Made by a program: the position numbers and the translations under genes. DNA of 64,000 nucleotides from Armatimonadetes bacterium DC (GTDB lineage Bacteria > Armatimonadota > Fimbriimonadia > Fimbriimonadales > GBS-DC). The stretch is from positions 62,001 through 126,000 of the forward strand of contig LDYB01000014.1 in the NCBI GenBank assembly GCA_001442985.1, in the 5' to 3' direction. The stretch's first letter is position 1; every line of letters begins with the position of its first letter. Of the stretch, positions 1 through 64,000 are shown one piece after another. The notes beneath the pieces were generated by a model that worked only from the letters and a program-made list of their open reading frames with translations, did no database searches and was not told the origin of the DNA.

Positions 1-1
1 C

Positions 2-787
2 GGGGCGCAGGTGATGGCGCTTACCCCCTACACTCTAATGGTCCACGCCCGCACGCCTGAGCGGGCAACCCAACTCCTCGACGAGCTCACACTTCGGAGC
101 AGTGAGTGGATTCTTTACCTTGACGACATGGAAACGCTGTTTGAGCTCTCGCAGGGCGACTCTGACCCCATGCTCTGGCTGAAACAGATTCTGAGCCTGA
201 AGGGTGTGCGCTTCGTTGGCGTTTATAACACGGGCAACCCGCAAGATAGTGAACGCCTGTCGCATCTGAAGACGCTTTTCACAGTTATGACGGTTGGGGA
301 GATGACGCCCGAAACCACAGCGCGGGTTCTCTATCGGAAGCGCCCTGAAATCTCTCGTCAGCTGGGCGTTGCGGTTTCGGACGAGGCGATTGAGAGGGCG
401 GTTGCCTGGTCGGTTCGCTATCTGCCAGAGCGTCGCTTGCCAGAGAAAGCGGTAGACCTGCTGGTCTCGGCAGCGACGCGAGCCAGCCTCAGCACGAGCC
501 TGCTGCCGCCCACTTTCTGCCAGCAGATCGCCGCAGGCAACCTGCCAGAGCGGGGGACAAGGGAAAGCCTCTTTGACTACCTGCGACAGCTGATGGAACG
601 ACTCCGCGAATTGCAACCCGCATCGTCCCTTGAGCAACAGATGCTTCAGGAGCAGCGGCAGTATCTAATCCAACTTATTGAGCGCCTTTCGGCAGGGAAC
701 GCGGTACTGGCGCTCACCCCTGCCGAGGTTGCACAGCAACTTCACGAGTGGACGGGAATCCCTGTGGAGCAGATAATGGCGGACTAA
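2..787 (+). CDS. Clp-family AAA+ ATPase, D1-like C-terminal part (5' end outside window)
   Basis: The frame is open to the first bases of the window, so the start lies upstream. The visible 260 or so residues match the second half of a ClpA/B/C first AAA+ domain: a Walker B-like stretch WILYLDDMETLF near residue 35, a D1 lid region containing RLPEKAVDLL (normally RQLPDKAVDLI), and the linker signature WTGIPV close to the end. In ClpB and ClpC that signature leads into the second AAA+ domain, but here the protein stops six residues later. The usual arginine-finger segment (ERRF) is also absent, replaced by LSHLKTLFTVM. It is therefore either a single-AAA Clp-like protein or a truncated Clp, and may lack normal hydrolysis. 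A remodelling or chaperone role is family knowledge; a regulatory or degenerate role is inference. Its stop overlaps the end of the convergent Uma2 gene by four bases. Confidence 0.7.
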   Translation, partial: GAQVMALTPYTLMVHARTPERATQLLDELTLRSSEWILYLDDMETLFELSQGDSDPMLWLKQILSLKGVRFVGVYNTGNPQDSERLSHLKTLFTVMTVGEMTPETTARVLYRKRPEISRQLGVAVSDEAIERAVAWSVRYLPERRLPEKAVDLLVSAATRASLSTSLLPPTFCQQIAAGNLPERGTRESLFDYLRQLMERLRELQPASSLEQQMLQEQRQYLIQLIERLSAGNAVLALTPAEVAQQLHEWTGIPVEQIMAD

Positions 788-1404
788 TCCGCTTTTGGTG
801 GCAACAGCTCGTCTACAGGAATCACACTTTCAGGCTTGGCGACGGGGCTAATCTGGTCGCCCGCGCGGTAAATCGCCTGCTGACGATAGCCGTAGCCATA
901 GGGACGCCCCGTCATCGGCGCTGGCTCGCGAAACACTTCCAGCACCCATTCTTGCAGGTTGACAATCCAGTATTCGGGGATGCCCGCCCACGCATAGAGG
1001 CTGGCTTTGGTGTGGCGGTCCAAGCGCAGGGTGGTTTCGCTGACTTCCACCACGAGCAGGGCGCGGGAGGGATGGGCGTGGGCGAAATCGCGGATGGTGC
1101 CTTCCACCACCGCCACATCGGGCAGGGGCTCGTCTCGCTCGCTCAAAGTGAGAGGGAGTTGAACCCGAACGACATAGCCTTGACCGAATGCCTGACGCAA
1201 CGCCTCTTCACACAGGCTGATAGCCGTCGCGTGGGCGCTTTTCATGGGGAGCTCCTTTGCGATGAGTTCGCCGCCAATCAGTTCAATCTTCTCATCGGGC
1301 TGGAGGATGCCCGCGTCGTACATCCGTTCCAGTTCGGCGCGAGTGAACTTGCGCCGATACCCCGCCCGATACGCAGGCACGACCCGCGATAGCACTTTCG
1401 CCAT
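784..1404 (-). CDS. Uma2-family (DUF820) putative endonuclease, intact copy
   Basis: This is a 206-residue protein of the Uma2/DUF820 family, a PD-(D/E)XK-like fold common in cyanobacteria and Armatimonadota and often present in many copies. Family hallmarks include the N-terminal RKFTRAELERMYDAGIL segment, a conserved glutamate in KIELIGGEL, the catalytic-type stretch LPDVAVVEG, then LLVVEVSETTLRLDR, and YAWAGIPEYWIVNL in the C-terminal half. The Asp/Val/Glu arrangement of DVAVVEG and VVEVSE is what one expects of the nuclease core. The length is typical. A -10-like TATACT lies just upstream on the minus strand. The actual cellular role of Uma2 proteins is not established. The next gene is a near-identical tandem copy. 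Confidence 0.85.
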   Translation of the reverse strand: MAKVLSRVVPAYRAGYRRKFTRAELERMYDAGILQPDEKIELIGGELIAKELPMKSAHATAISLCEEALRQAFGQGYVVRVQLPLTLSERDEPLPDVAVVEGTIRDFAHAHPSRALLVVEVSETTLRLDRHTKASLYAWAGIPEYWIVNLQEWVLEVFREPAPMTGRPYGYGYRQQAIYRAGDQISPVAKPESVIPVDELLPPKAD

Positions 1405-2052
1405 ACTCAGAGTATACCTTGAGGCGGCAACAGCTCGTCTACAGGAATCACGCTTTCAGGCTTGGCGACGGGGCTAATCTGGTCGCCCGCGCGGTAAATC
1501 GCCTGCTGACGATAGCCGTAGCCATACGGACGCCCTGTCATCGGCGCTGGCTCTCGAAACACTTCCAGCACCCATTCTTGCAGGTTGACAATCCAGTATT
1601 CGGGGATGCCCGCCCACGCATAGAGGCTGGCTTTGGTGTGGCGGTCCAAGCGCAGGGTGGTTTCGCTGACTTCCACCACAAGCAAGGCACGGGAGGGATG
1701 GGCGTGGGCGAAATCGCGGATGGTGCCTTCCACCACCGCCACATCGGGCAGGGGCTGATCGCGCTCACTGAGCGCCAGCGGGAGCTGCGTATCCACCAGA
1801 TAGCCTTCTGCTTCGGGAAACACCTTCTGCAACGCGCGGACACACAGAGCCGAATCGCAGTGGCATGGGCGCTTTTCATGGGGAGCTCCTTTGCGATGAG
1901 TTCGCCGCCAATCAGTTCAATCTTCTCATCGGGCTGGAGGATGCCCGCGTCGTACATCCGTTCCAGTTCGGCGCGGGTGAACTTGCGCCGATATCCTGCC
2001 CGATACGCAGGCACAACCCGCGATAGCACTTTCGCCATACTCAGAGTATACC
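800..2052. repeat. Tandem direct duplication of a Uma2 gene unit
   Basis: Bases 800-1418 and 1426-2052 are two head-to-tail copies of the same unit, covering the Uma2 coding region and its upstream TATACT promoter element. Long stretches are identical. The second unit is 8 bases longer: two extra codons plus two extra bases, which fits the reading-frame break in copy two. The high identity implies a fairly recent duplication. Confidence 0.9.
1407..2038 (-). pseudogene. Uma2-family gene, second tandem copy, frameshifted
   Basis: The first 62 or so residues are essentially identical to the intact neighbour (MAKVLSRVVPAYRAGYRRKF onward, to MKSAHATAIRLC). The frame then breaks around 1825-1845, and the rest of the family (ALSERDQPLPDVAVVEG to the C-terminus) continues in another frame. 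Comparison with copy one shows two surplus bases in the run TGTGTGTCCGCGCG, which contains TG and CG dinucleotide repeats, so replication slippage is a likely cause. Unless a sequencing error is present or ribosomal frameshifting occurs, the gene is inactive. It is transcribed divergently from nuoF. Confidence 0.85.
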
Positions 2053-2060
2053 ACGAAAGG

Positions 2061-2066
2061 TATAAT
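2061..2066 (+). promoter_or_regulatory. -10 box for nuoF, TATAAT
   Basis: A perfect TATAAT lies 17 bases upstream of the nuoF start, followed by the Shine-Dalgarno GGAGG. No convincing -35 hexamer is seen. A TATACT on the opposite strand at 2045-2050 would serve the divergent Uma2 copy. Confidence 0.55.
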
Positions 2067-2082
2067 CCATGCGGAGGACGCT

Positions 2083-3456
2083 ATGGGCGAATACCGCTTG
2101 TTGCTCAAGCATGTGGATGTACCGGGCTATGATACGCTGGAAGTCTATCGTCAATACGGTGGTTATGAGGCGTTGGAGAAGGCGCTCCAGATGGAGCGTC
2201 AGGCTGTTATAGACGAGGTGAAAAAATCGGGACTGCGCGGGCGCGGTGGCGCAGGATTCCCCGCATGGATAAAATGGAACGGCATCCCCAAAGACGACGA
2301 CAAGCCCCACTATGTGATTTGCAACTCTGACGAGGGCGAGCCGGGCACTTTCAAAGATTTTGAGCTGATGTATAAAGCGCCCCACCAGCTAATTGAGGGG
2401 ATGATTATCGCAGGCTATGCGGTGCGGGCGAAGTGTGGCTATATTTACATCCGTGGCGAGTATGTGGAATGCGCCCGCAAGGTGCGCCGCGCGATAGATG
2501 AGGCGTATAAAGCAGGCTATCTCGGCAAAAACATTCTCGGCAGCGGCTTTGACTACGATATCTATATCCACATGGGCGCAGGCTCCTATGAGTGCGGCGA
2601 AGAGTCGGCGCTGATGTCCAGCCTGATGGGCGAGCGTGGCATGCCGCGCCTGAAGTTCCCTCACGCGCCCCTGCCCACGATTGCAGGCGTGTGGGACTGC
2701 CCCACGCTGATCAACAACTGCGAATCGCTCAGCTGCGTGCCCCACATCATTCGGAACGGGGGCGAGTGGTACGCCCAGCTCGGCGCCAGCACCAAAAACT
2801 CGCGGGGTACGAAGATCTTTTCCGTCAGCGGGCATGTGAACCGCCCCGGCAACTATGAAGTGGAGTTCGGCACGCCGCTGATGGAACTGATTGAGATGGC
2901 AGGAGGTGTGGCGGGCGGCAAACTCAAGGGGATTATTCCGGGCGGCTCTTCGATGCCCATTCTGCCTGCTGAAAAGTGTGAGAACGCGATTATCGGCTAT
3001 GAAGAGCTGATGGAAGTCGGTAGCATGGTCGGCTCTGGCGGCTGCATGGTGCTGAACGAGCATACCTGTATTGTGCATTTCGCGTGGCGCACGGCGGAGT
3101 TTTACGCCCACGAGTCGTGCGGCAAATGCACCCCCTGCCGCGAGGGTACGCGCTGGATGGTGCAGATTCTGGAGCGCATCCTGCAGGGCAAGGGACGCAT
3201 GGAAGATATTGACCTGCTGCTGGAGATTTGCGACCAGATTGACGGGCGCAGTTTCTGCGCGTTAGGGGACGCGGCGGCATGGCCCGTGCGGGCGTTCATC
3301 AAAAACTTCCGCCACGAGTTTGAGTATTACATTCAGCACGGGCGGAGCATGTACGCCGATAACCCCGAATCGCAGAAGATGTTCCCGCCGAAGGGGTATC
3401 AGCGCTACAACCCGATGCGCTACGAATACACCTTCGGCTACGCGCCCCGCAAATAG
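2083..3456 (+). CDS. nuoF: NADH-quinone oxidoreductase subunit F
   Basis: This is the NADH-binding, FMN-containing subunit of respiratory complex I on the cytoplasmic arm (457 residues, normal length). The FMN/NADH region is seen as GLRGRGGAGFPAWIKW and CNSDEGEPGTFKDF, and the N3 [4Fe-4S] ligands as the cysteines of ESCGKCTPCREGT plus a later Cys in SFCALGDA. The start is supported by GGAGG eight bases upstream. nuoF stands alone. nuoG is 4 kb away with leuS and unrelated genes between them, so the nuo genes are dispersed in this genome rather than in one operon. It ends six bases from the convergent leuS stop. Confidence 0.96.
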   Translation: MGEYRLLLKHVDVPGYDTLEVYRQYGGYEALEKALQMERQAVIDEVKKSGLRGRGGAGFPAWIKWNGIPKDDDKPHYVICNSDEGEPGTFKDFELMYKAPHQLIEGMIIAGYAVRAKCGYIYIRGEYVECARKVRRAIDEAYKAGYLGKNILGSGFDYDIYIHMGAGSYECGEESALMSSLMGERGMPRLKFPHAPLPTIAGVWDCPTLINNCESLSCVPHIIRNGGEWYAQLGASTKNSRGTKIFSVSGHVNRPGNYEVEFGTPLMELIEMAGGVAGGKLKGIIPGGSSMPILPAEKCENAIIGYEELMEVGSMVGSGGCMVLNEHTCIVHFAWRTAEFYAHESCGKCTPCREGTRWMVQILERILQGKGRMEDIDLLLEICDQIDGRSFCALGDAAAWPVRAFIKNFRHEFEYYIQHGRSMYADNPESQKMFPPKGYQRYNPMRYEYTFGYAPRK

Positions 3457-3462
3457 TGGGGG

Positions 3463-6087
3463 CTACACCACGATATTGACCAGCTTGCCCGGCACCACGA
3501 TGACCTTGCGGGGCTGACCGCCGTTCAAGAACTGCTGGACGCGCGGGCTGGCGAGCGCGATCTGGCGCATCTCCTCCTCGCTGAGGGTGGCGGGCACGCG
3601 AATCTTATCGCGCACTTTGCCGTTCACCTGCACCACCATCTCAATTTCCTCGGCTTGCGCCAGCGCTTCATCGTACTGCGGGAACGGCTGCTGGAGCGTG
3701 AATCCCTCAAAGCCGTATTGCTCCCACAGCTCGTCGGCGATATGCGGCGCGAAGGGTGAGAGCGCCAGAATGAAGCACTCCACCGCCTCGCTCACCACCG
3801 CCATCGCATCCGCACAGCAGGGTGAGTTCGGCGTGTTGACCTCGCGCCAGTAGTCTTCTAAGGCGTTGAACCACTCCATCAGTGTGGCAACCGCCGTGTT
3901 GAACTTAAAATCAGGGATGTCGGCGCTAATCTTTTTCAGGGCGGAGTGGGTGCGCTGGCGCATCGCCCGCGCTTCCTTGTCCAGATTCGGCTGGCTCATC
4001 TGGAGCGACTCGCGCCAGTGGGGCACAAAGCAGGGACGAATCTCCATAAACAGTCGCCAGATGCGGTTCAGAAACCGATGCATTCCCTTGACGCCCTTAT
4101 CGTCCCACTGAATGGCGACATCGAAGGGCGCCACGAACAGCTCATACAGGCGCAGGGTGTCGGCGCTGTATTGCTCCACAATCTCATCGGGCGTAATCAC
4201 ATTGTAGCGCGACTTGGACATCTTCTCCCACACCCAGATGAGCTGCGCCTTCTCCTCTTCGGACATCTTCTCCAGCTCGTCGCGGCGCACCAGAATGCCC
4301 ACCTCGCCGGGGCGGAGATGCTCATCGGGCTTGGGCGGGCGGTAGGGCGTCAGCGCCAGCACCATGCCCTGATTGCGCAGGCGGTAGAACGGCTCCTTGA
4401 CGGGCACGATTCCTGCGTCGTAGCCCACTTTGGTCCAGAATCGGGCATACAGCAGGTGCATCACGGCATGCTCCGCGCCGCCCACATAGTAGTCCACAGG
4501 CATCCAGTAGGCAACTTTTTCGTAGTCAAACGGCTTCTGGTCGTTGTGGGGGTCGCAGAAGCGCAGGAAGTACCAGCTGCTGCAGGCGAAACCGCCCATC
4601 GTGTCGGTCTCGCGTCTGGCAGGCTGACCGCACTGCGGGCAAGTGGTGTTCACAAACTCTGGAATCGTCGCCAGTGGCGATTCGCCTGTGCCCGACGGCT
4701 GATACGCCTCCACATCGGGCAACAGCACAGGCAGCTGGTCTTCAGGCACGGGTACTTCGCCGCACTGCGGGCAGTGAACAATCGGGATGGGCGCGCCCCA
4801 GTAGCGCTGGCGGCTAATCAGCCAGTCGCGCAGGCGGTAGTTGACCTTGCGCTCGCCGATGCCGCGCGCTTCAAACCACTCCGCCAGCCGCTGCATCCCC
4901 TCGCGGTTCGGCAGCCCTGAAAACTCGCCACTGTTGACCATAATGCCGTCGCCCGTGTAGCATTCGGGGTCTTCCGGGATTGGCTGACTGAGGTCGGGCA
5001 CAATCACCACTTTGATGGGCAAGCCGTAGCGTTTGGCGAAGTCGTAATCGCGCTCATCGTGGGCGGGCACCGCCATAATCGCGCCCGTGCCGTAGGTCAT
5101 CAACACATAGTCCGCGATGAAGATGGGCACAGGCTCGCCATTCACGGGGTTGATGGCGTAGGCGCCTGTGAAGACGCCCGTGCGCTCGCGCTCGGTGGAG
5201 AGGCGGGTCATCTCATCCAGCCGCCGTGCCGATTCGCGATACGCCTCAACCTCTGCACGGCGGTCGGGCGTGGTGATGGCGTCCACCAGCGGATGTTCGG
5301 GCGCCAGCACCGCGAAAGTCATGCCGAACACCGTGTCGATGCGCGTGGTGAAGACCCGAAACTTCAGGTCGGGGCGCCCCTGGACCTGCATTTCGAACTC
5401 CACGCCCTCACTGCGCCCGATCCATGTGCGTTGCATCTGCTTGATGCCTTCGGGCCAGTCCAGCTCGTCCAGGTCTTCCAGCAGGCGGTCGGCGTAAGCG
5501 GTGATTCGGAAAAACCACTGGGGCAGGTCGCGCTTTTCCACAGGGGTGCCACAGCGCCAGCACTTGCCCCCTTCTACCTCCTCATTTGCCAGCACCGTGC
5601 GGCATGAGGGACACCAGTTCACGGGCGCGTTTGCGCGATATGCCAGCCCCCGCTTATACAGTAACAGGAACCACCACTGCGTCCACTTATAATAATCGGG
5701 CTGACTGGAGTTGATTTCGCGCTCCCAGTCGTAGGATAGCCCAATCATGTTCATCTGGCGCTTGTAGTTCGCCACATAGCGCGGCACCGTGATTTTGGGG
5801 TGCGAGCCTTTGTTGATGGCTTCGTTTTCGGCAGGTAGCCCGAAAGCGTCCCAACCCATCGGGTGTAGCACATTGTAGCCGCGCATGCGCATAAAGCGCG
5901 CCAGCGCGTCGCACGGGATGTAGTTCCGGCAGTGCCCTACCGATAGCCCATCGCCCGATGGGTACGGGAAAAACTCCAGCACATAGCATTTCGGCTTATC
6001 AGGTGTTTCCTCGGTGCGAAACAGCTTCGCCTCCTGCCAGCGTTGTTGCCACTTCGGCTCAATCGCTTTCGGGTTATACTCGTGCAT
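3463..6087 (-). CDS. leuS: Leucyl-tRNA synthetase
   Basis: This is a class I aminoacyl-tRNA synthetase that charges tRNA-Leu in the cytoplasm (874 residues). The HIGH-type motif is in PYPSGDGLSVGHCRNY. Cysteine pairs of zinc-binding type are visible (CPSC/CWRCG and CPQCG/CPQCG). The editing domain carries TYGTGAIMAVPAHDERD, and the KMSKS loop is intact in WEKMSKSRYNV. The C-terminal anticodon-binding and LeuRS tail regions are complete (VQVNGKVRDKI). I chose ATG at 6087 because GGTGGAG precedes it by six bases; a GTG twelve bases further upstream at 6099 is also in frame but overlaps that ribosome-binding site. Confidence 0.97.
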   Translation of the reverse strand: MHEYNPKAIEPKWQQRWQEAKLFRTEETPDKPKCYVLEFFPYPSGDGLSVGHCRNYIPCDALARFMRMRGYNVLHPMGWDAFGLPAENEAINKGSHPKITVPRYVANYKRQMNMIGLSYDWEREINSSQPDYYKWTQWWFLLLYKRGLAYRANAPVNWCPSCRTVLANEEVEGGKCWRCGTPVEKRDLPQWFFRITAYADRLLEDLDELDWPEGIKQMQRTWIGRSEGVEFEMQVQGRPDLKFRVFTTRIDTVFGMTFAVLAPEHPLVDAITTPDRRAEVEAYRESARRLDEMTRLSTERERTGVFTGAYAINPVNGEPVPIFIADYVLMTYGTGAIMAVPAHDERDYDFAKRYGLPIKVVIVPDLSQPIPEDPECYTGDGIMVNSGEFSGLPNREGMQRLAEWFEARGIGERKVNYRLRDWLISRQRYWGAPIPIVHCPQCGEVPVPEDQLPVLLPDVEAYQPSGTGESPLATIPEFVNTTCPQCGQPARRETDTMGGFACSSWYFLRFCDPHNDQKPFDYEKVAYWMPVDYYVGGAEHAVMHLLYARFWTKVGYDAGIVPVKEPFYRLRNQGMVLALTPYRPPKPDEHLRPGEVGILVRRDELEKMSEEEKAQLIWVWEKMSKSRYNVITPDEIVEQYSADTLRLYELFVAPFDVAIQWDDKGVKGMHRFLNRIWRLFMEIRPCFVPHWRESLQMSQPNLDKEARAMRQRTHSALKKISADIPDFKFNTAVATLMEWFNALEDYWREVNTPNSPCCADAMAVVSEAVECFILALSPFAPHIADELWEQYGFEGFTLQQPFPQYDEALAQAEEIEMVVQVNGKVRDKIRVPATLSEEEMRQIALASPRVQQFLNGGQPRKVIVVPGKLVNIVV

Positions 6088-6108
6088 GCTCATCTCCACC
6101 GGGGGGAA

Positions 6109-6114
6109 ATTATA
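6109..6114 (-). promoter_or_regulatory. -10 box for leuS, TATAAT
   Basis: TATAAT on the minus strand lies 21 bases before the chosen leuS ATG, so the transcript leader would be only about 15 bases, just long enough to hold the Shine-Dalgarno. Confidence 0.5.
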
Positions 6115-6174
6115 CCGAACGAAAATGCCCGGTGCGCTCCTGTTTTTACCAGGCGGATATTCAGGTTCGGAAGA

Positions 6175-6351
6175 TCAATGATATTTTTTCAATCCCCCCT
6201 GTTTAGCGCTCGGTGAGAAACTCACCAACACTGCGGTAAGGTCAACTTGTCTACAGACCTGCGGAGAGGGGGTGGTTGAATCCTGCGAGTGCGGGCTATA
6301 GCCGCAGACAAGCAGGGCAAGCGCTATCCCGGCAATCGTCTGCACTCTCAT
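6175..6351 (-). CDS. Possible small lipoprotein
   Basis: This short reading frame encodes 58 residues with a basic N-terminus, a hydrophobic run IAGIALALLVCGYS and a cysteine placed as in a lipobox (LLVC). The rest is polar and rich in Ser, Thr and Pro. That is the layout of a small exported lipoprotein, but no homologue is recognised and no strong ribosome-binding site is seen. It sits in an otherwise gene-free 360-base gap upstream of leuS. It could equally be a chance frame. Confidence 0.3.
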   Translation of the reverse strand: MRVQTIAGIALALLVCGYSPHSQDSTTPSPQVCRQVDLTAVLVSFSPSAKQGGLKKYH

Positions 6352-6446
6352 GTCTGGACTTCTCATGACAAGCGCTCAGCAATAACGGCGTCCCACTAAC
6401 TTGCGTCGCTATGCACCATCTTCATTGGTCTTCCTCACAGGGCTAC

Positions 6447-7085
6447 TCATTCTTTGAGGATTCGTATCTGCTCTACAAAGACCAGGTCTGGTATCGTTCT
6501 GCCCTGAGCATCCAGCGGTCCTGCCCAAGGGCACCAGTAGCCCCGCACTTCCAGCTCCATCCCTAATTTCAGCCCCAGCAAGCGGTGTTGCTGAAAGCTA
6601 CTCTGCCATCGCGGAGTCCCTATCAACCGAACCTTCCGACGCAGCTTCACCCTCACAACCCGGTCAGCCGATTTCAGTTTACCTTCGCACCCGCCAGTGT
6701 CTTCATCTACCTCTACCAGTTGTCCTTTCAGCCGAGCAGGTGGCAGGTATAGTTTCCAGCTGACAAGGCGCACTTCTGGACTGTCTATGGAGGCTTCTGA
6801 GTCGCTTACAGTCAGTTCTCCTCGCAAGATTAGCCGCATACCCAACTCCATATCATGCGGCTTAATCGGCTTGCCTTCTGGAGACAGGAAGCGTGTCTCG
6901 TCAGGCGCCCAGCACATCAAGACAACCGCATTGGGGGGAAGCCCTAACTGACGGGCGGTCGGCTTCACGGGAAACACCCGAAGTGTCCAAGCGCTATAAG
7001 AGATGTCCATCAGCAGCCCCACAAGGGTGGTTTCTCTTGCTGTTCTCAGGACAGCACGGCCTGTTATATGCTTCCAGCGTGCCAT
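6447..7085 (-). CDS. Uncharacterised protein, 212 residues
   Basis: I do not recognise the family. The start at 7085 (MARWKHITGRAVLR) follows the Shine-Dalgarno GGAGGTGG by several bases, so it is preferred over a more distal in-frame start at 7130. The protein has no signal peptide or membrane segment. It reads as mostly beta strand: a repeated pattern of VxGxxV-type strands (TGRAVLRTARETTLVGLLMD, KLKSADRVVRVKLRRKVRLI, LKLGMELEVRGYW) suggests an OB-like or small beta-barrel fold. That is an inference from pattern only. The preceding frame on the same strand (7097-7288) ends 11 bases upstream, so the two may be cotranscribed. Confidence 0.6.
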   Translation of the reverse strand: MARWKHITGRAVLRTARETTLVGLLMDISYSAWTLRVFPVKPTARQLGLPPNAVVLMCWAPDETRFLSPEGKPIKPHDMELGMRLILRGELTVSDSEASIDSPEVRLVSWKLYLPPARLKGQLVEVDEDTGGCEGKLKSADRVVRVKLRRKVRLIGTPRWQSSFQQHRLLGLKLGMELEVRGYWCPWAGPLDAQGRTIPDLVFVEQIRILKE

Positions 7086-7096
7086 TCTGCCACCTC

Positions 7097-7288
7097 CTAC
7101 GGCAATCGCTCTGTGATGACACTCACCCATGCAGTTTCACGGGGTCGCAAGCCAAGCTCCTCCGCTACCTTGCGGCTCAAGTCAATCCCAGCAGGGTTAG
7201 TCACCCCGCGGCAGCACTGATTACGCCCACGCCTCTCACGGGGGCGATCCTCACAACGGATAAAGAAACAACCCTCTCCTCGTCGCAT
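7097..7288 (-). CDS. Short ORF resembling the end of an RlpA/DPBB-type protein
   Basis: This is a 63-residue frame. Its second half, GIDLSRKVAEELGLRPRETA followed by WVSVI, resembles the end of a double-psi beta-barrel domain (the IDLSxxAAxxLG motif of RlpA-like septal proteins). The first half does not continue the family pattern, and no signal peptide is present, so it may be the remnant of a longer exported protein. A TATAAT lies upstream near 7335 on the minus strand. The assignment is weak. Confidence 0.3.
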   Translation of the reverse strand: MRRGEGCFFIRCEDRPRERRGRNQCCRGVTNPAGIDLSRKVAEELGLRPRETAWVSVITERLP

Positions 7289-7488
7289 GTCCGTACTGCT
7301 ACACCTACGGTTTCTGTCGCCCGCTCCGGGATTATACCCCTAATAATAAGTAGCCCGAGATTCTGGTTCCCTTAATTTTCTGAAAGCTCTGCAACAGCGC
7401 AGCTTCAGCCGTCTATGGGAAATGCGATTTTCGAACACCCTCCAGCCCCTTGCATTCAGGGGCGGGAATGTGATAAAATTCACAAGCC

Positions 7489-9741
7489 ATGCCCAGAGCA
7501 AAAAACGCGCAACCGAAACTGGTGAATATCGAGATCAACGGCATCCCCCTGCAAGTGCCCGAAGGCGAGCTGCTGGTGGAAGCCGCCAAGCGTATCGGAG
7601 AAGATATTCCCATCTTTTGTTATCACAAGTATATGAAGCCTGTCGGGATGTGCCGAATGTGTCTGGTGGAGGTCGGCTACAAGCAGCCCGACGGCTCCGT
7701 GCGCAAAATGCCCAAGCCTCAGGCGTCCTGCACGCTCCCCTGCACAGAGGGCTTGGTTGCGTGGACGCAAAGCGAGCAGATTATCAAAGACCGCCGCGCC
7801 GTGCTGGAGTTCCTGCTGATTAACCACCCGCTGGACTGCCCGATTTGCGACCGCGGCGGCGAGTGCCCCCTGCAGAACAATACGCAGTTTTACGGACCGC
7901 CCATCAGCCGCTATATTGAGATTAAGCGCCACCTGCCGAAAGCGTTCCCGCTCTCAAAGTATGTGATGCTGGACCTGGAGCGCTGTATTCAGTGCGGGCG
8001 GTGTGTGCGCTTCACCGAAGAGATTTCGGGCGATGCGCAGCTGGCGTTGCTCTTTCGCGGAGCGCAGACACAGCCCCACACCTTCCAGCTGACCGAGTTC
8101 ACCAGCCGTTTCAGCGGGAATGTGATCGAAATCTGCCCGGTGGGCGCGCTGACCAGCCGTACCTACCGCTTCCGCGCCCGACCGTGGGACATCGTAACGC
8201 AGAAAAGCATCTGCACCATGTGTTCCAACGGGTGCAACCTCTACTTTGACAGCCGCGCGGGGAAGGTGGTGCGGATTAATGCCCGCGAGAACCCCGAAGT
8301 GAATGAGACATGGACATGCGACAAGGGCAAGTTCGAGCAGGTGGAGTTTCTGAACGCGCCCAATCGGCTGACCCAGCCAATGCGCCGCAACGGCACGGCG
8401 TGGGAACCCATCTCGTGGGCGCAAGCCTATGAGCTGATGCTGGAGCGTTTCGCCCGTGCGCGCGGCGCGGTTGGGGGGCTGGCAGGCACGCGCTTGAGCA
8501 ACGAGGCGCTCTATCTGTTCCAGAAACTGATGCGGGCAGGCTTCCAGAGCAATCATATTGACCACCGCATGACGCGCTATCAGGGCGACCTGTGGGCGCA
8601 CGCCCAGAGCCTGCTGAACAAGCCTCCTGTAGCGAACGAGTATCGCGACCTGGAGGCGACGCACCTGATTTTCGTGTTCGGCGCGGACCTGATTGACGAG
8701 CAGCCGATGGTGTTCCTGCGGGCGCGCAAGGCGTGGCGCCACTACGGCGTGAAGGTGGCTGTCGCCTACCCCGTTGCGAACGCGGTGGAGGAGTTCGCCG
8801 AAACGCGCCTGCGATACCGCGCGGGGAGCGAGCTGGCGCTGGTCAAAGGCTTGCTGTATATCCTGCTGGATAAACTGCCAGCAGAAACCGTCGCTGCGAA
8901 CCTGCCCGACCACGAGTGGCTGCGGGCGCTCCTGCAGGATTGCACCCCTGCGTGGACGCAAGACCACACGGGGATTGCGGCGGAACAGCTGCTGGCGTTC
9001 GCCGACACGATTGCGAGCGTGCCCAGCATGCTGATTCTGACGGGCGAGAAGGTGTGGAACCACCCCGAAAGCGAGGAGCTGGTAAAACACCTGATGTGGC
9101 TCACACGCCTGACAGGGAATTGCCATCAGGAGTCGGGCGGGCTGAACCTGCTGCCGCTGGGCGCGAACGAGCAGGGCGCAAGCGATATGGGCGTCCTCCC
9201 CAACCGCTTGCCCGGCTACGCGCTGGTGGAAGACGAAGCGGCACGCGAGCGCTTCACGCAAGCCTGGGGAGCGCCTGTGCCCAGCACACCAGGCTTGAAC
9301 ACCGACGGTATCCTGCAGGCGTGCCTGACCGGCGAGATTCAAGCGCTCTATCTGGCAGGGGCGAACCCCGTTCGGGAGCATTACGACCCGACGCTTGCCG
9401 AGCGCGCCCTGCGGGCATGCGAGTTCGTGGTGGTGCAGGACTCGCATATGACCGAGAGCGCAGAATACGCCGACCTGCTGCTGCCCGCCTGCACAGTCGC
9501 TGAGAGCGAGGGCACTTACACGAACTGGGAGCGCCGTGTGCAACGCTTCTGGCGCGCGCTGGAGCCGCCCGGTGAAAGCAAGCCCGACTGGCTGATCTTC
9601 GCCGAGTTGTGGCTCCGTCAGGTGCGTCAGACCCCGCCTTTCAACCCGCGCGAGGTGATGTGCGAAATCGCCAGCCTCGTGCCTCAATACGCCGAATGCA
9701 CCTACGAGGCACTGGGCGACTCAGGGAAGCGGTGGGGTTAA
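7489..9741 (+). CDS. nuoG: NADH-quinone oxidoreductase subunit G
   Basis: This is the large iron-sulfur subunit of complex I (750 residues), carrying electrons from NuoF along the peripheral arm. The N-terminal [2Fe-2S] domain has cysteines in [15 protein letters not shown] and later ASCTLPC. The His-Cys [4Fe-4S] site is [14 protein letters not shown]. The ferredoxin-like clusters are in [10 protein letters not shown] and IEICPVGAL, and the molybdopterin-oxidoreductase-like region begins at [14 protein letters not shown] and runs to the end. The ATG at 7489 has no clear Shine-Dalgarno, but an A/T-rich -10-like TAAAAT lies about 15 bases upstream, so a very short leader is possible. The 3' end overlaps the convergent uvrA frame by 21 bases. 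Confidence 0.96.
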
Positions 9742-11898
9742 CATCGAACGCAAGAATCGCCCCGTGTGGCTTTCAGGAACCTGCGCCACGGCTTCGGGCG
9801 GACCTTCCGCCACGACCCAGCCGCCGCCGCTGCCGCCTTCGGGTCCCAGATCAATAATCCAGTCGGCGGTCTTAATCACATCCAGATTATGCTCAATCAC
9901 AATCACGGTGTTGCCTGCGTCCACGAGGCGATGAAGCACTTTCAGGAGTTTGTTCACATCGTCAAAGTGCAAGCCTGTGGTGGGTTCGTCGAGGATGTAG
10001 ACGGTGTTGCCCGTGGCGCGTTTGCTGAGTTCGGTGGCGAGTTTGACACGCTGTGCCTCGCCCCCAGACAGCGTGGGCGCGGGCTGACCCAGCTTGATGT
10101 AGTCTAACCCCACATCGTAGAGGGTCTGGAGCTTGCGAGCAATCGCGGGGAAGGGGCTGAAGAACTCCAGTGCCTCTTCCACCGTCATGTCCAGCACATC
10201 GGCAATCGTTTTGCCCTTGAATTTGACCTCCAGTGTCTCGCGGTTGTAGCGTTTGCCCTTGCACACCTCACAGGGCACATAGACATCGGGCAGGAACTGC
10301 ATCTCAATCTTGATCATTCCGTCGCCGCGGCACGCCTCACAACGCCCCCCTTTGACATTGAAGCTGAAGCGTCCCGGCTGATACCCCCGCGCGCGAGCCT
10401 CAGGCGTGCTGGCGAACAGCTCGCGAATCATATCGAACACGCCTGTGTAGGTGGCAGGGTTGCTGCGGGGTGTGCGTCCGATGGGCGACTGGTCAATATC
10501 CACCACCTTGTCTACCCACTCCAGCCCCTCGATGCTATCGTGTTCGCCCCACACGCGGCGTGTGCCGTACACATGGTACATCAGGCGCGGGTAGAGCGTC
10601 TCCTGAATCAGCGTGCTTTTGCCAGAGCCAGAGACCCCCGTGATGCACACGAACAGCCCCAGCGGGATGCGCACGGTGATGTTTTTGAGGTTGTTGGCGC
10701 GCGCGCCATGAATCACCAGCCACTTGTCGGGATGGGGCGGACGGCGCGAGGCAGGGACCTCAATTCGCTTCTTCCCCGACAGATACTGCCCTGTGAGGCT
10801 CTCCGGACAGTTCAGCACATCGTCCAGCGTGCCCGCGACCACCACCTGTCCCCCATGCTCGCCTGCGCCTGGACCGAGGTCAATAATGTAATCGGCGGCG
10901 CGGATGGTCTCCTCGTCATGCTCCACCACGACCACCGTGTTGCCCAGATCGCGCAGGCGCAACAGGGTCTGAATCAGTTTCTGATTATCGCGCTGGTGGA
11001 GTCCGATGCTGGGTTCGTCCAGCACATACAGCACGCCCATCAGCCCGCTGCCGATCTGGGTGGCAAGCCGGATGCGCTGGGCTTCGCCCCCTGCGAGCGT
11101 GTTCGCCGCGCGGTCTAAAGTCAGGTAGCCCAGCCCCACATCGAGCAGAAACTTAAGTCGGGTGCGTACCTCGCGCAGGATGCGCTCGGCAATCGTGCGC
11201 TCGCGCTCTGAGAGGTGCGACTCCAGCTCGCTGAACCACGCGTAGGCTTCCTCGATGCTCATGCGGGTTACTTCAGCGATATTTTTGCCTGCCACGCGCA
11301 CGGCGAGGCTTTCAGGCTTGAGGCGCTTGCCCTCACACGCTGGGCACGGGCGCGTGGACATATACTGCTCCAGCTCCTGACGCACATACTCGCTCTCGGT
11401 CTCCTCGTACTTGCGCTTGAGGATGTTAATCACGCCCTCGAACTCGGTATCAATATAACGCACGCGCCCCCACTTGTTGCGCACGGCAACCGAGACATTC
11501 CCTTCCGTGCCATACATCAGTGCGTGAAACTGTTCCGGCGAGAGGTTGGCTAAGGGGGTATCCACTGTGAAGCCGAGTTTGCGGGCGACGCCTTCCAGCA
11601 TCGCGAGCCGCCAGTCGGTCAGCTCGCCATCGCGCTTGACAAACGGGCGCAACGCCCCCTGCCGAATCGACTTGGACAGGTCGGGCGCAATCAGTTCGGG
11701 GTCAAACTCGGTTTTGGTGCCCAGCCCACTGCATTCGGGACACGCGCCATAGGGGCTGTTGAATGAGAAGTTGCGCGGCTCCAGCTCGCCGACGCTCACG
11801 CCACAGTCGGGGCAGGCGAAATGCTCCGAAAAGAGGATTTCCGCGTCAGGCTGAATGGGAACCCCTGCAATCTCGAGCTGGCTCTCTTGCACGGGCAA
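9721..11898 (-). CDS. uvrA: UvrA excinuclease ATPase subunit, N-terminally truncated
   Basis: UvrA recognises DNA damage in nucleotide excision repair. A normal protein has about 940 residues and two ABC ATPase halves. This frame has only 725 and starts just before the first zinc module (CPDCG ... CPECSGLG), at about residue 240 of the family. The ABC-I signature and Walker B ([21 protein letters not shown]) are present, as are all ABC-II elements ([31 protein letters not shown]) and the second zinc finger (CEACRGDG ... CEVC). The Walker A of half I and the UvrB-interacting region are missing. The 15 bases upstream leave no room for them, because the preceding gene ends there. A TATAAT touches the start (TTG 11898 or GTG 11892), so the mRNA may be leaderless. 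It is either a second, specialised UvrA or a truncated gene. Confidence 0.9.
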
Positions 11899-11899
11899 A

Positions 11900-11905
11900 A
11901 TTATA
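11900..11905 (-). promoter_or_regulatory. -10 box, TATAAT, abutting the uvrA-like start
   Basis: TATAAT on the minus strand lies one base before the TTG codon and eight before the in-frame GTG. With a start site 6-8 bases downstream, transcription would begin at or near the GTG, giving a leaderless message. Confidence 0.45.
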
Positions 11906-11913
11906 CCCGTTGT

Positions 11914-12885
11914 TTAAACAGAGATCGCCACGGGTTTGCCCGTGCGTGCCGATTCGTCGGCTGCCAGCGTGACGGCGAGCGTGCGCACGCCCTCGCTGTA
12001 GTCGGCTTTGATGAGGGCAGGGTTCTTCTCCCGTATCGCCTGAATAAAGGCGCGTGCCTCGTTGTGATAGGCGTTATCCCGCGAATAAAACTCCTCCTTA
12101 CGGTTCGGTTCCCATTCGGTCATGCGTCCCCAGCTAACCTCTATCACGCGATTGGGGGTGTAAACCTTGATGCCTGTTTCGCCGGGCGCGTTCAGCACGC
12201 AGGTGTTGGTGATGACGCCGACCGTGCCGCTGGCGAACTGAAGCACGACCGCGCCCGACGCGCTCACATCGCCCCCTGAAAACGGCATCAGCTCGGGCGC
12301 GTGCTGGAAATAGGCATGCACCTGCACAATCTCGCCAGCCAGATAGCGCGCTAAATCAAAAATGTGCGTCGTCTGCTCAATGATCTGCCCTCCGGAGAGC
12401 GCGTGCTGGCGCCACCACTCGACGCCGGGCATGCCCCCTTCCCATGCGCCTTTGACCAGCACGGTTGGTAGCCCCTGCAGTCGCTCGCGGGCGCGCTCGG
12501 TCGCGCCGTAATAACGAAAATGGTAGCCCACCATGCTGAGAACCCCTGCTTTTTTGATGGCTGCCTCAATCGCGCGGGCGCGTTCCAGGGTGCGCGCCAC
12601 AGGCTTTTCCACAAACAGGTGGATGCCTTTCTCCGCTGCCATCTCTTCGGCGCCTTCGTGCGCATGGGGCGGCACGCAGACATAAAGCGCGTCAAGAGCG
12701 GTCTCGTTGAGCATCGTCTGGTAGTCCGTGTAGGCTTTTCCGCCGAAGCGTGCGGCGGCGCGCTCGGCGCGAGCGGGGTCTACATCGCAAAATGCGACCA
12801 GTTCCACGCCCTCTATCTGGCTGAGCGCGTCAAAATGCGCCTGTGCAATTCCGCCTGTGCCCACAAACCCAATCCGTATCGCCAT
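11914..12885 (-). CDS. Gfo/Idh/MocA-family NAD(P)-dependent oxidoreductase
   Basis: This is a sugar- or inositol-type dehydrogenase of 323 residues. The N-terminal Rossmann motif is GFVGTGGIAQAHFDAL. The family EKP motif is HLFVEKPVART around residue 95, and the C-terminal alpha/beta substrate domain follows, with a conserved histidine in EQTTHIFDLARYL. The start at 12885 follows GGAGG. The frame extends upstream, but that extension has no ribosome-binding site and no family similarity. The substrate cannot be told from the sequence. It is transcribed divergently from the 13025-15116 cluster across a 139-base gap. Confidence 0.88.
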   Translation of the reverse strand: MAIRIGFVGTGGIAQAHFDALSQIEGVELVAFCDVDPARAERAAARFGGKAYTDYQTMLNETALDALYVCVPPHAHEGAEEMAAEKGIHLFVEKPVARTLERARAIEAAIKKAGVLSMVGYHFRYYGATERARERLQGLPTVLVKGAWEGGMPGVEWWRQHALSGGQIIEQTTHIFDLARYLAGEIVQVHAYFQHAPELMPFSGGDVSASGAVVLQFASGTVGVITNTCVLNAPGETGIKVYTPNRVIEVSWGRMTEWEPNRKEEFYSRDNAYHNEARAFIQAIREKNPALIKADYSEGVRTLAVTLAADESARTGKPVAISV

Positions 12886-13024
12886 CGCTGATGCCTCCAC
12901 CCCCTGCGATTCGGGAGGGTTCGCCGTTTTCCTGTTTCCAAATGGCAGGAATCGAATCGCCAGTGTCGAATCCCAGATGCTACCCACATGCAACGAGACC
13001 GATGGGTAAGGAGGATTGATCACC

Positions 13025-13762
13025 ATGCCGACCGTGGCGATTACGCTGGATTGCGAAGCGGCAGATTACCCGCGATGCTATACGCAGGAGTATATCAAGG
13101 TCGCCGAAGAGTTCACCATTCCGTTCACCTGGATGATTCAGGTGTCGGGCAAAGACCCGATGGCAAACGCCCAACTTTATTACCGTGAATACCTGCACCG
13201 AATCCCCTCATGGCACGAGTTTGGCTTGCACCTGCATTTTGAAGATGGGTATGGGCGCTATGTGGAAGACCCTCGCGAGCGCGGCGAGCTGATTCAGACG
13301 GGCAAAGACATGCTCAAACAGGTTCACATCAAACCCACCGCCTTCCGCGCAGGCAGCTACGCGCTGATACCGCCCGATTTGAAGTATCTGGAAGATATGG
13401 GCTTTCTGGTAGACAGCAGCGCGATTCCGAACGCTGAGCATCGCCCGTTTGTAGATTGGGACGGCGCGCCCCAGCGTCCCTATCACCCTTCCTACGACGA
13501 TTTACGCAAGCCCGGCGAGGCGCGAATCCTGATGGTGCCCATCGCCACCCACAACGGCAAGTTCGCCTATCTGGATCAGGGCTGGGACACGGTTCAGGCG
13601 ATTCTGACGCATCATCTGGAGCAGGGCACGCCCGTGATTTGCATAGGCGGGTATGATTACCATGACAGCGTGGAGGTTCTGCGCGAAGCGGTTTTGTTGC
13701 TCAAGAAGCACAACGCTCGATTCACCACGCTCACACAGATTGTGTCGGAGTACACGCTATGA
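13025..13762 (+). CDS. Polysaccharide deacetylase-like (NodB fold) protein
   Basis: This protein of 245 residues has the NodB-type (beta/alpha) barrel pattern: an acidic pair near the N-terminus (ITLDCEAADY), a strand ending in histidines (FGLHLHFEDG) as expected for the metal-binding H-x-H site, and the downstream strand TAFRAGSYALIP. Family members remove acyl groups from polysaccharides or act on related amide substrates. The true substrate is unknown. AAGGAGG ends ten bases before the ATG, which fixes the start. The stop overlaps the next gene by four bases (ATGA), so it is translationally coupled to the aminopeptidase. Confidence 0.7.
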   Translation: MPTVAITLDCEAADYPRCYTQEYIKVAEEFTIPFTWMIQVSGKDPMANAQLYYREYLHRIPSWHEFGLHLHFEDGYGRYVEDPRERGELIQTGKDMLKQVHIKPTAFRAGSYALIPPDLKYLEDMGFLVDSSAIPNAEHRPFVDWDGAPQRPYHPSYDDLRKPGEARILMVPIATHNGKFAYLDQGWDTVQAILTHHLEQGTPVICIGGYDYHDSVEVLREAVLLLKKHNARFTTLTQIVSEYTL

Positions 13763-14904
13763 TAGACGCACGCTGGCAGAAACTGGCGGATGTGCTGGTG
13801 CATCACTCGGTTCGGGTTCAGCCCGGCGATAAGGTGCTGATTGAGGCGTTTGACATGCCGCCCGATTTCGTGGCGCTGCTGATGCGCACCATCAGCGAGG
13901 CGGGCGGTATCCCGATTGCCGAGACCAAGACCACGCCCGTGTTGCGCGCCCTCTACCAGAATGCGACCGAAGAACAGATTCGGTTTATCGCAGGATTGGA
14001 GCGCCAGCGGATGGAGGGCGTGCAGGGCTATATCGGGCTGCGCGGCACGCCCAACTTCGCCGAGATGTCCGATGTGCCGCAAGAGAAGATGCGCCTCATC
14101 CGCCAGCTCTGGTGGGTGCCCGTGCATCAAGAGGTGCGGGTACCGCGCACGCGCTGGGTGGTGCTACGCTGGCCCACCGTCGGGATGGCGCAAGCCGCTG
14201 GCATGAGTACCGAAGCCTTCGAGGATTTCTACTTCCGCGTGTGTACGCTGGACTACGCCAAAATGGAGCGCGATGTGCAACCCCTTGTGGAACTGATGGA
14301 GCGCACCCGCGAAGTGCATATCAAAGGACCAGGCACCGACCTGCGCTTTTCCATCGAGGGGATCGGGGTCGTGCCCTGCTACGGCTTGCGCAACATTCCC
14401 GACGGCGAGTGCTTCACCTGTCCCGTGCGCGACTCGGTGGAGGGCGAAATCACTATCAACACCAACAGTGTGTACGAGGGCAACCTCTATCGGAATATTC
14501 GCTTCCGCCTGAAACAGGGCAAGATTGTGGAAGCCACCTGTGCAGATGATGGCGACCGCCCCGGCGCAGGCAACCCCCGCAAACTGAACGCGATTCTGGA
14601 CTCGGACGAGGGCGCACGCTACATCGGCGAATGGTCGCTGGGGTTCAACCCGTACATTCTGCACCCCATGAACGACACCCTGTTCGATGAGAAAATCGCA
14701 GGCTCGTTCCACTTCACGCCGGGCAACGCCTATCAGGAGGCGGATAACGGCAACCGCTCCCAGATTCACTGGGATCTGGTGGTGATACAGCGCCCTGAAT
14801 ATGGCGGCGGCGAAATCTACTTTGACGGGCGCCTTGTGCGCAAGGATGGGCAGTTTGTGCTGCCCGAGCTGCAGGCGCTCAACTATCCCACGGAGGTCGC
14901 ATAG
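13759..14904 (+). CDS. M29-family (AmpS/thermophilic) metallo-aminopeptidase
   Basis: This 381-residue protein matches the thermophilic aminopeptidase family M29, cytoplasmic dinuclear metal exopeptidases. The C-terminal metal-ligand pattern is visible: a glutamate in IGEWSLGFNP, the HFTPGNAY segment, and the Tyr/His/Asp set ending IHWDLV. The GPGTDL box, in which substrate residues are contacted, is also present near residue 195. It overlaps the upstream deacetylase-like gene by four bases and is followed two bases later by the CDGSH gene, forming a three-gene operon. The family normally releases N-terminal amino acids with broad specificity. Confidence 0.9.
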   Translation: MIDARWQKLADVLVHHSVRVQPGDKVLIEAFDMPPDFVALLMRTISEAGGIPIAETKTTPVLRALYQNATEEQIRFIAGLERQRMEGVQGYIGLRGTPNFAEMSDVPQEKMRLIRQLWWVPVHQEVRVPRTRWVVLRWPTVGMAQAAGMSTEAFEDFYFRVCTLDYAKMERDVQPLVELMERTREVHIKGPGTDLRFSIEGIGVVPCYGLRNIPDGECFTCPVRDSVEGEITINTNSVYEGNLYRNIRFRLKQGKIVEATCADDGDRPGAGNPRKLNAILDSDEGARYIGEWSLGFNPYILHPMNDTLFDEKIAGSFHFTPGNAYQEADNGNRSQIHWDLVVIQRPEYGGGEIYFDGRLVRKDGQFVLPELQALNYPTEVA

Positions 14905-14906
14905 CG

Positions 14907-15116
14907 ATGGCAACCCATCACACGGAAGAGCGCGACGGCAAACTGCGCACGACGATGAAACTGGAACCCGGCGAGCGCGTGGCGCTCTGCCGGTGCCTGC
15001 AGTCCAAAAACTTCCCCTTCTGCGACGGCACACACAAGACCCTGCCCAACTCCAAGGCAGGTCCTGCGATTATTGAGGCGTTGCGCGAGGCTCAGGGCGA
15101 GTCGGAAGAGCCGTAG
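14907..15116 (+). CDS. CDGSH-type [2Fe-2S] iron-sulfur protein
   Basis: This is a 69-residue protein carrying one complete CDGSH (mitoNEET-like) site. The ligands Cys28, Cys30, Cys39 and His43 lie in CRCLQSKNFPFCDGTH. No membrane anchor is present, so it should be a soluble cytoplasmic redox or cluster-transfer protein. The spacing of two bases from the aminopeptidase indicates the same transcript. Its partner is unknown. Confidence 0.92.
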   Translation: MATHHTEERDGKLRTTMKLEPGERVALCRCLQSKNFPFCDGTHKTLPNSKAGPAIIEALREAQGESEEP

Positions 15117-15241
15117 GCATAGGGAAAAGATAGAGCGTGGGAGGTGGGCAACCTTTGCTGCTCCCGTCCCTTTTCTCAAACGGCTCCAGTTCCTTGTCGC
15201 CCAGCGGGCACTCCCAGTAAAAAGGAGGCTTGCGATACTCT

Positions 15242-16249
15242 ATGAGGGTGGTAGTGATTCGCACCGATGACAAGTTAGGTGAGACCTTGCTGGCAACGCC
15301 TGTTTTCCGTGCGCTCAAGGAGACCAACAAGGAGCTGTTCGTCGAGGCGTGGCTCAATCCCCGCTGGGCTTATGTCGTCGAGGCATCGTGCTGGGTTGAC
15401 TCTCTGCGCAAGGTTCCGTACCGCCCACGAACACTTGAGTGTGTAAAACTCGCCAGGCGTTTGCGTCGGGATCGCCCTGATGTAGCCCTGATATTACGCC
15501 CTGATGCGCGCCGCCACGCATGGATTGCCAAAATAGCGCGAATCCCCTGTCGTGTCGGGGCTGTTCAACAACGCCGTTCGCTCCATAAACTACTAACACA
15601 TGTGGTTTCATTTAGACCTGAATGGCATCAGGTTGAGCGTAACTTGGCAATAGCGGAATGCTTTGTAGGGCACTCTTTGCCTCGTTTTCCACTCCATTTC
15701 GCGCCGAGCGTGTTAGCTACTCCGCCCTCGGGTGTGCGTTCACTCCCCGAAGGAGGTTACGCGGTTCTGCACCTGGGTACGGGGGGTGTCCAGCCGCGAT
15801 GGTTGCCGTCGCGCTTTGCGGAAGTCGCGAACTGGCTTGCTCAGGCGCAGCGCTTGACGCCGGTGCTTACAGGGGCCCCAAGCGAGGTTGACTTCGCGGA
15901 AACCTGTCTACAGGGTATCAAGAAAGGCGCGGTGAATCTGGTGGGTAAGGTTACGATTGCAGAATTAGCAGAGGTGCTAAAAAGGGCAAAGTTGCTGATT
16001 AGCGTTGATACGGGCGTTGTGCATCTTGCGGCAGCAGTCGGAACGCCCTGCGTTAGCCTGCACTTTCGGCTCGACTACCCCCCTCATCAGTGGTACGCAT
16101 GGCAGGTTCCTAACGAAGTCGTCGTTCCAAGTGAATATTGTCGTAGGTGTACGCCTGCAAGGTGTGGCGACTCCGCCAGTGCGTGTGTCAGTTCGGTTCA
16201 AGCAGAGGCTGTGATCGAGGCGACTGAGCGATTGCTTGCCAGGATATAA
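15242..16249 (+). CDS. Glycosyltransferase family 9 (heptosyltransferase-like)
   Basis: This 335-residue GT-B enzyme is related to ADP-heptose:LPS heptosyltransferases. The N-terminal RTDDKLGETLLATPVFRAL is the acceptor-domain signature (normally GDxxLTTP). The C-terminal donor site is seen as LGTGGVQPRWLPSRFAEVA and VDTGVVHLAAAVGTPCVSL. A cysteine cluster at the C-terminus (CRRCTPARCGDSASAC) is unusual but seen in part of the family. The start is either ATG 15242 or a TTG at 15230; AAAGGAGG ends 13 bases before the ATG and only one before the TTG. It suggests synthesis of a cell-envelope glycan, consistent with a diderm. Confidence 0.85.
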   Translation: MRVVVIRTDDKLGETLLATPVFRALKETNKELFVEAWLNPRWAYVVEASCWVDSLRKVPYRPRTLECVKLARRLRRDRPDVALILRPDARRHAWIAKIARIPCRVGAVQQRRSLHKLLTHVVSFRPEWHQVERNLAIAECFVGHSLPRFPLHFAPSVLATPPSGVRSLPEGGYAVLHLGTGGVQPRWLPSRFAEVANWLAQAQRLTPVLTGAPSEVDFAETCLQGIKKGAVNLVGKVTIAELAEVLKRAKLLISVDTGVVHLAAAVGTPCVSLHFRLDYPPHQWYAWQVPNEVVVPSEYCRRCTPARCGDSASACVSSVQAEAVIEATERLLARI

Positions 16250-16305
16250 CTCCCGGGGTAGGAATTGCCCCCTGTCAGGTATCATAAAGAGGTACGGAGG
16301 GAAAT

Positions 16306-17715
16306 ATGAACTACGATGCCGATGTGATTGTGCTGGGTGCTGGACCGGGCGGATATGTGGCTGCAATCCGCGCCGGGCAGTTAGCAAAAGAGCATGGCGG
16401 AACCGTTATCTGTATTGAGCGCGAATTTTTGGGCGGAACCTGCTTGAACTGGGGCTGTATCCCCAGCAAAGCCATGATTGCCCATGCGGAAGCGTATCAG
16501 CATGTGCTCCACGCTGATGAGATGGGCATCCATATCGAGGGCAAAATCTCCTACGACTTCGCCAAAATGCAGGCACGCAAAGATAAAATCGTACAGACCC
16601 TGCGCAACGGGATTGCCACCCTCTTCAAAAAGAACGGTGTGCAGTCGGTGGAGGGCACGGGGAAGCTGATAGACCCTTACACGATTGAGGTCACGAAAGC
16701 CGACGGCTCGCGCCAGCAGATTCGGGGCAAGAATATCATTCTCGCCACAGGTTCCAGCGTGATGAACCTCAACATCCCCGGTTTGCAGGGCGAGAATGTG
16801 TGGACGAGCGATGACGCCGTGAACGCGCCGTTTGTGCCCGAATCGCTTCTTATCCTGGGCGCGGGCGCCGTGGGGGTGGAGTTTGGCTATGTGTTCAATG
16901 CGCTGGGGAGCAAAGTAACCGTCGTGGAGATGATGCCCCAGATTCTGCCCGCCTTTGATGAGGAAGTCGCGAAAGAGGCGGAGCGCGCCCTGAGCCGACA
17001 GGGAATTCAGTTCATCACCCAGAGTACGCTCAAATCGGCGGAACGAGTGGGCAAAAACTGGCTCTGCCATGTGGAGACCCCCAAAGGCGTGCAAGACATC
17101 GAGGTGCAGGTGGTGCTGATTGGCGTGGGGCGCAAGCCGAATGTGGAAGGGATTGGGCTGGAAACCGTCGGCATCCAGATGAACAAGCGCTGGGTCGCCG
17201 TGGACGAGATGATGCGCACCAACATCCCGCATATCTACGCCATCGGCGACATTACGGGGATTGCACCGTTAGCCCATGTTGCCAGCACGCAGGGGATTGT
17301 GGCGGCGGAAAACTGCTTCGGCGCGAATCGGCGCATGGACTATCGTGCTGTGCCGAATGTGGTCTACACCGTGCCGGAGGTCGCCAGTGTCGGGCTGACC
17401 GAGAAGCAGGCGCGCGAGCAGGGCTATGAGGTCAAAATCGGCAAGTTTCCGCCGCGCATTCTGGGGCGCGCGATGGCAGCGGGCATCAAAGAGGGCATCG
17501 TGAAGGTTGTCGCCGAAGCGAAGTACGGGCAGGTGCTGGGCGTTCACATGTGTGTGCCGCACGCCAGCGACCTGATTCAGGAGGCGGTGCTGGCAATCAA
17601 GCTGGAAGCCACGCTGGATGAGATGGTGGACACGATTCACCCGCACCCGACGCTGGTGGAGTCGCTGATGGAAGCGTTCCACGACGCGGCAGGGCACTGT
17701 ATTCATAAGGCGTAG
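16306..17715 (+). CDS. lpdA: Dihydrolipoyl dehydrogenase (E3)
   Basis: This FAD-dependent disulfide oxidoreductase reoxidises dihydrolipoamide in 2-oxoacid dehydrogenase complexes (469 residues). The FAD motif is GAGPGGYVAAIRAGQLA, the redox-active disulfide CLNWGC, the NAD motif GAGAVGVEFGY, the second FAD box YAIGDI, and the catalytic His-Glu stretch HPHPTLVESLMEA at the end. GGAGG precedes the ATG. The E1-beta and E2 genes lie 4-6 kb downstream on the same strand with unrelated genes between, so the complex is encoded in pieces. Confidence 0.95.
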   Translation: MNYDADVIVLGAGPGGYVAAIRAGQLAKEHGGTVICIEREFLGGTCLNWGCIPSKAMIAHAEAYQHVLHADEMGIHIEGKISYDFAKMQARKDKIVQTLRNGIATLFKKNGVQSVEGTGKLIDPYTIEVTKADGSRQQIRGKNIILATGSSVMNLNIPGLQGENVWTSDDAVNAPFVPESLLILGAGAVGVEFGYVFNALGSKVTVVEMMPQILPAFDEEVAKEAERALSRQGIQFITQSTLKSAERVGKNWLCHVETPKGVQDIEVQVVLIGVGRKPNVEGIGLETVGIQMNKRWVAVDEMMRTNIPHIYAIGDITGIAPLAHVASTQGIVAAENCFGANRRMDYRAVPNVVYTVPEVASVGLTEKQAREQGYEVKIGKFPPRILGRAMAAGIKEGIVKVVAEAKYGQVLGVHMCVPHASDLIQEAVLAIKLEATLDEMVDTIHPHPTLVESLMEAFHDAAGHCIHKA

Positions 17716-17717
17716 GC

Positions 17718-19757
17718 TCACGGTTTGGATTCGAAGGGTGGGCGCGTTTCGGCAACGGCGCGCGCCCACCAGAACAGGACGCGCTCCATGCTCATCGAGG
17801 TGTACGGCTCGCCGCTCTCTTTGGCGGCTTCCACTGCCTGAAGGAACCATTCGTCGGCTTTCTGACGGTTGCCCGTGTGCAGGTGTGCCCAGCCGACTAT
17901 CGCAAACGCTTCGGGGCGCCAGCGAGAGTCACTGAGGGCAGTCGCCGACTCTTCCGCACGCGCCAGCAAGGCGTCTCGGTCGGGCAGTGGCGGTTCTGCA
18001 GGAGGCGGTTCCGCATCTTGAGGGGGCGGGTTCCCTTTACCAGCCGCTGCCAGAGAGACCGCCAGGTAAGCGTGGGCACGCACACGCGCGCGCCCCGCAG
18101 GCGCATTCGAAGCCAGCTCGACGGCGGTTTGCCAGTGCCCCTGTTCACAAAGCACCTGCACCAGCTCGGCATACGCCAGAGCGCGCTGTTCCTTCTCAAC
18201 AATCTGTTGGAGGAGTTTGGTCGCCGCTTCCATGTTGCCCGCTCTCGCTTCGCCCAGTGCGAGCAAGCGCTGCGCCTCGCCCGCCTGATCGGCACTCAGC
18301 TCGGGCAGCAGACGATGCGCTCGGGCTAAAAAGCCATACTGCACCAGAAACCCGATTAGCTCTGGGAACACTGCAGACTGTAATTGTGGGGCTGCGCGAA
18401 TCTGGCGTAAGGTCTCTTCCAGCAGGGCTTCTCCTTGAGTGAGATATTCGCTGAGGCTGGGCGTTTCGGAAGCAGCCTCATTCGCGGTCTCGCCGTCGGG
18501 GGATGCCGCGCCAGACTCCGCGATGTGCAACATCAGGCACGCGATCTCGCCCAGAAGCGACGCGCGCCAGCGCCCGTCTTCAATCGAGCGGCTCAGCTGA
18601 TGCGCCTCCTGCACCCATTGGAGCGCTTGCTCCACCTTGCCTGCACGATGGGCGGTTGCCGCAAGAGCGACCAGCGCACGCCCGCGCCAGTAGGGATGGC
18701 TAATCTGTTTGAGCAGGGTTTCCTGTTCGCCTGCCATCGAGGCATGGGCGAGCAGTTGGCAGGCGGTTTGCGAGCGGAAGAGGGGGTCGCGAAGCGCGTT
18801 CAGGGCGCTCATGGCGGGCTTGGGCTGACCGATTTCCGCCCACGCCTGAGCCACCTGACCAAGAATATACTCGCGCTCTTCAGCGAGCTGGCTTTTTGCG
18901 GCGACGCTTTCCGCTTCGCGAACGGTTTGCAAGCGCAGCGGCTCATCAGCGGGCATATAACGGGCGATGTCGAGCAACGCCTGAGCGCGAGTGGGCAAAT
19001 CTTCTATCGTGCGAGCCAGCCGAATCAAGGGCACAAAGGGACTGGCAGCAGAAGAAGGCGACTTTGAAGAGGAGGCAGGTGGGTTGGGGCGCGCGACAGA
19101 GGGCGGGGCAGGGGCAGGAGGCGGGGAACCTCGCTGATAGATTGCCTGAACGGAAATCACGCAGGCATTCTGGGTGCCATCGTCCACAACAATTCCCACC
19201 ACTTCCCCCGCCTGATTGAAAACGGGCGCCCCGTAGTCTGCTTCGCTCAGAGTCATTGAGACCATCCATGCAACTCGTTTATTCGGCAGAGTGAGCATGG
19301 TGCTGACATTCCCTGCAAGCAGCTTGCCGCCCCCGTCAGGACGGGTGCTGATAATGCAGATAGCATCTCCGACTTTCAACATGGGGCGTTTCGCTATCCG
19401 CAGGGCAGGCGAACGCTGAACTCCCACTTTCAATAAAGACCACTGCTGTAGCGAATCGACTCGCAGCACGCTCTCTACCTTGAGAAAAGCACCGTCGTCA
19501 CGCCTGACAAAAAGGGGCATATCGCGTGGGAGCGAAGCGGCAGCGACCAGCTTACCGTCGTTGCCAATAAAGAAACCCGTACCCCAGTGGCGCTGGGAGT
19601 CTTTCAACGAGAAAACCGCCACCACCGCAGGGCGTGCCTGTTGATAAAGACGCGACCAATCCACACTCTTCTGGGCGACGGCGCTTACGCTCCACGCGAA
19701 GAGCAAAAGCAGACCACCCACTTTGCTGCCCCCATCTTTTGAGGCATATAAACTCAC
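17718..19757 (-). CDS. Exported trypsin-like domain protein with TPR-like helical region; catalytic residues lost
   Basis: A signal peptide-like stretch (GGLLLLFAWSVSAVAQ) leads into a domain laid out like HtrA/trypsin-like proteases: GTGFFIGNDGKLVAA, then strands ending in YGAPVFNQAGEVVGIV. The active-site positions are replaced: the usual TNAHVV has become VAAASLP, with no histidine, and the GDSGGP loop has become EADYGAPVF, with no serine. It should therefore be a non-catalytic binding module. A Pro/Ser-rich linker (residues 205-245) leads to about 400 residues of helical TPR-like repeats, probably for protein interaction in the periplasm. The GTG start has a purine-rich AAAGGCGGGTGAG before it and a TATAAT further upstream. 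Confidence 0.75.
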   Translation of the reverse strand: MSLYASKDGGSKVGGLLLLFAWSVSAVAQKSVDWSRLYQQARPAVVAVFSLKDSQRHWGTGFFIGNDGKLVAAASLPRDMPLFVRRDDGAFLKVESVLRVDSLQQWSLLKVGVQRSPALRIAKRPMLKVGDAICIISTRPDGGGKLLAGNVSTMLTLPNKRVAWMVSMTLSEADYGAPVFNQAGEVVGIVVDDGTQNACVISVQAIYQRGSPPPAPAPPSVARPNPPASSSKSPSSAASPFVPLIRLARTIEDLPTRAQALLDIARYMPADEPLRLQTVREAESVAAKSQLAEEREYILGQVAQAWAEIGQPKPAMSALNALRDPLFRSQTACQLLAHASMAGEQETLLKQISHPYWRGRALVALAATAHRAGKVEQALQWVQEAHQLSRSIEDGRWRASLLGEIACLMLHIAESGAASPDGETANEAASETPSLSEYLTQGEALLEETLRQIRAAPQLQSAVFPELIGFLVQYGFLARAHRLLPELSADQAGEAQRLLALGEARAGNMEAATKLLQQIVEKEQRALAYAELVQVLCEQGHWQTAVELASNAPAGRARVRAHAYLAVSLAAAGKGNPPPQDAEPPPAEPPLPDRDALLARAEESATALSDSRWRPEAFAIVGWAHLHTGNRQKADEWFLQAVEAAKESGEPYTSMSMERVLFWWARAVAETRPPFESKP

Positions 19758-19825
19758 CCGCCTTTCAAGCTAAAATTATACCTCAGCCGACAGGAAATTG
19801 GGGGGTGACTGAAAATCATAAATCC

Positions 19826-20974
19826 ATGCGAACTGTGTCGTTTTGGATAGCGTGGTGGATTGCGGGCATGCTCTGCGCTCAAATCAGCCCTGCAGAACGG
19901 CGCGAGGGGTTCCGACCGCTTTTCACAGGGCGCAACAGCATGAAGGTCTATGCTGGCGCGGAGTGGCGGTTCGAGCGCGGCGAACTCACAGGACCCGTCC
20001 ATAGCGCAGGCTGGATCGGTACGACCGCCGAGTATGAGAACTTTATCCTGCGCGGCGAATACTGGATTGACAAAGGCAACACCCACGAGTCTAATAGCGG
20101 GATTTTCATCCGCGCCCAGCGTACTCCCACCCCATGGGTAGACGGCTACGAAATCCAGATTAGCCTACAAGACCCCAAAAATCCCACGGGCAGTATCTAT
20201 GGGCGTGTGCCCACGAATCTGGAACGCATGCGCGAAATCGCCCCCGAAAAACAGTGGAACCGATTTGAAATTCGCGCCTGCGGACCGTTTATTACCGTGC
20301 GCATTAATGACGAGGTGGTGCAGGAAGCCACGCTCCACGAGCATCGCAGGGGCGTGATTGGCTTCCAGCAGCACCATCCGGGGGTTACGGTGAAGTTCCG
20401 CAACCTGCGTATCAAAACGCTTTCCCCTGCCGAGTGCGACGAAGGCTGGAAACCCCTGTTTAACGGCAAAGACCTGACGGGCTGGTTCCCCACAGGGCTT
20501 GCCCGCTGGTCGGTCAAAGACGGCGCGATTGTGGGCGAAGGCGGCATGGGACACCTGTTCACGGAGCAGACCTTCACCGACTTTGAGGTGCGCATGATGA
20601 TTCGCATCCGCCCTTTCAAAGAAGATTCGCCTTTCAAGCCGAATAACGGTATCTACTTCCGTGCGCAGCCGAACCCCGAAAACCGCAACAACTGGCCCGT
20701 TGGCTTCGAGGCGCAGGTGTTCAATCACGAGGGACCTGATTACATCACGGGGTCGCTTTACAATCGCGTGCGCGCCAATCGCCTGCTGACGCGCGACGGC
20801 GACTGGTTCGCGATGCGAATCCGCGCTAAAGGCGACCACATTCAGATTTTCGTGAACGGGCAAAAGGTGGTGGACACCCGCAACGGCGATTTTAAGTCGG
20901 GGCATATCGCCATTCAGTGCCACGACCCGTTCACCATCATTGAGACGCGCGACATCTACTGGCGCCCGCTATAG
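19826..20974 (+). CDS. Secreted protein with two DUF1080 (3-keto-disaccharide hydrolase-like) domains
   Basis: After a probable signal peptide (VSFWIAWWIAGMLCAQ) there are two copies of the DUF1080 jelly-roll domain. The first runs over residues 30-210 (FRPLFTGRNSMKVYAG ... VKFRNLRIKTL). The second covers 215-382 and begins with the diagnostic WKPLFNGKDLTGW and ends YWRPL. Family members in Bacteroidota and Planctomycetota act on 3-keto-glycosides or bind glycans. In many genomes they lie near Gfo/Idh/MocA dehydrogenases, which produce 3-keto sugars, and this window has two such genes, although not adjacent. ATG 19826 lacks a strong Shine-Dalgarno; a GTG 21 bases upstream is an alternative. 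Confidence 0.85.
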   Translation: MRTVSFWIAWWIAGMLCAQISPAERREGFRPLFTGRNSMKVYAGAEWRFERGELTGPVHSAGWIGTTAEYENFILRGEYWIDKGNTHESNSGIFIRAQRTPTPWVDGYEIQISLQDPKNPTGSIYGRVPTNLERMREIAPEKQWNRFEIRACGPFITVRINDEVVQEATLHEHRRGVIGFQQHHPGVTVKFRNLRIKTLSPAECDEGWKPLFNGKDLTGWFPTGLARWSVKDGAIVGEGGMGHLFTEQTFTDFEVRMMIRIRPFKEDSPFKPNNGIYFRAQPNPENRNNWPVGFEAQVFNHEGPDYITGSLYNRVRANRLLTRDGDWFAMRIRAKGDHIQIFVNGQKVVDTRNGDFKSGHIAIQCHDPFTIIETRDIYWRPL

Positions 20975-20978
20975 CGGT

Positions 20979-21683
20979 ATGGGAGTGGCAGGGGTAGACG
21001 GGTGTCGGGGCGGCTGGGTGGCGGCGGCTCTGACGCTTGTGGGGGACAGGGCGTCGCTCACGCTGCGGGTCTACCCCTGTTTCGCCGCCCTGCTGGAGGC
21101 GCTTGGGAGCGCAGAAGCGGTAGCGGTGGACATGCCCATCGGCTTGTACGAGGCAGGGCGCGCCCGACCGCGCCCATGCGATAGGGTTGCCCGCAAGCGA
21201 CTGGGCAAACGCGCCTGCACAGTATTCATCCCCCCAACTCGCGCCATGCTGAAAGGTCAGCCTTATGCCGACCTGCGCCCGATGGGGCTGAGCGTGCAGG
21301 CATACCACCTGATTCCACGCATTCGCGAAATAGACGCGCTCATCACGCCCCAACTCCAGCGCCGTGTGTGGGAGTCGCACCCCGAGCTGAGCTTTATGGC
21401 GATGAACGGCGCGCCTGTGGCGTTCCCCAAGCGCACCGAAGCGGGTCGGCAAGCGCGCTACGCCCTGCTCCAGCAAGCGCTCGCGCCCCTGTGTCCCGAC
21501 TGGTGGGAAGCGGTTCAGGCGTTTGGGGTCAGCCAGCCACGCAAACTTGCCCGGATAGACGACCTGCTGGACGCCTGCGCCCTGGCATGGAGCGCGTGGC
21601 GACACATGCAGGGGCAATCCGAAGCCTGCATCGGCGAACCCGCTCACGACGCCCGTGGGCTGGAGATGGCAATTCGCTACTGA
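20979..21683 (+). CDS. DUF429 family protein (RNase H-like fold)
   Basis: This 234-residue protein has the DUF429 pattern: GVDGCRGGWVAAAL at the N-terminus (an RNase H-type first strand with an acidic residue), AVDMPIGL near residue 50, CDRVARKRLGKRACTVF (the conserved R-K-R...S/C-V-F box), WESHPELSF and the terminal DDLLDACALAWSA. The acidic residues fit a metal-dependent nuclease, but the function is unproven for the family. It starts four bases after the DUF1080 stop, so cotranscription is likely. No functional link is evident. Confidence 0.85.
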   Translation: MGVAGVDGCRGGWVAAALTLVGDRASLTLRVYPCFAALLEALGSAEAVAVDMPIGLYEAGRARPRPCDRVARKRLGKRACTVFIPPTRAMLKGQPYADLRPMGLSVQAYHLIPRIREIDALITPQLQRRVWESHPELSFMAMNGAPVAFPKRTEAGRQARYALLQQALAPLCPDWWEAVQAFGVSQPRKLARIDDLLDACALAWSAWRHMQGQSEACIGEPAHDARGLEMAIRY

Positions 21684-21778
21684 CGGCACAGGCATATCGG
21701 GTATCATGCTGTGCTGGCGATGGGGCGCTCAGAGCAGGGACGCTCGAAACTCTAACTCATATGGAGGCAAATAGGAAG

Positions 21779-22750
21779 ATGGCTGTCAAAACCTTTCGTG
21801 AGGCAATCCGCGAAGCCCTGATTGAGGAGATGGATCGGGACGAGCGCGTGTTCCTGATGGGCGAGGATATCGGGCGCTATCAGGGCACTTTCCGCGTGAC
21901 CGAAGGCTTGTTCCAGAAGTATGGACCGCACCGCGTGTGGGACACTCCGATTTCCGAGCCGGGCTTTATCGCGATTGCGATTGGCGCGGCGATCGACGGA
22001 CTGCGCCCCGTCGTGGAAGTGATGACATGGAGTTTCGCCTTCCTGGCGATGGATCAGATTGTGAACCATGCGGCGAAGATTCTTTACAAATCGGGCGGTG
22101 CGTGCCGCGTGCCGATGGTGATTCGCGGACCTGCAGGACCGGGCAAGCAGCTTGCGTCCCAGCACTCCCACAGTATCGAGCTATGGCTGGCGCACACGCC
22201 GGGGCTGAAGGTAGTTATTCCCTCTACCCCTGCTGATGCGAAAGGCTTACTGAAGACCGCCATTCGTGATGAAAACCCCGTGATGTTTATTGAACACCCC
22301 CAGCTTTATTTGACGAAGGGCGAAGTGCCCGAAGGCGAATACACTTTGCCGTTTGGGGTGGCGGATGTGAAGCGCGAGGGGCGCGACGCCACAATTATCA
22401 CCTATTCGCGCGGGGTGCTGCTGGCGCAGCAGGCTGCCGAACGCCTCAAAGAGGAAGGGATTGAGGTGGAAATTATTGACCTGCGCACGCTGGTGCCCTG
22501 CGACTGGGAGACGGTGTTCCGCTCGATTCGCAAAACCCACCGCGCGATTGCCGTGCATGACGACTGGCGCTACGCAGGCTTCGGCGCGGAGATTGTGGCG
22601 CAGATTCAGGAACACGCCTTTGACTATCTGGACGCGCCGATTCTGCGTGTAGCGGGCGCCGATGTGCCGATGCCGTATAACAAGCATCTGGAGCGTCATG
22701 CTGTGCCGCAGGTGGAAGATATCGTCGCGGCGGTCAAGCAGGTTCTTTGA
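21779..22750 (+). CDS. pdhB: Pyruvate dehydrogenase E1 component, beta subunit
   Basis: This is a thiamine-diphosphate-dependent E1 beta chain (323 residues, typical). Recognisable segments are EALIEEMDRDERVFLMGEDIG, containing the ThDP-activating glutamate, FRVTEGLFQKYGPHRVWDTP, ISEPGFIAIAIGAA and the C-terminal LRVAGADVPMPYNKHLE. ATG 21779 lies 11 bases after GGAGG, and an in-frame ATG at 21761 overlaps that site and is disfavoured. The E2 gene follows 12 bases later. No alpha subunit gene is visible in the window. Confidence 0.94.
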   Translation: MAVKTFREAIREALIEEMDRDERVFLMGEDIGRYQGTFRVTEGLFQKYGPHRVWDTPISEPGFIAIAIGAAIDGLRPVVEVMTWSFAFLAMDQIVNHAAKILYKSGGACRVPMVIRGPAGPGKQLASQHSHSIELWLAHTPGLKVVIPSTPADAKGLLKTAIRDENPVMFIEHPQLYLTKGEVPEGEYTLPFGVADVKREGRDATIITYSRGVLLAQQAAERLKEEGIEVEIIDLRTLVPCDWETVFRSIRKTHRAIAVHDDWRYAGFGAEIVAQIQEHAFDYLDAPILRVAGADVPMPYNKHLERHAVPQVEDIVAAVKQVL

Positions 22751-22762
22751 GGAGGTTGGACG

Positions 22763-24001
22763 ATGCACACGATTATCATGCCGAAAATGGGCGACGCGAT
22801 GGAGGAGGGCACGCTCGTTCGCTGGCTCAAGCAAGAGGGCGATGCGGTCAAAGAGGGCGAACCAATCGCCGAAATTGCTACCGATAAAGCCACGATAGAG
22901 ATTGAAGCGCCCGGCTCCGGGATTCTGAAAGGGATTCGCGTGCCAGAGGGCGCCGTTGTGCCCATCAACACGCCGCTGGCGTATATTGTGGCAGAGGGCG
23001 AAAGCGTGCCCACAGAGGGCACGACGCCCGCGACGCCTCCTGCCGCCGCAAAAGAAGCGCCTGCTCCCGCAACGCCGCCTGCCGCCGTGAGCCAGCCCTT
23101 GTCCACTGATGGCGACCGAATCAAAGCTTCGCCGCTGGCACGCAAGATTGCCCGCGAACACGGGATTGACCTGCGACTGATTCAGGGCACGGGACCGCAG
23201 GGGCGCATCGTGGAGCGCGATGTGCTGGCATATCTTGAAGCGCAAAAGGCTGCGCCCACACCGCCGCCTGCGCCTGCTCCCGCGCCGGTGCCGACCCCAG
23301 CTCCTGCCCCTGCCGTTGCAGGACGCACAGAACCGCTCAGCCGCCTGCGCCAGATTACCGCCCAGCGCACCACCGAAGCCAAACAGACCATTCCGCACTT
23401 TTACCTCACGATGGAGATCGATATGGAAGAGGCGCTGGCGCTTCGAGCCAAGCTCAACGAAGCAGACGAGAGCCTCAGAGTGAGTGTCAACGACATGATA
23501 GTCAAAGCCTGCGCCGTCGCTCTGGAGAAGTTCCCGATGGTGAACGCCTCGTTCCAGAACAATCAGCTGGTGTATCCCGATGGGGTTCATATCGGGATTG
23601 CGATTGCGGTGGACGAGGGCTTGCTGGTGGGCGTGGTGCGCCACTGTGAGCAGAAATCGCTCCGACGCATTGCCCAGGAGGCGCAGACGCTGGTGCAGAA
23701 AGCGCGCGACGGCAAGCTGATGCCCGACGAGATGACGGGCAATACCTTCACCGTCTCGAATCTCGGCATGTTCGGGATTGACGAGTTTAGCGCGATTATC
23801 AACCCGCCTGCGAGCGCGATTCTGGCGGTGGGCGCGGTGAAGAAGGTGCCCGTCGTCGCCGACGACGGGAGTATCGTGGCGCGCTCGCGCATGCGCGTGA
23901 CGCTCTCGTGCGACCATCGGGTGTTTGATGGGGCGACAGGGGCGCGCTTCCTGCAGGAGCTTAAGCGTGTGCTGGAAAACCCCATTCTGATGGCGTACTG
24001 A
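22763..24001 (+). CDS. pdhC: Dihydrolipoamide acetyltransferase (E2) of pyruvate dehydrogenase
   Basis: This 412-residue E2 core protein starts with a lipoyl domain whose lysine is in EIATDKATIEIEAP (about residue 40). An Ala/Pro-rich linker follows, then a peripheral subunit-binding domain (KASPLARKIAREHGIDL, about 110-145), a second Ala/Pro linker, and the catalytic domain with the active site HRVFDGATGARFL near the end. The single lipoyl domain is typical of short E2 proteins. It is preceded by GGAGG and is 12 bases from pdhB, forming a two-gene operon. A GC-rich hairpin lies just downstream. Confidence 0.94.
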   Translation: MHTIIMPKMGDAMEEGTLVRWLKQEGDAVKEGEPIAEIATDKATIEIEAPGSGILKGIRVPEGAVVPINTPLAYIVAEGESVPTEGTTPATPPAAAKEAPAPATPPAAVSQPLSTDGDRIKASPLARKIAREHGIDLRLIQGTGPQGRIVERDVLAYLEAQKAAPTPPPAPAPAPVPTPAPAPAVAGRTEPLSRLRQITAQRTTEAKQTIPHFYLTMEIDMEEALALRAKLNEADESLRVSVNDMIVKACAVALEKFPMVNASFQNNQLVYPDGVHIGIAIAVDEGLLVGVVRHCEQKSLRRIAQEAQTLVQKARDGKLMPDEMTGNTFTVSNLGMFGIDEFSAIINPPASAILAVGAVKKVPVVADDGSIVARSRMRVTLSCDHRVFDGATGARFLQELKRVLENPILMAY

Positions 24002-24010
24002 GTGTTGCAT

Positions 24011-24040
24011 GCCCGCGGCTCCGCTACAGGGGCTGCGGGC
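24011..24040 (+). terminator. GC-rich hairpin after pdhC
   Basis: GCCCGCGGCTCC (24011-24022) pairs with GGGGCTGCGGGC (24029-24040) around the loop GCTACA, 12 pairs including G-U. There is no T-run, so it is either a factor-assisted terminator or an mRNA-stabilising hairpin. Confidence 0.45.
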
Positions 24041-24130
24041 TGAATAGTACTTGAGTATGGTTTCTCTTATTCAGGAAGGGGACATCTGGGGGAAGGTTGC
24101 TGTTTTCCTCCGCAAAGCGCTCTGTAAGGG

Positions 24131-24136
24131 TATAAT
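24131..24136 (+). promoter_or_regulatory. -10 box, TATAAT, before the antitoxin-like gene
   Basis: Perfect TATAAT lies 17 bases before the start of the antitoxin-like gene. No clear -35 is seen. Confidence 0.45.
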
Positions 24137-24153
24137 CGTATGGGTGAGATTGA

Positions 24154-24381
24154 ATGGGTAAAGCACATATTCTTCAGGCGCTGACCCAGCTCAGCCCCGC
24201 CGAGCGTCTGGCGGTGATTGAAGAAGCCCTTCATCAACTACGGCAAGAACTGCTTATGGCTTCTCCAAGCGAGAAGGCTCTTCAACAAGCTGCGCAAGCC
24301 CTTCGCGAGGACTACCTGAACGATCCCGAACTAACCGCTTTCACAAGCCTGGACAGCGAGGCATGGGATGAAACGGGGTGA
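24154..24381 (+). CDS. Putative antitoxin of a MazF-like pair
   Basis: This is a 75-residue, helix-rich, acidic protein. It starts with LTQLSPAERLAVIEEALHQL, a pattern common in small antitoxins, and ends in an acidic tail (DPELTAFTSLDSEAWDETG). It overlaps the MazF-like gene by 14 bases, which is the standard arrangement for toxin-antitoxin pairs. The gene is called from context more than from family recognition. Confidence 0.6.
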   Translation: MGKAHILQALTQLSPAERLAVIEEALHQLRQELLMASPSEKALQQAAQALREDYLNDPELTAFTSLDSEAWDETG

Positions 24382-24607
24382 GGTCTGGCTCATCAATTTG
24401 GATCCGACGGTAGGTGCGGAGATTCAAAAAACACGCCCTGCAGTGGTTGTTAGTGTGGATGCAGTTGGTGTGCTGCCTCTGCGCGTAGTAGTCCCTATCA
24501 CAGGCTGGAAGGAACGATATGCGCAAGCGCCCTGGAGGGTGCGCTTAGAGCCAGATGCCCGGAACGGTCTGGAGTACGCTCCACTTTTGGCTCACCAACT
24601 ACGATGA
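24368..24607 (+). CDS. MazF/PemK-like endoribonuclease toxin, C-terminally truncated
   Basis: The first 60 or so residues are clearly MazF/PemK: MKRGEVWLINLDPTVGAEIQ, KTRPAVVVSVDAVG, VVVPITGWKERYA and VRLEPDARNGL. MazF proteins have about 105-120 residues, but this one stops at 79, and its last residues (EYAPLLAHQLR) do not follow the family. A different frame stays open from about 24588 to 24660 (WLTNYDDPVEVVLKRLCLQG). That suggests a frameshift or the junction with another gene fragment. The RNA-binding N-terminal beta sheet is kept, but the C-terminal helix needed for dimerisation and activity is probably lost. Confidence 0.65.
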   Translation: MKRGEVWLINLDPTVGAEIQKTRPAVVVSVDAVGVLPLRVVVPITGWKERYAQAPWRVRLEPDARNGLEYAPLLAHQLR

Positions 24608-24709
24608 CCCCGTAGAGGTGGTTCTCAAACGGCTCTGTCTGCAGGGGATTGTGAGGTGAGGCGAGCACATCGCCCTGCAGCGAGGGGGTGGAACCCCGCA
24701 AGGGACTTC

Positions 24710-24937
24710 TCAGCGCTCCTTCCGGGCGTAGAGGTTGCGAACATAGCGGCTGATGTACCCGCTCAAGCCCTCGCCCTTGCGTGCCAGTTCCTTCATCGTC
24801 TCAATGTGCTCGCGCCCTGCACTCTCATAGGTGTAGAGGTAGATGGAGCCGTTCTTGAACTGGACACGGATGTAGTCATCGCCAATCTCGTAGGCAGCCA
24901 CGCCCGACCGCCCGCTCAGGTCTGCATATCGTTCCAT
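24710..24937 (-). CDS. Small conserved protein, KTSC-like
   Basis: This 75-residue soluble protein contains VAAYEIGDDYIRVQFKNGSI, followed by a YLYTYES strand and a helix ending GYISRYVRNLYARK. This layout (beta meander with an F-x-x-G-x-x-Y-x-Y pattern, then a helix) resembles the KTSC domain found in small bacterial and phage proteins of unknown function. The assignment is by pattern only. GAGGCGG precedes the start by several bases. Confidence 0.6.
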   Translation of the reverse strand: MERYADLSGRSGVAAYEIGDDYIRVQFKNGSIYLYTYESAGREHIETMKELARKGEGLSGYISRYVRNLYARKER

Positions 24938-25013
24938 AACCGCCTCCTCTGAAACCCCGACTATGGAGATTGTACCGCAGGGCGATACAGATGTGTTGGA
25001 AGCGATTTATGCC

Positions 25014-25240
25014 TGACGGCTGAAACTGCTCTGTCGCAAAGATGCCCGCTGGAACCCACGATGCCCCCCTCCTTCAGGTTCCCCCCGCAAGCGAGGGGAA
25101 CCGGGGCGAGGGCTTCCGTGTGCCTGTATCGGTCAGCACGAGGCAGGGTTCGGTTCCCCTTGCGAGGCAGGGGGAACCTGAAGGAGGGGGTCTGGGAAGG
25201 CTTACGCTCCTATCCTTGCAACAGAGCAGCTGAAGCCGTT
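25014..25240. repeat. Long imperfect palindrome (about 230 bp), MITE-like
   Basis: The outer arms are 25014-25042 and about 25213-25240, sharing CTGCTCTGT(C/T)GCAA and ACGGCT with only a few mismatches in inverted orientation. Inside them, CCCCCTCCTTCAGGTTCCCC (from 25065) is the exact inverse of GGGGAACCTGAAGGAGGGGG (to 25190), and inside those a further inverted pair contains GAGGGGAACCG and CGGTTCCCCTTGC. No protein is encoded. The nested structure suits a non-autonomous mobile repeat or a long RNA hairpin. Confidence 0.7.
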
Positions 25241-25252
25241 CCTGTAAGACGA

Positions 25253-25320
25253 AGCCGACCTGCGTCGGCTCAAGTAGCACGCGCCTCCTGCGCGTGAACA
25301 GGGACAAGATGCCCTGCTAC
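25253..25320. repeat. Cluster of short palindromes beside the long inverted repeat
   Basis: AGCCGAC-CTGC-GTCGGCT is followed by CACGCGC-CTCCT-GCGCGTG, with GTAGCA (25274) and TGCTAC (25315) enclosing the second hairpin and a third small one, AGGG...CCCT. This looks like a REP-type element between the palindrome and the SWIM gene end. The rest of the 24938-25362 gap shows nothing else. Confidence 0.55.
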
Positions 25321-25362
25321 GAGGAGTCAGCTTTCACTCCCGCGAGCGCAGAAAGCCCCTTG

Positions 25363-26784
25363 TCAAAGCGTCGCCGCTTCGCCATAACGGAGCAAGCGAA
25401 CGCCCGCTGGCGAAATCATGCTGAGGGGCAGAAAAACCACATCGCCCTCCATCAGCGCGAGCCAGCCGAAAAGGGGTTGCCCTCTCCACTGGCGCAGGGC
25501 GACATCCAGCGGGCGTGGGTCGCTGGCGGTGTTGAAAATGAGGGCGCCTTCAGGCAGTTCTGCAAGCAAAGCCTGCTGCTGCGCAATTAGCGTCGGGAGC
25601 GTGAGCAGGGCGAGGGGCATCATCTCGCCGTTCTCGTCTGCCCACCAGGCGCGCCCCTCTGCCCACACCAGCTGGGCGGGCGCAATCAGCGCGGTGTGCT
25701 GGGGCGGGGCGAAGGGGTCGCTGGCATGCGCAATCAGTTGCATCCGTGCCTCGTGTGCCGAAGTGAGGGCGTGTCGCCTGATCTGGGGGAACAGGTCTGC
25801 GAAGCTCTGCCCCAGCGGCGCCTCTTCCAGAATCTTGAGGCGCTGGGGGGCGTAGCCAGGATAAAGCCCGACGCGCTTCGCCAGTAAAGGCTGGGAACGC
25901 GCGGGCTTGAACTCCAGCTGCGCGGGGTCGCCGAAGCGCAAATTCAGGGGCACAATCTTCATCTCGCGGTAGAGCGTGCCCGAATCTAAATCCATCAGGT
26001 GGCTGATGTCCAGCCGAAAGCCTGTGGGGGTGATGAGATTCTCATAGGCGAGTTCGGCGAGGCGGAGGTTTTCGCGCGGTTCGAGGTCTTTCTCGCGCCA
26101 TGTGCGTCCGAGCATCTCCTCGTACTGGTGTAGCGGGAGCGGGCGTCGGTCGGTGTAGTGTTCCTGCAGGGCGCGCAGGGTTAGCCAGAGGTTCGCCAGC
26201 CGCTGGGCGTAGCGGTGTTCAATCTGGGGTTCGGCGCGGTGCAGGCGTGCTTCCAGCAGGTCGGCGAGTTCGCTCACCGCCTGCGCCAGCCGCCGCGCCT
26301 TGAGCGACTCCAGATTCTGGCTGAGGGCGCGAAGCAGTTCAATCTTTTCGTGGCTGGCGCTTAACAAGCCGCCGCGCGCCTGCTCAATTGCAATCTTCAG
26401 AGTGTGCTGGACGCTCTGCTGCTGGAGATCCGTGCGCTCGACGGTCTCGCGCCTCGCACGACCGCGGGCGGCTTGGGCAGGCTGGGGCGTTTCTGCAAAA
26501 AGGCTCTCCTGAAAGCGTTCAGGCGTTTGCACCCATGCTATCAGCACAGCAATCGCATGTTTGCAGTAGGGCATACGGCGTGCGGCGGGGCAGCTACAGC
26601 GTGCTTTGGGAGGACTGGGGTCATGCAATTCAATCTGCACGGTGTAGGTACTGGAGCCGACGACCTGCGCGAAGAGGGTGTTGCCTGAACGCGCCATCTG
26701 GGTAATCGCATTACTGCCCACAATCTGCTCGGCGTTGCGGTAAGTGGGTGCGTCGCAGAGTGCTTTCACCGCGTCCAGCGTCAT
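25363..26784 (-). CDS. SWIM zinc-finger protein of a MoxR/VWA cluster
   Basis: This 473-residue protein has a SWIM zinc site near residue 60: CSCPAARRMPYCKHAIAVL (C-x-C ... C-x-H). SWIM domains bind nucleic acid or protein. The remaining 380 or so residues are helix-rich, with a final beta-rich segment, and are not recognised. The start codon overlaps the VWA stop (ATGA). It is the last gene of the block starting with moxR. SWIM proteins are repeatedly found with MoxR ATPases, VWA proteins and DUF5682 proteins in actinobacteria and cyanobacteria; a role in the same complex is inference. Confidence 0.82.
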   Translation of the reverse strand: MTLDAVKALCDAPTYRNAEQIVGSNAITQMARSGNTLFAQVVGSSTYTVQIELHDPSPPKARCSCPAARRMPYCKHAIAVLIAWVQTPERFQESLFAETPQPAQAARGRARRETVERTDLQQQSVQHTLKIAIEQARGGLLSASHEKIELLRALSQNLESLKARRLAQAVSELADLLEARLHRAEPQIEHRYAQRLANLWLTLRALQEHYTDRRPLPLHQYEEMLGRTWREKDLEPRENLRLAELAYENLITPTGFRLDISHLMDLDSGTLYREMKIVPLNLRFGDPAQLEFKPARSQPLLAKRVGLYPGYAPQRLKILEEAPLGQSFADLFPQIRRHALTSAHEARMQLIAHASDPFAPPQHTALIAPAQLVWAEGRAWWADENGEMMPLALLTLPTLIAQQQALLAELPEGALIFNTASDPRPLDVALRQWRGQPLFGWLALMEGDVVFLPLSMISPAGVRLLRYGEAATL

Positions 26785-27923
26785 GGGTTTGCCCCCTTCA
26801 GGATGGTCTCCATCACCTGCAACAGTTTGCGGGGCGTCGAGGCGAAGGTGGGGATATCCAGCGCCGCCACCTGACGGGCGAGCGTGCGGTCATAGGCGGG
26901 CTTGCCCTCTTCCAGCGCGAGCAGGCACAGCACATGCACCTTGCTCTCTTTGAGGAACCGCAGTCGCTGGAGCAACGCTTCAGGATTGCCCCCTTCGTAG
27001 AGGTCGGTAATCAGAATAAACAGGCACTTTTCGGGCTGCCGAATGAGCGTAGTTCCGTAGGCGACCGCCTGCGCAATATCGGTGCCGCCGCCCAGCTGCA
27101 GGTTGAAAAGCAGTTCCACAGGGTCCTCGTTGAGGTAATCGCTCACATCGACGACTTCGGTGCTGAACAGCACGAGGCGGGTGTCCAGCACCTTCAGCGA
27201 GGCAAAAAGCGCCGCCATCAGGCTGGCATGCACGGCGGAGTTCGCCATGCTGCCGCTCTGGTCTACCAGCACAATCACCTGCCAGTCGCGGAAGCGTTTC
27301 TCGTTCGCCCAGAAGTAGACCCGTTCAGGCACGATAGTTTTGTGTTCGGGCAGGTAGTGTTTGAGATTTTTGCGCACGGTGGTGCGCCAGTCGATGTTGC
27401 GGGCGGTGCGCAGGGGGCTATGGCGGTTGCGCTGGAGCGCCCCAATCACCGACTGGCGTACCTGATTTTCGAGTTTTTTGCGGAACTCCTCTACGACGGA
27501 GCGGATAATCTCGCGGGCGGTTTGTTTCACTTCGTCGGGCATCTGGTCGCGCAGGGCAAGCAGGGTGGAGACCAGATGGATGTTCGGCTCCAGTCGCTGG
27601 AGCAGTTCGGGCTGGAGCAACATCTGGGTCAGCCCGCGCCGCTCGAAGGCATCTTTCTGAATCATCACGAGCGTGTCGGCGTCAAAGAGCGTGCGAATCT
27701 GTTCGAGCCACTGGGGGATATAGGGGGTTGGATCTCCCGTACCGCCAGTGCGTGCGCTGTCGTACACGAACTCCAGCGCGTGGTCTAAGTCCTGGGGTCC
27801 GACACCCGTGGGAAGCATCTCCTGAAAGGCGTCAGGGCGCAGGCGGAAGTGGGGCGACTGCTGTTCGGCGGTGCGCCCCAGAATCAGCCTCCATCGGGTG
27901 AGCGATTCGTCGCGGTCATGCAT
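26781..27923 (-). CDS. VWA-domain protein partner of MoxR
   Basis: This 380-residue protein has an N-terminal helical half and a C-terminal von Willebrand A domain. The MIDAS metal site is complete: DQSGSMANS, the threonine in LGGGTDIAQA and the aspartate in LITDLYEGG. VWA proteins of this type work with MoxR AAA+ ATPases as adaptors that load or remodel target proteins. GGAGGG precedes ATG 27923, which overlaps the end of the upstream gene by eight bases. An in-frame extension to 28019 has no ribosome-binding site. It overlaps the SWIM start by four bases. Confidence 0.88.
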   Translation of the reverse strand: MHDRDESLTRWRLILGRTAEQQSPHFRLRPDAFQEMLPTGVGPQDLDHALEFVYDSARTGGTGDPTPYIPQWLEQIRTLFDADTLVMIQKDAFERRGLTQMLLQPELLQRLEPNIHLVSTLLALRDQMPDEVKQTAREIIRSVVEEFRKKLENQVRQSVIGALQRNRHSPLRTARNIDWRTTVRKNLKHYLPEHKTIVPERVYFWANEKRFRDWQVIVLVDQSGSMANSAVHASLMAALFASLKVLDTRLVLFSTEVVDVSDYLNEDPVELLFNLQLGGGTDIAQAVAYGTTLIRQPEKCLFILITDLYEGGNPEALLQRLRFLKESKVHVLCLLALEEGKPAYDRTLARQVAALDIPTFASTPRKLLQVMETILKGANP

Positions 27924-29148
27924 GGGCGTGCCCTCCCAATCGGGCGCGAATTTGCTCTGCCTGCTGCTGCAGGGCGGGGTCGGGGCTGTTGCGCCAGTGT
28001 TGAATGAGATAGTGCGCATACTCGGCGTAGCGGGGCAGCGCTTCGGGGTGCAGGTTCAGCACAATCGGGAAGAAGAGTGCATCGCCGAGGCTGTTCACCA
28101 CCCCCCACGGCAACAGCGGGCTGCGATTGCCGAAGTGGAACAGCAGGGGCGCGAGGCGGTAGTCGCGCGTGGCTTCAATATGGAGCTCCAGCGCGCGGGG
28201 CGTCAGGTGGGGCGAGTTCAGCAGCATCTCCGTCGCGCGTGGATGGGGCACGCGGGCAACCAGCTCCAGTCGGTCGCGAACCGAGCGCGCCAGCGCTTCC
28301 AGCGATTCCAACAACCATGTGAGAACGGGTGAGTCGTCGGGCAAGCACATCACCTCATGCGCATGGCGGCGCATTAACTCGCTGAAGCCCTGGCGCGTCA
28401 GCCCCGAATTCTGGAGCGCGTGGAGCAGTTCGGAATCTTCCAGTGTTTCGTGTGCGCGCTCTCTGGAGTCGGGCAGGGCGACCCCCAGTTGCATAGCGCG
28501 GCGTCGTAGCGGCATCGATTCGGGCAGGCGCTTGAGGTAGGGCTGGAGCGTGCGAATCTGCCCCTCTTCGTAGAGGTCCATCACGAGTTCGGCGAGACGA
28601 ATGCGCTGCAGGGGTGTGGTGTTAGATGCCAGCAGGCGCAGGCTCTGCAGAAACTGCGTGCCGTGTTCGCGCAGGCGTGCGCCCGCCTGCTGAGTCAGGA
28701 CGGAGTGCCCCAGCATCAGGCGCATGGGCGTCAGCGAGTCGCCCCACTTCCAGCGGTTAATCTGCTCTTCCAGCGCGGGCAGAAGCGCCGTAAGCGGCGC
28801 CGCGCCTGTCAGCAGGGCAATCAGCGGCTCATCGGGTGCGAAGTCCAAACTCAGCCAGCCCCGCGATTCGGGCAGTTTTGTCAGGGTCATTACGGGGTGT
28901 GTGCGGAGCAGCACCTGCTCACATACTTCCCAGAGGCGCACCAGCTCGTTGATCACCGCGGCGTATTCGGGTTCGTCGCTGGGCGTGGCGTTTGTGATGG
29001 CTTCAACGCTCTGCGCCAGCACTTCCAGCCCCACCGAGCGCAGGGGTTCCGCAAGCGCGGCGAGGCGGTCTAACGCGCTGGGGGTGTCCAGCCCCATCGC
29101 GAGCGTCTCACGCAAAGCCACCTGCAAATCTTCTATGAGTGCGCGCAT
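27916..29148 (-). CDS. Uncharacterised helical protein in the MoxR/VWA cluster
   Basis: I cannot assign a family. The 410 residues are almost entirely helical with many Leu and Glu/Arg heptad-like patterns, and no signal peptide, membrane segment or catalytic motif is visible. Its position is the guide: it overlaps the DUF5682 stop upstream (start ATG 29148 with GGAG before it) and the VWA start downstream. In other genomes a large helical protein (for example DUF5691) occupies a similar place. Whether this is a divergent member is not shown by the sequence. Confidence 0.7.
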   Translation of the reverse strand: MRALIEDLQVALRETLAMGLDTPSALDRLAALAEPLRSVGLEVLAQSVEAITNATPSDEPEYAAVINELVRLWEVCEQVLLRTHPVMTLTKLPESRGWLSLDFAPDEPLIALLTGAAPLTALLPALEEQINRWKWGDSLTPMRLMLGHSVLTQQAGARLREHGTQFLQSLRLLASNTTPLQRIRLAELVMDLYEEGQIRTLQPYLKRLPESMPLRRRAMQLGVALPDSRERAHETLEDSELLHALQNSGLTRQGFSELMRRHAHEVMCLPDDSPVLTWLLESLEALARSVRDRLELVARVPHPRATEMLLNSPHLTPRALELHIEATRDYRLAPLLFHFGNRSPLLPWGVVNSLGDALFFPIVLNLHPEALPRYAEYAHYLIQHWRNSPDPALQQQAEQIRARLGGHAHA

Positions 29149-31451
29149 AGCCACTCCAGTTGATGGTAGAGCGCCTCCACTTCGGTGGGGGTCAGCTCGG
29201 TGTAGACCCATTTGGGACGGTTCGGGTCGCCTGTCTCGTCCAGCCCGTAGAGGGCGGTCAGGTTCTCCGTGAGGTAGTGAATATCGTTTCGGCTGAGGCT
29301 GCTGAAGGCGCGTCGGAGCGCGGGCAGGGCGCGCAGGAAGTGGTCTTTGGGGATTGCCTGAACGAAGCTGTCCAGCCGCGTCACCATCTGGCGCGAGCGC
29401 GCCACCACGCCGGGATTTGCGTTCAGAAGCCCTTCAATAAACTGCGCGGTATGCACGATGTCGTTGCCCGGCGAGAGCATCCGCTGAGCGAGCGCGAACA
29501 GAGGCGATTCGGCGTCCTGCTCCCAGCCCAGCAGCCCCACGCCCAGCCCCTTGAGGTAGGGATGGGTACGCTCCAGCAGGGTCGTCTCGTGCAACTGGGC
29601 GAGCCAGAGCGTCTGATCCAGCGCGGGGACTCGCGCGGCGAGGTCGTGCATCAGGCGGATGGCTTTACCAATCTCGTAAGCGGTCTCGTCGCCGCAGTCG
29701 GTGCTGGCGGGCAGGTGGAGGCAGGCGCGGGCGTACATGCGCTCCATCAGGGGCTGGAACACCTCACGCTGGACGGCGCGCGCCCCGCCATATTCCACCA
29801 GCGCCGCCAGGCGATAGGTCGCCGCCGAGAGATGCAGAAAGTCGCCGTCGCGCACCGAGGCTTCCTCAAGCGCCTCCAGCGCGGTTCCATACAGTTCGGG
29901 CAGGTCGCACAGCACCGCCTCCAGCGCCGCTTTGCTGACCGTTTCGAGGTTCTCGCGCTCTTCCAGTCGGGGGCGGATGCGGTTGCGCGCCACCTCGCGG
30001 AGCGTGTTGCCGTAAATAACGGCTTCGGCTAAAGCGGTGTCGGTCAGGGGTGTCCACTGCACGCGCCAGTGTTCACGCAGGCGTCCAATCTGTTGCAGGG
30101 TCGCCGTTTCGCCCCGTCGGAACTCGGCGAAGGGGATGCCCGCCACATTCACGCGGTGCAGAAAGATGGATTGTTGCACGGCGTGCGGCTCGGCGAGGTT
30201 CAGGCGCAGGTCGGTGGGGTTGTCTTTGACGGGGATACCGAGCTGTTTCGCGAGCAGGTGAAACTCCTGATTGAGCGGGGGCACGCCGCAGTCGGGTGGC
30301 ACGCGCCCGACGCGCTCGCCAATCAGCACGCGCTGGAGCGCATGGCGCACGCGCTCCTCGCTCCCGCGCCCGAACGCGGCGACGCCCGCATCGATCACCT
30401 CGTCAAAGCCGGGCTGGCGCTTGCTCCGTAGCGCCGCCAGCGCTTTCGCCACACGGAACGCTTCAATCGCGTCCGCGTGCGAGGCGCTGTCGCCCTGCAG
30501 TTTCATCTGGTTCACCATGCGCGTCAGCGCGACGCAGGTCGCCATTTCCAGCGAGCCGAACTGCCAGAGGTCCTGATAAAATTGCGGCGCCCGGTTGCCC
30601 GCGCCGTAGCCCGACTGCTCCGACAGGCGCGGAAACGAGTAGGGAATCAGCACAAACTGGGCAGGCGGCGCGTTCAGCAACGGGTGATTGGGGTCGTAAT
30701 CTGCTTTGAAGTCGGGCTGGTCAAAGGCGGCGCTGTGGGCGGCGCCCACCACCAGCACAATCGCCTCTGGGGGAACGCCCTCTGCGATTGTATTCTCCAC
30801 CCAGCGCCACATGTGGGCGTTGCGCAACTGATCCATCTCACTGGGGGGCGATTCTGCTATCACCAGTTTGCCCCACTCGTGGAGCATGCGCAGCAGGATG
30901 GGGGTGGGCATGGCGTGCGATTCGAAAACGCTTTCCCACCATTCCTCGTGGTTGCGGAAGCCCATGCGCTGGGCGACGCGTGTCCACACGGAGGGGGTGT
31001 CGCTTGTGGCGGGGGCGCTTTCTTCGGAGTCGGCGTCGGGTTCGCGGAGCGCGGCGCGTGCTGGAATATCGCAAAACGCGGTAGGGATACCCAGCTCAGC
31101 CGCCGTGCGCAGGGCGACCAACTCGGGCGAGTAGTCGCACATCGGGTAGAAGCAGAACTGGGGGGTGAGGTTCGCGCTGGCGGTTTGCCCGCGCGTGTCG
31201 GGCTGGCGGTATGCCAGCAGCGCGAGGGGCGCTTCCGCCTCCGGGTGCGCCAGCGCAGGAATCCAGTCGTTGGCGTCGCAGGGACCCTCAATCAGCACGC
31301 GCTGGGGGCGCACGGCGCGAATCACCTCCGCCACCGCCCGCGCCAGCGCCGGCGAATGGTGGCGCACCGGCACCACATGCACCCCCCGAATGCGAACCGC
31401 CAGCGACTCTACTCTTTCAGCAGTCGCCGCGCCGACGCGATCTGACGCCAT
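29133..31451 (-). CDS. DUF5682 family protein (EreA/ChaN/TraB-like fold suspected)
   Basis: This 772-residue protein has the N-terminal signature of the family: HVVPVRHHSPALARAV, RVLIEGPCDAN, LLAYRQPD, FYPMCDYSPE and AAELGIPTAFCDIPA. The pattern (strand-HHSP, then IEGP, then a helix ending in G-x-P-x-x-x-x-D-I-P) recalls the EreA/ChaN/TraB hydrolase superfamily, in which the His and Glu residues are catalytic. This relationship is inference. The rest (residues 350-772) is mostly helical. GGGGAG lies before ATG 31451, and the gene overlaps the moxR end by 43 bases, so the two are coupled. Confidence 0.78.
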   Translation of the reverse strand: MASDRVGAATAERVESLAVRIRGVHVVPVRHHSPALARAVAEVIRAVRPQRVLIEGPCDANDWIPALAHPEAEAPLALLAYRQPDTRGQTASANLTPQFCFYPMCDYSPELVALRTAAELGIPTAFCDIPARAALREPDADSEESAPATSDTPSVWTRVAQRMGFRNHEEWWESVFESHAMPTPILLRMLHEWGKLVIAESPPSEMDQLRNAHMWRWVENTIAEGVPPEAIVLVVGAAHSAAFDQPDFKADYDPNHPLLNAPPAQFVLIPYSFPRLSEQSGYGAGNRAPQFYQDLWQFGSLEMATCVALTRMVNQMKLQGDSASHADAIEAFRVAKALAALRSKRQPGFDEVIDAGVAAFGRGSEERVRHALQRVLIGERVGRVPPDCGVPPLNQEFHLLAKQLGIPVKDNPTDLRLNLAEPHAVQQSIFLHRVNVAGIPFAEFRRGETATLQQIGRLREHWRVQWTPLTDTALAEAVIYGNTLREVARNRIRPRLEERENLETVSKAALEAVLCDLPELYGTALEALEEASVRDGDFLHLSAATYRLAALVEYGGARAVQREVFQPLMERMYARACLHLPASTDCGDETAYEIGKAIRLMHDLAARVPALDQTLWLAQLHETTLLERTHPYLKGLGVGLLGWEQDAESPLFALAQRMLSPGNDIVHTAQFIEGLLNANPGVVARSRQMVTRLDSFVQAIPKDHFLRALPALRRAFSSLSRNDIHYLTENLTALYGLDETGDPNRPKWVYTELTPTEVEALYHQLEWLCAHS

Positions 31452-32500
31452 ACTCTCCCCTCGCGTTTGCGAACCACCGTCTCAAGATACTCGCCCAGCG
31501 CGTCCAGGTCGCTTTTGTCTTCTTTGGCAATCGCGCCCACCAGCAGGTTCATCACATGTTTGCCGTCCACCGTGCCCTCGCCGAAGTAGTGGGCGAGCAG
31601 GCAGCCTCCAAACAGCACGCTCACCGCCTCGGCGGTACTCATCACGGTGGAGGGGCGCTTGATTTTCTGGGCGCCATCGAGGGTTTGCCCCTGACGCAGC
31701 TCCTGAAACACCGTAACGAGCGTTTCCACCACATCGTCGGGCAGGTCGGTGGGCAGTCCCTGCTCGCTGAGCATCTCCTGCGCCCGCTGGCGCACTATCT
31801 GCACCTCCTGCTGCAGGTCGGATAGCACGGGCAGCTCCACGAAGTTGAATCGGCGTTTGAGCGCGGAGGACATCTCGTTGACGCCGCGGTCGCGCGTGTT
31901 GGCGGTCGCGATGATATTGAACCCGCGCTGGGCGTACTCGATGCGCTCCAGCTCCGGAATTGCCATCGCCTTCTCGGAAAGGATGGAGATAAGCGCGTCC
32001 TGCACCTCGCTGGCGCAGCGGGTAACTTCTTCGAATCGGGCAATCTGCCCTTTGCGCATCGCGGTCAGGATGGGGCTGGGCACAAGCGCCCGCTCGCTGG
32101 GACCCTCCGCGATCAGCAGGGCGTAGTTCCACGAGTATTTAATCTGGTCTTCGGTGGTGCCCGCTGTGCCCTGCACGGTGAGCTGGGAGTTGCCGCAGAT
32201 GGCGGCGCTGAGGTGTTCCGAGAGCCACGATTTGGCGGTGCCCGGTTCGCCCACCAGGAGCAGGGCGCGGTCGCTGGCGAGGGTAGCAATCGCGACTTGC
32301 ACGCGCTCGCGGTCGCCCACATACTTGGGGCGAATCCCCAGCGACGAATCCCCCAGCACAAACACTTCCACCGCGCGGGGCGAGAGTTGCCATCCGGGCG
32401 GCTTGCTCCACCGATCCCACGCCTTGAGCTTTTCCAGCTCCTGCTGACAGCGCACCTCAACGGGAGCGCGAATGATGTGTGTCGTGTTCGCAGGCGTCAT
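31409..32500 (-). CDS. MoxR-family AAA+ ATPase
   Basis: This 363-residue AAA+ ATPase has Walker A GEPGTAKSW at about residue 83, a Walker B-position sequence IARFEEVTRC with glutamate where aspartate is usual, the MoxR helix insert ALISILSEKAMAIPEL, and sensor 1 IIATANTRDRG. The C-terminal lid domain follows. MoxR ATPases pair with VWA proteins to remodel targets. GGAGG precedes the ATG. The gene starts 18 bases after the mgtA stop and heads the five-gene module moxR-DUF5682-helical-VWA-SWIM. Confidence 0.9.
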   Translation of the reverse strand: MTPANTTHIIRAPVEVRCQQELEKLKAWDRWSKPPGWQLSPRAVEVFVLGDSSLGIRPKYVGDRERVQVAIATLASDRALLLVGEPGTAKSWLSEHLSAAICGNSQLTVQGTAGTTEDQIKYSWNYALLIAEGPSERALVPSPILTAMRKGQIARFEEVTRCASEVQDALISILSEKAMAIPELERIEYAQRGFNIIATANTRDRGVNEMSSALKRRFNFVELPVLSDLQQEVQIVRQRAQEMLSEQGLPTDLPDDVVETLVTVFQELRQGQTLDGAQKIKRPSTVMSTAEAVSVLFGGCLLAHYFGEGTVDGKHVMNLLVGAIAKEDKSDLDALGEYLETVVRKREGRVWRQIASARRLLKE

Positions 32501-32518
32501 GCGTTGTCCTCCGGGGTC

Positions 32519-35152
32519 TTAAGAATTTGCCGTAAAAGTTGTTTTCCCTGCAGGGGGTGTGGCGTGCAAATGTTCGTAAGACCAGAAGAGGCGCTTTGTT
32601 ATCTCGGCACCGCCAACATAGGCGAGCAAGATACCGCACAGGGCAATCAGAAAGAGAGGCGGCAAGGGGACAAAGCCAAGGAGTGTTCCAAGGGGGGAGT
32701 AGGGTAGCCAGAGGGTGATAATCCATACCAGCATGGAAAGCCCCAGCAACCATCGGCTGGGTAGAGACCGGAGGAAGGGGCGTCGCGTGCGCACGACAAG
32801 CACGACCATCGAGGCGGAGATAACCGATTCCACAAACCAGCCTGTGCGGAATTCAGGGGCTTGTGCATGGAGCAGCCCCAGCAAGACCCCGAAGGTCAGG
32901 TAATCAAAGATGGAACTGAGTGGACCGAACACGAGCATAAAATTCCGGAGGAGGCGGACATCCCACCGTGCAGGTTGCGCCACCTGTTCCTCGTCCACAC
33001 GATCGGTGGCAATAGCCATTTCGGGCAGATCGGTAAGCAGGTTCACGAGTAGAATCTGTTTGGGTAATAGAGGTAAGAAGGGGAGAAAGAGGGAGGCACC
33101 CGCCATGCTGAACATGTTCCCGAAGTTGGCGCTGGTCGCCATAAAGATATATTTGAGGGTGTTCACAAAGACGCGCCGCCCTTCGCGAATTCCCCCCGCC
33201 AGAACCGAGAGGTCTTTATCCAGTAGCACAATGTCCGCCGCCTCTTTGGCGACATCGGCGGCTGTGTCCACTGAAATCCCCACATCCGCGGCGTAGAGCG
33301 CAGGGGCGTCGTTAATCCCGTCGCCCAGGTAGCCCACCGTGTAGCCCGCTTTGCGCATGGCGCGTATGATACGCTCTTTGTGATGCGGTTCCACTTCCGC
33401 GAAGACATCGATCGTTTCCACCCTGCGGATCAGAGCTTCTTCGGAGAGCTGGTTAAGTGCCTGAGCGGTCATAATCCGGGGTTCCGAATAGCCCAGTTGG
33501 CGCATCAGATGGCGTGCCACGGCAGCGTGGTCGCCTGTGATGACTTTCAGCGTAACGCCGAGACGACGCAGCTGAGCCAGCGCTTCGGGAGCGGTCGGCT
33601 TCAAAGTGTCGCTGAACAAGACACACCCTATAAAAGTCATCTGGCTCTCTAACGACGCATCCAGTTTGATTTCGGCTGTGGGCAGGAATCGGACCGCGAC
33701 TCCCAGCACCCGGTAGCCTGCCTCCATCTGTTGATGAACCCATGAAACCAGCTCGCTTTGCACCTGCGAGAGGGGTACTATTTTCTCTCCGAGAAGTGCC
33801 GTATCACAGACCGCCAGAACCTGTTGGAACGCGCCTTTTGTGATTAAGACGACACGTGATGGGGCGAACTCTGGCAAACTGCCTGCGGTATTACGAGCCA
33901 ACACGCTCAGACGCTTGCGTGTGAAGTCGTAGGGAATTTCGCCGAGACGCTCCCACCCTGCCTCAAAATCACCTTCCTGCCGCTGAAGAACCTCATCAAT
34001 CGGGTTGGAAAAACCCTGCTGAAGGCGGGCGTTGACCACCGCGTAAGAAAGAACACGCGGGTCTTCGCGCCCTTGCACATCAAGCGCGGCGTGCACCTGC
34101 ATGACCCCCAGGGTGAGCGTGCCTGTCTTATCGGAGCAAAGAACATTCATGCTGCCGAGGTTTTGGATAGCCGATAACCGCTTGACCAGTGTGCGCACGC
34201 GCGCCATCTCGGATGCTCTCCGCACGAGATTGACCGTGATAATCGCAGGGAGGAGCTGAGGCGTTAACCCGACCGCCAGCGCGACCGCAAACAAAAACGA
34301 ATCGACCACGGGGCGCTTCAGGTACACATTGAACGCGAAAATCAGCAGCACCAAAATCAGCGTAACATCCAGCAGCAAGTTGCCGAATCGTCGTATACCC
34401 CGCTCGAAGTCGGTTTCTTCGGGGCGCAGCCGGAGCCTCAATGCGATCTGCCCAAACTGGGTGCGTGAGCCTGTATGCACGACCAGCATCGTCGCTTCAC
34501 CACTGGCAACATAGCTGCCCATCCAGAGCGCGTTGCCCCGCTCTGCAAGCGACGCTTCCGGAGCAGAGGGTTCGGAAGTTTTCTCCACAGGAAAACTTTC
34601 ACCTGTCAGCATTGCTTCATTCACCATCAGGTGTTGCGCCGAGACAACCACACCGTCAGCAGGAATCAGGTCTCCTGTTGTCAGATGAACGATGTCGCCG
34701 GGGACCAGTTGCGCAATCGGAATCCGGCGGAGCTGCCCGCCCCGCAGCACATTCGCCTGAACCTGAACACGCGCCAGAAGCCTTTTTAAGGCGTCCGAAG
34801 CGCTGGACTCTTGCCAGAACCCCAGAAGACCGCTCCCGATTACGATGACCCAGATAATCACTGTATCACTCCAGTCGCCCAGCATACCAGAGATGAGCGC
34901 CGCGCCGATTAAAATCAGTACAATGGGATTTGTATACTGGCGCCAGAGCATCATCAGTTTATTCGTACCGCGCGTAGCAGAGATAGTGTTGGCACCGTAG
35001 AGCGCTAGGCGGCGAGATGCCTCCGCTTCAGTTAGCCCTTCAGGGCTTGTAGACAGTTCTTCAGCGAGCCGTGTCCACGGTAAAGCCCAGAATGGCTCCG
35101 GATGCTGCGTGCTATTGTTACGGTTAGAGGAACGCGCCAGTGGAGTCATCAC
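32519..35152 (-). CDS. mgtA: Magnesium-translocating P-type ATPase (MgtA/MgtB type)
   Basis: This 877-residue type IIIB P-type ATPase imports Mg2+ across the inner membrane. Seen are the actuator motif TGESFPVEK, the phosphorylation site CSDKTGTLT (Asp of DKTGT), the hinge GDGINDAPAL, two N-terminal membrane spans in the 60-110 region and six C-terminal spans. It overlaps the L,D-transpeptidase stop by four bases. Because it sits inside an operon, there is no room for the long regulatory leader (Mg2+ riboswitch type) known from enteric mgtA. Regulation must act further upstream. Confidence 0.93.
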   Translation of the reverse strand: MMTPLARSSNRNNSTQHPEPFWALPWTRLAEELSTSPEGLTEAEASRRLALYGANTISATRGTNKLMMLWRQYTNPIVLILIGAALISGMLGDWSDTVIIWVIVIGSGLLGFWQESSASDALKRLLARVQVQANVLRGGQLRRIPIAQLVPGDIVHLTTGDLIPADGVVVSAQHLMVNEAMLTGESFPVEKTSEPSAPEASLAERGNALWMGSYVASGEATMLVVHTGSRTQFGQIALRLRLRPEETDFERGIRRFGNLLLDVTLILVLLIFAFNVYLKRPVVDSFLFAVALAVGLTPQLLPAIITVNLVRRASEMARVRTLVKRLSAIQNLGSMNVLCSDKTGTLTLGVMQVHAALDVQGREDPRVLSYAVVNARLQQGFSNPIDEVLQRQEGDFEAGWERLGEIPYDFTRKRLSVLARNTAGSLPEFAPSRVVLITKGAFQQVLAVCDTALLGEKIVPLSQVQSELVSWVHQQMEAGYRVLGVAVRFLPTAEIKLDASLESQMTFIGCVLFSDTLKPTAPEALAQLRRLGVTLKVITGDHAAVARHLMRQLGYSEPRIMTAQALNQLSEEALIRRVETIDVFAEVEPHHKERIIRAMRKAGYTVGYLGDGINDAPALYAADVGISVDTAADVAKEAADIVLLDKDLSVLAGGIREGRRVFVNTLKYIFMATSANFGNMFSMAGASLFLPFLPLLPKQILLVNLLTDLPEMAIATDRVDEEQVAQPARWDVRLLRNFMLVFGPLSSIFDYLTFGVLLGLLHAQAPEFRTGWFVESVISASMVVLVVRTRRPFLRSLPSRWLLGLSMLVWIITLWLPYSPLGTLLGFVPLPPLFLIALCGILLAYVGGAEITKRLFWSYEHLHATPPAGKTTFTANS

Positions 35153-35787
35153 GGGTAGATTTGTACTTTCGTGCCAACAGGCAGCAGCACATAGAGCAGT
35201 TCGATGTGCGCGTTATCGAGGGCGATACAGCCCAGTGTCCAGTCGCGGTGGGTGCCGCCGCCGTGAATGCCAATCGCGCCCCCCAGCGGCGTATCCCACG
35301 GGGGGCATCTGCCTTCCTGATGCGCCTGCAGAATCGCGCGATACTGAGATTCGTCAATCAGCCCCCTGAGTTTGCCTCGTTCCGCGTCGTCGGGCGCAGG
35401 GTAGCTCAAGCCGAGAAAGAGGTAGAAGCGGGGGCTGTAGTGCTTCTCGCAGACATAAAAGCTGCCTTCGGGCGTTTTGCGGTCGCCTTCGCGCTCTTTG
35501 TCGCCCTCTGGGCGGGAGCCGAGCGCAATCGGGAACTCCGCGAGGAGGCGCATCCCGTCGTAGAGGCGCAACACGCGCCGTGCCTTGTAAATTTCTACCG
35601 ATGGCTGGCGCAGCGGGAAGGGCGCGCCCTTCTGCTCGCAGAAGCGTCGCGCTTTCGCCTCCAGCGTGGACATCACGGGCGGGCGATAACTGGGAAACCA
35701 CAGGTGCCAGAGTCGCCCAAAGACGCTCAGCAGCGCGCCGCTCAAGACGAGTAGCAGAACCCCAATCCCGATGGCAACCCGACGCAT
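35149..35787 (-). CDS. L,D-transpeptidase (YkuD domain)
   Basis: This is a 212-residue envelope protein. An N-terminal membrane anchor (VAIGIGVLLLVLSGALLSVF) leads to a YkuD catalytic domain, with the active-site motif IGIHGGGTHRDWTLGCIAL containing the catalytic Cys and the conserved His. The family cross-links peptidoglycan stem peptides or attaches proteins to them, acting in the periplasm. The gene lies nine bases after guaB and overlaps mgtA, so it is in the same transcript. Confidence 0.9.
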   Translation of the reverse strand: MRRVAIGIGVLLLVLSGALLSVFGRLWHLWFPSYRPPVMSTLEAKARRFCEQKGAPFPLRQPSVEIYKARRVLRLYDGMRLLAEFPIALGSRPEGDKEREGDRKTPEGSFYVCEKHYSPRFYLFLGLSYPAPDDAERGKLRGLIDESQYRAILQAHQEGRCPPWDTPLGGAIGIHGGGTHRDWTLGCIALDNAHIELLYVLLPVGTKVQIYP

Positions 35788-35796
35788 GGGGCTTCC

Positions 35797-37251
35797 TTAC
35801 TCTTCGCCGCCTGTCCAGTAGTTGGGCGGTTCGCGCGTGATGGAAACACTGTGTGGGTGGCTCTCGCGCAGGGCGGAGTTGGTGATTCGGATGAAGCGCG
35901 CCTTTTCGCGCAGCTCTTTCAGGTTCGCGGCGCCCAGATAGCCCATTCCAGAACGCAACCCGCCCACCAGCTGGTGAATCGTTTCCGAAAGCGGACCGCG
36001 GTAGGGCACGCGCCCTTCCACGCCTTCGGGCACAATCTTGCGCGGGTCGGTCTGATAGTAGCGGTCGCTGGAGCCTTCACGCATCGCGCTCACGGAACCC
36101 ATGCCGCGGTAGACCTTGTAGGCGCGGTTGCGATAGATTTCAATCTCACCGGGCGATTCCTCGCACCCTGCCAGCAGGTTGCCGAGCATCACGGCGCTGG
36201 CGCCTGCCGCGAGCGCTTTCACAATATCGCCCGAATAGCGGATGCCGCCGTCGGCAATAATCGGCACGCCGAGTTTGTCCGCCTCTTCGGCGCATTCCAT
36301 AATGGCGGTGAGCTGGGGCACGCCGACGCCCGCCACCACGCGCGTGGTACAGATGGAGCCTGCGCCCAGCCCCACCCGGATGGCTTCTGCGCCCGCCTCT
36401 ACCAGTGCGCGCACGCCCTCGCGTGTGGCGACATTCCCCCCAATCACGGGCACATCGGGCAAAGCGCGCCGAATCGCCCGCACTGCCTGAAGCACGCCCT
36501 CCGAGTGCCCGTGTGCGGAGTCCACCACGATAAAGTCCACGCCTGCGTCGGCGAGCGCTTTTGCCCGCTCCACAGGCTCCCGCAAGGGACCCACCGCCGC
36601 GCCCACCACAAGGCGTCCTTTCTCGTCTTTGGTGGCGTGCGGATGCTGGCGAATCTTGAGCAGGTCTTTAATCGTAATCAGCCCGCGCAGCTTGCCCTCT
36701 GAATCGACAATCGGGAGCTTCTCTATTTTATATTTTTGCAGGATTTGTTCCGCCTCTTCGAGCGTGGTGCCGACGGGCGCGGTAATCAGATTCTCGCTGG
36801 TCATCACTTCGCGGATGGGGCGATCGTAGTTCGTTTCGAACCGAATGTCGCGATTGGTGAGAATGCCGACGAGATTGCCTTCCGAGTCGGTGATAGGCAC
36901 GCCCGAGATGTGGTAGCGTTCCATCAGCGCCAGCGCGTCGCGCACCGTGTGGTCGGGCGAGAGGTAAATCGGGTCCCAGATGACCCCGTGTTCGCTGCGT
37001 TTGACGCGATCCACCTCCATCGCCTGGCGTTCGATGGGCATATTGCGATGGATGACGCCGACGCCGCCTTCGCGAGCCAGCGCAATCGCCATGCGCGATT
37101 CGGTCACGGTGTCCATCGGCGAGCTCACAATCGGGATGCGCAGACGAATGTGGCGCACCAGCGTGGTGGAAGTGTCTACCTGGTCGGGGAGAACCGCCGA
37201 GTAGTTGGGCACGAGCAACACATCGTCAAAGCTCAGGGCTTCGGTCAGCAT
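35797..37251 (-). CDS. guaB: IMP dehydrogenase
   Basis: This enzyme converts IMP to XMP with NAD+, the committed step of GMP synthesis (484 residues). The N-terminal barrel half is followed by two CBS domains (about residues 92-205: [39 protein letters not shown]). The catalytic Cys loop is [18 protein letters not shown], and the phosphate-binding segment and flap are intact (MGSVSAM). AAGGAGG lies before the ATG. A TACAAT on the minus strand near 37273 is a plausible -10. This gene heads the 11.9-kb block running to the SWIM gene. Confidence 0.96.
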
Positions 37252-37303
37252 AAAACGCCTCCTTAAGCCCTAATTGTACCTGTTTAGGAAGTGCGCCGAT
37301 GGG

Positions 37304-37309
37304 TATACT
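37304..37309 (+). promoter_or_regulatory. -10 box, TATACT, for the acyl-CoA dehydrogenase gene
   Basis: TATACT lies about 25 bases before the ATG, with AGGAGG between them. The divergent guaB promoter lies in the same 83-base gap. No clear -35 is seen. Confidence 0.45.
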
Positions 37310-37334
37310 CATGCCCAGTAAGGAGGTTGTTAGG

Positions 37335-38546
37335 ATGAATTTCTCGCTCAGTGAAGAGCACCTGATGGTGCGGGATACGGTACGCAAGTTTGTGGAGAAC
37401 GAAGTGAAGCCTTACATCCGTGAGTGGGATCGTCATGGCGCCGACCCGAAAATCTATGCGCGCCTCGCCGAACTGGGCTTGCTGGGGATTTGTATCCCGC
37501 GCAAGTGGGGCGGCTCCGGGCTGGACTACATCAGTCTCGGTATTGCGTGTGAGGAGCTGGAATATGGCGACACCTTCCTGCGCGTGATTATGTCGGTGCA
37601 TGTCGGGCTGACCGCGCTGACGATTCTCAGCTGGGGCACCGAGGCGCAGAAGGAGCGTTTCCTGCGCCCGCAAGCAACCGGGCAGCGATTGGGCGCGTTC
37701 TGCCTCACCGAGCCGAACGCCGGGAGTGATGTGGTCGGCATGCAAAGCACCGCCCGCCGCGAGGGGGATCACTACATCCTCAACGGCGAGAAAATCTGGA
37801 TTTCGCTGGCGGAAGTGGCAGACCAGTATCTGGTGGTCGCGTGGACCGATATGGAGAAGAAGGCGCGCCGCGACCATTCGGGCTTGAGCGCGTTTATCGT
37901 GGAGCGCGAGCGCCCGGGCGTCAAACCCTACACCATCAAGGGCAAGCTGGGCGTGCGCGCGGGCAACACAGGCGGCGTGGTGTTTGAGAATGTCGCCGTG
38001 CCTGTAGAGAACCGACTGGGCGAAGAGGGTGAAGGGTTCAAAATCGCGATGTTCGCGCTGGATCAGGGGCGCTACACCGTCGCCGCAGGCTCCGCAGGGC
38101 TGATCCGCGCGTGCCTTGAAGAGTCCGTGCGCTACGCCAAAGAGCGCAAAACTTTCGGCAAGCCACTGGCAGAACACCAGCTCATCAAGCAGAAGATTGC
38201 TCAGATGGAAGCCGACTACCAGATCAGCGTGCTACTCTATCAGAAGGTGGGCTGGATGAAGAATGTGGGACTCCGCAACACGCGGGAGACCTCGCTGGCG
38301 AAATGGTACGCCACCGAGGCGGCGAATCGCGCTGCAAACGCCGCCGTGCAGATTTTCGGCTCCTACGGTTTCTCCGACGAATACCCCGTAGAGCGCTTCT
38401 ACCGCAACAGCAAAGGCGCGACCATCTACGAGGGCACTTCGGAGATTCACACGCTCCTGCAGGCAGACTACGCGCTGGGGTATCGCGTGGATAAGCCTCT
38501 TCGGGTGAACCTGCCCACCTACCCGTTTGCCGAGGATCAAGAATGA
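37335..38546 (+). CDS. Acyl-CoA dehydrogenase
   Basis: This 403-residue FAD-dependent enzyme introduces the alpha-beta double bond in acyl-CoA substrates. The FAD/substrate signature FCLTEPNAGSDVVGMQ is at about residue 120. The second signature appears as YEGTSEIHTLLQADYALG at the C-terminus, where the glutamate of YEGT is the usual catalytic base. The start is set by AGGAGG eight bases before ATG 37335. Electron-transfer flavoprotein partners are not in the window. Substrate chain length is not evident. Confidence 0.93.
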   Translation: MNFSLSEEHLMVRDTVRKFVENEVKPYIREWDRHGADPKIYARLAELGLLGICIPRKWGGSGLDYISLGIACEELEYGDTFLRVIMSVHVGLTALTILSWGTEAQKERFLRPQATGQRLGAFCLTEPNAGSDVVGMQSTARREGDHYILNGEKIWISLAEVADQYLVVAWTDMEKKARRDHSGLSAFIVERERPGVKPYTIKGKLGVRAGNTGGVVFENVAVPVENRLGEEGEGFKIAMFALDQGRYTVAAGSAGLIRACLEESVRYAKERKTFGKPLAEHQLIKQKIAQMEADYQISVLLYQKVGWMKNVGLRNTRETSLAKWYATEAANRAANAAVQIFGSYGFSDEYPVERFYRNSKGATIYEGTSEIHTLLQADYALGYRVDKPLRVNLPTYPFAEDQE

Positions 38547-38562
38547 AACAGGAGGTGAGCAA

Positions 38563-38739
38563 ATGACTTTCAAAGTCGTGCTGGAGCCGAGTGAAGACGG
38601 GGGCTACACGGTCTATGTTCCTGCCCTACCGGGTTGTATCAGCGAGGGTGGTACCATAGAGGAAGCTCTGCAAAATATCCGCGAAGCAATAGAGCTCTAT
38701 CTGGAGCCTTCAGAGGAACCCTGCGTGAACGAAGGCTAA
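38563..38739 (+). CDS. HicB-like antitoxin, orphan
   Basis: This 58-residue protein matches the HicB partially degenerate RNase H-like fold: VVLEPSEDGGYTVYVPALPG, CISEGGTIEEALQNIREAI. The start follows AGGAGGTGAGCA. The C-terminal DNA-binding extension of full-length HicB is missing, and no HicA toxin gene is adjacent on either side, so it may be a solitary regulator or a relic. It follows the acyl-CoA dehydrogenase by 16 bases and may share its transcript. Confidence 0.8.
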   Translation: MTFKVVLEPSEDGGYTVYVPALPGCISEGGTIEEALQNIREAIELYLEPSEEPCVNEG

Positions 38740-38745
38740 GACGCC

Positions 38746-38961
38746 TCAATCATCCAGCGGGGGATAGCCGTTTTTACCTTGCAGGGCGCGGGCACGAAAG
38801 TGGCGAATCAAGCCGTAAAGGATGAGACCCGCGCCCACCAGCACCAGCAAGGGGAAAAAGAAACGCACCAGCGCAATCGCCACCGAGAGGATGCGCAGCC
38901 CCACGCTGAGCAGCAACACCACAATCAGCACCGCCAACCCAAGCCGAACCCACTGGTTCAT
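38746..38961 (-). CDS. Small membrane protein, 71 residues
   Basis: Most of the protein is hydrophobic, with two predicted membrane helices (LGLAVLIVVLLLSVGLRIL and ALVRFFFPLLVLVGAGLILY) and a short basic C-terminal tail. No family is recognised. It overlaps the upstream small membrane gene by four bases (ATGA), and the similar layout suggests the two proteins form a complex or arose by duplication. Confidence 0.6.
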   Translation of the reverse strand: MNQWVRLGLAVLIVVLLLSVGLRILSVAIALVRFFFPLLVLVGAGLILYGLIRHFRARALQGKNGYPPLDD

Positions 38962-39203
38962 CGCGGTTCTCCTGTCTGGGTGGTCTGCGCTTGCGTCTCG
39001 GTGGCGGCTTTATCGTTCACAGGTTTGGGCTTCTTGTTTTTCTGCAGTTCCATCCACAGCCCAATCAAAATAAGCGCTACCCCCGCACCTGCCGCCCACG
39101 GCAGGAACCACTCGATGAGCTTGATCAGCATTCCGCCCAGATAGAGCAGCGCCGAAGCCGCGACCACCAGCACGCCCAGATACATCACCCGATTGCGTGG
39201 CAT
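38958..39203 (-). CDS. Small membrane protein, 81 residues
   Basis: Two membrane helices (VMYLGVLVVAASALLYLGGML and FLPWAAGAGVALILIGLWM) are followed by a charged tail rich in Lys, Pro, Thr and Gln. No family is recognised. An in-frame ATG at 39224 exists, but a TATACT lies between it and ATG 39203, which makes the internal start more likely. It is translationally coupled to the next gene. Confidence 0.6.
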   Translation of the reverse strand: MPRNRVMYLGVLVVAASALLYLGGMLIKLIEWFLPWAAGAGVALILIGLWMELQKNKKPKPVNDKAATETQAQTTQTGEPR

Positions 39204-39231
39204 GGCAACAGTATACCATGCCACGCGAATC

Positions 39232-40542
39232 TTACCACCACTCCCAGCCGCGGCGGTAGGGGCGCTGGACGAACTCGTCGGCAGCGCGGGTGTTCGTTAC
39301 GCGCCCTGCCTGGGCGTCCCAGTAGATTTTTTGTTTGGCACGGAACGCCACATTGCCCAGCAGCACCGCTTCGGTGAGCGTGGTGGCATATTCGAAGTTG
39401 CTGTAGGTGGGGCTGCCTGTTTTGCACGCCTGAATCCACTCTTCGTAGTGCCCTGGGGAGCGTGGGAGCGTCGGCGCAGGCGGCTGGAAGTCGGCGAAGC
39501 GCTCCTTCGGGAAAAGTTGCACCTGCACCGCGTGTGGGAAGTAAATCACTCCCTTCTCCCCAACGCAGATAACCCCGTTCGGCACCATCGGGTTGTTTTC
39601 AATCAGCTCGGCGGGCGGCTTGCGTCCCCCATCGTACCATGTGAGTTTGACGGGCGGCATGCCCTTGCGCGCGGGGAACTCATAGCGCACGATGCTCCAC
39701 CTGGGTCCCGTTTCGGGCATATGGGGTTCGCCTTCGGCTTCCACGCTAATAGGCAGTCCCAGCTCCAGCGCCCAGTAGGCGGTGTCGATGATGTGGCAGC
39801 CCATATCGCCCAGGGCGCCCGTGCCGAAATCCCACCAGCCGCGCCAGGCGAAGGGGTGATAACCGTCGTTGTAGGGGCGCGTGGGGGCAGGTCCCAGCCA
39901 GAGATCCCACATCAGCGTGGGGGGCACAGGTTTCTCGCCAGCGGGACGCTCCATGCCTTGCGGCCAGATGGGGCGGTCGCTCCAGGCATGCACTTCGCGG
40001 ATGGGACCAATCACGCCCGAACGAATCACTTCCACCGCCGTGCGCAGGGCGTCGCTGGAGTGCGCCTGATTGCCCATCTGCGTGGCGACTTTCACCTTGC
40101 GTGCCTGTTCGCGAACGGCGCGGCACTCCCACACCGAGTGCATCAGCGGCTTTTCGCAGTAGACATGCTTGCCCAGTTGCAGGGCGCGCATCGTCGGCAG
40201 GGCGTGGTGGTGGTCGGGTGTACTAATCACCACCGCGTCAAACAGCCGATGATAGCGGTCAAACAGCGCGCGATAGTCGGCGAACAGCATCGCCTGCGGG
40301 AACACTTTCGCCGCGCGCGCGAGGTTGTTCAAATCCACATCGCACAGGGCGACGATATTTTCGGTGCGGGCGACGCCCATCAGGTTATCCCAGCCGCGTC
40401 CGCCCACGCCAATCACCGCGATATTCAGCTTATCGTTGGGCGAAGTGCCTTTCGTCCAGCCCGATTTCAGAAATAGCAATCCTGCTCCGACGCTTAGTGT
40501 CTGCTTGAGAAACTCTCGCCGTGTCGTTCTGGGTGCGCTCAT
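39232..40542 (-). CDS. Tat-exported Gfo/Idh/MocA-family oxidoreductase
   Basis: The 436-residue protein starts with a twin-arginine signal (TTRREFLKQTLSVGAGLLFL), so it is folded with its cofactor and exported to the periplasm. The Rossmann motif IAVIGVGGRGWDNL follows at about residue 47, then the EKP motif HVYCEKPLMHSVWECR, and the C-terminal domain with WDFGTGALGDMGCHIID, a histidine segment common in this subfamily. Members with Tat signals are abundant in Planctomycetota and Armatimonadota and are linked to glycan degradation, including 3-keto sugar chemistry with DUF1080 proteins. The frame extends upstream without family similarity; ATG 40542 is preferred. Confidence 0.9.
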   Translation of the reverse strand: MSAPRTTRREFLKQTLSVGAGLLFLKSGWTKGTSPNDKLNIAVIGVGGRGWDNLMGVARTENIVALCDVDLNNLARAAKVFPQAMLFADYRALFDRYHRLFDAVVISTPDHHHALPTMRALQLGKHVYCEKPLMHSVWECRAVREQARKVKVATQMGNQAHSSDALRTAVEVIRSGVIGPIREVHAWSDRPIWPQGMERPAGEKPVPPTLMWDLWLGPAPTRPYNDGYHPFAWRGWWDFGTGALGDMGCHIIDTAYWALELGLPISVEAEGEPHMPETGPRWSIVRYEFPARKGMPPVKLTWYDGGRKPPAELIENNPMVPNGVICVGEKGVIYFPHAVQVQLFPKERFADFQPPAPTLPRSPGHYEEWIQACKTGSPTYSNFEYATTLTEAVLLGNVAFRAKQKIYWDAQAGRVTNTRAADEFVQRPYRRGWEWW

Positions 40543-40592
40543 AGCGGGGACTGGATTCGCAGAGTGGGGGATGTTTCCTGCAAACGGGCGCG

Positions 40593-42536
40593 CTACTCCC
40601 CTTCGAAGCGCAGTTCCATCACAACAGCCAATGCGCCCCATTCGGCAGTATTTTGTATTTCAACAACCCCATAGCGGATAACCCACTCCAGAAAGAACTC
40701 CTGCCTGCCCAACCACAGGCAAGCGAGTGCCAGCTCACGAAGAGGTAGGTATTTGTGTATGGTTCGGGCGTTGAAACTCTGGCGTAGCCAATTGCGCAAG
40801 GCGCCGTAGGGAACCTGCGAGGCAGGAATCCGAATTCGGCTATCCTTAAAGTTACGCAGGTCGGGAGGCAACGCGCGCACAAGCTCTACCGAGAGGAGTT
40901 GTTCCCCCAGTATTTCGAAAGTGGGTCGACGCAGGGGTTGATTAGGCAAAGGAAAGAAGCCATCGATAAAAACATCGCCCACCGCGTGGAGCCAGTGGAT
41001 TTGGGCAGGTGAAACGGCGCGTTTCAGTTGCTCCAGTGTGCCGAGTGTGCGTTCGCCGCGCACCCACTGGCGTACCACACCCCACGGGATGTCCTGCTGA
41101 CGATCCAGAAAGGCAAGCCAGTTGCGCCAGACCCACACACCCTGCGTGCGCTCTACCCGCCATGCACCTTCAGCAGTCGCCCGCAGCAGGATGTCAAGGC
41201 GTATGGGGGGACGCATAGCGCGATTACCGTGCAGGTTTGCCAGCGCATGAAGCTTCCTCTCGTCTATCAATGCCCTCCTCGCGTAAACCTCGGCGATCAC
41301 CTCCTGATTGCGGGCAATCGCGAAGCTGGCAATCCATGAGTAGAGGGAGTAAAATCCCCCTTGTATGGGCGCCCACGCCCACTTTTCGTCGCATGCAATC
41401 GGTTCGTTCAGCGGAGCCTCGCGCAGGAGAGCAGAATGCGTTTGCGTTGCCTGCTCGTATCGCTTCGCAAAGGTCGCATCCAGTTCCTTGAAGAGAGACA
41501 GGAGGGACTCGGTATCGGCGTCCACGCTAAAAACTCCATCGTCATCCACAATTCGGTAAATCCCCTCCGGGCTAATCAGGTAGAGCGTGCGAACGAGCCG
41601 AATCGTGTCGGTTTGCAGTTCAAGAGCGAAGTTCAGAGCCACTTGGGGGAGCTCCACGAGGGGCGTGGGCGGGCTTGCGAGCGGTTTTTCGCGTGTTAAC
41701 TGCGCGGCGTAAGGCATCAGCGATTCAGGCAAAGACGCAACACGCCACGCCATTCCGTTTCGCAACGCCTGCTCTATCAGTGTTGGAGACTGAAGAGCGC
41801 GGAGCGCCTGCGTCCAAAGTACCACATGATGCCTGTAGGGCCACACCTGCGCAATTCCCAACAACGCGAACTTGGCTTTGAGCGTGCTCTCCCGATGGGC
41901 AAAATGGGTTCCAAAGCGCTTCCCGAAGCGCGCGATAAAAGCGGACGGGGGCAGTTGCGCTTGCGCCTGAGCCCATTCCATAAGCACGGGCGACACCTGC
42001 GGCAACTCGATCTGCTCCAGCGCTCGGAGTACTATATCCGCCAGCGAGCCATCAGACGACTCCAGAGCTGACCGCCATGCATCCTCGTTTTTCTGGAAAT
42101 GCTCAACCAGCGCCGTAAAGTCCGCCTCCGTAACAGGGGGCAGGCTCTCAAAAATTTCCACCCAGTTCGGCATTTCGCCTGGGGCTTGATGGTGTAGGCG
42201 CTGTGCGATGAGAGACACAAGGCGCTTTTCCTCGATTTCTGTGCGACGCTCCATATACCAGCGATTACGGTCTTTCGAGTCGGGGCGGATACGGAGGTCT
42301 AAGCCCGTTTCCAGCAGGACGCGCATCGAGTCCCAATCACGAGGCTTGAGCGAGAGCAACGCCATCCGCTGACGCAACGCTGGCGCACAGACCACTTTGC
42401 GCCCCCCTACGGAGAGGCGTTGGGCAATCGCTTCGAAAGTGTAGTAGTCTGTCTCGAACGCGACGGTCTGGGCGTTGCCATAATGCATCGCGACGAGGAC
42501 TGCGAATACCCCCAGTAGGCGAAGCATGGGAACCAT
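40593..42536 (-). CDS. Exported protein of unknown function, 647 residues
   Basis: A signal peptide is clear (MVPMLRLLGVFAVLVAMHYGNA), and GGGAGG lies about eight bases before ATG 42536. The mature N-terminus (TDYYTFEAIAQRLSVGGRKV, then a Leu-rich stretch) resembles the short N-terminal domains that precede secretin-type pores, but no pore domain follows. The rest is a long mixed alpha/beta region with no motif I recognise. It follows the BNR-repeat protein gene by 77 bases on the same strand. Confidence 0.65.
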   Translation of the reverse strand: MVPMLRLLGVFAVLVAMHYGNAQTVAFETDYYTFEAIAQRLSVGGRKVVCAPALRQRMALLSLKPRDWDSMRVLLETGLDLRIRPDSKDRNRWYMERRTEIEEKRLVSLIAQRLHHQAPGEMPNWVEIFESLPPVTEADFTALVEHFQKNEDAWRSALESSDGSLADIVLRALEQIELPQVSPVLMEWAQAQAQLPPSAFIARFGKRFGTHFAHRESTLKAKFALLGIAQVWPYRHHVVLWTQALRALQSPTLIEQALRNGMAWRVASLPESLMPYAAQLTREKPLASPPTPLVELPQVALNFALELQTDTIRLVRTLYLISPEGIYRIVDDDGVFSVDADTESLLSLFKELDATFAKRYEQATQTHSALLREAPLNEPIACDEKWAWAPIQGGFYSLYSWIASFAIARNQEVIAEVYARRALIDERKLHALANLHGNRAMRPPIRLDILLRATAEGAWRVERTQGVWVWRNWLAFLDRQQDIPWGVVRQWVRGERTLGTLEQLKRAVSPAQIHWLHAVGDVFIDGFFPLPNQPLRRPTFEILGEQLLSVELVRALPPDLRNFKDSRIRIPASQVPYGALRNWLRQSFNARTIHKYLPLRELALACLWLGRQEFFLEWVIRYGVVEIQNTAEWGALAVVMELRFEGE

Positions 42537-42613
42537 CGGAGCTTCCTCCCTGACGGCAAGTATACCACAATTGGATACTCTACGGGGGGCAGAATCGCCC
42601 CCCGTGGACGGAA

Positions 42614-45600
42614 TCACTGCACGCTTCCCCCAACCAGCACAATCGGCAGGTTGTGGGTTTTGAGGGTTTCGTTCAGCGCGGGCACCTGCTTCTGGAGGTA
42701 GTCCTGAATCTGGGCGTAGAGCGCTTCGAACTCCGCCTTGACCTCGTTGAAGTAGGTAATCTGCGCTTGTGTGGGACCCGTGTTGCTGGAGACGGCGGAG
42801 TAGACCGAGTTGAGCCGCCCGCGCAGGCGCGGTCCACGCGCATACGCCAGACCCGTGTTGGGGTTGTCTATCTGCGCTTCCAGCTCGTTGATGGTCTTCT
42901 CGTGCTGTTCCAGCGCTTTGCTGACCGCTTCAGGCAGGCGGATGCCCTGCTGGCGTGCGGTCTGGCGCAGGTTCTGCAGCTGGGTCTCGATGCTGCTGAG
43001 GGTTTGCGCCGCGCGATTCAGTTTCTGAATCATCTCCAGCGCTTCCAGCGCGAACTGGTAGCCTGCTTTCATGTTCAGCAGGTATGGCTCCAGCGCGGGT
43101 TCCACACGCACGGTGAGCGGCTTCTCGGTCTGGAAGTCGCCCACAATCAGGCGCACGGTGTAAGTGCCGGGCAGCACCTGCGGACCGAGTGGGGTTCTCC
43201 CTGGTGTGGGGCGCTGACCGGGCGCAGGGGTTTCAGGTTCCTCTTCTTCAGCGCCGACGCGCATGCGCAGATCCCACTCCACGCGATGGATGCCGGGCTC
43301 CTGCGGGATACGGGTCAGCTCGCGTAGCACTTTGCCCTGCGCGTCCAGAATCTGCAGGCGCACGCGCCCCTCCTTCGGCTTCTCCTTGAGGTAGTAGGTT
43401 ATCATGGCGCCTGAGGCGGGAGTAGGCGCTGTGTAGGGGCGGTCGCCGCGCCCATAACGCGAGAAGCGCCCCGAATAGCGCCACGCGGTGGGCGGCGTGA
43501 ACAGGTGCGCAGGCTTATTCAGAATGTCGGGGCTAATCTCCTGCAGCGGCGTGATGTCGTCGAACACATACACACTGCGCGCGTGCGTGCCCACCACGAG
43601 GTCGTTCATAATCGGATGCACCACCATGTCATGCACGGGCACTGCGGGCAGGTTGGGCATCTTCTGCCAGTTCTGACCGCCGTCGAAGGAGATGTAAAGC
43701 CCACGCTCCGTGCCCGCATACAGCAGGTTCGGGTTGCGGGGGTCTTCGCGCACGGCGAACACATAGCACTCGTCGCACAGCCCATTCGTAATCTTTTGCC
43801 AGGTCTTGCCGCCGTCGGTTGTTTTGTAGATGTAAGGGCGATAGTCGCTAAACATGTGGCGGTCGAAGGCAACATACGCGACATTCACATCCGTGCGCGA
43901 AGGCTCCACATGCGAGACAGGCGAGTTAGGCGGCAGGTTCGGCACATTGCGGATGAGGTTCGTCCACGAGGCGCCGCCATCCCAGGTCACCTGCAGGTTG
44001 CCGTCGTCCGTGCCCACCCAGATGACCCCGGGCTTAACAGGCGACTCGGCGAGGCTGATAATCGTGCAGTGGAACTCGGCGGTGGTGTTCTCCACCCACA
44101 CGGGACCGCCCGCGTCTTTTTGCTTTTCGGGGTCGTTGGTGGTGAGGTCGGGGCTGATGATGCTCCAAGTGGTGCCGAAGTCAGTGGACTTGAACACCAC
44201 CTGTGCGCCCACATAGACCGTGTTGGGGTCATGCGGCGACAGCACAATCGGCGTGTTCCAGTTGAATCGGTATTTGAGGTCTTTGACGGGACCGCCGTCG
44301 CCACGGCGCGCCTGCGGGCTGATGTTTTCCTGAATGCCCGTGTTCATATCGGTGCGAACAATATTGCCACCCTGCGACTCGCTGATAACCCAGTGGGGCT
44401 TTTCGGGGTGGAACACACAGTGGAAGCCGTCGCCGAAGCTGACCATGCGCCAGTGTTCGTTCACAATCACGCCGTCTTTGGTGCGGGCGTAGCCGACCCA
44501 GCTGCCGTTATCCTGCAGACCGCCTGCGACCTGGTAGAAGGGCGCCTCGTTGCTGACCACCACCTGATAGAACTGCCCCAGCGGGATGTTGCTAATCACA
44601 TCCCATGTGGCGCCCCGATCCATCGAGAGCGCCAGCCCGCCGTCGTTACCGTTCCATATCCAGTTGGGGTTGGTGGGGTCAATCCAGAGCGCATGGTGGT
44701 CGGAATGCACGCGCGAGGCGATCTGTTCGCTGGTGCGCCCGCCATCGATGGACATGCGCAGCTGGGTTGCCAGGAAGTAGAGCCGGTTCTCGTCTTTGGG
44801 GTCTACGCGCATGTCGGTGTAATAGAAACCGCGCGAGACGATGTTGGTTTCCCGCGAGACGAGGCGGAAAGTTTCGCCCTTATCGTCGGAGCGAAACAGC
44901 GTGCCGTCGTTCGATTCGGCAATTACATAGACCACATTCGGGTTGCTGGGCGCGACTTTGACGCCGATGCGCCCCATCAGTTTGGGTAGCCCATTCGTGA
45001 GTTTTTTCCATGTGCGCCCCCCATCGGTGGACTTGAAGACCCCGCCCTGCTCGCTGCCGCTGGTGTGCGTCCACGGCTTGCGCTCGAAGCGCCACATCCC
45101 GGCGTAGAGAATGTTCGGGTTCACGGGGTCTATATCGAGATCGGACGCGCCGTGATGCTCGTCAATATAAAGCACCTTCTGCCAGGTTTTGCCGCCGTCG
45201 GTGGTCATGAACACCCCGCGCTCAGGGTTGGGACCAAACGCGCTCCCCAGCGCAGCCACCCAGACGGTGTTCGGGTCGCGCGGGTGAACGATAATTCGGG
45301 TAATCTGGCGTGCCTCGCGCAGCCCCAGATATTCCCATGTTTTGCCCCCATCGCGCGAGCGGTAGATGCCTGCCCCTACCGAGATGCTGTTGCGGGGGTT
45401 GCCCTCGCCTGTGCCCACCCACACGACTTCGGGGTTCTGAGGGTCCAGGGCAATATCGCCGATTGTCTGGGTCTCCTGCTCGTCGAACAGGGGCGTCCAC
45501 GAGATGCCGCCGTTGGTGGTTTTCCAGAGTCCGCCTGTCGCGGTCCCTACATAGACCATTAGTGGGTTGCCGGGCACCCCCTCAATATCGGTGATGCGCC

Positions 45601-45727
45601 CGCCCATGTTGGCGGGACCGATATTGCGGGGCTTGAGATTTTTGAACAGCTCGACCGATACCTGCGCTGTAGCAACGCTGAGCAGAACGAACGCAAGGAA
45701 CCCGAAAAGAAAACTCTTGAGCCTCAT
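42614..45727 (-). CDS. Secreted BNR/sortilin-like beta-propeller protein
   Basis: This is a 1037-residue exported protein. A signal peptide (KSFLFGFLAFVLLSVATAQ) is followed by many Asp-box (BNR) turns of the form S-x-D-G-G-x-T-W: SRDGGKTWEYL, TTDGGKTWQKV, STDGGRTWKKL, SMDRGATWDVI, TTDGGKTWQKI and SFDGGQNWQKM. These make one or two large beta-propellers, as in the VPS10/sortilin and xyloglucanase-like glycosidase families. The last 300 residues are a beta-sandwich-like region, a Pro-rich linker (EEEEPETPAPGQRPTPGR) and a helical C-terminus. The family is frequent in Acidobacteriota and Armatimonadota. An enzymatic role is not proven. Confidence 0.88.
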   Translation of the reverse strand: MRLKSFLFGFLAFVLLSVATAQVSVELFKNLKPRNIGPANMGGRITDIEGVPGNPLMVYVGTATGGLWKTTNGGISWTPLFDEQETQTIGDIALDPQNPEVVWVGTGEGNPRNSISVGAGIYRSRDGGKTWEYLGLREARQITRIIVHPRDPNTVWVAALGSAFGPNPERGVFMTTDGGKTWQKVLYIDEHHGASDLDIDPVNPNILYAGMWRFERKPWTHTSGSEQGGVFKSTDGGRTWKKLTNGLPKLMGRIGVKVAPSNPNVVYVIAESNDGTLFRSDDKGETFRLVSRETNIVSRGFYYTDMRVDPKDENRLYFLATQLRMSIDGGRTSEQIASRVHSDHHALWIDPTNPNWIWNGNDGGLALSMDRGATWDVISNIPLGQFYQVVVSNEAPFYQVAGGLQDNGSWVGYARTKDGVIVNEHWRMVSFGDGFHCVFHPEKPHWVISESQGGNIVRTDMNTGIQENISPQARRGDGGPVKDLKYRFNWNTPIVLSPHDPNTVYVGAQVVFKSTDFGTTWSIISPDLTTNDPEKQKDAGGPVWVENTTAEFHCTIISLAESPVKPGVIWVGTDDGNLQVTWDGGASWTNLIRNVPNLPPNSPVSHVEPSRTDVNVAYVAFDRHMFSDYRPYIYKTTDGGKTWQKITNGLCDECYVFAVREDPRNPNLLYAGTERGLYISFDGGQNWQKMPNLPAVPVHDMVVHPIMNDLVVGTHARSVYVFDDITPLQEISPDILNKPAHLFTPPTAWRYSGRFSRYGRGDRPYTAPTPASGAMITYYLKEKPKEGRVRLQILDAQGKVLRELTRIPQEPGIHRVEWDLRMRVGAEEEEPETPAPGQRPTPGRTPLGPQVLPGTYTVRLIVGDFQTEKPLTVRVEPALEPYLLNMKAGYQFALEALEMIQKLNRAAQTLSSIETQLQNLRQTARQQGIRLPEAVSKALEQHEKTINELEAQIDNPNTGLAYARGPRLRGRLNSVYSAVSSNTGPTQAQITYFNEVKAEFEALYAQIQDYLQKQVPALNETLKTHNLPIVLVGGSVQ

Positions 45728-45745
45728 AGCCCCCGCGATTCGCAC

Positions 45746-46180
45746 TCAGGGGCTGGGTTCCTGCTGAAAAAGTGTCTCTTCGTCAAATTGCGAGCGGTCC
45801 TCACGCAGGCGCCACGAGCGAATTTCCGCCGGGATGCCCTGCCGCACAGAGATGATTAAATAGGAATACCACGGCAGGGCGTGCTGGCGGTCGTACTCGG
45901 AGGGGATGGCGGGGTGGTCGGGATGAGAGTGATAAAACCCCAGCAGGAGCATTCCTTCGCGGGAAGCCTGACGCTCCACGCGTAGCACCTGTTCGGGGCT
46001 GACAAAGAAGCGGCGCTCCCGCTCTTCGGTGCGCTCGTTCGCTAAGCGGATAACCTGCGCCACGAAGCGCTGTTCCCCTTCTTCGTGCCCCAGAAGTGCG
46101 CCACAACACTCGTGGGGATATTCCTCCTGCGCATGGGTGCGAATCGCTTCTGCCAGTTCGGTGGGCAACCGGAGTTTCAT
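45746..46180 (-). CDS. JAB1/MPN (M67) metallopeptidase, Mec-like
   Basis: This 144-residue zinc peptidase has the full JAMM site: Glu24 in YPHECCGALLG and GFYHSHPDHPAIPSEYD, giving H-x-H ... S ... D. Prokaryotic members of this size include Mec of Mycobacterium, which releases cysteine from the C-terminus of the sulfur carrier CysO after CysM has loaded it. The gene overlaps cysM by four bases (ATGA), exactly the context expected for that pathway. The small ubiquitin-like carrier itself is not in the window. GGAGG lies before the ATG. Confidence 0.92.
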   Translation of the reverse strand: MKLRLPTELAEAIRTHAQEEYPHECCGALLGHEEGEQRFVAQVIRLANERTEERERRFFVSPEQVLRVERQASREGMLLLGFYHSHPDHPAIPSEYDRQHALPWYSYLIISVRQGIPAEIRSWRLREDRSQFDEETLFQQEPSP

Positions 46181-47142
46181 GGCGCCTCCTCCCACAGGCG
46201 TTCCGAGAGATACTTATCGGCGCTATCGCAGAGAATGGTTACAATCACCGCCTGCGGGTTTTCGCTCTGGGCGATGCGTTCGGCGACCTTCAGCGCTCCC
46301 ACCACCGCCGCCCCAGAAGAAATCCCCACCAGCAGCCCCTCCTCGCGTGCCAGACGGCGCACCATGCGGTAGGCATCTTCCGTGCTGATAAAGAGCGTCT
46401 CATCGGCGAGGGTGGGGTCATAAATCCCGGGCACAATCGCGGTCTCGAGGTGTTTCAGCCCCTCCAGCCCGTGAAACGGCGAGTCGGGCTGGAGCGCAAT
46501 CAATTTAATTTGCGGGTTATAGGTGCGCAGTCGTCGTCCTGTGCCCACAAAAGTGCCCGTTGTGCCCAGCCCTGCCACGAAGTGGGTGATGCGCCCCTCG
46601 GTCTGATACCAGATTTCCACTCCTGTGGTCTCGTAGTGGGCTTGCCAGTTGGCGGGGTTGTTATATTGATCGGCATAAAAGTAGCGTTCGGGGTTCTGGG
46701 CGTAGAGCTGGCGTGCCATGCGGATGGCGCCGTCGGAGCTTTCCAGTGGATCGGTCAGGATCACCTCGGCGCCGTAGGCTTGCAGGATGCGTTTGCGTTC
46801 AGGGGTCACATTCGCGGGCATGCAGAGCGTCACCCCGAAGCCGAGCGCCGCGCCCAGCATCGCGAACGCAATCCCCGTATTGCCCGAGGTGGCATCCAGC
46901 AGGCGTTTGTTGGGGGTCAGCTCGCCGCGCTCCAGCGCAACGCGCACGATGTTCCAGGCAGGGCGATCTTTTACCGAGCCGCCGGGATTAAACCATTCGG
47001 CTTTGCCATAGATTTCAATCGTAGGGGGCAGATGGGCTGTGATTTTGCGCAAGCGAATCAGCGGTGTATAACCAATCAGGTCGGCAATATCGGTGACCTG
47101 TTGCACACGGTGCGGTAATCGGATAGAACATGGGTAAGGCAT
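46177..47142 (-). CDS. cysM: Cysteine synthase, CysM-like
   Basis: This 321-residue PLP enzyme of the O-acetylserine sulfhydrylase family has the lysine Schiff-base motif GGSVKDRPAWNIVRVAL, the substrate loop ATSGNTGIAFAM and the PLP phosphate loop FVAGLGTTGTFVGTGR. The form GSVKDRPA and the overall layout resemble mycobacterial CysM, which uses O-phosphoserine and a thiocarboxylated carrier protein. The coupled JAMM peptidase gene supports that reading, but substrate choice is inference. AGGAGG precedes the ATG by 11 bases, and TACAAT about 25 bases upstream is a likely -10. Confidence 0.9.
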   Translation of the reverse strand: MPYPCSIRLPHRVQQVTDIADLIGYTPLIRLRKITAHLPPTIEIYGKAEWFNPGGSVKDRPAWNIVRVALERGELTPNKRLLDATSGNTGIAFAMLGAALGFGVTLCMPANVTPERKRILQAYGAEVILTDPLESSDGAIRMARQLYAQNPERYFYADQYNNPANWQAHYETTGVEIWYQTEGRITHFVAGLGTTGTFVGTGRRLRTYNPQIKLIALQPDSPFHGLEGLKHLETAIVPGIYDPTLADETLFISTEDAYRMVRRLAREEGLLVGISSGAAVVGALKVAERIAQSENPQAVIVTILCDSADKYLSERLWEEAP

Positions 47143-47195
47143 AGTGCGTAAGAACCTCCTGCGGGAATTGTACCCGTTTTGGGACGGGTGCGGAA

Positions 47196-47229
47196 TTTGG
47201 GGGGAATTTGGGGGTAAATTCCCCCCAAA
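47196..47229. repeat. Perfect 14-bp inverted repeat between cysM and the rRNA promoters
   Basis: TTTGGGGGGAATTT (47196-47209) and AAATTCCCCCCAAA (47216-47229) are perfect inverses around a 6-base loop. A second small palindrome, ACCCGT-TTTGGG-ACGGGT, lies at 47172-47189. Neither is followed by a T-run on either strand. The position, just upstream of the first rRNA promoter, suggests a protein-binding site or an insulator. Confidence 0.55.
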
Positions 47230-47243
47230 AAGCGGTGAAACCC

Positions 47244-47274
47244 TTGACAAAGGCGGGGGGCGATGTGGTAAATT
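47244..47274 (+). promoter_or_regulatory. rRNA operon promoter P1
   Basis: TTGACA (47244-47249) and TAAATT (47269-47274) are separated by 19 bases. The -35 is perfect and the -10 region is A/T-rich (TAAATTATAT), so a 17-18 base spacing to an overlapping hexamer is also possible. Confidence 0.6.
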
Positions 47275-47363
47275 ATATCCCCGCTGGAAGCCAGAGAGCG
47301 TCCAGCGGACCGCGATTTGAACCTTGAGATTTCTCGGAGCGTTCAGAGCAGGGGCTAACGCCC

Positions 47364-47393
47364 TTGACAAACGCGTCTGGGATAGGGTATACT
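47364..47393 (+). promoter_or_regulatory. rRNA operon promoter P2
   Basis: TTGACA (47364-47369) and TATACT (47388-47393) are separated by 18 bases, 130 bases before the 16S start. It is the second of two tandem promoters, as is common for rRNA operons. Confidence 0.8.
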
Positions 47394-47437
47394 ATCCCCT
47401 GCCGACAGATCCAGCGGGAGAGGTCGGCAGCGAGAGT

Positions 47438-47475
47438 TCCTTGAAAACCGGACAGGTAAGCGCTTTGCGAGCTCC
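47438..47475 (+). other. 16S pre-rRNA processing stem, 5' arm
   Basis: This arm, containing GAAAACCGGACAGG, pairs with 49060-49098 downstream of 16S (CCTGTCCGGTTTT), closing the 16S precursor as an RNase III-type stem. Confidence 0.8.
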
Positions 47476-47524
47476 TGATCAACATCCGGAGAAAATTCGC
47501 CCGCGATATGCGGGAGTGAGTTTT

Positions 47525-49056
<1,532 letters not shown>

Positions 49057-49104
49057 AACGGAGTTTCGCTCGCAAGGCAGCCTGTCCGGTTTTGAGGGAA
49101 TGTT

Positions 49105-49181
<77 letters not shown>

Positions 49182-49183
49182 AC

Positions 49184-49258
49184 GGGGGCGTAGCTCAGCG
49201 GGAGAGCACCTGCTTTGCACGCAGGGGGTCACCGGTTCAAATCCGGTCGCCTCCACCA
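49184..49258 (+). tRNA. tRNA-Ala (TGC)
   Basis: A complete 75-base cloverleaf with CCA encoded. The acceptor GGGGGCG pairs with CGCCTCC (one G-U), the anticodon loop is TTTGCAC (anticodon TGC) and the T arm contains TTCAAAT. It begins two bases after tRNA-Ile. Confidence 0.97.
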
Positions 49259-49335
49259 ACCTAACTCTGAGGGTCTCACGGGACCTTCACAGTTGGGCTG
49301 GTGTCCAACGGGCAACGGACCCACACGAGCACTTT

Positions 49336-49373
49336 GACAATTGGACTGGAGTCACCGAGAAGCGCGCCCATAG
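49336..49373 (+). other. 23S pre-rRNA processing stem, 5' arm
   Basis: GACAATTGGACTGGAGT (49336-49352) and the following CACCGAGA pair with CTCGGTG ... ACTCCAGTTCCAATTGTC (55458-55484) downstream of 23S. This forms the long stem that closes the precursor, with one bulged base. Confidence 0.85.
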
Positions 49374-49918
49374 AGGCAAGCTACTAAGGGCGCACGGTGG
49401 ATGCCTAGGAGCAAGGAGCCGATGAAGGGCGTGGCAAGCTGCGATAAGCCACGGGGAGCCGCAAGCAGGCGTTGATCCGTGGATTCCCGAATGGGGAAAC
49501 CCGGCCACCGCAAGGGTGGTCACCCACCGCTGAACCCATAGGCGGTGTGGAGGGAACCTGGGGAACTGAAACATCTCAGTACCCAGAGGAAAAGAAACCG
49601 AATGGGATTCCCTCAGTAGTGGCGAGCGAACGGGGAACAGCCTAAACCAGTCGGGCGTGCCCGATTGGGGTCGTGGGACCGACACAAGGGAGCGTCTTCC
49701 GCTTAGCAGAAGCTGCCTGGAACGGCACGCCATAGAGGGTGAGAGCCCCGTATGCGAAAAGTGGAGCGCCCCGTCGGGATCCCGAGTAGCACGGGATAAG
49801 TGGAACCCTGTGCGAATCTGCCCGGACCACCGGGTAAGGCTAAATACTCCTTGCTACCGATAGCGCAACCAGTACCGTGAGGGAAAGGTGAAAAGCACCC
49901 CGGCGAGGGGAGTGAAAG

Positions 49919-49949
<31 letters not shown>

Positions 49950-50483
49950 GGAGGGCTATGCCCCGCAAGGGGAACAGCCTGACGGCGTGCCTTTTGCAGA
50001 ATGAGCCGGCGAGTTACGCTTTGTGGCAAGGTTAAGCGCCTCAGGCGCGGAGCCGCAGCGAAAGCGAGTCCTCACAGGGCGACTCAGTCACAAGGCGTAG
50101 ACCCGAAACCGCGCGATCTACCCCTGGTCAGGCTGAAGCCGTGGTAACACACGGTGGAGGGCCGAACCGGTGTCCGTTGAAAAGGGCTCGGATGAACTGG
50201 GGGTAGTGTGGTGAAATGCCAATCGAGCGCGGAGATAGCTGGTTCTCCCCGAAATGCATTGAGGTGCAGCGTCACGGGCTATGCTATGCAGGTAGAGCCA
50301 CTGGATGGGCTAGGGGCCCCACCAGGTTACCGAACCCAACCAAACTCCGAATGGCATAGCAGGAACCGTGGCAGTGAGACAGCGACGGATGAGCGCCGTT
50401 GTCAAAAGGGAAACAGCCCAGACCGCCCGCTAAGGTCCCTAAGCACAGGCTAAGTGTGAAAGGATGTAGGCTCGCGTAGACAA

Positions 50484-50514
<31 letters not shown>

Positions 50515-51066
50515 TAAACAGTGCGTAACAGCTGACTGGTCGAATGTGAGCCTGCGCCGACAATGTAAGGGGGCTTAAGCCTGTCACCGAAGCGGCGGGT
50601 TCCCAGCAATGGGAGCGGTAGGGGAGCGTTCTGCACGCAGTGAAGGTGGAGCGTGAGCACCGCTGGAGCGTGCAGAAGTGAGAATGCCGGCACGAGTAGC
50701 GAGAAGACGGGTGAGAATCCCGTCCGCCGAAAGCCTAAGGGTTCTTCAGGCAGGTTCGTCCGCTGAAGGTTAGGCGGTCCTAAGCCGAGGGCGAAACGCC
50801 GTAGGCGAAGGGCAGTGGGTCAACATTCCCACCCCAGGGCGTGGAGCGAGAACGGGGACGCTTGAGAATCGGTCGGGCGCAGGGTTGTAAGGCTGCGCGC
50901 GCCCCAGCGGCAACTCTGGGGCGCCGAAGGGATCCCTCGTGGTGAACGAAGCGACCGTGACTCAAGCCGAGAAAAGCCGTTCCGCGTTGAAACGTCCTGA
51001 CCGTACCGCAAACCGACACAGGTAGGCGAGGCGAGGAGCCTCAGGCGCGCGAGAGAAGTCCCGCTA

Positions 51067-51100
<34 letters not shown>

Positions 51101-51298
51101 GAAGGGGTGCCTCCGCAAGGAGGTCGCAGCAAAGAGGGCCCGGCGACTGTTTACCAAAAACACAGCTCTCTGCGAAGGGGTAACCCGACGTATAGGGGGC
51201 GACGCTTGGCCAATGCCCGTAGGTTAAGGGGAGGGGTCAGCCGCAAGGTGCAGCCCCAAACTGAAGCCCGGGTGAATGCCGGCCGTAACTCTAACGGT

Positions 51299-51968
51299 TC
51301 GTCACAGGGCCGTTGTAAAATCTGGCTATATGCTGGAACAGCTCGTGTATCCCACGCTACCGAGGAGGTGAAAACGCGATGGGTGGAGCCAATCAGCAGG
51401 AAAGACTCGCCCACACCGAAGCCGCCAAATGGTTCCTCGCGGGGTTCATCGAAGGTGAAGGCTCCCTGCTTGTCAGCATCAAACACCACGAAACCAGCCG
51501 ATACGGCTACTATGTGGACCCAGAGTTCCACCTTGTCCAACACACGAGTGGACGCAATATCCTGGAGCTGGCAAAGCAGGTCTTCCAAACAGGGCGCATC
51601 TACCCCAAACCCGGCAGCCCAAACTGCCTCGTCTACGCCATTCACTGCCGGCGTAGCCTCTGGGAAAAACTGGTGCCCTTCTACGAAAAGTATGTCCTTC
51701 CCTTCGCCTCCCCGAACAAACGCGAAACCTTTCTGCGGTTTCGCGAAATCCTGGAGATGATGAACCGCGGGGAACATCGGACCCCTGACGGACTGGCACG
51801 CATCGTCGAGAAGGCGTATGCGATGAACCCAGCCGCGAAGGGGAAGCAGCGCCTCAGACCGCTGCACGAGGTGTTGGCGAGAATCCTCAGAGACCATACG
51901 CCAGACACTCCGCCAAACGCGGAGTGAAGATATGGTCCAGTCCCTATGGCGACATAGGGGGCAACTGC
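51299..51968 (+). mobile_element. Group I intron 1 in 23S (E. coli position 1923)
   Basis: The intron has 670 bases. The 5' exon ends AACGGT, and the internal guide GCCGTT (51309-51314) pairs with it, with the usual U-G wobble at the cut. The intron ends in G (51968), and the exon resumes CCTATGGTAGCG. Core elements are the block CTGGCTATATGCTGG, the Q-type CAATCAGCAGG and the P7 pair GACCATAC / GATATGGTCC flanking the P8 hairpin CACTCCGC...GCGGAGTG. This is the insertion site used by the I-CeuI intron of Chlamydomonas. An endonuclease gene occupies the loop between Q and P7. Confidence 0.92.
51379..51927 (+). CDS. LAGLIDADG homing endonuclease of intron 1
   Basis: This 182-residue protein has one LAGLIDADG motif (LAGFIEGEG, residues 20-28), so it should act as a homodimer like I-CreI-type enzymes. 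By family it cuts an intronless 23S allele near the insertion site. The coding region overlaps the ribozyme core at both ends: residues ANQQE are encoded by the Q element CCAATCAGCAGGAA, and the C-terminal LRDHTPDTP is encoded by the P7/P8 strand, with the stop codon inside P8. GAGGTG lies before the ATG. Splicing and translation of this RNA must therefore compete or be ordered. Confidence 0.9.
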   Translation: MGGANQQERLAHTEAAKWFLAGFIEGEGSLLVSIKHHETSRYGYYVDPEFHLVQHTSGRNILELAKQVFQTGRIYPKPGSPNCLVYAIHCRRSLWEKLVPFYEKYVLPFASPNKRETFLRFREILEMMNRGEHRTPDGLARIVEKAYAMNPAAKGKQRLRPLHEVLARILRDHTPDTPPNAE

Positions 51969-52060
51969 CTATGGTAGCGAAATTCCTTGTCGCGTAAATT
52001 GCGACCCGCACGAAAAGCGTAACGACTGGGCCACTGTCTCAGCGGGACACTCGGTGAAAC

Positions 52061-52092
<32 letters not shown>

Positions 52093-52278
52093 GTAGGACG
52101 GAAAGACCCTATGGAGCTTTACTACAGCCTGGGATTGCATTTCGGTGTGTCATGTAGAGCGTAGGTGGGAGCTTCGGCGCCAATGGAACACCACCCTTGA
52201 CCCACTGAAGTGCTAACCCGGACCGTAAGCCGGTTCGGAGACAGTCTTAGGTGGGTAGTTTGACTGGGGCGGTCGCCT

Positions 52279-53206
52279 CAATAGTGGGGCGCTCCGATGG
52301 TAACATCGGAGGCAAACTCGGCTATATGCTGGGAAGTCCGTCCCCTCACCCAAAGCCGCACCTCCGTGCTTTGGAGAAGGGGTGCAGAATCCAGCGCTAG
52401 TGGCGCATGCGCCACTGAAAATGCGACTGGTGCGGACAATCAGCAGGGAAGTCTTCGTGACCCCTCAACGACTGTACGCCGAGCATCCACGCCAGTGGAT
52501 GGTGAGACAGTCTGAACTTCCGGGCGACCGGAAGCCTCCCCACAGGAGGCGTGCAGTCCGTCGCAAAACGAAGGAGGTGGCTATGGCACACACACATGCC
52601 ATCGAACCCTACAAACAGCAGCTCAAACTCACGCCTCTCCAGCGTGAGGTGCTGGTCGGAATCTTGCTGGGCGATGCCCAACTGGAAACCCAAAACCGCG
52701 GGCGCACCTATCGCCTCAAAATCGAACAGGGCGCCACACACGCTGCCTATGTGCAGCACCTCTACCAGGTCTTCCAGGAGTGGGTGCTAACACCCCCCCA
52801 GCAAAAGGCAAATGGCAACTGGTGGTTTCAAACGGTGAGCCATGGCGCCTTCCGATTCTACGCCCACCAGTTCTATCAGGACGGGCGCAAGCGGGTGCCT
52901 CCGCTCCTCCATCGCTGGTTGAAGCCCCGAAGTATAGCCTACTGGTTTATGGACGATGGGTCTCTCAAAGACCCCAAAGCCAGGGCAGTGCTATTCAACA
53001 CTCAGGGGTTCCAGCGCGAAGAGGTGGAGCGGCTGGCGCAACTGCTCTCCGAACAGTTTGAACTGGAGGCATATTTGCGACGGCAAGCAGAAGGGTATCA
53101 GATCGTTATCCCCGGAAGAAACCTCACCCGGTTTCTGGAACTGGTGGAGCCGTACCTGATACCCGAAATGCGCTACAAATTGCCAGCGACTGCACGAACA
53201 CAATTG
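52279..53206 (+). mobile_element. Group I intron 2 in 23S (E. coli position 2262)
   Basis: The intron has 928 bases. The 5' exon ends CGCCT, and the guide GGGCG (52287-52291) pairs with it with a U-G wobble. The P2 hairpin CTCCGATG-GTAA-CATCGGAG follows. The core has CGGCTATATGCTGGG, CAATCAGCAGGGAAG and the P7 pair GACTGTACG / GACAGTCTGAAC. The intron ends in G 53206, and the exon resumes CCTAAACGGTAACGG. The whole catalytic core is complete before the endonuclease gene, which sits in the 3' region and runs across the 3' splice site. Confidence 0.9.
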
Positions 53207-53218
53207 CCTAAACGGTAA
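52583..53218 (+). CDS. Two-motif LAGLIDADG endonuclease of intron 2, ending in the 3' exon
   Basis: This 211-residue protein has two LAGLIDADG motifs (LVGILLGDA at 24-32 and AYWFMDDGS at 119-127), so it acts as a monomer (LAGLIDADG_2 family). A strong AAGGAGG lies six bases before ATG 52583, making this start much better than the in-frame ones upstream within the ribozyme core. The last codons (CCT AAA CGG TAA) are exon sequence: translation passes the 3' splice site and stops 12 bases into the 23S exon. The protein can thus only be fully made from unspliced precursor. Confidence 0.92.
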   Translation: MAHTHAIEPYKQQLKLTPLQREVLVGILLGDAQLETQNRGRTYRLKIEQGATHAAYVQHLYQVFQEWVLTPPQQKANGNWWFQTVSHGAFRFYAHQFYQDGRKRVPPLLHRWLKPRSIAYWFMDDGSLKDPKARAVLFNTQGFQREEVERLAQLLSEQFELEAYLRRQAEGYQIVIPGRNLTRFLELVEPYLIPEMRYKLPATARTQLPKR

Positions 53219-53455
53219 CGGAGGTGTTCAAAGGTCCGCTCAGCGCGGTCGGAAATCGCGCGTCGAGTGCAAGGGCACAAGCGGGCTTGACTGTGAGACC
53301 TACGGGTCGAGCAGGGGCGAAAGCCGGACCTAGTGACCCTCTGGCAGTGCGTGGGCACGCCAGGGTTCATCGGATAAAAGCTACCCTAGGGATAACAGGC
53401 TGATCCTGCCCGAGCGCCCACAGCGACGGCGGGGTTTGGCACCTCGATGTCGGCT

Positions 53456-54308
53456 CAAATTTGGGCCCCTGAAGAGGTGACTCTTCAGGTAAAATTCGGC
53501 TGATAACGGGGAAGCCCTAACGCAATCTACCCCCGATTGGCGAGGGTAACCCCGTGGGAAGTCGAGGAGCTGAAAATGCTGCAGGAGCCTTTGCACTCAG
53601 TCATTATCGGCAGCTTGCTGGGAGATGGCTGCCTATCGGCGAATGGAAAATCCTGGCGCCTCCGCTTCGATCACAGTGTCAAGGCGTCAGAATACATCTG
53701 GTGGAAATATCACTTGCTGAAGCCGATAGCCGCGAATACTCCGCGAGCAACTGCCGTGTTTGACCAGCGTACTCAGAAGGTCTACGAGCATCTGCGCTTC
53801 GATACATACACTTTACCTGAACTTGAGTGGTACGCGCAGCGCTTTCTCGAGAACGGGCGTAAACGCGTGCCCAGCAATGTTGAAAGCCTTCTGAGTGAGA
53901 TGGCTCTTGCAGTATGGTACATGGATGACGGACATCGCCGCACCGATTGCAACGCCTTGCGGATCAACACCCACGCCTTTACTCGTGAGGAGAATCAACA
54001 GCTTGCGCATGCCCTTCTCATCCGGTTTGGCTTGCGCTGCTGCCTTCATTGTGTGGTAAAGGAACAGTGGGTGCTGTATATACCCGCAAGAGAGGCAACT
54101 CGGTTTTGCGAAATCATCCGTCCCTATGTACCTCCAGCAATGGAATACAAGCTCCTCTGACCCCGTAACGACTGAAGGCTTTATGCCTGAGATAGGCGTC
54201 CTGCCTGAAAAGGCAAATCTATGGCGCCTATCACACGCCGAACCCTTGACAAGGCGATGGTCAAGGTGATGCGATAGTCTATGCCACTGGAAACAGTGGA
54301 GGCACATG
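53456..54308 (+). mobile_element. Group I intron 3 in 23S (E. coli position 2511)
   Basis: The intron has 853 bases. The 5' exon ends CGGCT, and the guide GGCC (53464-53467) pairs with GGCT with a U-G wobble. The P2 hairpin CCTGAAGA...TCTTCAGG follows, then the core block ATTCGGCTGATAACGGGG. A P7-type pair is seen as AACGACTGAAG and GATAGTCTATGCC. The intron ends in G 54308, and the exon resumes CGTCGCATCCTGGGG. The core is less like the other three. The four-pair guide helix is short, so this splice site is slightly less certain. Confidence 0.85.
53576..54160 (+). CDS. Two-motif LAGLIDADG endonuclease of intron 3
   Basis: This 194-residue protein carries IIGSLLGDG (residues 10-18) and AVWYMDDGH (about 110-118), the two LAGLIDADG motifs of a monomeric LAGLIDADG_2 enzyme. 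GAGGAG precedes ATG 53576; an in-frame TTG at 53537 is further upstream without a good site. Unlike the intron 1 and 4 genes, it does not obviously encode the core elements. It resembles the intron 2 enzyme in layout (GDG/GDA ... RKRVP ... YMDDG) but the sequences have diverged. Confidence 0.9.
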   Translation: MLQEPLHSVIIGSLLGDGCLSANGKSWRLRFDHSVKASEYIWWKYHLLKPIAANTPRATAVFDQRTQKVYEHLRFDTYTLPELEWYAQRFLENGRKRVPSNVESLLSEMALAVWYMDDGHRRTDCNALRINTHAFTREENQQLAHALLIRFGLRCCLHCVVKEQWVLYIPAREATRFCEIIRPYVPPAMEYKLL

Positions 54309-54354
54309 CGTCGCATCCTGGGGCTGAACAAGGTCCCAAGGGTTGGGGGGTTCA

Positions 54355-54401
<47 letters not shown>

Positions 54402-55151
54402 ACCTACCGTGCTGTCTATAAATCCGGCTATATGCTGGGAAGCCTGGTGAGTATCCTGCGCTACTCGTAGGTATACTTTAGCCTATGAGTAAAAATGCGT
54501 CAGGTGCAGGCAATCAGCAGGGAAGGCCAGATGAGAGTTTGGGCTACTACATCGCTGGGTTTGTGGACGGCGAAGGCAGCTTCCATGTAGCCATCCAGCG
54601 TAATCCCAGTACGAAACTGGGTTGGCAGGTCATTCCAGAACTGCACATCTCCCAGCACGAACGCAATAAACATGTGCTGGAGTTGATACGCAATACGCTG
54701 GGTTGTGGCTATCTGAAGCCTAACGACCGCCACAAACCAAACGACAAAACCTGGGTGTTTGTGGTGCGATCGCGCAAAGACCTCATGGAAAAGGTTATCC
54801 CTTTCTTTGAGCGATATCCACTTCGCACCACAAAACGCCACGATTTTGAAAAGTTTGCCACGATTGTGCGAAAGCTCCACAAGAAAGAGCATCTCACGCC
54901 TGCAGGATTGAAAGCCATCCTGCAGATTGCTGGGAGCATGAATAACAACGGAGCTTATCGACGCATCGATATCGAAACGATACTCTCTCATCTGGAACCC
55001 TCAGAGACTGTACGCCGGACACCCTGAAGCCCACAGGGTGAAGATACAGTCCGAACTGCATGGCGACATGCAGAGGTGGGTCGAAAGGCTCACCCGCCTT
55101 GCGTCAAGCAAGGTCAGTAGGCGTCCCGAAGACGCCGAAAGTAACAGATTG
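54402..55151 (+). mobile_element. Group I intron 4 in 23S (E. coli position 2604)
   Basis: The intron has 750 bases. The 5' exon ends GACAGT, and the guide GCTGTC (54411-54416) pairs over six bases with a terminal U-G wobble. Core elements are CCGGCTATATGCTGGGAAG, GCAATCAGCAGGGAAG and the P7 pair GACTGTACG / GATACAGTCCGAAC, with the P8 hairpin ACCCTG...CAGGGT between. The intron ends in G 55151, and the exon resumes TCGGTCCCTATCC. The site is in the peptidyl transferase loop, 11 bases from the I-CreI site at 2593. Confidence 0.92.
54485..55027 (+). CDS. LAGLIDADG homing endonuclease of intron 4
   Basis: This 180-residue single-motif enzyme (IAGFVDGEG, residues 23-31) is expected to dimerise. 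It shares the layout of the intron 1 enzyme: the N-terminal GNQQG is encoded by the Q element GGCAATCAGCAGGGA, and the C-terminal SETVRRTP by the P7/P8 strand, with the stop in P8. The two proteins differ along most of their length, so they are related but not recent copies. No strong Shine-Dalgarno is seen before ATG 54485. Its expected target is the intronless 2604 site. Confidence 0.9.
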   Translation: MSKNASGAGNQQGRPDESLGYYIAGFVDGEGSFHVAIQRNPSTKLGWQVIPELHISQHERNKHVLELIRNTLGCGYLKPNDRHKPNDKTWVFVVRSRKDLMEKVIPFFERYPLRTTKRHDFEKFATIVRKLHKKEHLTPAGLKAILQIAGSMNNNGAYRRIDIETILSHLEPSETVRRTP

Positions 55152-55284
55152 TCGGTCCCTATCCACCGCAGGCGGAGGAGACTTGAGGGGAGCTGGCCCT
55201 AGTACGAGAGGACCGGGCTGGACCGACCTCTGGTGTACCAGTTGTCCCGACAGGGGCAGCCGCTGGGTAGCTACGTCGGGAAGG

Positions 55285-55315
<31 letters not shown>

Positions 55316-55536
55316 CCACCCCAAGATAAGGTCTCCCATCCGGTCAACGGAGTAAGGTCCCCGGTAGATGACCGGGTTGATAGGCGGCAGGTGTAAGCGC
55401 AGTAATGCGTTGAGCTGAGCCGTACTAATCGACCGAGGGCTTGCCTATGGACGCACTCTCGGTGAAACTCCAGTTCCAATTGTCATGCTCACTCACCTCC
55501 TGAGAGGGACCTGAACCCTCTCAAAAGGTGAGGTGT

Positions 55537-55660
55537 CAACTCGGGTGTCCATAGCGGAGGGGAAACACCCGTTCCCATCCCGAACACGGCCGTTAAGCCC
55601 TCCAGCGCCGAAAATACTGCTCTGGTAACGGAGTGGGAAGATAGGACGATGCCCGGGTTG
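55537..55660 (+). rRNA. rrf: 5S ribosomal RNA
   Basis: About 124 bases. The terminal helix CAACTCGGG pairs with CCCGGGTTG (one G-U), and the conserved CCCATCCCGAACACGG is present. The ends were set from the terminal helix. It lies 90 bases after 23S. Confidence 0.93.
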
Positions 55661-55667
55661 AAGCCTG

Positions 55668-55698
55668 CGCCCGCCCACAAGGCGGGCGTTTCGCTTTT
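55668..55698 (+). terminator. rRNA operon terminator
   Basis: CGCCCGCC (55668-55675) pairs with GGCGGGCG (55681-55688) around CACAA and is followed by TTTCGCTTTTT. This is a GC-rich stem with an interrupted T-run, eight bases after 5S. Confidence 0.8.
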
Positions 55699-55714
55699 TA
55701 AGAGCCACTTGGTG

Positions 55715-55720
55715 TATAAT
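55715..55720 (+). promoter_or_regulatory. -10 box, TATAAT, for pafA-aroF
   Basis: A perfect TATAAT lies 32 bases before the pafA start and just after the rRNA terminator. No good -35 is seen. Confidence 0.5.
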
Positions 55721-55752
55721 CATGCCATGCATACCTGTAGGGGGCGTTTACC

Positions 55753-57228
55753 ATGATTGGGCGTCGAGTCTTCGGAATCGAAACCGAATTCGGGTGCTTC
55801 GTCCGCGATGAGCGACTGGGCACCTCCGAAACCGTGGTGGAAGCGGTCAAAAACTATGTGTTCCATAAAGCGCGCCTCGGACTGATTGACCTCACCGCCC
55901 GCGACGAAGCCTTTGAACCCGCCCGCAGCGGCGGCTTTCTCATCAACGGGGGACGACTCTATATCGATGCCGTCGGTAGCCACCTCGAGTACGCCACCCC
56001 CGAATGCGCCAGCCTGTTCGATATCGTCATCCACGAAAAAGCAGGACAGCGCATCGTGGTCAACACCCTGCGCGAAATGGGCTGGGATGAGCGCGTCAGC
56101 TTCCACAACAATAATGTAGACCACTTCGCCGGGCACACCTTCGGCTGCCACGAAAACTACCTCATCCGCACCGACGACCGACTGCCCACCGACTGGCACA
56201 AGCTGGTGTTGCCTTTTTTGACCACGCGCCAGATTTTCGCCGGCGCAGGGCGCGTAGGCGGACACCGACTGGAACACGCCGGATTCCGCCCCTCCCTCTC
56301 CGAAGTCGCCGACCACCCCATCGACTTCATCTGGGTTTCGAATGTCTATAATGTGGAACCCGACCCCACGGTGCAATACCAGCTGTCCCAGCGGGCGGAT
56401 CATATCGTGCGCGAGAACGCCTCCCGGGTGCGCTTCAATCGCGCCATCATCAACCCCAAGTGGGATAGCGTCTACGGCTATCAGAACTATCAGCGCCTGC
56501 ACCTGCTGTTCGGCGAAGGCAACATGAGCGAGTACGCCACCGCCCTCAAAATCGGCACGACCTGCCTGGTGTTAGACCTCGCCGAAGCGCGCGCCCTGCC
56601 CAACTGGCTCCGCCTGCAAGACGCCCTCCATACCCTCAAAAGTGTCTCGCGCGACCCCACCCGCAAGTGGATTGTTACCATGATCGACGGCAGCACCCTC
56701 TCCGCGATTGACCTCCAGCGCGTCTACCTCCAGCTCGCCCAAAAACGCTTTGCAGGACGCGACCCCGAAACCGATTGGGTACTTCAGGAGTGGGAGTTCG
56801 TGCTGGACAAACTCGAAAGCGACCCCGAACAGCTGGAAGACCGCATCGACTGGCTCATCAAACTCAAGGTGCTACGCACCTACATGGAAGAAACAGGCGC
56901 CACATGGGGCGACGACGCGCTCCACGCCATCGATCTGGAGTACCATAACATCAACCCCGATCAGGGGCTTTACTACGCGCTCCAGCAGATGGGCGAAGTC
57001 AAGCGGCTGGTGGATGATGTGCAAATCGAAAACGCCGTCACGACCCCGCCCGCCGACACCCGCGCTCACGCCCGCGGCGCCATCATCAAACGCCTCGCCG
57101 AACGCCGCTACAACCGCTACTACATTGATTGGGACATCGTATATGTAGACCGCAACCGTCAGGTGGACATGCGCGACCCCTTCGGGCTTTATACCCGTGA
57201 AGTGGACCGCTTTATGGCGCTACTCTGA
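55753..57228 (+). CDS. pafA: Pup ligase (PafA-type Pup/UBact-protein ligase)
   Basis: This is a 491-residue member of the PafA/Dop carboxylate-amine ligase family. The Mg/ATP-binding N-terminus is FGIETEFG, with the two glutamates of the fold. Next come NGGRLYIDAVGSHLEYATPEC, with an aspartate in the LYxD position, NNNVDHFAGHTFGCHENYL and INPKWDSVYGYQNYQRLHL. The form LYIDAVGSHLEYAT and a C-terminal DWDIVYVDRNRQVDMRDPF fit PafA (ligase) better than Dop (depupylase), but the two are paralogues and I cannot exclude the other. No pup/ubact, dop, mpa or proteasome gene is adjacent. The DAHP synthase gene follows 18 bases later. Confidence 0.85.
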   Translation: MIGRRVFGIETEFGCFVRDERLGTSETVVEAVKNYVFHKARLGLIDLTARDEAFEPARSGGFLINGGRLYIDAVGSHLEYATPECASLFDIVIHEKAGQRIVVNTLREMGWDERVSFHNNNVDHFAGHTFGCHENYLIRTDDRLPTDWHKLVLPFLTTRQIFAGAGRVGGHRLEHAGFRPSLSEVADHPIDFIWVSNVYNVEPDPTVQYQLSQRADHIVRENASRVRFNRAIINPKWDSVYGYQNYQRLHLLFGEGNMSEYATALKIGTTCLVLDLAEARALPNWLRLQDALHTLKSVSRDPTRKWIVTMIDGSTLSAIDLQRVYLQLAQKRFAGRDPETDWVLQEWEFVLDKLESDPEQLEDRIDWLIKLKVLRTYMEETGATWGDDALHAIDLEYHNINPDQGLYYALQQMGEVKRLVDDVQIENAVTTPPADTRAHARGAIIKRLAERRYNRYYIDWDIVYVDRNRQVDMRDPFGLYTREVDRFMALL

Positions 57229-57246
57229 TAAAGGAGGCTCACGGGG

Positions 57247-58266
57247 ATGATTGTTGTCATGCAACCGGGGGCAACCCCCGAACAGATTCGGGATGTGGAA
57301 GAGCGCATCCGCCAGTTCGGGTTCGATATCCACCCCATCTATGGCGTAGAGCGCACGGTCATCGCCGCCGTCGGCGCGCCAGAACTGGATCGAAACGAAG
57401 CCAAAGAGCAGCTCGAGTCGCTCCCCTATGTGGAACAGGTTACGCTCGTCTTGAAGCCCTACAAATTCGTCTCCAAAAAGTTTCGGGAGCAGACGGTCGT
57501 CAGGGTGGGCGGTGTTGAAGTCGGTGGTACTCACTTCGCGGTGATGGCAGGTCCCTGCACTGTGGAGAACGAAGAGCAGCTCTTCAAAACCGCGCAGGCG
57601 GTCCAGCAGGCAGGGGCGCATATCCTGCGCGGCGGCGCCTATAAACCCAGCACCAGCCCCTATTCGTTTCATGGGCTGGGACGCGAGGGGCTGGAGCTGC
57701 TGGCGCGCGCCCGCGAACTCACCGGCATGCCTATCATCACCGAAGTGATGGACCCGCGCAATGTGGAACTCGTGTGCCAGTATGCCGACATCCTGCAGAT
57801 TGGCACGCGCAACATGCAAAACTACGACCTGCTGCGCGAAGTGGGACAGGCGCGCAAACCCGTCATGCTCAAGCGCGGCATGTGGGCGACCTACGAAGAG
57901 TGGCTTCAGGCAGCCGAATACATCTGGCTGGGCGGCAACGAGCAGATTATTCTCTGCGAGCGCGGCATCCGCACCTTTGAAACCTACACCCGCAACACGC
58001 TGGATATTAATGCCGTGCCCGCCATCAAAGAGCTTTCGCATCTGCCAATTGTGGTAGACCCCAGCCACGGCACAGGGCGCGCCTCCCTGGTGCCCGCCGC
58101 GACCCTCGCGGCGCTGGCAGCAGGCGCCGACGGTGTGATTGTGGAGGTCCATCCGACCCCCGCCCGCGCCCTCAAAGACGGCGCCCAATCGCTCACGCTG
58201 GAAGCATTTCGCGATCTGATGCGCTCCCTTCGCCCGTTAGCGGAAGTGATGGGGCGACAGCTGTGA
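57247..58266 (+). CDS. aroF: 3-deoxy-7-phosphoheptulonate (DAHP) synthase
   Basis: This 339-residue enzyme catalyses the first step of aromatic amino acid synthesis from PEP and erythrose 4-phosphate. It is of the type I-beta form with an N-terminal ferredoxin-like regulatory domain ([20 protein letters not shown], about 70 residues), as in Thermotoga, where it mediates inhibition by Tyr and Phe. Catalytic-barrel motifs are [40 protein letters not shown] and [18 protein letters not shown] precedes the ATG. It shares a transcript with pafA. Confidence 0.94.
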
Positions 58267-58272
58267 GAATTC

Positions 58273-58305
58273 AGCTCCAATTCAGGCAAAAATAGGGGCT
58301 TTTTT
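58273..58305 (+). terminator. Weak hairpin with T-run after aroF
   Basis: AGCTCC (58273-58278) can pair with GGGGCT (58295-58300) over a 16-base loop and is followed by TTTTT. The stem is short, so this is only a possible terminator. Confidence 0.3.
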
Positions 58306-58316
58306 CGGTACACCCC

Positions 58317-58345
58317 TTGCATGCGCTGGCAAAGTGGGGTATAAT
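58317..58345 (+). promoter_or_regulatory. Promoter of the DUF1559 pilin-like gene
   Basis: TTGCAT (58317-58322) and a perfect TATAAT (58340-58345) are separated by exactly 17 bases. AAGGAGG lies further downstream before the start. It is among the best sigma-70 promoters in the window. Confidence 0.8.
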
Positions 58346-58382
58346 TGGGAATCATATCCAACCGTAAGGAGGTCATCTGATG

Positions 58383-59183
58383 ATGAAGCGGCACGGATTT
58401 ACGCTTATCGAGTTGCTGGTCGTTATCGCGATCATCGCCATTCTGGCGGCGATCCTGTTCCCGGTCTTTGCGCAGGCGCGTGAAAAAGCGCGTCAAACGC
58501 AGTGCCTAAGCAACTCCAAACAGATTGGAACCGCGATTATGATGTATGGTCAGGATTATGACGAGACCTACATCCCCTGGTTTGTACGCACGGGACTCCC
58601 ACGCAACCAGTACCGCGATGACCTGCGCAGCTGGGTGCAGAATTTACAGCCCTATATCAAGAGCGGCGAGCCAAGCCGCCCTGCAGGGAGCGGTCCATTC
58701 GCCAGCGTTCCCCCCAATGGAATGATGGCTTGTCCCTCGTTCAACGAGTCGCGGTTCCAGCAGGTAGCGAACCTTCCCGACTGCGATGCGGGCGCGCTGG
58801 ACAGCAACTGGTGGCCACCCCAACTCTATCACGCGAACTATGGAATCGGATTCGGCGAAATCGCAACAGGGGGCAACTGCACCCAGCAGGATCCCTACTA
58901 CAAATTCGCCGGGAGCGATGTCCGCGTTTCGATCATGCCGTTTAGCAAACCGCTGCGTCCAGCAGAGACAGTTATCGTAACAGACGGCTTCACGGGGATC
59001 ATTCGGAACGGCGGTTTTGGCACGACGATGGGCTGCGAGTCTGCAGATAGCCACAGTGGAGGCGGCAACCACATCTTCTGTGACGGGCACGCAAAGTGGA
59101 TTGCTCGCAACAGTGAGCGCTACCTCGCCACCGACTCCACCGGCTGCGTTTACAAGCGGTACTACTCCGTCGACAAGGAGTGA
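58383..59183 (+). CDS. Prepilin-like protein, DUF1559/H-X9-DG type
   Basis: This 266-residue protein has a type IV pilin/pseudopilin leader: [20 protein letters not shown] directly after MKRHG, so prepilin peptidase should cleave before the phenylalanine. The C-terminal part ends with the H-X9-DG motif region [17 protein letters not shown]. Such proteins are hugely multiplied in Planctomycetota, Lentisphaerota and Armatimonadota and are thought to sit in the envelope via type II secretion-like machinery; their role is unknown. AAGGAGG precedes the start, which is ATG 58380 or 58383. Confidence 0.92.
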
Positions 59184-59189
59184 TCCGCC

Positions 59190-59372
59190 ATGCAAGACTC
59201 GCGACGTACCGTGTGGATTGTGCTTCTGGTGATCGCGCTGATTGCTATTGGCGTTGCTATCTTCTTGCGCCAGCAAGCCACCGCACCTCCTGCCCCCTCA
59301 GCGGAAGGGTACTACTCGGGCCCGATGAAAGGCAAGGGTAGCAGCGGTGGCAGTAACGCTGCGGGTTTCTAA
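59190..59372 (+). CDS. Small single-span membrane protein
   Basis: This 60-residue protein has one membrane helix (VWIVLLVIALIAIGVAIFL) after a short basic N-terminus and then a Pro/Ser/Gly-rich tail. It starts six bases after the pilin-like gene, so it is probably its partner or anchor. Similar small proteins often follow DUF1559 genes, but I cannot name a family. Confidence 0.7.
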   Translation: MQDSRRTVWIVLLVIALIAIGVAIFLRQQATAPPAPSAEGYYSGPMKGKGSSGGSNAAGF

Positions 59373-59378
59373 TGGATA

Positions 59379-59405
59379 GCCCCCACGCCCGTAAGGGGTG
59401 GGGGC
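59379..59405 (+). terminator. GC-rich hairpin after the pilin-like operon
   Basis: GCCCCCAC (59379-59386) pairs with GTGGGGGC (59398-59405), extended inside by CCC/GGG around GTAA. There is no T-run, so termination would need a factor. Confidence 0.5.
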
Positions 59406-59733
59406 ACCTCTAACTGGACACCGCATGGCGGCAGCAATGTGCGCAGGCGTAGGGAGACTTATGAATGCTGGCACGGGTGGTATCGGGTGGAAGTATCGCC
59501 CAGCGCGCTTGACAAATCTCAAGCGCGCGAGCGTGACGCTGCGGCTATTTGCGCTACTGCAGGCAACGAGGGAGGGCAAAAAGCGCAAGAGCAGGGGCAG
59601 ATTGGTTTTTATAAGGAGACGGGTTTCTTTGGGGTGCTTTGGAGCGGCAGAGAGCAGAGGTCTGGGCAATCCGCCCGAGTTCGGAGCGATCACTCATCAA
59701 GGATCGGGGTGTTGGGAGTCGACCCTATAACCT
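59406..59733. other. Gap with no supported gene
   Basis: Open frames on the plus strand here (for example 59439-59750) have no ribosome-binding site, start without a promoter and encode proteins with no family likeness. A GCGCGCTTGA...TCAAGCGCGC palindrome at about 59506-59530 is the only structure I see. Confidence 0.5.
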
Positions 59734-60084
59734 TCATTCGGATGTCTTGAGAAGCCCCAACTCAATTGCCCATCGTACCGCTTGTAAGGTACTTCGTACG
59801 CCCAGTTTCTCACGGATGTTTGCCAACACACGGTAGATTGTGCGCGGTGAGCGATGCAAAATGCGTGCAACCTTTTCTACACGCCCATAGCGCGCGAGGT
59901 GTTGCAGAATCTCGATTTCACTGGGTGAAAGTAGGGGTTGTTCCATCACTACTGCCTCGATTTCTGCCTCATCAAGTCGTTCAACAACTCTGAGCGATTC
60001 GCACCCTCCAAGGTGCGCCTTAATTAAGTCACGCAGTATCTCATTCCGCGCCACGATACACACCGTCGCTTTTCGCACTGTCAT
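59734..60084 (-). CDS. LuxR-type helix-turn-helix regulator, short
   Basis: This 116-residue protein has a C-terminal LuxR/GerE DNA-binding domain: LLSPSEIEILQHLARYGRVE, KVARILHRSPRTIYRVLANI, then REKLGV. The N-terminal 50 residues look like the end of a receiver domain (TVCIVARNEILRDLIKAHL) and lack a phosphorylatable aspartate pocket. It probably binds DNA as an orphan regulator. AAGGAG sits very close to ATG 60084. It is transcribed divergently from the HAF-repeat gene and may control it. Confidence 0.85.
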   Translation of the reverse strand: MTVRKATVCIVARNEILRDLIKAHLGGCESLRVVERLDEAEIEAVVMEQPLLSPSEIEILQHLARYGRVEKVARILHRSPRTIYRVLANIREKLGVRSTLQAVRWAIELGLLKTSE

Positions 60085-60196
60085 CACTCCTTGAATGTCT
60101 CTTCGCCCTTCGCCTGCAGATTCCTACCACAGCGTATAGTTCTCCTCGAATTCCTGTCAGGATTTATGTACCGTAAAAAAAAAGCACAAAATTTCC

Positions 60197-60226
60197 TTGA
60201 CTATGGGCGCTGAAAAGAGGTATCCT
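60197..60226 (+). promoter_or_regulatory. Promoter of the HAF-repeat/dockerin gene
   Basis: TTGACT (60197-60202) and TATCCT (60221-60226) are separated by 18 bases, and GGAGGTGAAG lies before the start. Confidence 0.7.
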
Positions 60227-60251
60227 ATACCTACACACTGGAGGTGAAGCC

Positions 60252-61587
60252 ATGGAAAAAAAGGTTTACCGCAGTCGGTTCGGTTGGCTTTTCGTGGGTG
60301 TGCTGCTCTCTTCTCAGGTATACGCCCAGACTTTTATCTGGCTTCCACCTACGGAAGCCTGTCAAACGTGGGATTGGAGCACAATTGCCAACGACATATC
60401 TTGGCATGACCTTCGGATAGTAGGTCAAGGCTTATGCACCATATCGAGGCCGGGAGAATCTGTACACACAGAGTTTCCGCAAGGGTGGTCAGTGCTACCT
60501 GGGGGGGTCTCTACTTGGGGAGTTGGCTTCTTCGGAGAAGCGCTCGCGATCAGTGGGGATGGCACTGTATTTGTGGGTTTAATCCATACGGATGGCGTTA
60601 GTGGGGGAAAACCGTTCAAGGGTGCATTTGACAGTCCCGAGAGCTTGGTTTTACTACCGTTCGATATGAATCGCTGGCAGTATGGCGCTGCAACAGATGC
60701 TAATATAGATGGTAGCACTATCGTGGGGTATGTGTCTCGTACTGGTTCCTATCCTGACAAGGCGGGTATGATATGGACGGGAAGTTCCTACACGGAGGTG
60801 CTCTGTCGAGATGTAGAAAATCATCTCGCGACGACCATCCTTGAAGGGGTTTCTTCAGACGGCAGATTTGTGGTTGGGGCATATAATTGTAGGTCGTAGG
60901 CCAGGAGGCGAGGTAGAACTACCCGTTAAGGCACTGGTACCATTTCTTTATGACCGCTATTCTGGAACCTGTACTCGCCTTTGTACACCAGAAGACGGTG
61001 TTGCATTTGGAATTTCATCAGATGGGGAGATGGTAGTTGGAACAGCTGACAACCATGCTTTCGTAGCAAAAGTTGGTACCTCGATCCAATGTGAACTACT
61101 TCCACCAGTGCAGGGTTTTGAGTCTTACACTTACGAAGCATACGACATCAGCAATGAGAGGGAAAATGGTACGCGGATTATCGTTGGAAAGGCGTACACC
61201 CTTAGTGAACATCGCGCGGTCTTGTGGGTATGGAGCGAATCAGGCGAAACGGCAGCGTATGACCTAACTTCGTTATTTTCAGATATACTTTCGCCGGATT
61301 CCGTTCTACACTCGGCTAACGCGGTATCCAGAGATGGGCTCTATGTTGTGGGCTACGGGCACAATGCAGATCCCCAAAAAGTGCAGGGCTATCTTCTCAC
61401 ACCCTTTTGCACACCTCACAGCGGTGATGTCAACAATGATGGATGTGTTGATGACGCTGACCTTTTCGAAGTGTTGTTAGCAATAGGATGCCAGAGTAGT
61501 TGTGGAAGAGCAGATGTGAACTGCAACGGCGTTGTCGATGACGCGGATTTGTTAGTTGTCTTAGCGAATTACGGGCTGGGCTGTTAG
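60252..61587 (+). pseudogene. Secreted HAF-repeat protein with C-terminal dockerin-like repeats, frameshifted
   Basis: The first frame (60252-60899) has a signal peptide (FGWLFVGVLLSSQVYAQ) and HAF-type beta-propeller turns (AISGDGTVFVG, ATDANIDGSTIVGYV, GVSSDGRFVVGAY). The family continues in another frame from about 60890 to 61587 (GISSDGEMVVGTA, AVSRDGLYVVGYG). It ends with two calcium-loop dockerin-like repeats: GDVNNDGCVDDADLFEVLLA and ADVNCNGVVDDADLLVVLAN. The junction is in GCATATAATTGTAGGTCG. Together they would make a protein of about 445 residues, so this looks like one gene broken by a recent shift, or a sequencing error. The region is visibly more A/T-rich than its neighbours. Confidence 0.75.
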
Positions 61588-61593
61588 CAACTC

Positions 61594-62199
61594 TTACGGA
61601 AATAACCTTACCAGCCAGTGGGCATCGGTGCGTGCCATCTCGGTAAAGCGCACACCGATTGCCCACTGCCCGCTGCTCAGTTCCCGCGCGTAGCGCACTT
61701 CTGCCTTCGCCCGCACGGGTTGCTCCGCATTCAACAGCGAAAACGACAACTCCACCACAGACCCCACCGCCAGCGCCTGCGGCACGATCAGGCGCATCCC
61801 GCTCCGACTGATGTTCACACCCCGCGCCTGCAGTGCTTCTGGCTCGTCGGAGTCGGCAGACTCTGCGGGTTTGATTGGGGTCAGAACCACGGGCAGGTTG
61901 ACAGGATAGCGTCTGTTCCGTCGCCGATCTAAGCGTTTGGGAGGCGAAACGATTTGCAGGTTCAAAACGGTCCCATCGATATAACGCACTTGCGTCGTGA
62001 GTTCGTAGGCGGCTTCTGCAGAGTTGATTGTAACCAGCAGGGAAGCTCCTTCGCGGAGTGCGCGGAGCGCTTCTCCCGTGTCCAGGCGCACCACCAGCCC
62101 CTCGCGAGAAGCATTCAAGAGCGTGCCCTCATGACATGTCTGTGTGTTGGGCAAGCGTGCCGAAATTCGGATTGCCTGTGTTGCTGTGCTGGCTTCCAT
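61594..62199 (-). CDS. PilZ-domain protein, YcgR-like
   Basis: This 201-residue protein has a YcgR-N-like beta domain (residues 1-88) followed by a PilZ domain with both c-di-GMP binding motifs: RxxxR in LDRRRNRRYPVNLP and (D/N)-x-S-x-x-G in VNISRSGMRL. It should bind cyclic di-GMP and modulate motility, adhesion or secretion. AGAGGTGG precedes the ATG. It begins downstream of the terminator of the convergently oriented neighbour, so it forms its own transcript. Confidence 0.9.
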   Translation of the reverse strand: MEASTATQAIRISARLPNTQTCHEGTLLNASREGLVVRLDTGEALRALREGASLLVTINSAEAAYELTTQVRYIDGTVLNLQIVSPPKRLDRRRNRRYPVNLPVVLTPIKPAESADSDEPEALQARGVNISRSGMRLIVPQALAVGSVVELSFSLLNAEQPVRAKAEVRYARELSSGQWAIGVRFTEMARTDAHWLVRLFP

Positions 62200-62250
62200 A
62201 GCGCCACCTCTTGGGGGATTCTTCCACAGGACGCAAGGGAATCTCCAACT

Positions 62251-62281
62251 AAAAAACCCTCTCCCCTTGCTGGGGAGAGGG
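62251..62281 (-). terminator. Rho-independent terminator of the copper monooxygenase gene
   Basis: On the minus strand, CCCTCTCCCC, the loop AGCAA and GGGGAGAGGG form a perfect 10-pair stem followed by TTTTTT. It lies seven bases after the stop of the 62288-64000 gene. Confidence 0.92.
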
Positions 62282-62287
62282 TTGGGT

Positions 62288-64000
62288 TTACAGCGAAGCC
62301 GGAATCAGGTACGAGCTTTTCGCTTTCGGGTCGTGAACCCCGATGAAGATGTAGAACATCTCATCGTAGGTTCCCTCGCCGTAGCGTACCTCGCGCGGCG
62401 GGTTGCTGGGGTTATTGGGATTCCTGGACGAGTTGTCGTACCAGCCCTCCGCCTCAATCACGGTGCCAGGCGGCAGTTCCACGGGTTCTTTGTAGTAGTA
62501 GGTCTGCTGCCAGTTGAAGTCGTAGTCCTCAATTCGCAGCAGCGGGATTACGCGCCCGTCGGGCGTGCGCGCCTTGACCTCACAACCGCGCGCGATGAGG
62601 TGCATATGCGCCAGAATCGCCACCGCATAAATCGGGCGGTCGCTGGGCGTTTTCCACTGCGCCCGGATGCGATAGTTGCTCTCGCCTGCAGGGATGCGGA
62701 TGTTCCGATTGCCCAGTACCAGCAGCTGCACAGGCTTATGCTCTGGCTTATAGTCGGCGAGGTACAGCCCCACGCGCGTGCGGTCTTTCTCGCGCTTGCC
62801 GCGCTTGAAGTAGTGAACCTGCATCACCAGGTCAAACTTGCGCGGCAACACCACCGCAAACGGCTCGTCCAGCTTGATGGGGCGCTGACCGGGCACCCAG
62901 CCCCCCAGCATCATCAGCGGGATGAACCCTGTACCGCCGAAGTTGGCGTAGCCCGGTTTGGGGTCTGCCTCATCCTGCCTGCGTGCCTGCCCCGAAACAT
63001 CCACAAACATGTTCGCGTGATGCACCACCTCGCGGTTGCCCGGCTGGATGTCGATGGCAACAATCACCTTATTTTCGGGCAGTTCCACCGGGATGACGAA
63101 GTAGCGATACTCGTCGCCGCCGGTGCCGTCCAGCTCATATTCGGGCGCTTCCACAATCAGGTCAGGCTCGCCAAGGAACCAGCCCTTTTCAAATTTGGGC
63201 GGGCGCGGCGCTTTCGAAAGATCGCCTGCAGGTGCGCCCGAGTCCACCCAGCGGGCAATCAGCCGAATCTCTTCTTCGCTCAGCGCGGTTGCGTTCTTGA
63301 ACTCGCCATACCCCGGCACTGCCTTCCATGGGGGCATCAGCCGTCGCCCGGTGTAGTATTGAATTTCCTTCGCCCACCGCTTCGCATCGTTGTAGGTCTC
63401 TAACGGGAACGGACCGATGTCGCCCGGGCGATGGCACGGCGTGCATTTCGTGTAGAGAATCGGCGCGATATGCTCGGCAAAGGTAACAGGAGCGGATTCC
63501 GCAGCGACTGCTTCGTCTTTCAGCGTGAGGAAGCAGCCCACCACGGGCGTGCGCGCCATGGCGACGCGCTTGCCGTTCACGACAGCGTTCAGCGCATCGC
63601 GCAGATAGGCGTTTTGCCCCACTTCGCGCTTCGTCACGCTATCGATGGCGCCGCTGTAGAGTGTCTGACCCTGCCCGTTCAACACAAACGCCTGCGGCAC
63701 ATGGGTCGCCCCCAGCGCTTTCGCAAGCGCCGGTGCCCCCTCGCGCACCACAGGAAACTGGAACCCCATCCGTTGCGCATGCTCGCGGACGCTCTCGTCG
63801 GTCTCGTCCGCTTCGGGGTAAATGCCGAAAAAGGCAACCCCGCGCGCCTGAAAAGTCTTATAGAGCGCGTTCAGGCGCGGCGCATAGCGTGGCACCGCAG
63901 GACAGCGGGAAGAAAGCGTCACGAACACCACCGCCTTCTTCGACTCCAGAGCCTGCCACTGCCAGCTCTTGCCATTCAAATCGCGCCACTGGAGCGTGGT
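62288..64000 (-). CDS. Redoxin-cytochrome c-copper monooxygenase fusion (5' end outside window)
   Basis: The frame is open to the window end, so the start is not seen. Three parts are visible in order. First, residues 1-150 are a thioredoxin/AhpC-like redoxin (VVFVTLSSRCPAVPRYAPRL). Second, a cytochrome c-type segment with one heme site, CTPCH, lies near residue 190, with a likely axial Met in LMPPW. Third, from residue 280 to the end is a copper type II ascorbate-dependent monooxygenase-like region with histidine and Met ligands in REVVHHANMFVD, LVMQVHYFKRG and ILAHMHLIARGCE. Such proteins are exported and found in Planctomycetota, Acidobacteriota and related phyla. The substrate is unknown. 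A strong terminator follows. Confidence 0.85.
   Translation of the reverse strand, partial: TTLQWRDLNGKSWQWQALESKKAVVFVTLSSRCPAVPRYAPRLNALYKTFQARGVAFFGIYPEADETDESVREHAQRMGFQFPVVREGAPALAKALGATHVPQAFVLNGQGQTLYSGAIDSVTKREVGQNAYLRDALNAVVNGKRVAMARTPVVGCFLTLKDEAVAAESAPVTFAEHIAPILYTKCTPCHRPGDIGPFPLETYNDAKRWAKEIQYYTGRRLMPPWKAVPGYGEFKNATALSEEEIRLIARWVDSGAPAGDLSKAPRPPKFEKGWFLGEPDLIVEAPEYELDGTGGDEYRYFVIPVELPENKVIVAIDIQPGNREVVHHANMFVDVSGQARRQDEADPKPGYANFGGTGFIPLMMLGGWVPGQRPIKLDEPFAVVLPRKFDLVMQVHYFKRGKREKDRTRVGLYLADYKPEHKPVQLLVLGNRNIRIPAGESNYRIRAQWKTPSDRPIYAVAILAHMHLIARGCEVKARTPDGRVIPLLRIEDYDFNWQQTYYYKEPVELPPGTVIEAEGWYDNSSRNPNNPSNPPREVRYGEGTYDEMFYIFIGVHDPKAKSSYLIPASL

Follow-up and report, generated by a model that had tools for sequence, protein, structure and literature searches.

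The five genes described here lie on the minus strand at positions 25,363–32,500 of the window (i.e., the whole 64,000-nucleotide stretch of contig LDYB01000014.1 from Armatimonadetes bacterium DC that was analysed), in the order MoxR, DUF5682, a helical protein (HEL), VWA, and SWIM. All five reading frames are open, and neighboring genes overlap by 43 bp (MoxR/DUF5682), 16 bp (DUF5682/HEL), 8 bp (HEL/VWA), and 4 bp (VWA/SWIM), lengths that depend on starts chosen by homology (for HEL, Met22 of the longest ORF at position 29,148, which gives 410 aa; for VWA, Met33 of the longest ORF at position 27,923). The five genes with overlaps of 4 to 43 bases claimed in an earlier reading of the letters (hereafter the sequence-only reading) are therefore real. 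The gene run may begin before MoxR, given a same-strand gene for a P-type cation ATPase that ends 18 bp upstream; this neighbor is not common to the other loci examined. A scan of the locus for promoters and terminators returned signals near the level of shuffled sequence. The source is a hot-spring-type bacterium, and its version of the operon is rearranged.

The first gene (31,409–32,500, minus strand) encodes a 363-aa MoxR-family AAA+ ATPase (Pfam AAA_5, 6e-41) apparently of the YehL type, a named subfamily of MoxR ATPases (PMC3893208), with full-length identities of 46% to E. coli K-12 YehL and 48% to the homologue in E. coli SMS-3-5. Its Walker A motif, GEPGTAKS (residues 84–91; 32,228–32,251), follows the pattern GxPGTAK[ST] found in 62 of 65 relatives, and its Walker B-type motif, R155-F-E-E158 followed by TR (32,027–32,038), carries Glu-Glu where Asp-Glu is usual, with E157 and E158 conserved in 100% of 66 aligned relatives. 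The fourth gene (26,781–27,923, minus strand, start by homology) encodes a CoxE-like VWA protein of the YehP family (Pfam VWA_CoxE, 7e-49). An intact MIDAS had been read in this protein, and the family alignment confirms it: the motif DQSGS spans residues 253–257 of the longest ORF (27,249–27,263), D253, S255, and S257 occur in 100% of the aligned family, and T313 and D339 complete the site. MoxR ATPases and VWA proteins form remodelling pairs, and the assignment of this role to the two proteins is supported through such family knowledge. The last gene (25,363–26,784, minus strand) encodes a 473-aa YehQ-like SWIM protein (Pfam SWIM, 3e-7; profile match nearly full length), whose zinc ligands C63-x-C65-x8-C74-x-H76 (26,557–26,598) are 100% conserved in 67 aligned relatives. 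In four Armatimonadota modules (G046 and G152–G154), the zinc finger is missing while the rest of the SWIM gene is kept, which weakens the proposal that this protein serves as a nucleic acid-binding sensor, and we do not retain it.

The second gene (29,133–31,451, minus strand) encodes a 772-aa DUF5682 protein of the YehM family (PF18934, 2.6e-135), a family named nowhere in the literature searched. Its AlphaFold2 model (mean pLDDT 89.3, pTM 0.84) contains an N-terminal alpha/beta domain (approximately residues 18–290; 30,582–31,400) in which seven strands alternate with helices, mostly at pLDDT >90. By hhalign, DUF5682 matched TraB at 63% (E 7e-5), ChaN at 11%, and EreA at 0.5%; on the same scale, accepted superfamily pairs reached 64–75% (ChaN-TraB) and 9–39% (EreA-TraB), while twelve shuffled profiles gave ≤1.2%, a reversed profile ≤1.6%, and unrelated families ≤0.7%. 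Foldseek searches with the whole model, in which the helical part dominates the matches, found nothing at E ≤ 0.001 in PDB or BFVD, and only a TraB protein stood out in BFVD, with a probability of 0.98 but an E value of 0.042. A PDB sequence search with the DUF5682 and SWIM profiles likewise returned nothing meaningful.

Conservation within this domain falls on residues of catalytic type. In 72 of 72 sequences, R30, H31, H32, E55, E110, D128, E177, R210, H239, and Y282 are invariant; these include His31-His32 of the first GxxH motif (31,356–31,361; PVRHH here, GIRHH in most relatives), Glu55 at the end of strand 2 (31,287–31,289), which aligns with the TraB Glu, His239 of the second GxxH motif (30,735–30,737; GAAH here, GAWH in most relatives), in register with the ChaN and TraB motifs, and Arg210 (30,822–30,824), 29 residues ahead of His239. 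The documented active site of the TIKI/TraB superfamily consists of 2His/2Glu plus Arg (PMC6254334), and DUF5682 matches this set in register at both His, at one Glu, and at the Arg. It shares with TIKI, TraB, EreA, and ChaN proteins the GxxH motifs, the Glu after strand 2, a predicted alpha/beta core, and an Arg and a Met ahead of the second GxxH, and differs from them in having some 480 additional residues that form a helical scaffold and in not having one Glu of the 2His/2Glu set in place. On the predicted structure, the profile alignments, and these invariant residues, we assign the N-terminal domain to the TIKI/TraB superfamily, which bears out the earlier guess of an EreA/ChaN/TraB-like hydrolase fold. 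In RRSP, the second Glu precedes the first His by two residues, and DUF5682 has no Glu at that position; E110 or D128 might stand in for it, and because this Glu is missing there, catalysis could differ or be absent. Such a loss would suit a purely chaperone-like module in which DUF5682 is a non-catalytic scaffold that binds through a retained TIKI fold, for which PMT, a TIKI-fold protein without catalytic residues, offers a precedent (PMC6254334). We regard this reading as improbable, as invariance of two His, Glu55, Glu110, Asp128, Arg210, and His239 across 72 sequences from many phyla would be unusual for a dead enzyme.

The third gene (27,916–29,148, minus strand) encodes HEL, a lineage-specific, all-helical protein whose length of 410 residues agrees with the sequence-only reading and which has no significant Pfam match. 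Convincing homologues were found only in the sister genus (family f1) and on one contig, L058. HEL replaces DUF5691, a family without a Pfam match in the window module and without a profile match in genome G000, and the two are mutually exclusive among 291 Armatimonadota genomes. HEL may be a diverged DUF5691; hhalign matches between the two score 4–15%, roughly collinear over about 190 residues, and are not significant, and the AlphaFold2 model of HEL is poor (pLDDT 56) because only two sequences went into it. HEL was also compared with the longer YehQ-type SWIM proteins as a possible relative, and this gained no support.

Across 58 well-flanked loci, the usual form of the module is SWIM-DUF5691-MoxR-DUF5682-VWA (49 loci, at least eight phyla). 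The window module is a rare variant with HEL in the place of DUF5691, and the module itself is not unique. Conservation of the five-gene order, on which the sequence-only reading had staked its case, thus divides: the gene set is widely conserved, and the particular order seen here is not, recurring only on contig L058, which stops after VWA. In the sister genus, the module genes are split over three distant loci, and yet the f1 genomes of ≥90% completeness carry either the full set of five (7 genomes) or none of it (4 genomes). DUF5682 is patchy in Armatimonadota (35 of 291 genomes), and all 23 genomes with DUF5691 lie among these 35 (p ~1e-25, a value that ignores relatedness).

The same families occur in E. 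coli in two forms. The four-gene yehLMPQ of strain K-12 (MoxR-DUF5682-VWA-SWIM) has the same relative order as the window module once HEL is omitted, with linked DUF5682, VWA, and SWIM genes in both (identities of 38% for VWA and 27% for DUF5682), and differs in having neither HEL nor DUF5691, a longer SWIM protein (614 aa), and preceding DUF4132 genes. The K-12 DUF5682 falls outside the window clade in a quick tree, where its position is unsure because of long branches. The five-gene operon of strain SMS-3-5 (ECSMS35_RS17715-17735, SWIM-DUF5691-MoxR-DUF5682-VWA) shares four of five families with the window and differs in order and in having DUF5691 where the window has HEL. yehM was matched in 5,284 of 5,426 E. 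coli genomes (~97%) and is thus a core gene, while the DUF5682/YehM family was matched on 31 of 72,556 plasmids and in 1 of 50,697 phages. Mentions of yeh genes in the literature searched are lists, deletions, or mutant strains.

These distributions bear on whether the module is a conflict system, in which MoxR-VWA would restrain DUF5682 until phage attack or DNA damage and DUF5682 would then cleave a host or phage target. The MoxR-vWA ternary conflict systems (Kaur et al. 2020, PMC7159879) likewise combine MoxR and VWA with further components, and the GXXXTAKS P-loop of the window MoxR is that of two of their four classes, the FtsH and beta-propeller systems; sub-threshold similarity to Pfam bpMoxR and the patchiness in Armatimonadota point the same way. 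However, above Pfam thresholds the five proteins contain no VMAP, iSTAND, FtsH, or beta-propeller, and the comparison of 58 loci revealed a fixed parts list with uniform gene lengths and none of the variable effectors of the ternary systems, whose description mentions neither YehL nor SWIM (PMC7159879). In PADLOC, no protein matched any described anti-phage system at full length; the partial matches were mad8 (3e-5) and the candidate PDC-S62, which matches the SWIM N-terminus (7.6e-17) but is limited to the zinc-finger region and was seen in 1 of 47 SWIM relatives. Flanking genes, surveyed without control flanks, are mostly housekeeping, with only generic ABC and single defence-family matches. 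The idea of a defence island was dropped on this survey. Together with the core status of yehM and its rarity on plasmids and phages, these data make a counter-invader function unlikely, and the conflict half of the earlier proposal of conflict or quality control is not supported.

A second alternative is a chaperone for metallo-enzyme maturation like NorQD or CoxDE, in which MoxR-VWA would insert or repair a metal cofactor (with molybdenum as a candidate) and DUF5682 would process the client. NorQD is a documented case of MoxR-VWA remodelling that drives metal insertion (PMC13036017), the VWA protein is CoxE-like, and yehM mutations appeared in copper-exposed E. coli (PMC12409786). In E. coli K-12 (yehH/yehI) and at four loci from Chitinophagaceae, the module has a DUF4132 gene beside it, and DUF4132/MolR has been tentatively tied to molybdate, although molybdate-metabolism genes were unchanged in the same study (PMC8533742). 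DUF4132 is missing from most loci, and no recurrent metallo-enzyme or other client gene was found in the flanks of the 58 loci, so that we give this explanation little credence.

The analysis above establishes which genes belong together, that they are inherited as a set, where the DUF5682 domain belongs, and that the motifs are intact. From this, we see an even chance that the module is a remodelling machine powered by ATP, linked to a TIKI/TraB-like hydrolase, and engaged in cell maintenance. Maintenance is preferred to phage defence on the basis of the mostly housekeeping flanks, the fixed parts list, the core status in E. coli, and the near-absence from phages. The five proteins would form one multi-protein machine, in which the MoxR ring and its VWA partner would act as the ATP-driven remodeller, DUF5682 as a putative enzymatic subunit with its hydrolase domain carried on the long helical scaffold, while the SWIM protein and HEL, whose place DUF5691 takes elsewhere, would serve as scaffolds or adaptors. 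Most likely, its client would be a cellular protein or complex that it remodels and thereby opens to cutting by DUF5682, whose substrate would probably be a peptide or protein, as a step in maturation or in quality control during some stress. NorQ/NorD, RavA/ViaA, and CbbQO likewise pair a MoxR ATPase with a VWA partner; none is known to have a TIKI/TraB, SWIM, or DUF5691/HEL partner, and pairs such as NorQD function without a hydrolase.

Nearly all E. coli carry this gene set, as do members of many phyla. The placement of DUF5682 and the co-inheritance of scattered genes turn five "unknown" annotations into one candidate machine with named residues to mutate, and the module is accessible to study in ordinary laboratory E. 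coli. If DUF5682 cuts what MoxR-VWA remodels, the module would carry out ATP-dependent proteolysis of a new type; more broadly, and rather doubtfully at present, it may represent a machine general to bacteria that both remodels and cuts, its MoxR-VWA motor passing substrates on to a hydrolase of the TIKI/TraB type, and thus an ATP-dependent proteolytic system distinct in kind from Clp, Lon, FtsH, and the proteasome.

On the minus strand of the window (32500-25363), five overlapping genes encode a MoxR protein (363 aa), a DUF5682 protein (29133-31451, minus strand; 772 aa), an all-helical protein termed HEL (410 aa counted from a homology-based start), and one VWA and one SWIM protein. The host is assigned to Armatimonadota, order Fimbriimonadales, on the basis of KatS3mg016 (L059), the closest relative that has a name. 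The sequence-only reading had proposed this overlapping run, and the junctions, determined directly from sequence, bore it out with overlaps of 43, 16, 8, and 4 bp. Pfam matches supported four of the five proteins, and a Pfam search with HEL gave nothing significant. A P-type cation ATPase gene on the same strand stops 18 bp upstream of MoxR; this neighbor was absent beside the other loci inspected, and we regard it as incidental. Together with L,D-transpeptidase and IMP dehydrogenase genes, it forms a tight tandem directly upstream of MoxR (window 32519-37251, minus strand), which may be co-transcribed with MoxR.

The window module is not unique, as related gene sets occur in other bacteria. 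A blastn search with the window MoxR gene led to the five-gene set SWIM-DUF5691-MoxR-DUF5682-VWA in E. coli SMS-3-5, and yehL-yehM-yehP-yehQ of E. coli K-12 is a four-gene MoxR-DUF5682-VWA-SWIM set adjoining DUF4132 genes. Scanning one genome per species for DUF5682 gave at least 547 loci, of which the best 80 (i.e., the most window-like, no random sample) were retained and annotated with profiles made in this analysis. Among these 80, 58 had sufficient flank, and 49 of the 58 carried SWIM-DUF5691-MoxR-DUF5682-VWA (42 plain, four with DUF4132 downstream, two with SWIM-DUF5691 fusions, and one with a split DUF5691). According to quick-tree data and record titles, these 49 loci belong to Pseudomonadota, Actinomycetota, Bacteroidota, Cyanobacteriota, Chloroflexota, Planctomycetota, Deinococcota, and Armatimonadota. 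Four Chitinophagaceae loci (L074, L077, L092, and L096; at about 13.4-16.5 kb) have a YehI/MolR-like DUF4132 gene immediately behind VWA, and in K-12 DUF4132 genes likewise adjoin the module, ahead of yehL; DUF4132 is a possible sixth component. Diverged K-12 yehLMPQ-type modules also occur in Armatimonadota (L169:4285-10026 in genome G211; L168:6977-11616 in G190), and G211 has the usual DUF5691 type as well. Another Armatimonadota genome, G091, has a module-type SWIM-family gene (L170:8777-9820) and no DUF5682 match, possibly a remnant of a decaying module.

Among the best 80 of at least 547 loci, the window order MoxR-DUF5682-HEL-VWA recurred only at L058, whose contig ends after VWA and whose DUF5682 is 59% identical to that of the window. 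L058 is filed as Candidatus Thermoflexus (Chloroflexota) yet bears an Armatimonadota-type HEL module, through either horizontal transfer or mis-binning. A quick tree with long branches grouped the window with L058 and sister genus g5 in one clade, adjoined by a Myxococcota module (L060; MoxR-DUF5682-VWA-SWIM). Across 291 Armatimonadota genomes, clear HEL matches were confined to family f1, which includes the window organism; three further genomes matched a single helical stretch marginally (E about 1e-3). DUF5691 was found in 23/291 genomes, all among the 35/291 with DUF5682, and a profile search of the 291 found no DUF5691 match in f1. HEL and DUF5691 therefore exclude one another, the pattern expected if two alternative proteins fill the same slot. 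HEL may be a diverged form of DUF5691; hhalign between the two gave a non-significant 6-15%.

The module genes are co-inherited even where they are scattered. In g5 the operon is dispersed: on the single contig of genome G004, the three pieces map to 2.027 Mb (MoxR-DUF5682), 2.673 Mb (VWA-SWIM), and 2.718 Mb (HEL), and genes flanking the g5 VWA-SWIM pair vary between species. Of the 11 f1 genomes with completeness >=90%, seven had DUF5682 (with MoxR), VWA, HEL, and SWIM, and four lacked all four, although kinship lowers the number of independent events behind this count. The discordant f1 genomes (G011, G013, and G017) were 69-84% complete. This all-or-none pattern despite scattered loci rules out physical linkage as the explanation. 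G004 also carries a CRISPR array (L173:1-1922; about 2.712-2.714 Mb; about 25 copies of the 37-nt repeat GTTTCAATTAGCACCCACCCTTGGGGGTGAATGCTAC) at a distance of some 4 kb from the isolated HEL gene, and, on sequence inspection alone, a putative HEPN-MNT toxin-antitoxin-like gene pair (L048:6684-7444) directly upstream of VWA-SWIM.

The N-terminal domain of DUF5682 belongs to the TIKI/TraB superfamily, in agreement with the EreA/ChaN/TraB-like fold suggested earlier. An AlphaFold2 model (63 sequences; mean pLDDT 89.3, pTM 0.84) shows an alpha/beta domain of seven strands, spanning about residues 18-290, with a mostly helical region of about 480 residues behind it. Against TraB, EreA, and ChaN families gathered from public genomes, hhalign matched this domain to TraB at 63% (E 7e-5) and to ChaN at 11%, compared with <=0.7% for fourteen unrelated families, <=1.2% for twelve column-shuffled versions, and <=1.6% for a reversed profile; accepted pairs scored 64-75% (ChaN-TraB) and 9-39% (EreA-TraB). 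The motifs are in register: GIRHH aligns with TraB GTxH, Glu55 with the TraB Glu, and REAxMR...GAWH with ChaN LWDxxMA...GxxH, EreA RDxHMA, and TraB RNxxxA...GAxH. R30, H31, H32, E55, S108-P109-E110, D128, E177, R210, M214, H239, and Y282 were invariant in 72/72 proteins. Like the 2His/2Glu plus basic residue active site documented for an enzyme of the superfamily (PMC6254334), DUF5682 has two His, one Glu, and an Arg at similar spacing, the Arg lying 29 residues ahead of the last His in both; unlike that enzyme, it has no Glu two residues before the first His. Helices swamped Foldseek results for the whole chain, and in BFVD a TraB-family protein scored a probability of 0.98, though with E 0.042.

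Motifs of the partner proteins were also well conserved. The MoxR P-loop GxPGTAK[ST] was found in 62/65 proteins, Glu-Glu replaces Asp-Glu in Walker B (E157 and E158, 100%), and the VWA MIDAS aspartate and serines and the SWIM zinc ligands (67 aligned proteins) were 100% conserved. SWIM-family proteins of G046 and G152-G154 lack the zinc finger while the other four genes are retained in operons (on separate contigs in G153), so the finger is not indispensable. In the Fimbriimonadales genus g25, finger-less SWIM-family proteins (L021:12673-13566, L171:9645-10562, and L172:5919-6842) are about 300 aa long and begin around position 150 of the profile; the operons around them retain MoxR, DUF5682, and VWA, together with a DUF5691 that is shortened or diverged.

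A defence role would fit the patchy occurrence in Armatimonadota (35/291 genomes), a MoxR P-loop variant common to two conflict classes (PMC7159879), and the partial match of the SWIM zinc-finger region to PADLOC candidate PDC-S62. Against it, the parts list is fixed, housekeeping genes abound in the module flanks, where defence-family matches are scattered and mostly generic ABC ATPases, yehM was found in 5,284/5,426 E. coli genomes, and the DUF5682 family occurred in only 1/50,697 phage records and 31/72,556 plasmids. We favor maintenance or quality control over defence. The genome-reduced E. coli strain DGF-298 lacks yehL-yehQ (PMC10652928), and thus these genes are dispensable in the laboratory. 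Separately, PHROG family phrog_30700 (unknown function) matches window DUF5682 residues 26-519 (1.6e-39), and MT835988.1, an unannotated phage record of 14 kb, carries a DUF5682 gene, reflecting either phage carriage or bacterial contamination.

Co-inheritance of the genes and the identity of the domain are established here, and we infer a complex of the module proteins, catalysis by DUF5682, and the module's substrate and physiological role. In NorQD, a finger of the VWA protein inserts into the MoxR pore, and the activity remodels a linker (PMC13036017). By analogy, the MoxR-VWA pair would act on a client and remodel it, HEL or DUF5691 together with SWIM would position that client, and DUF5682 would hydrolyse a bond in it.
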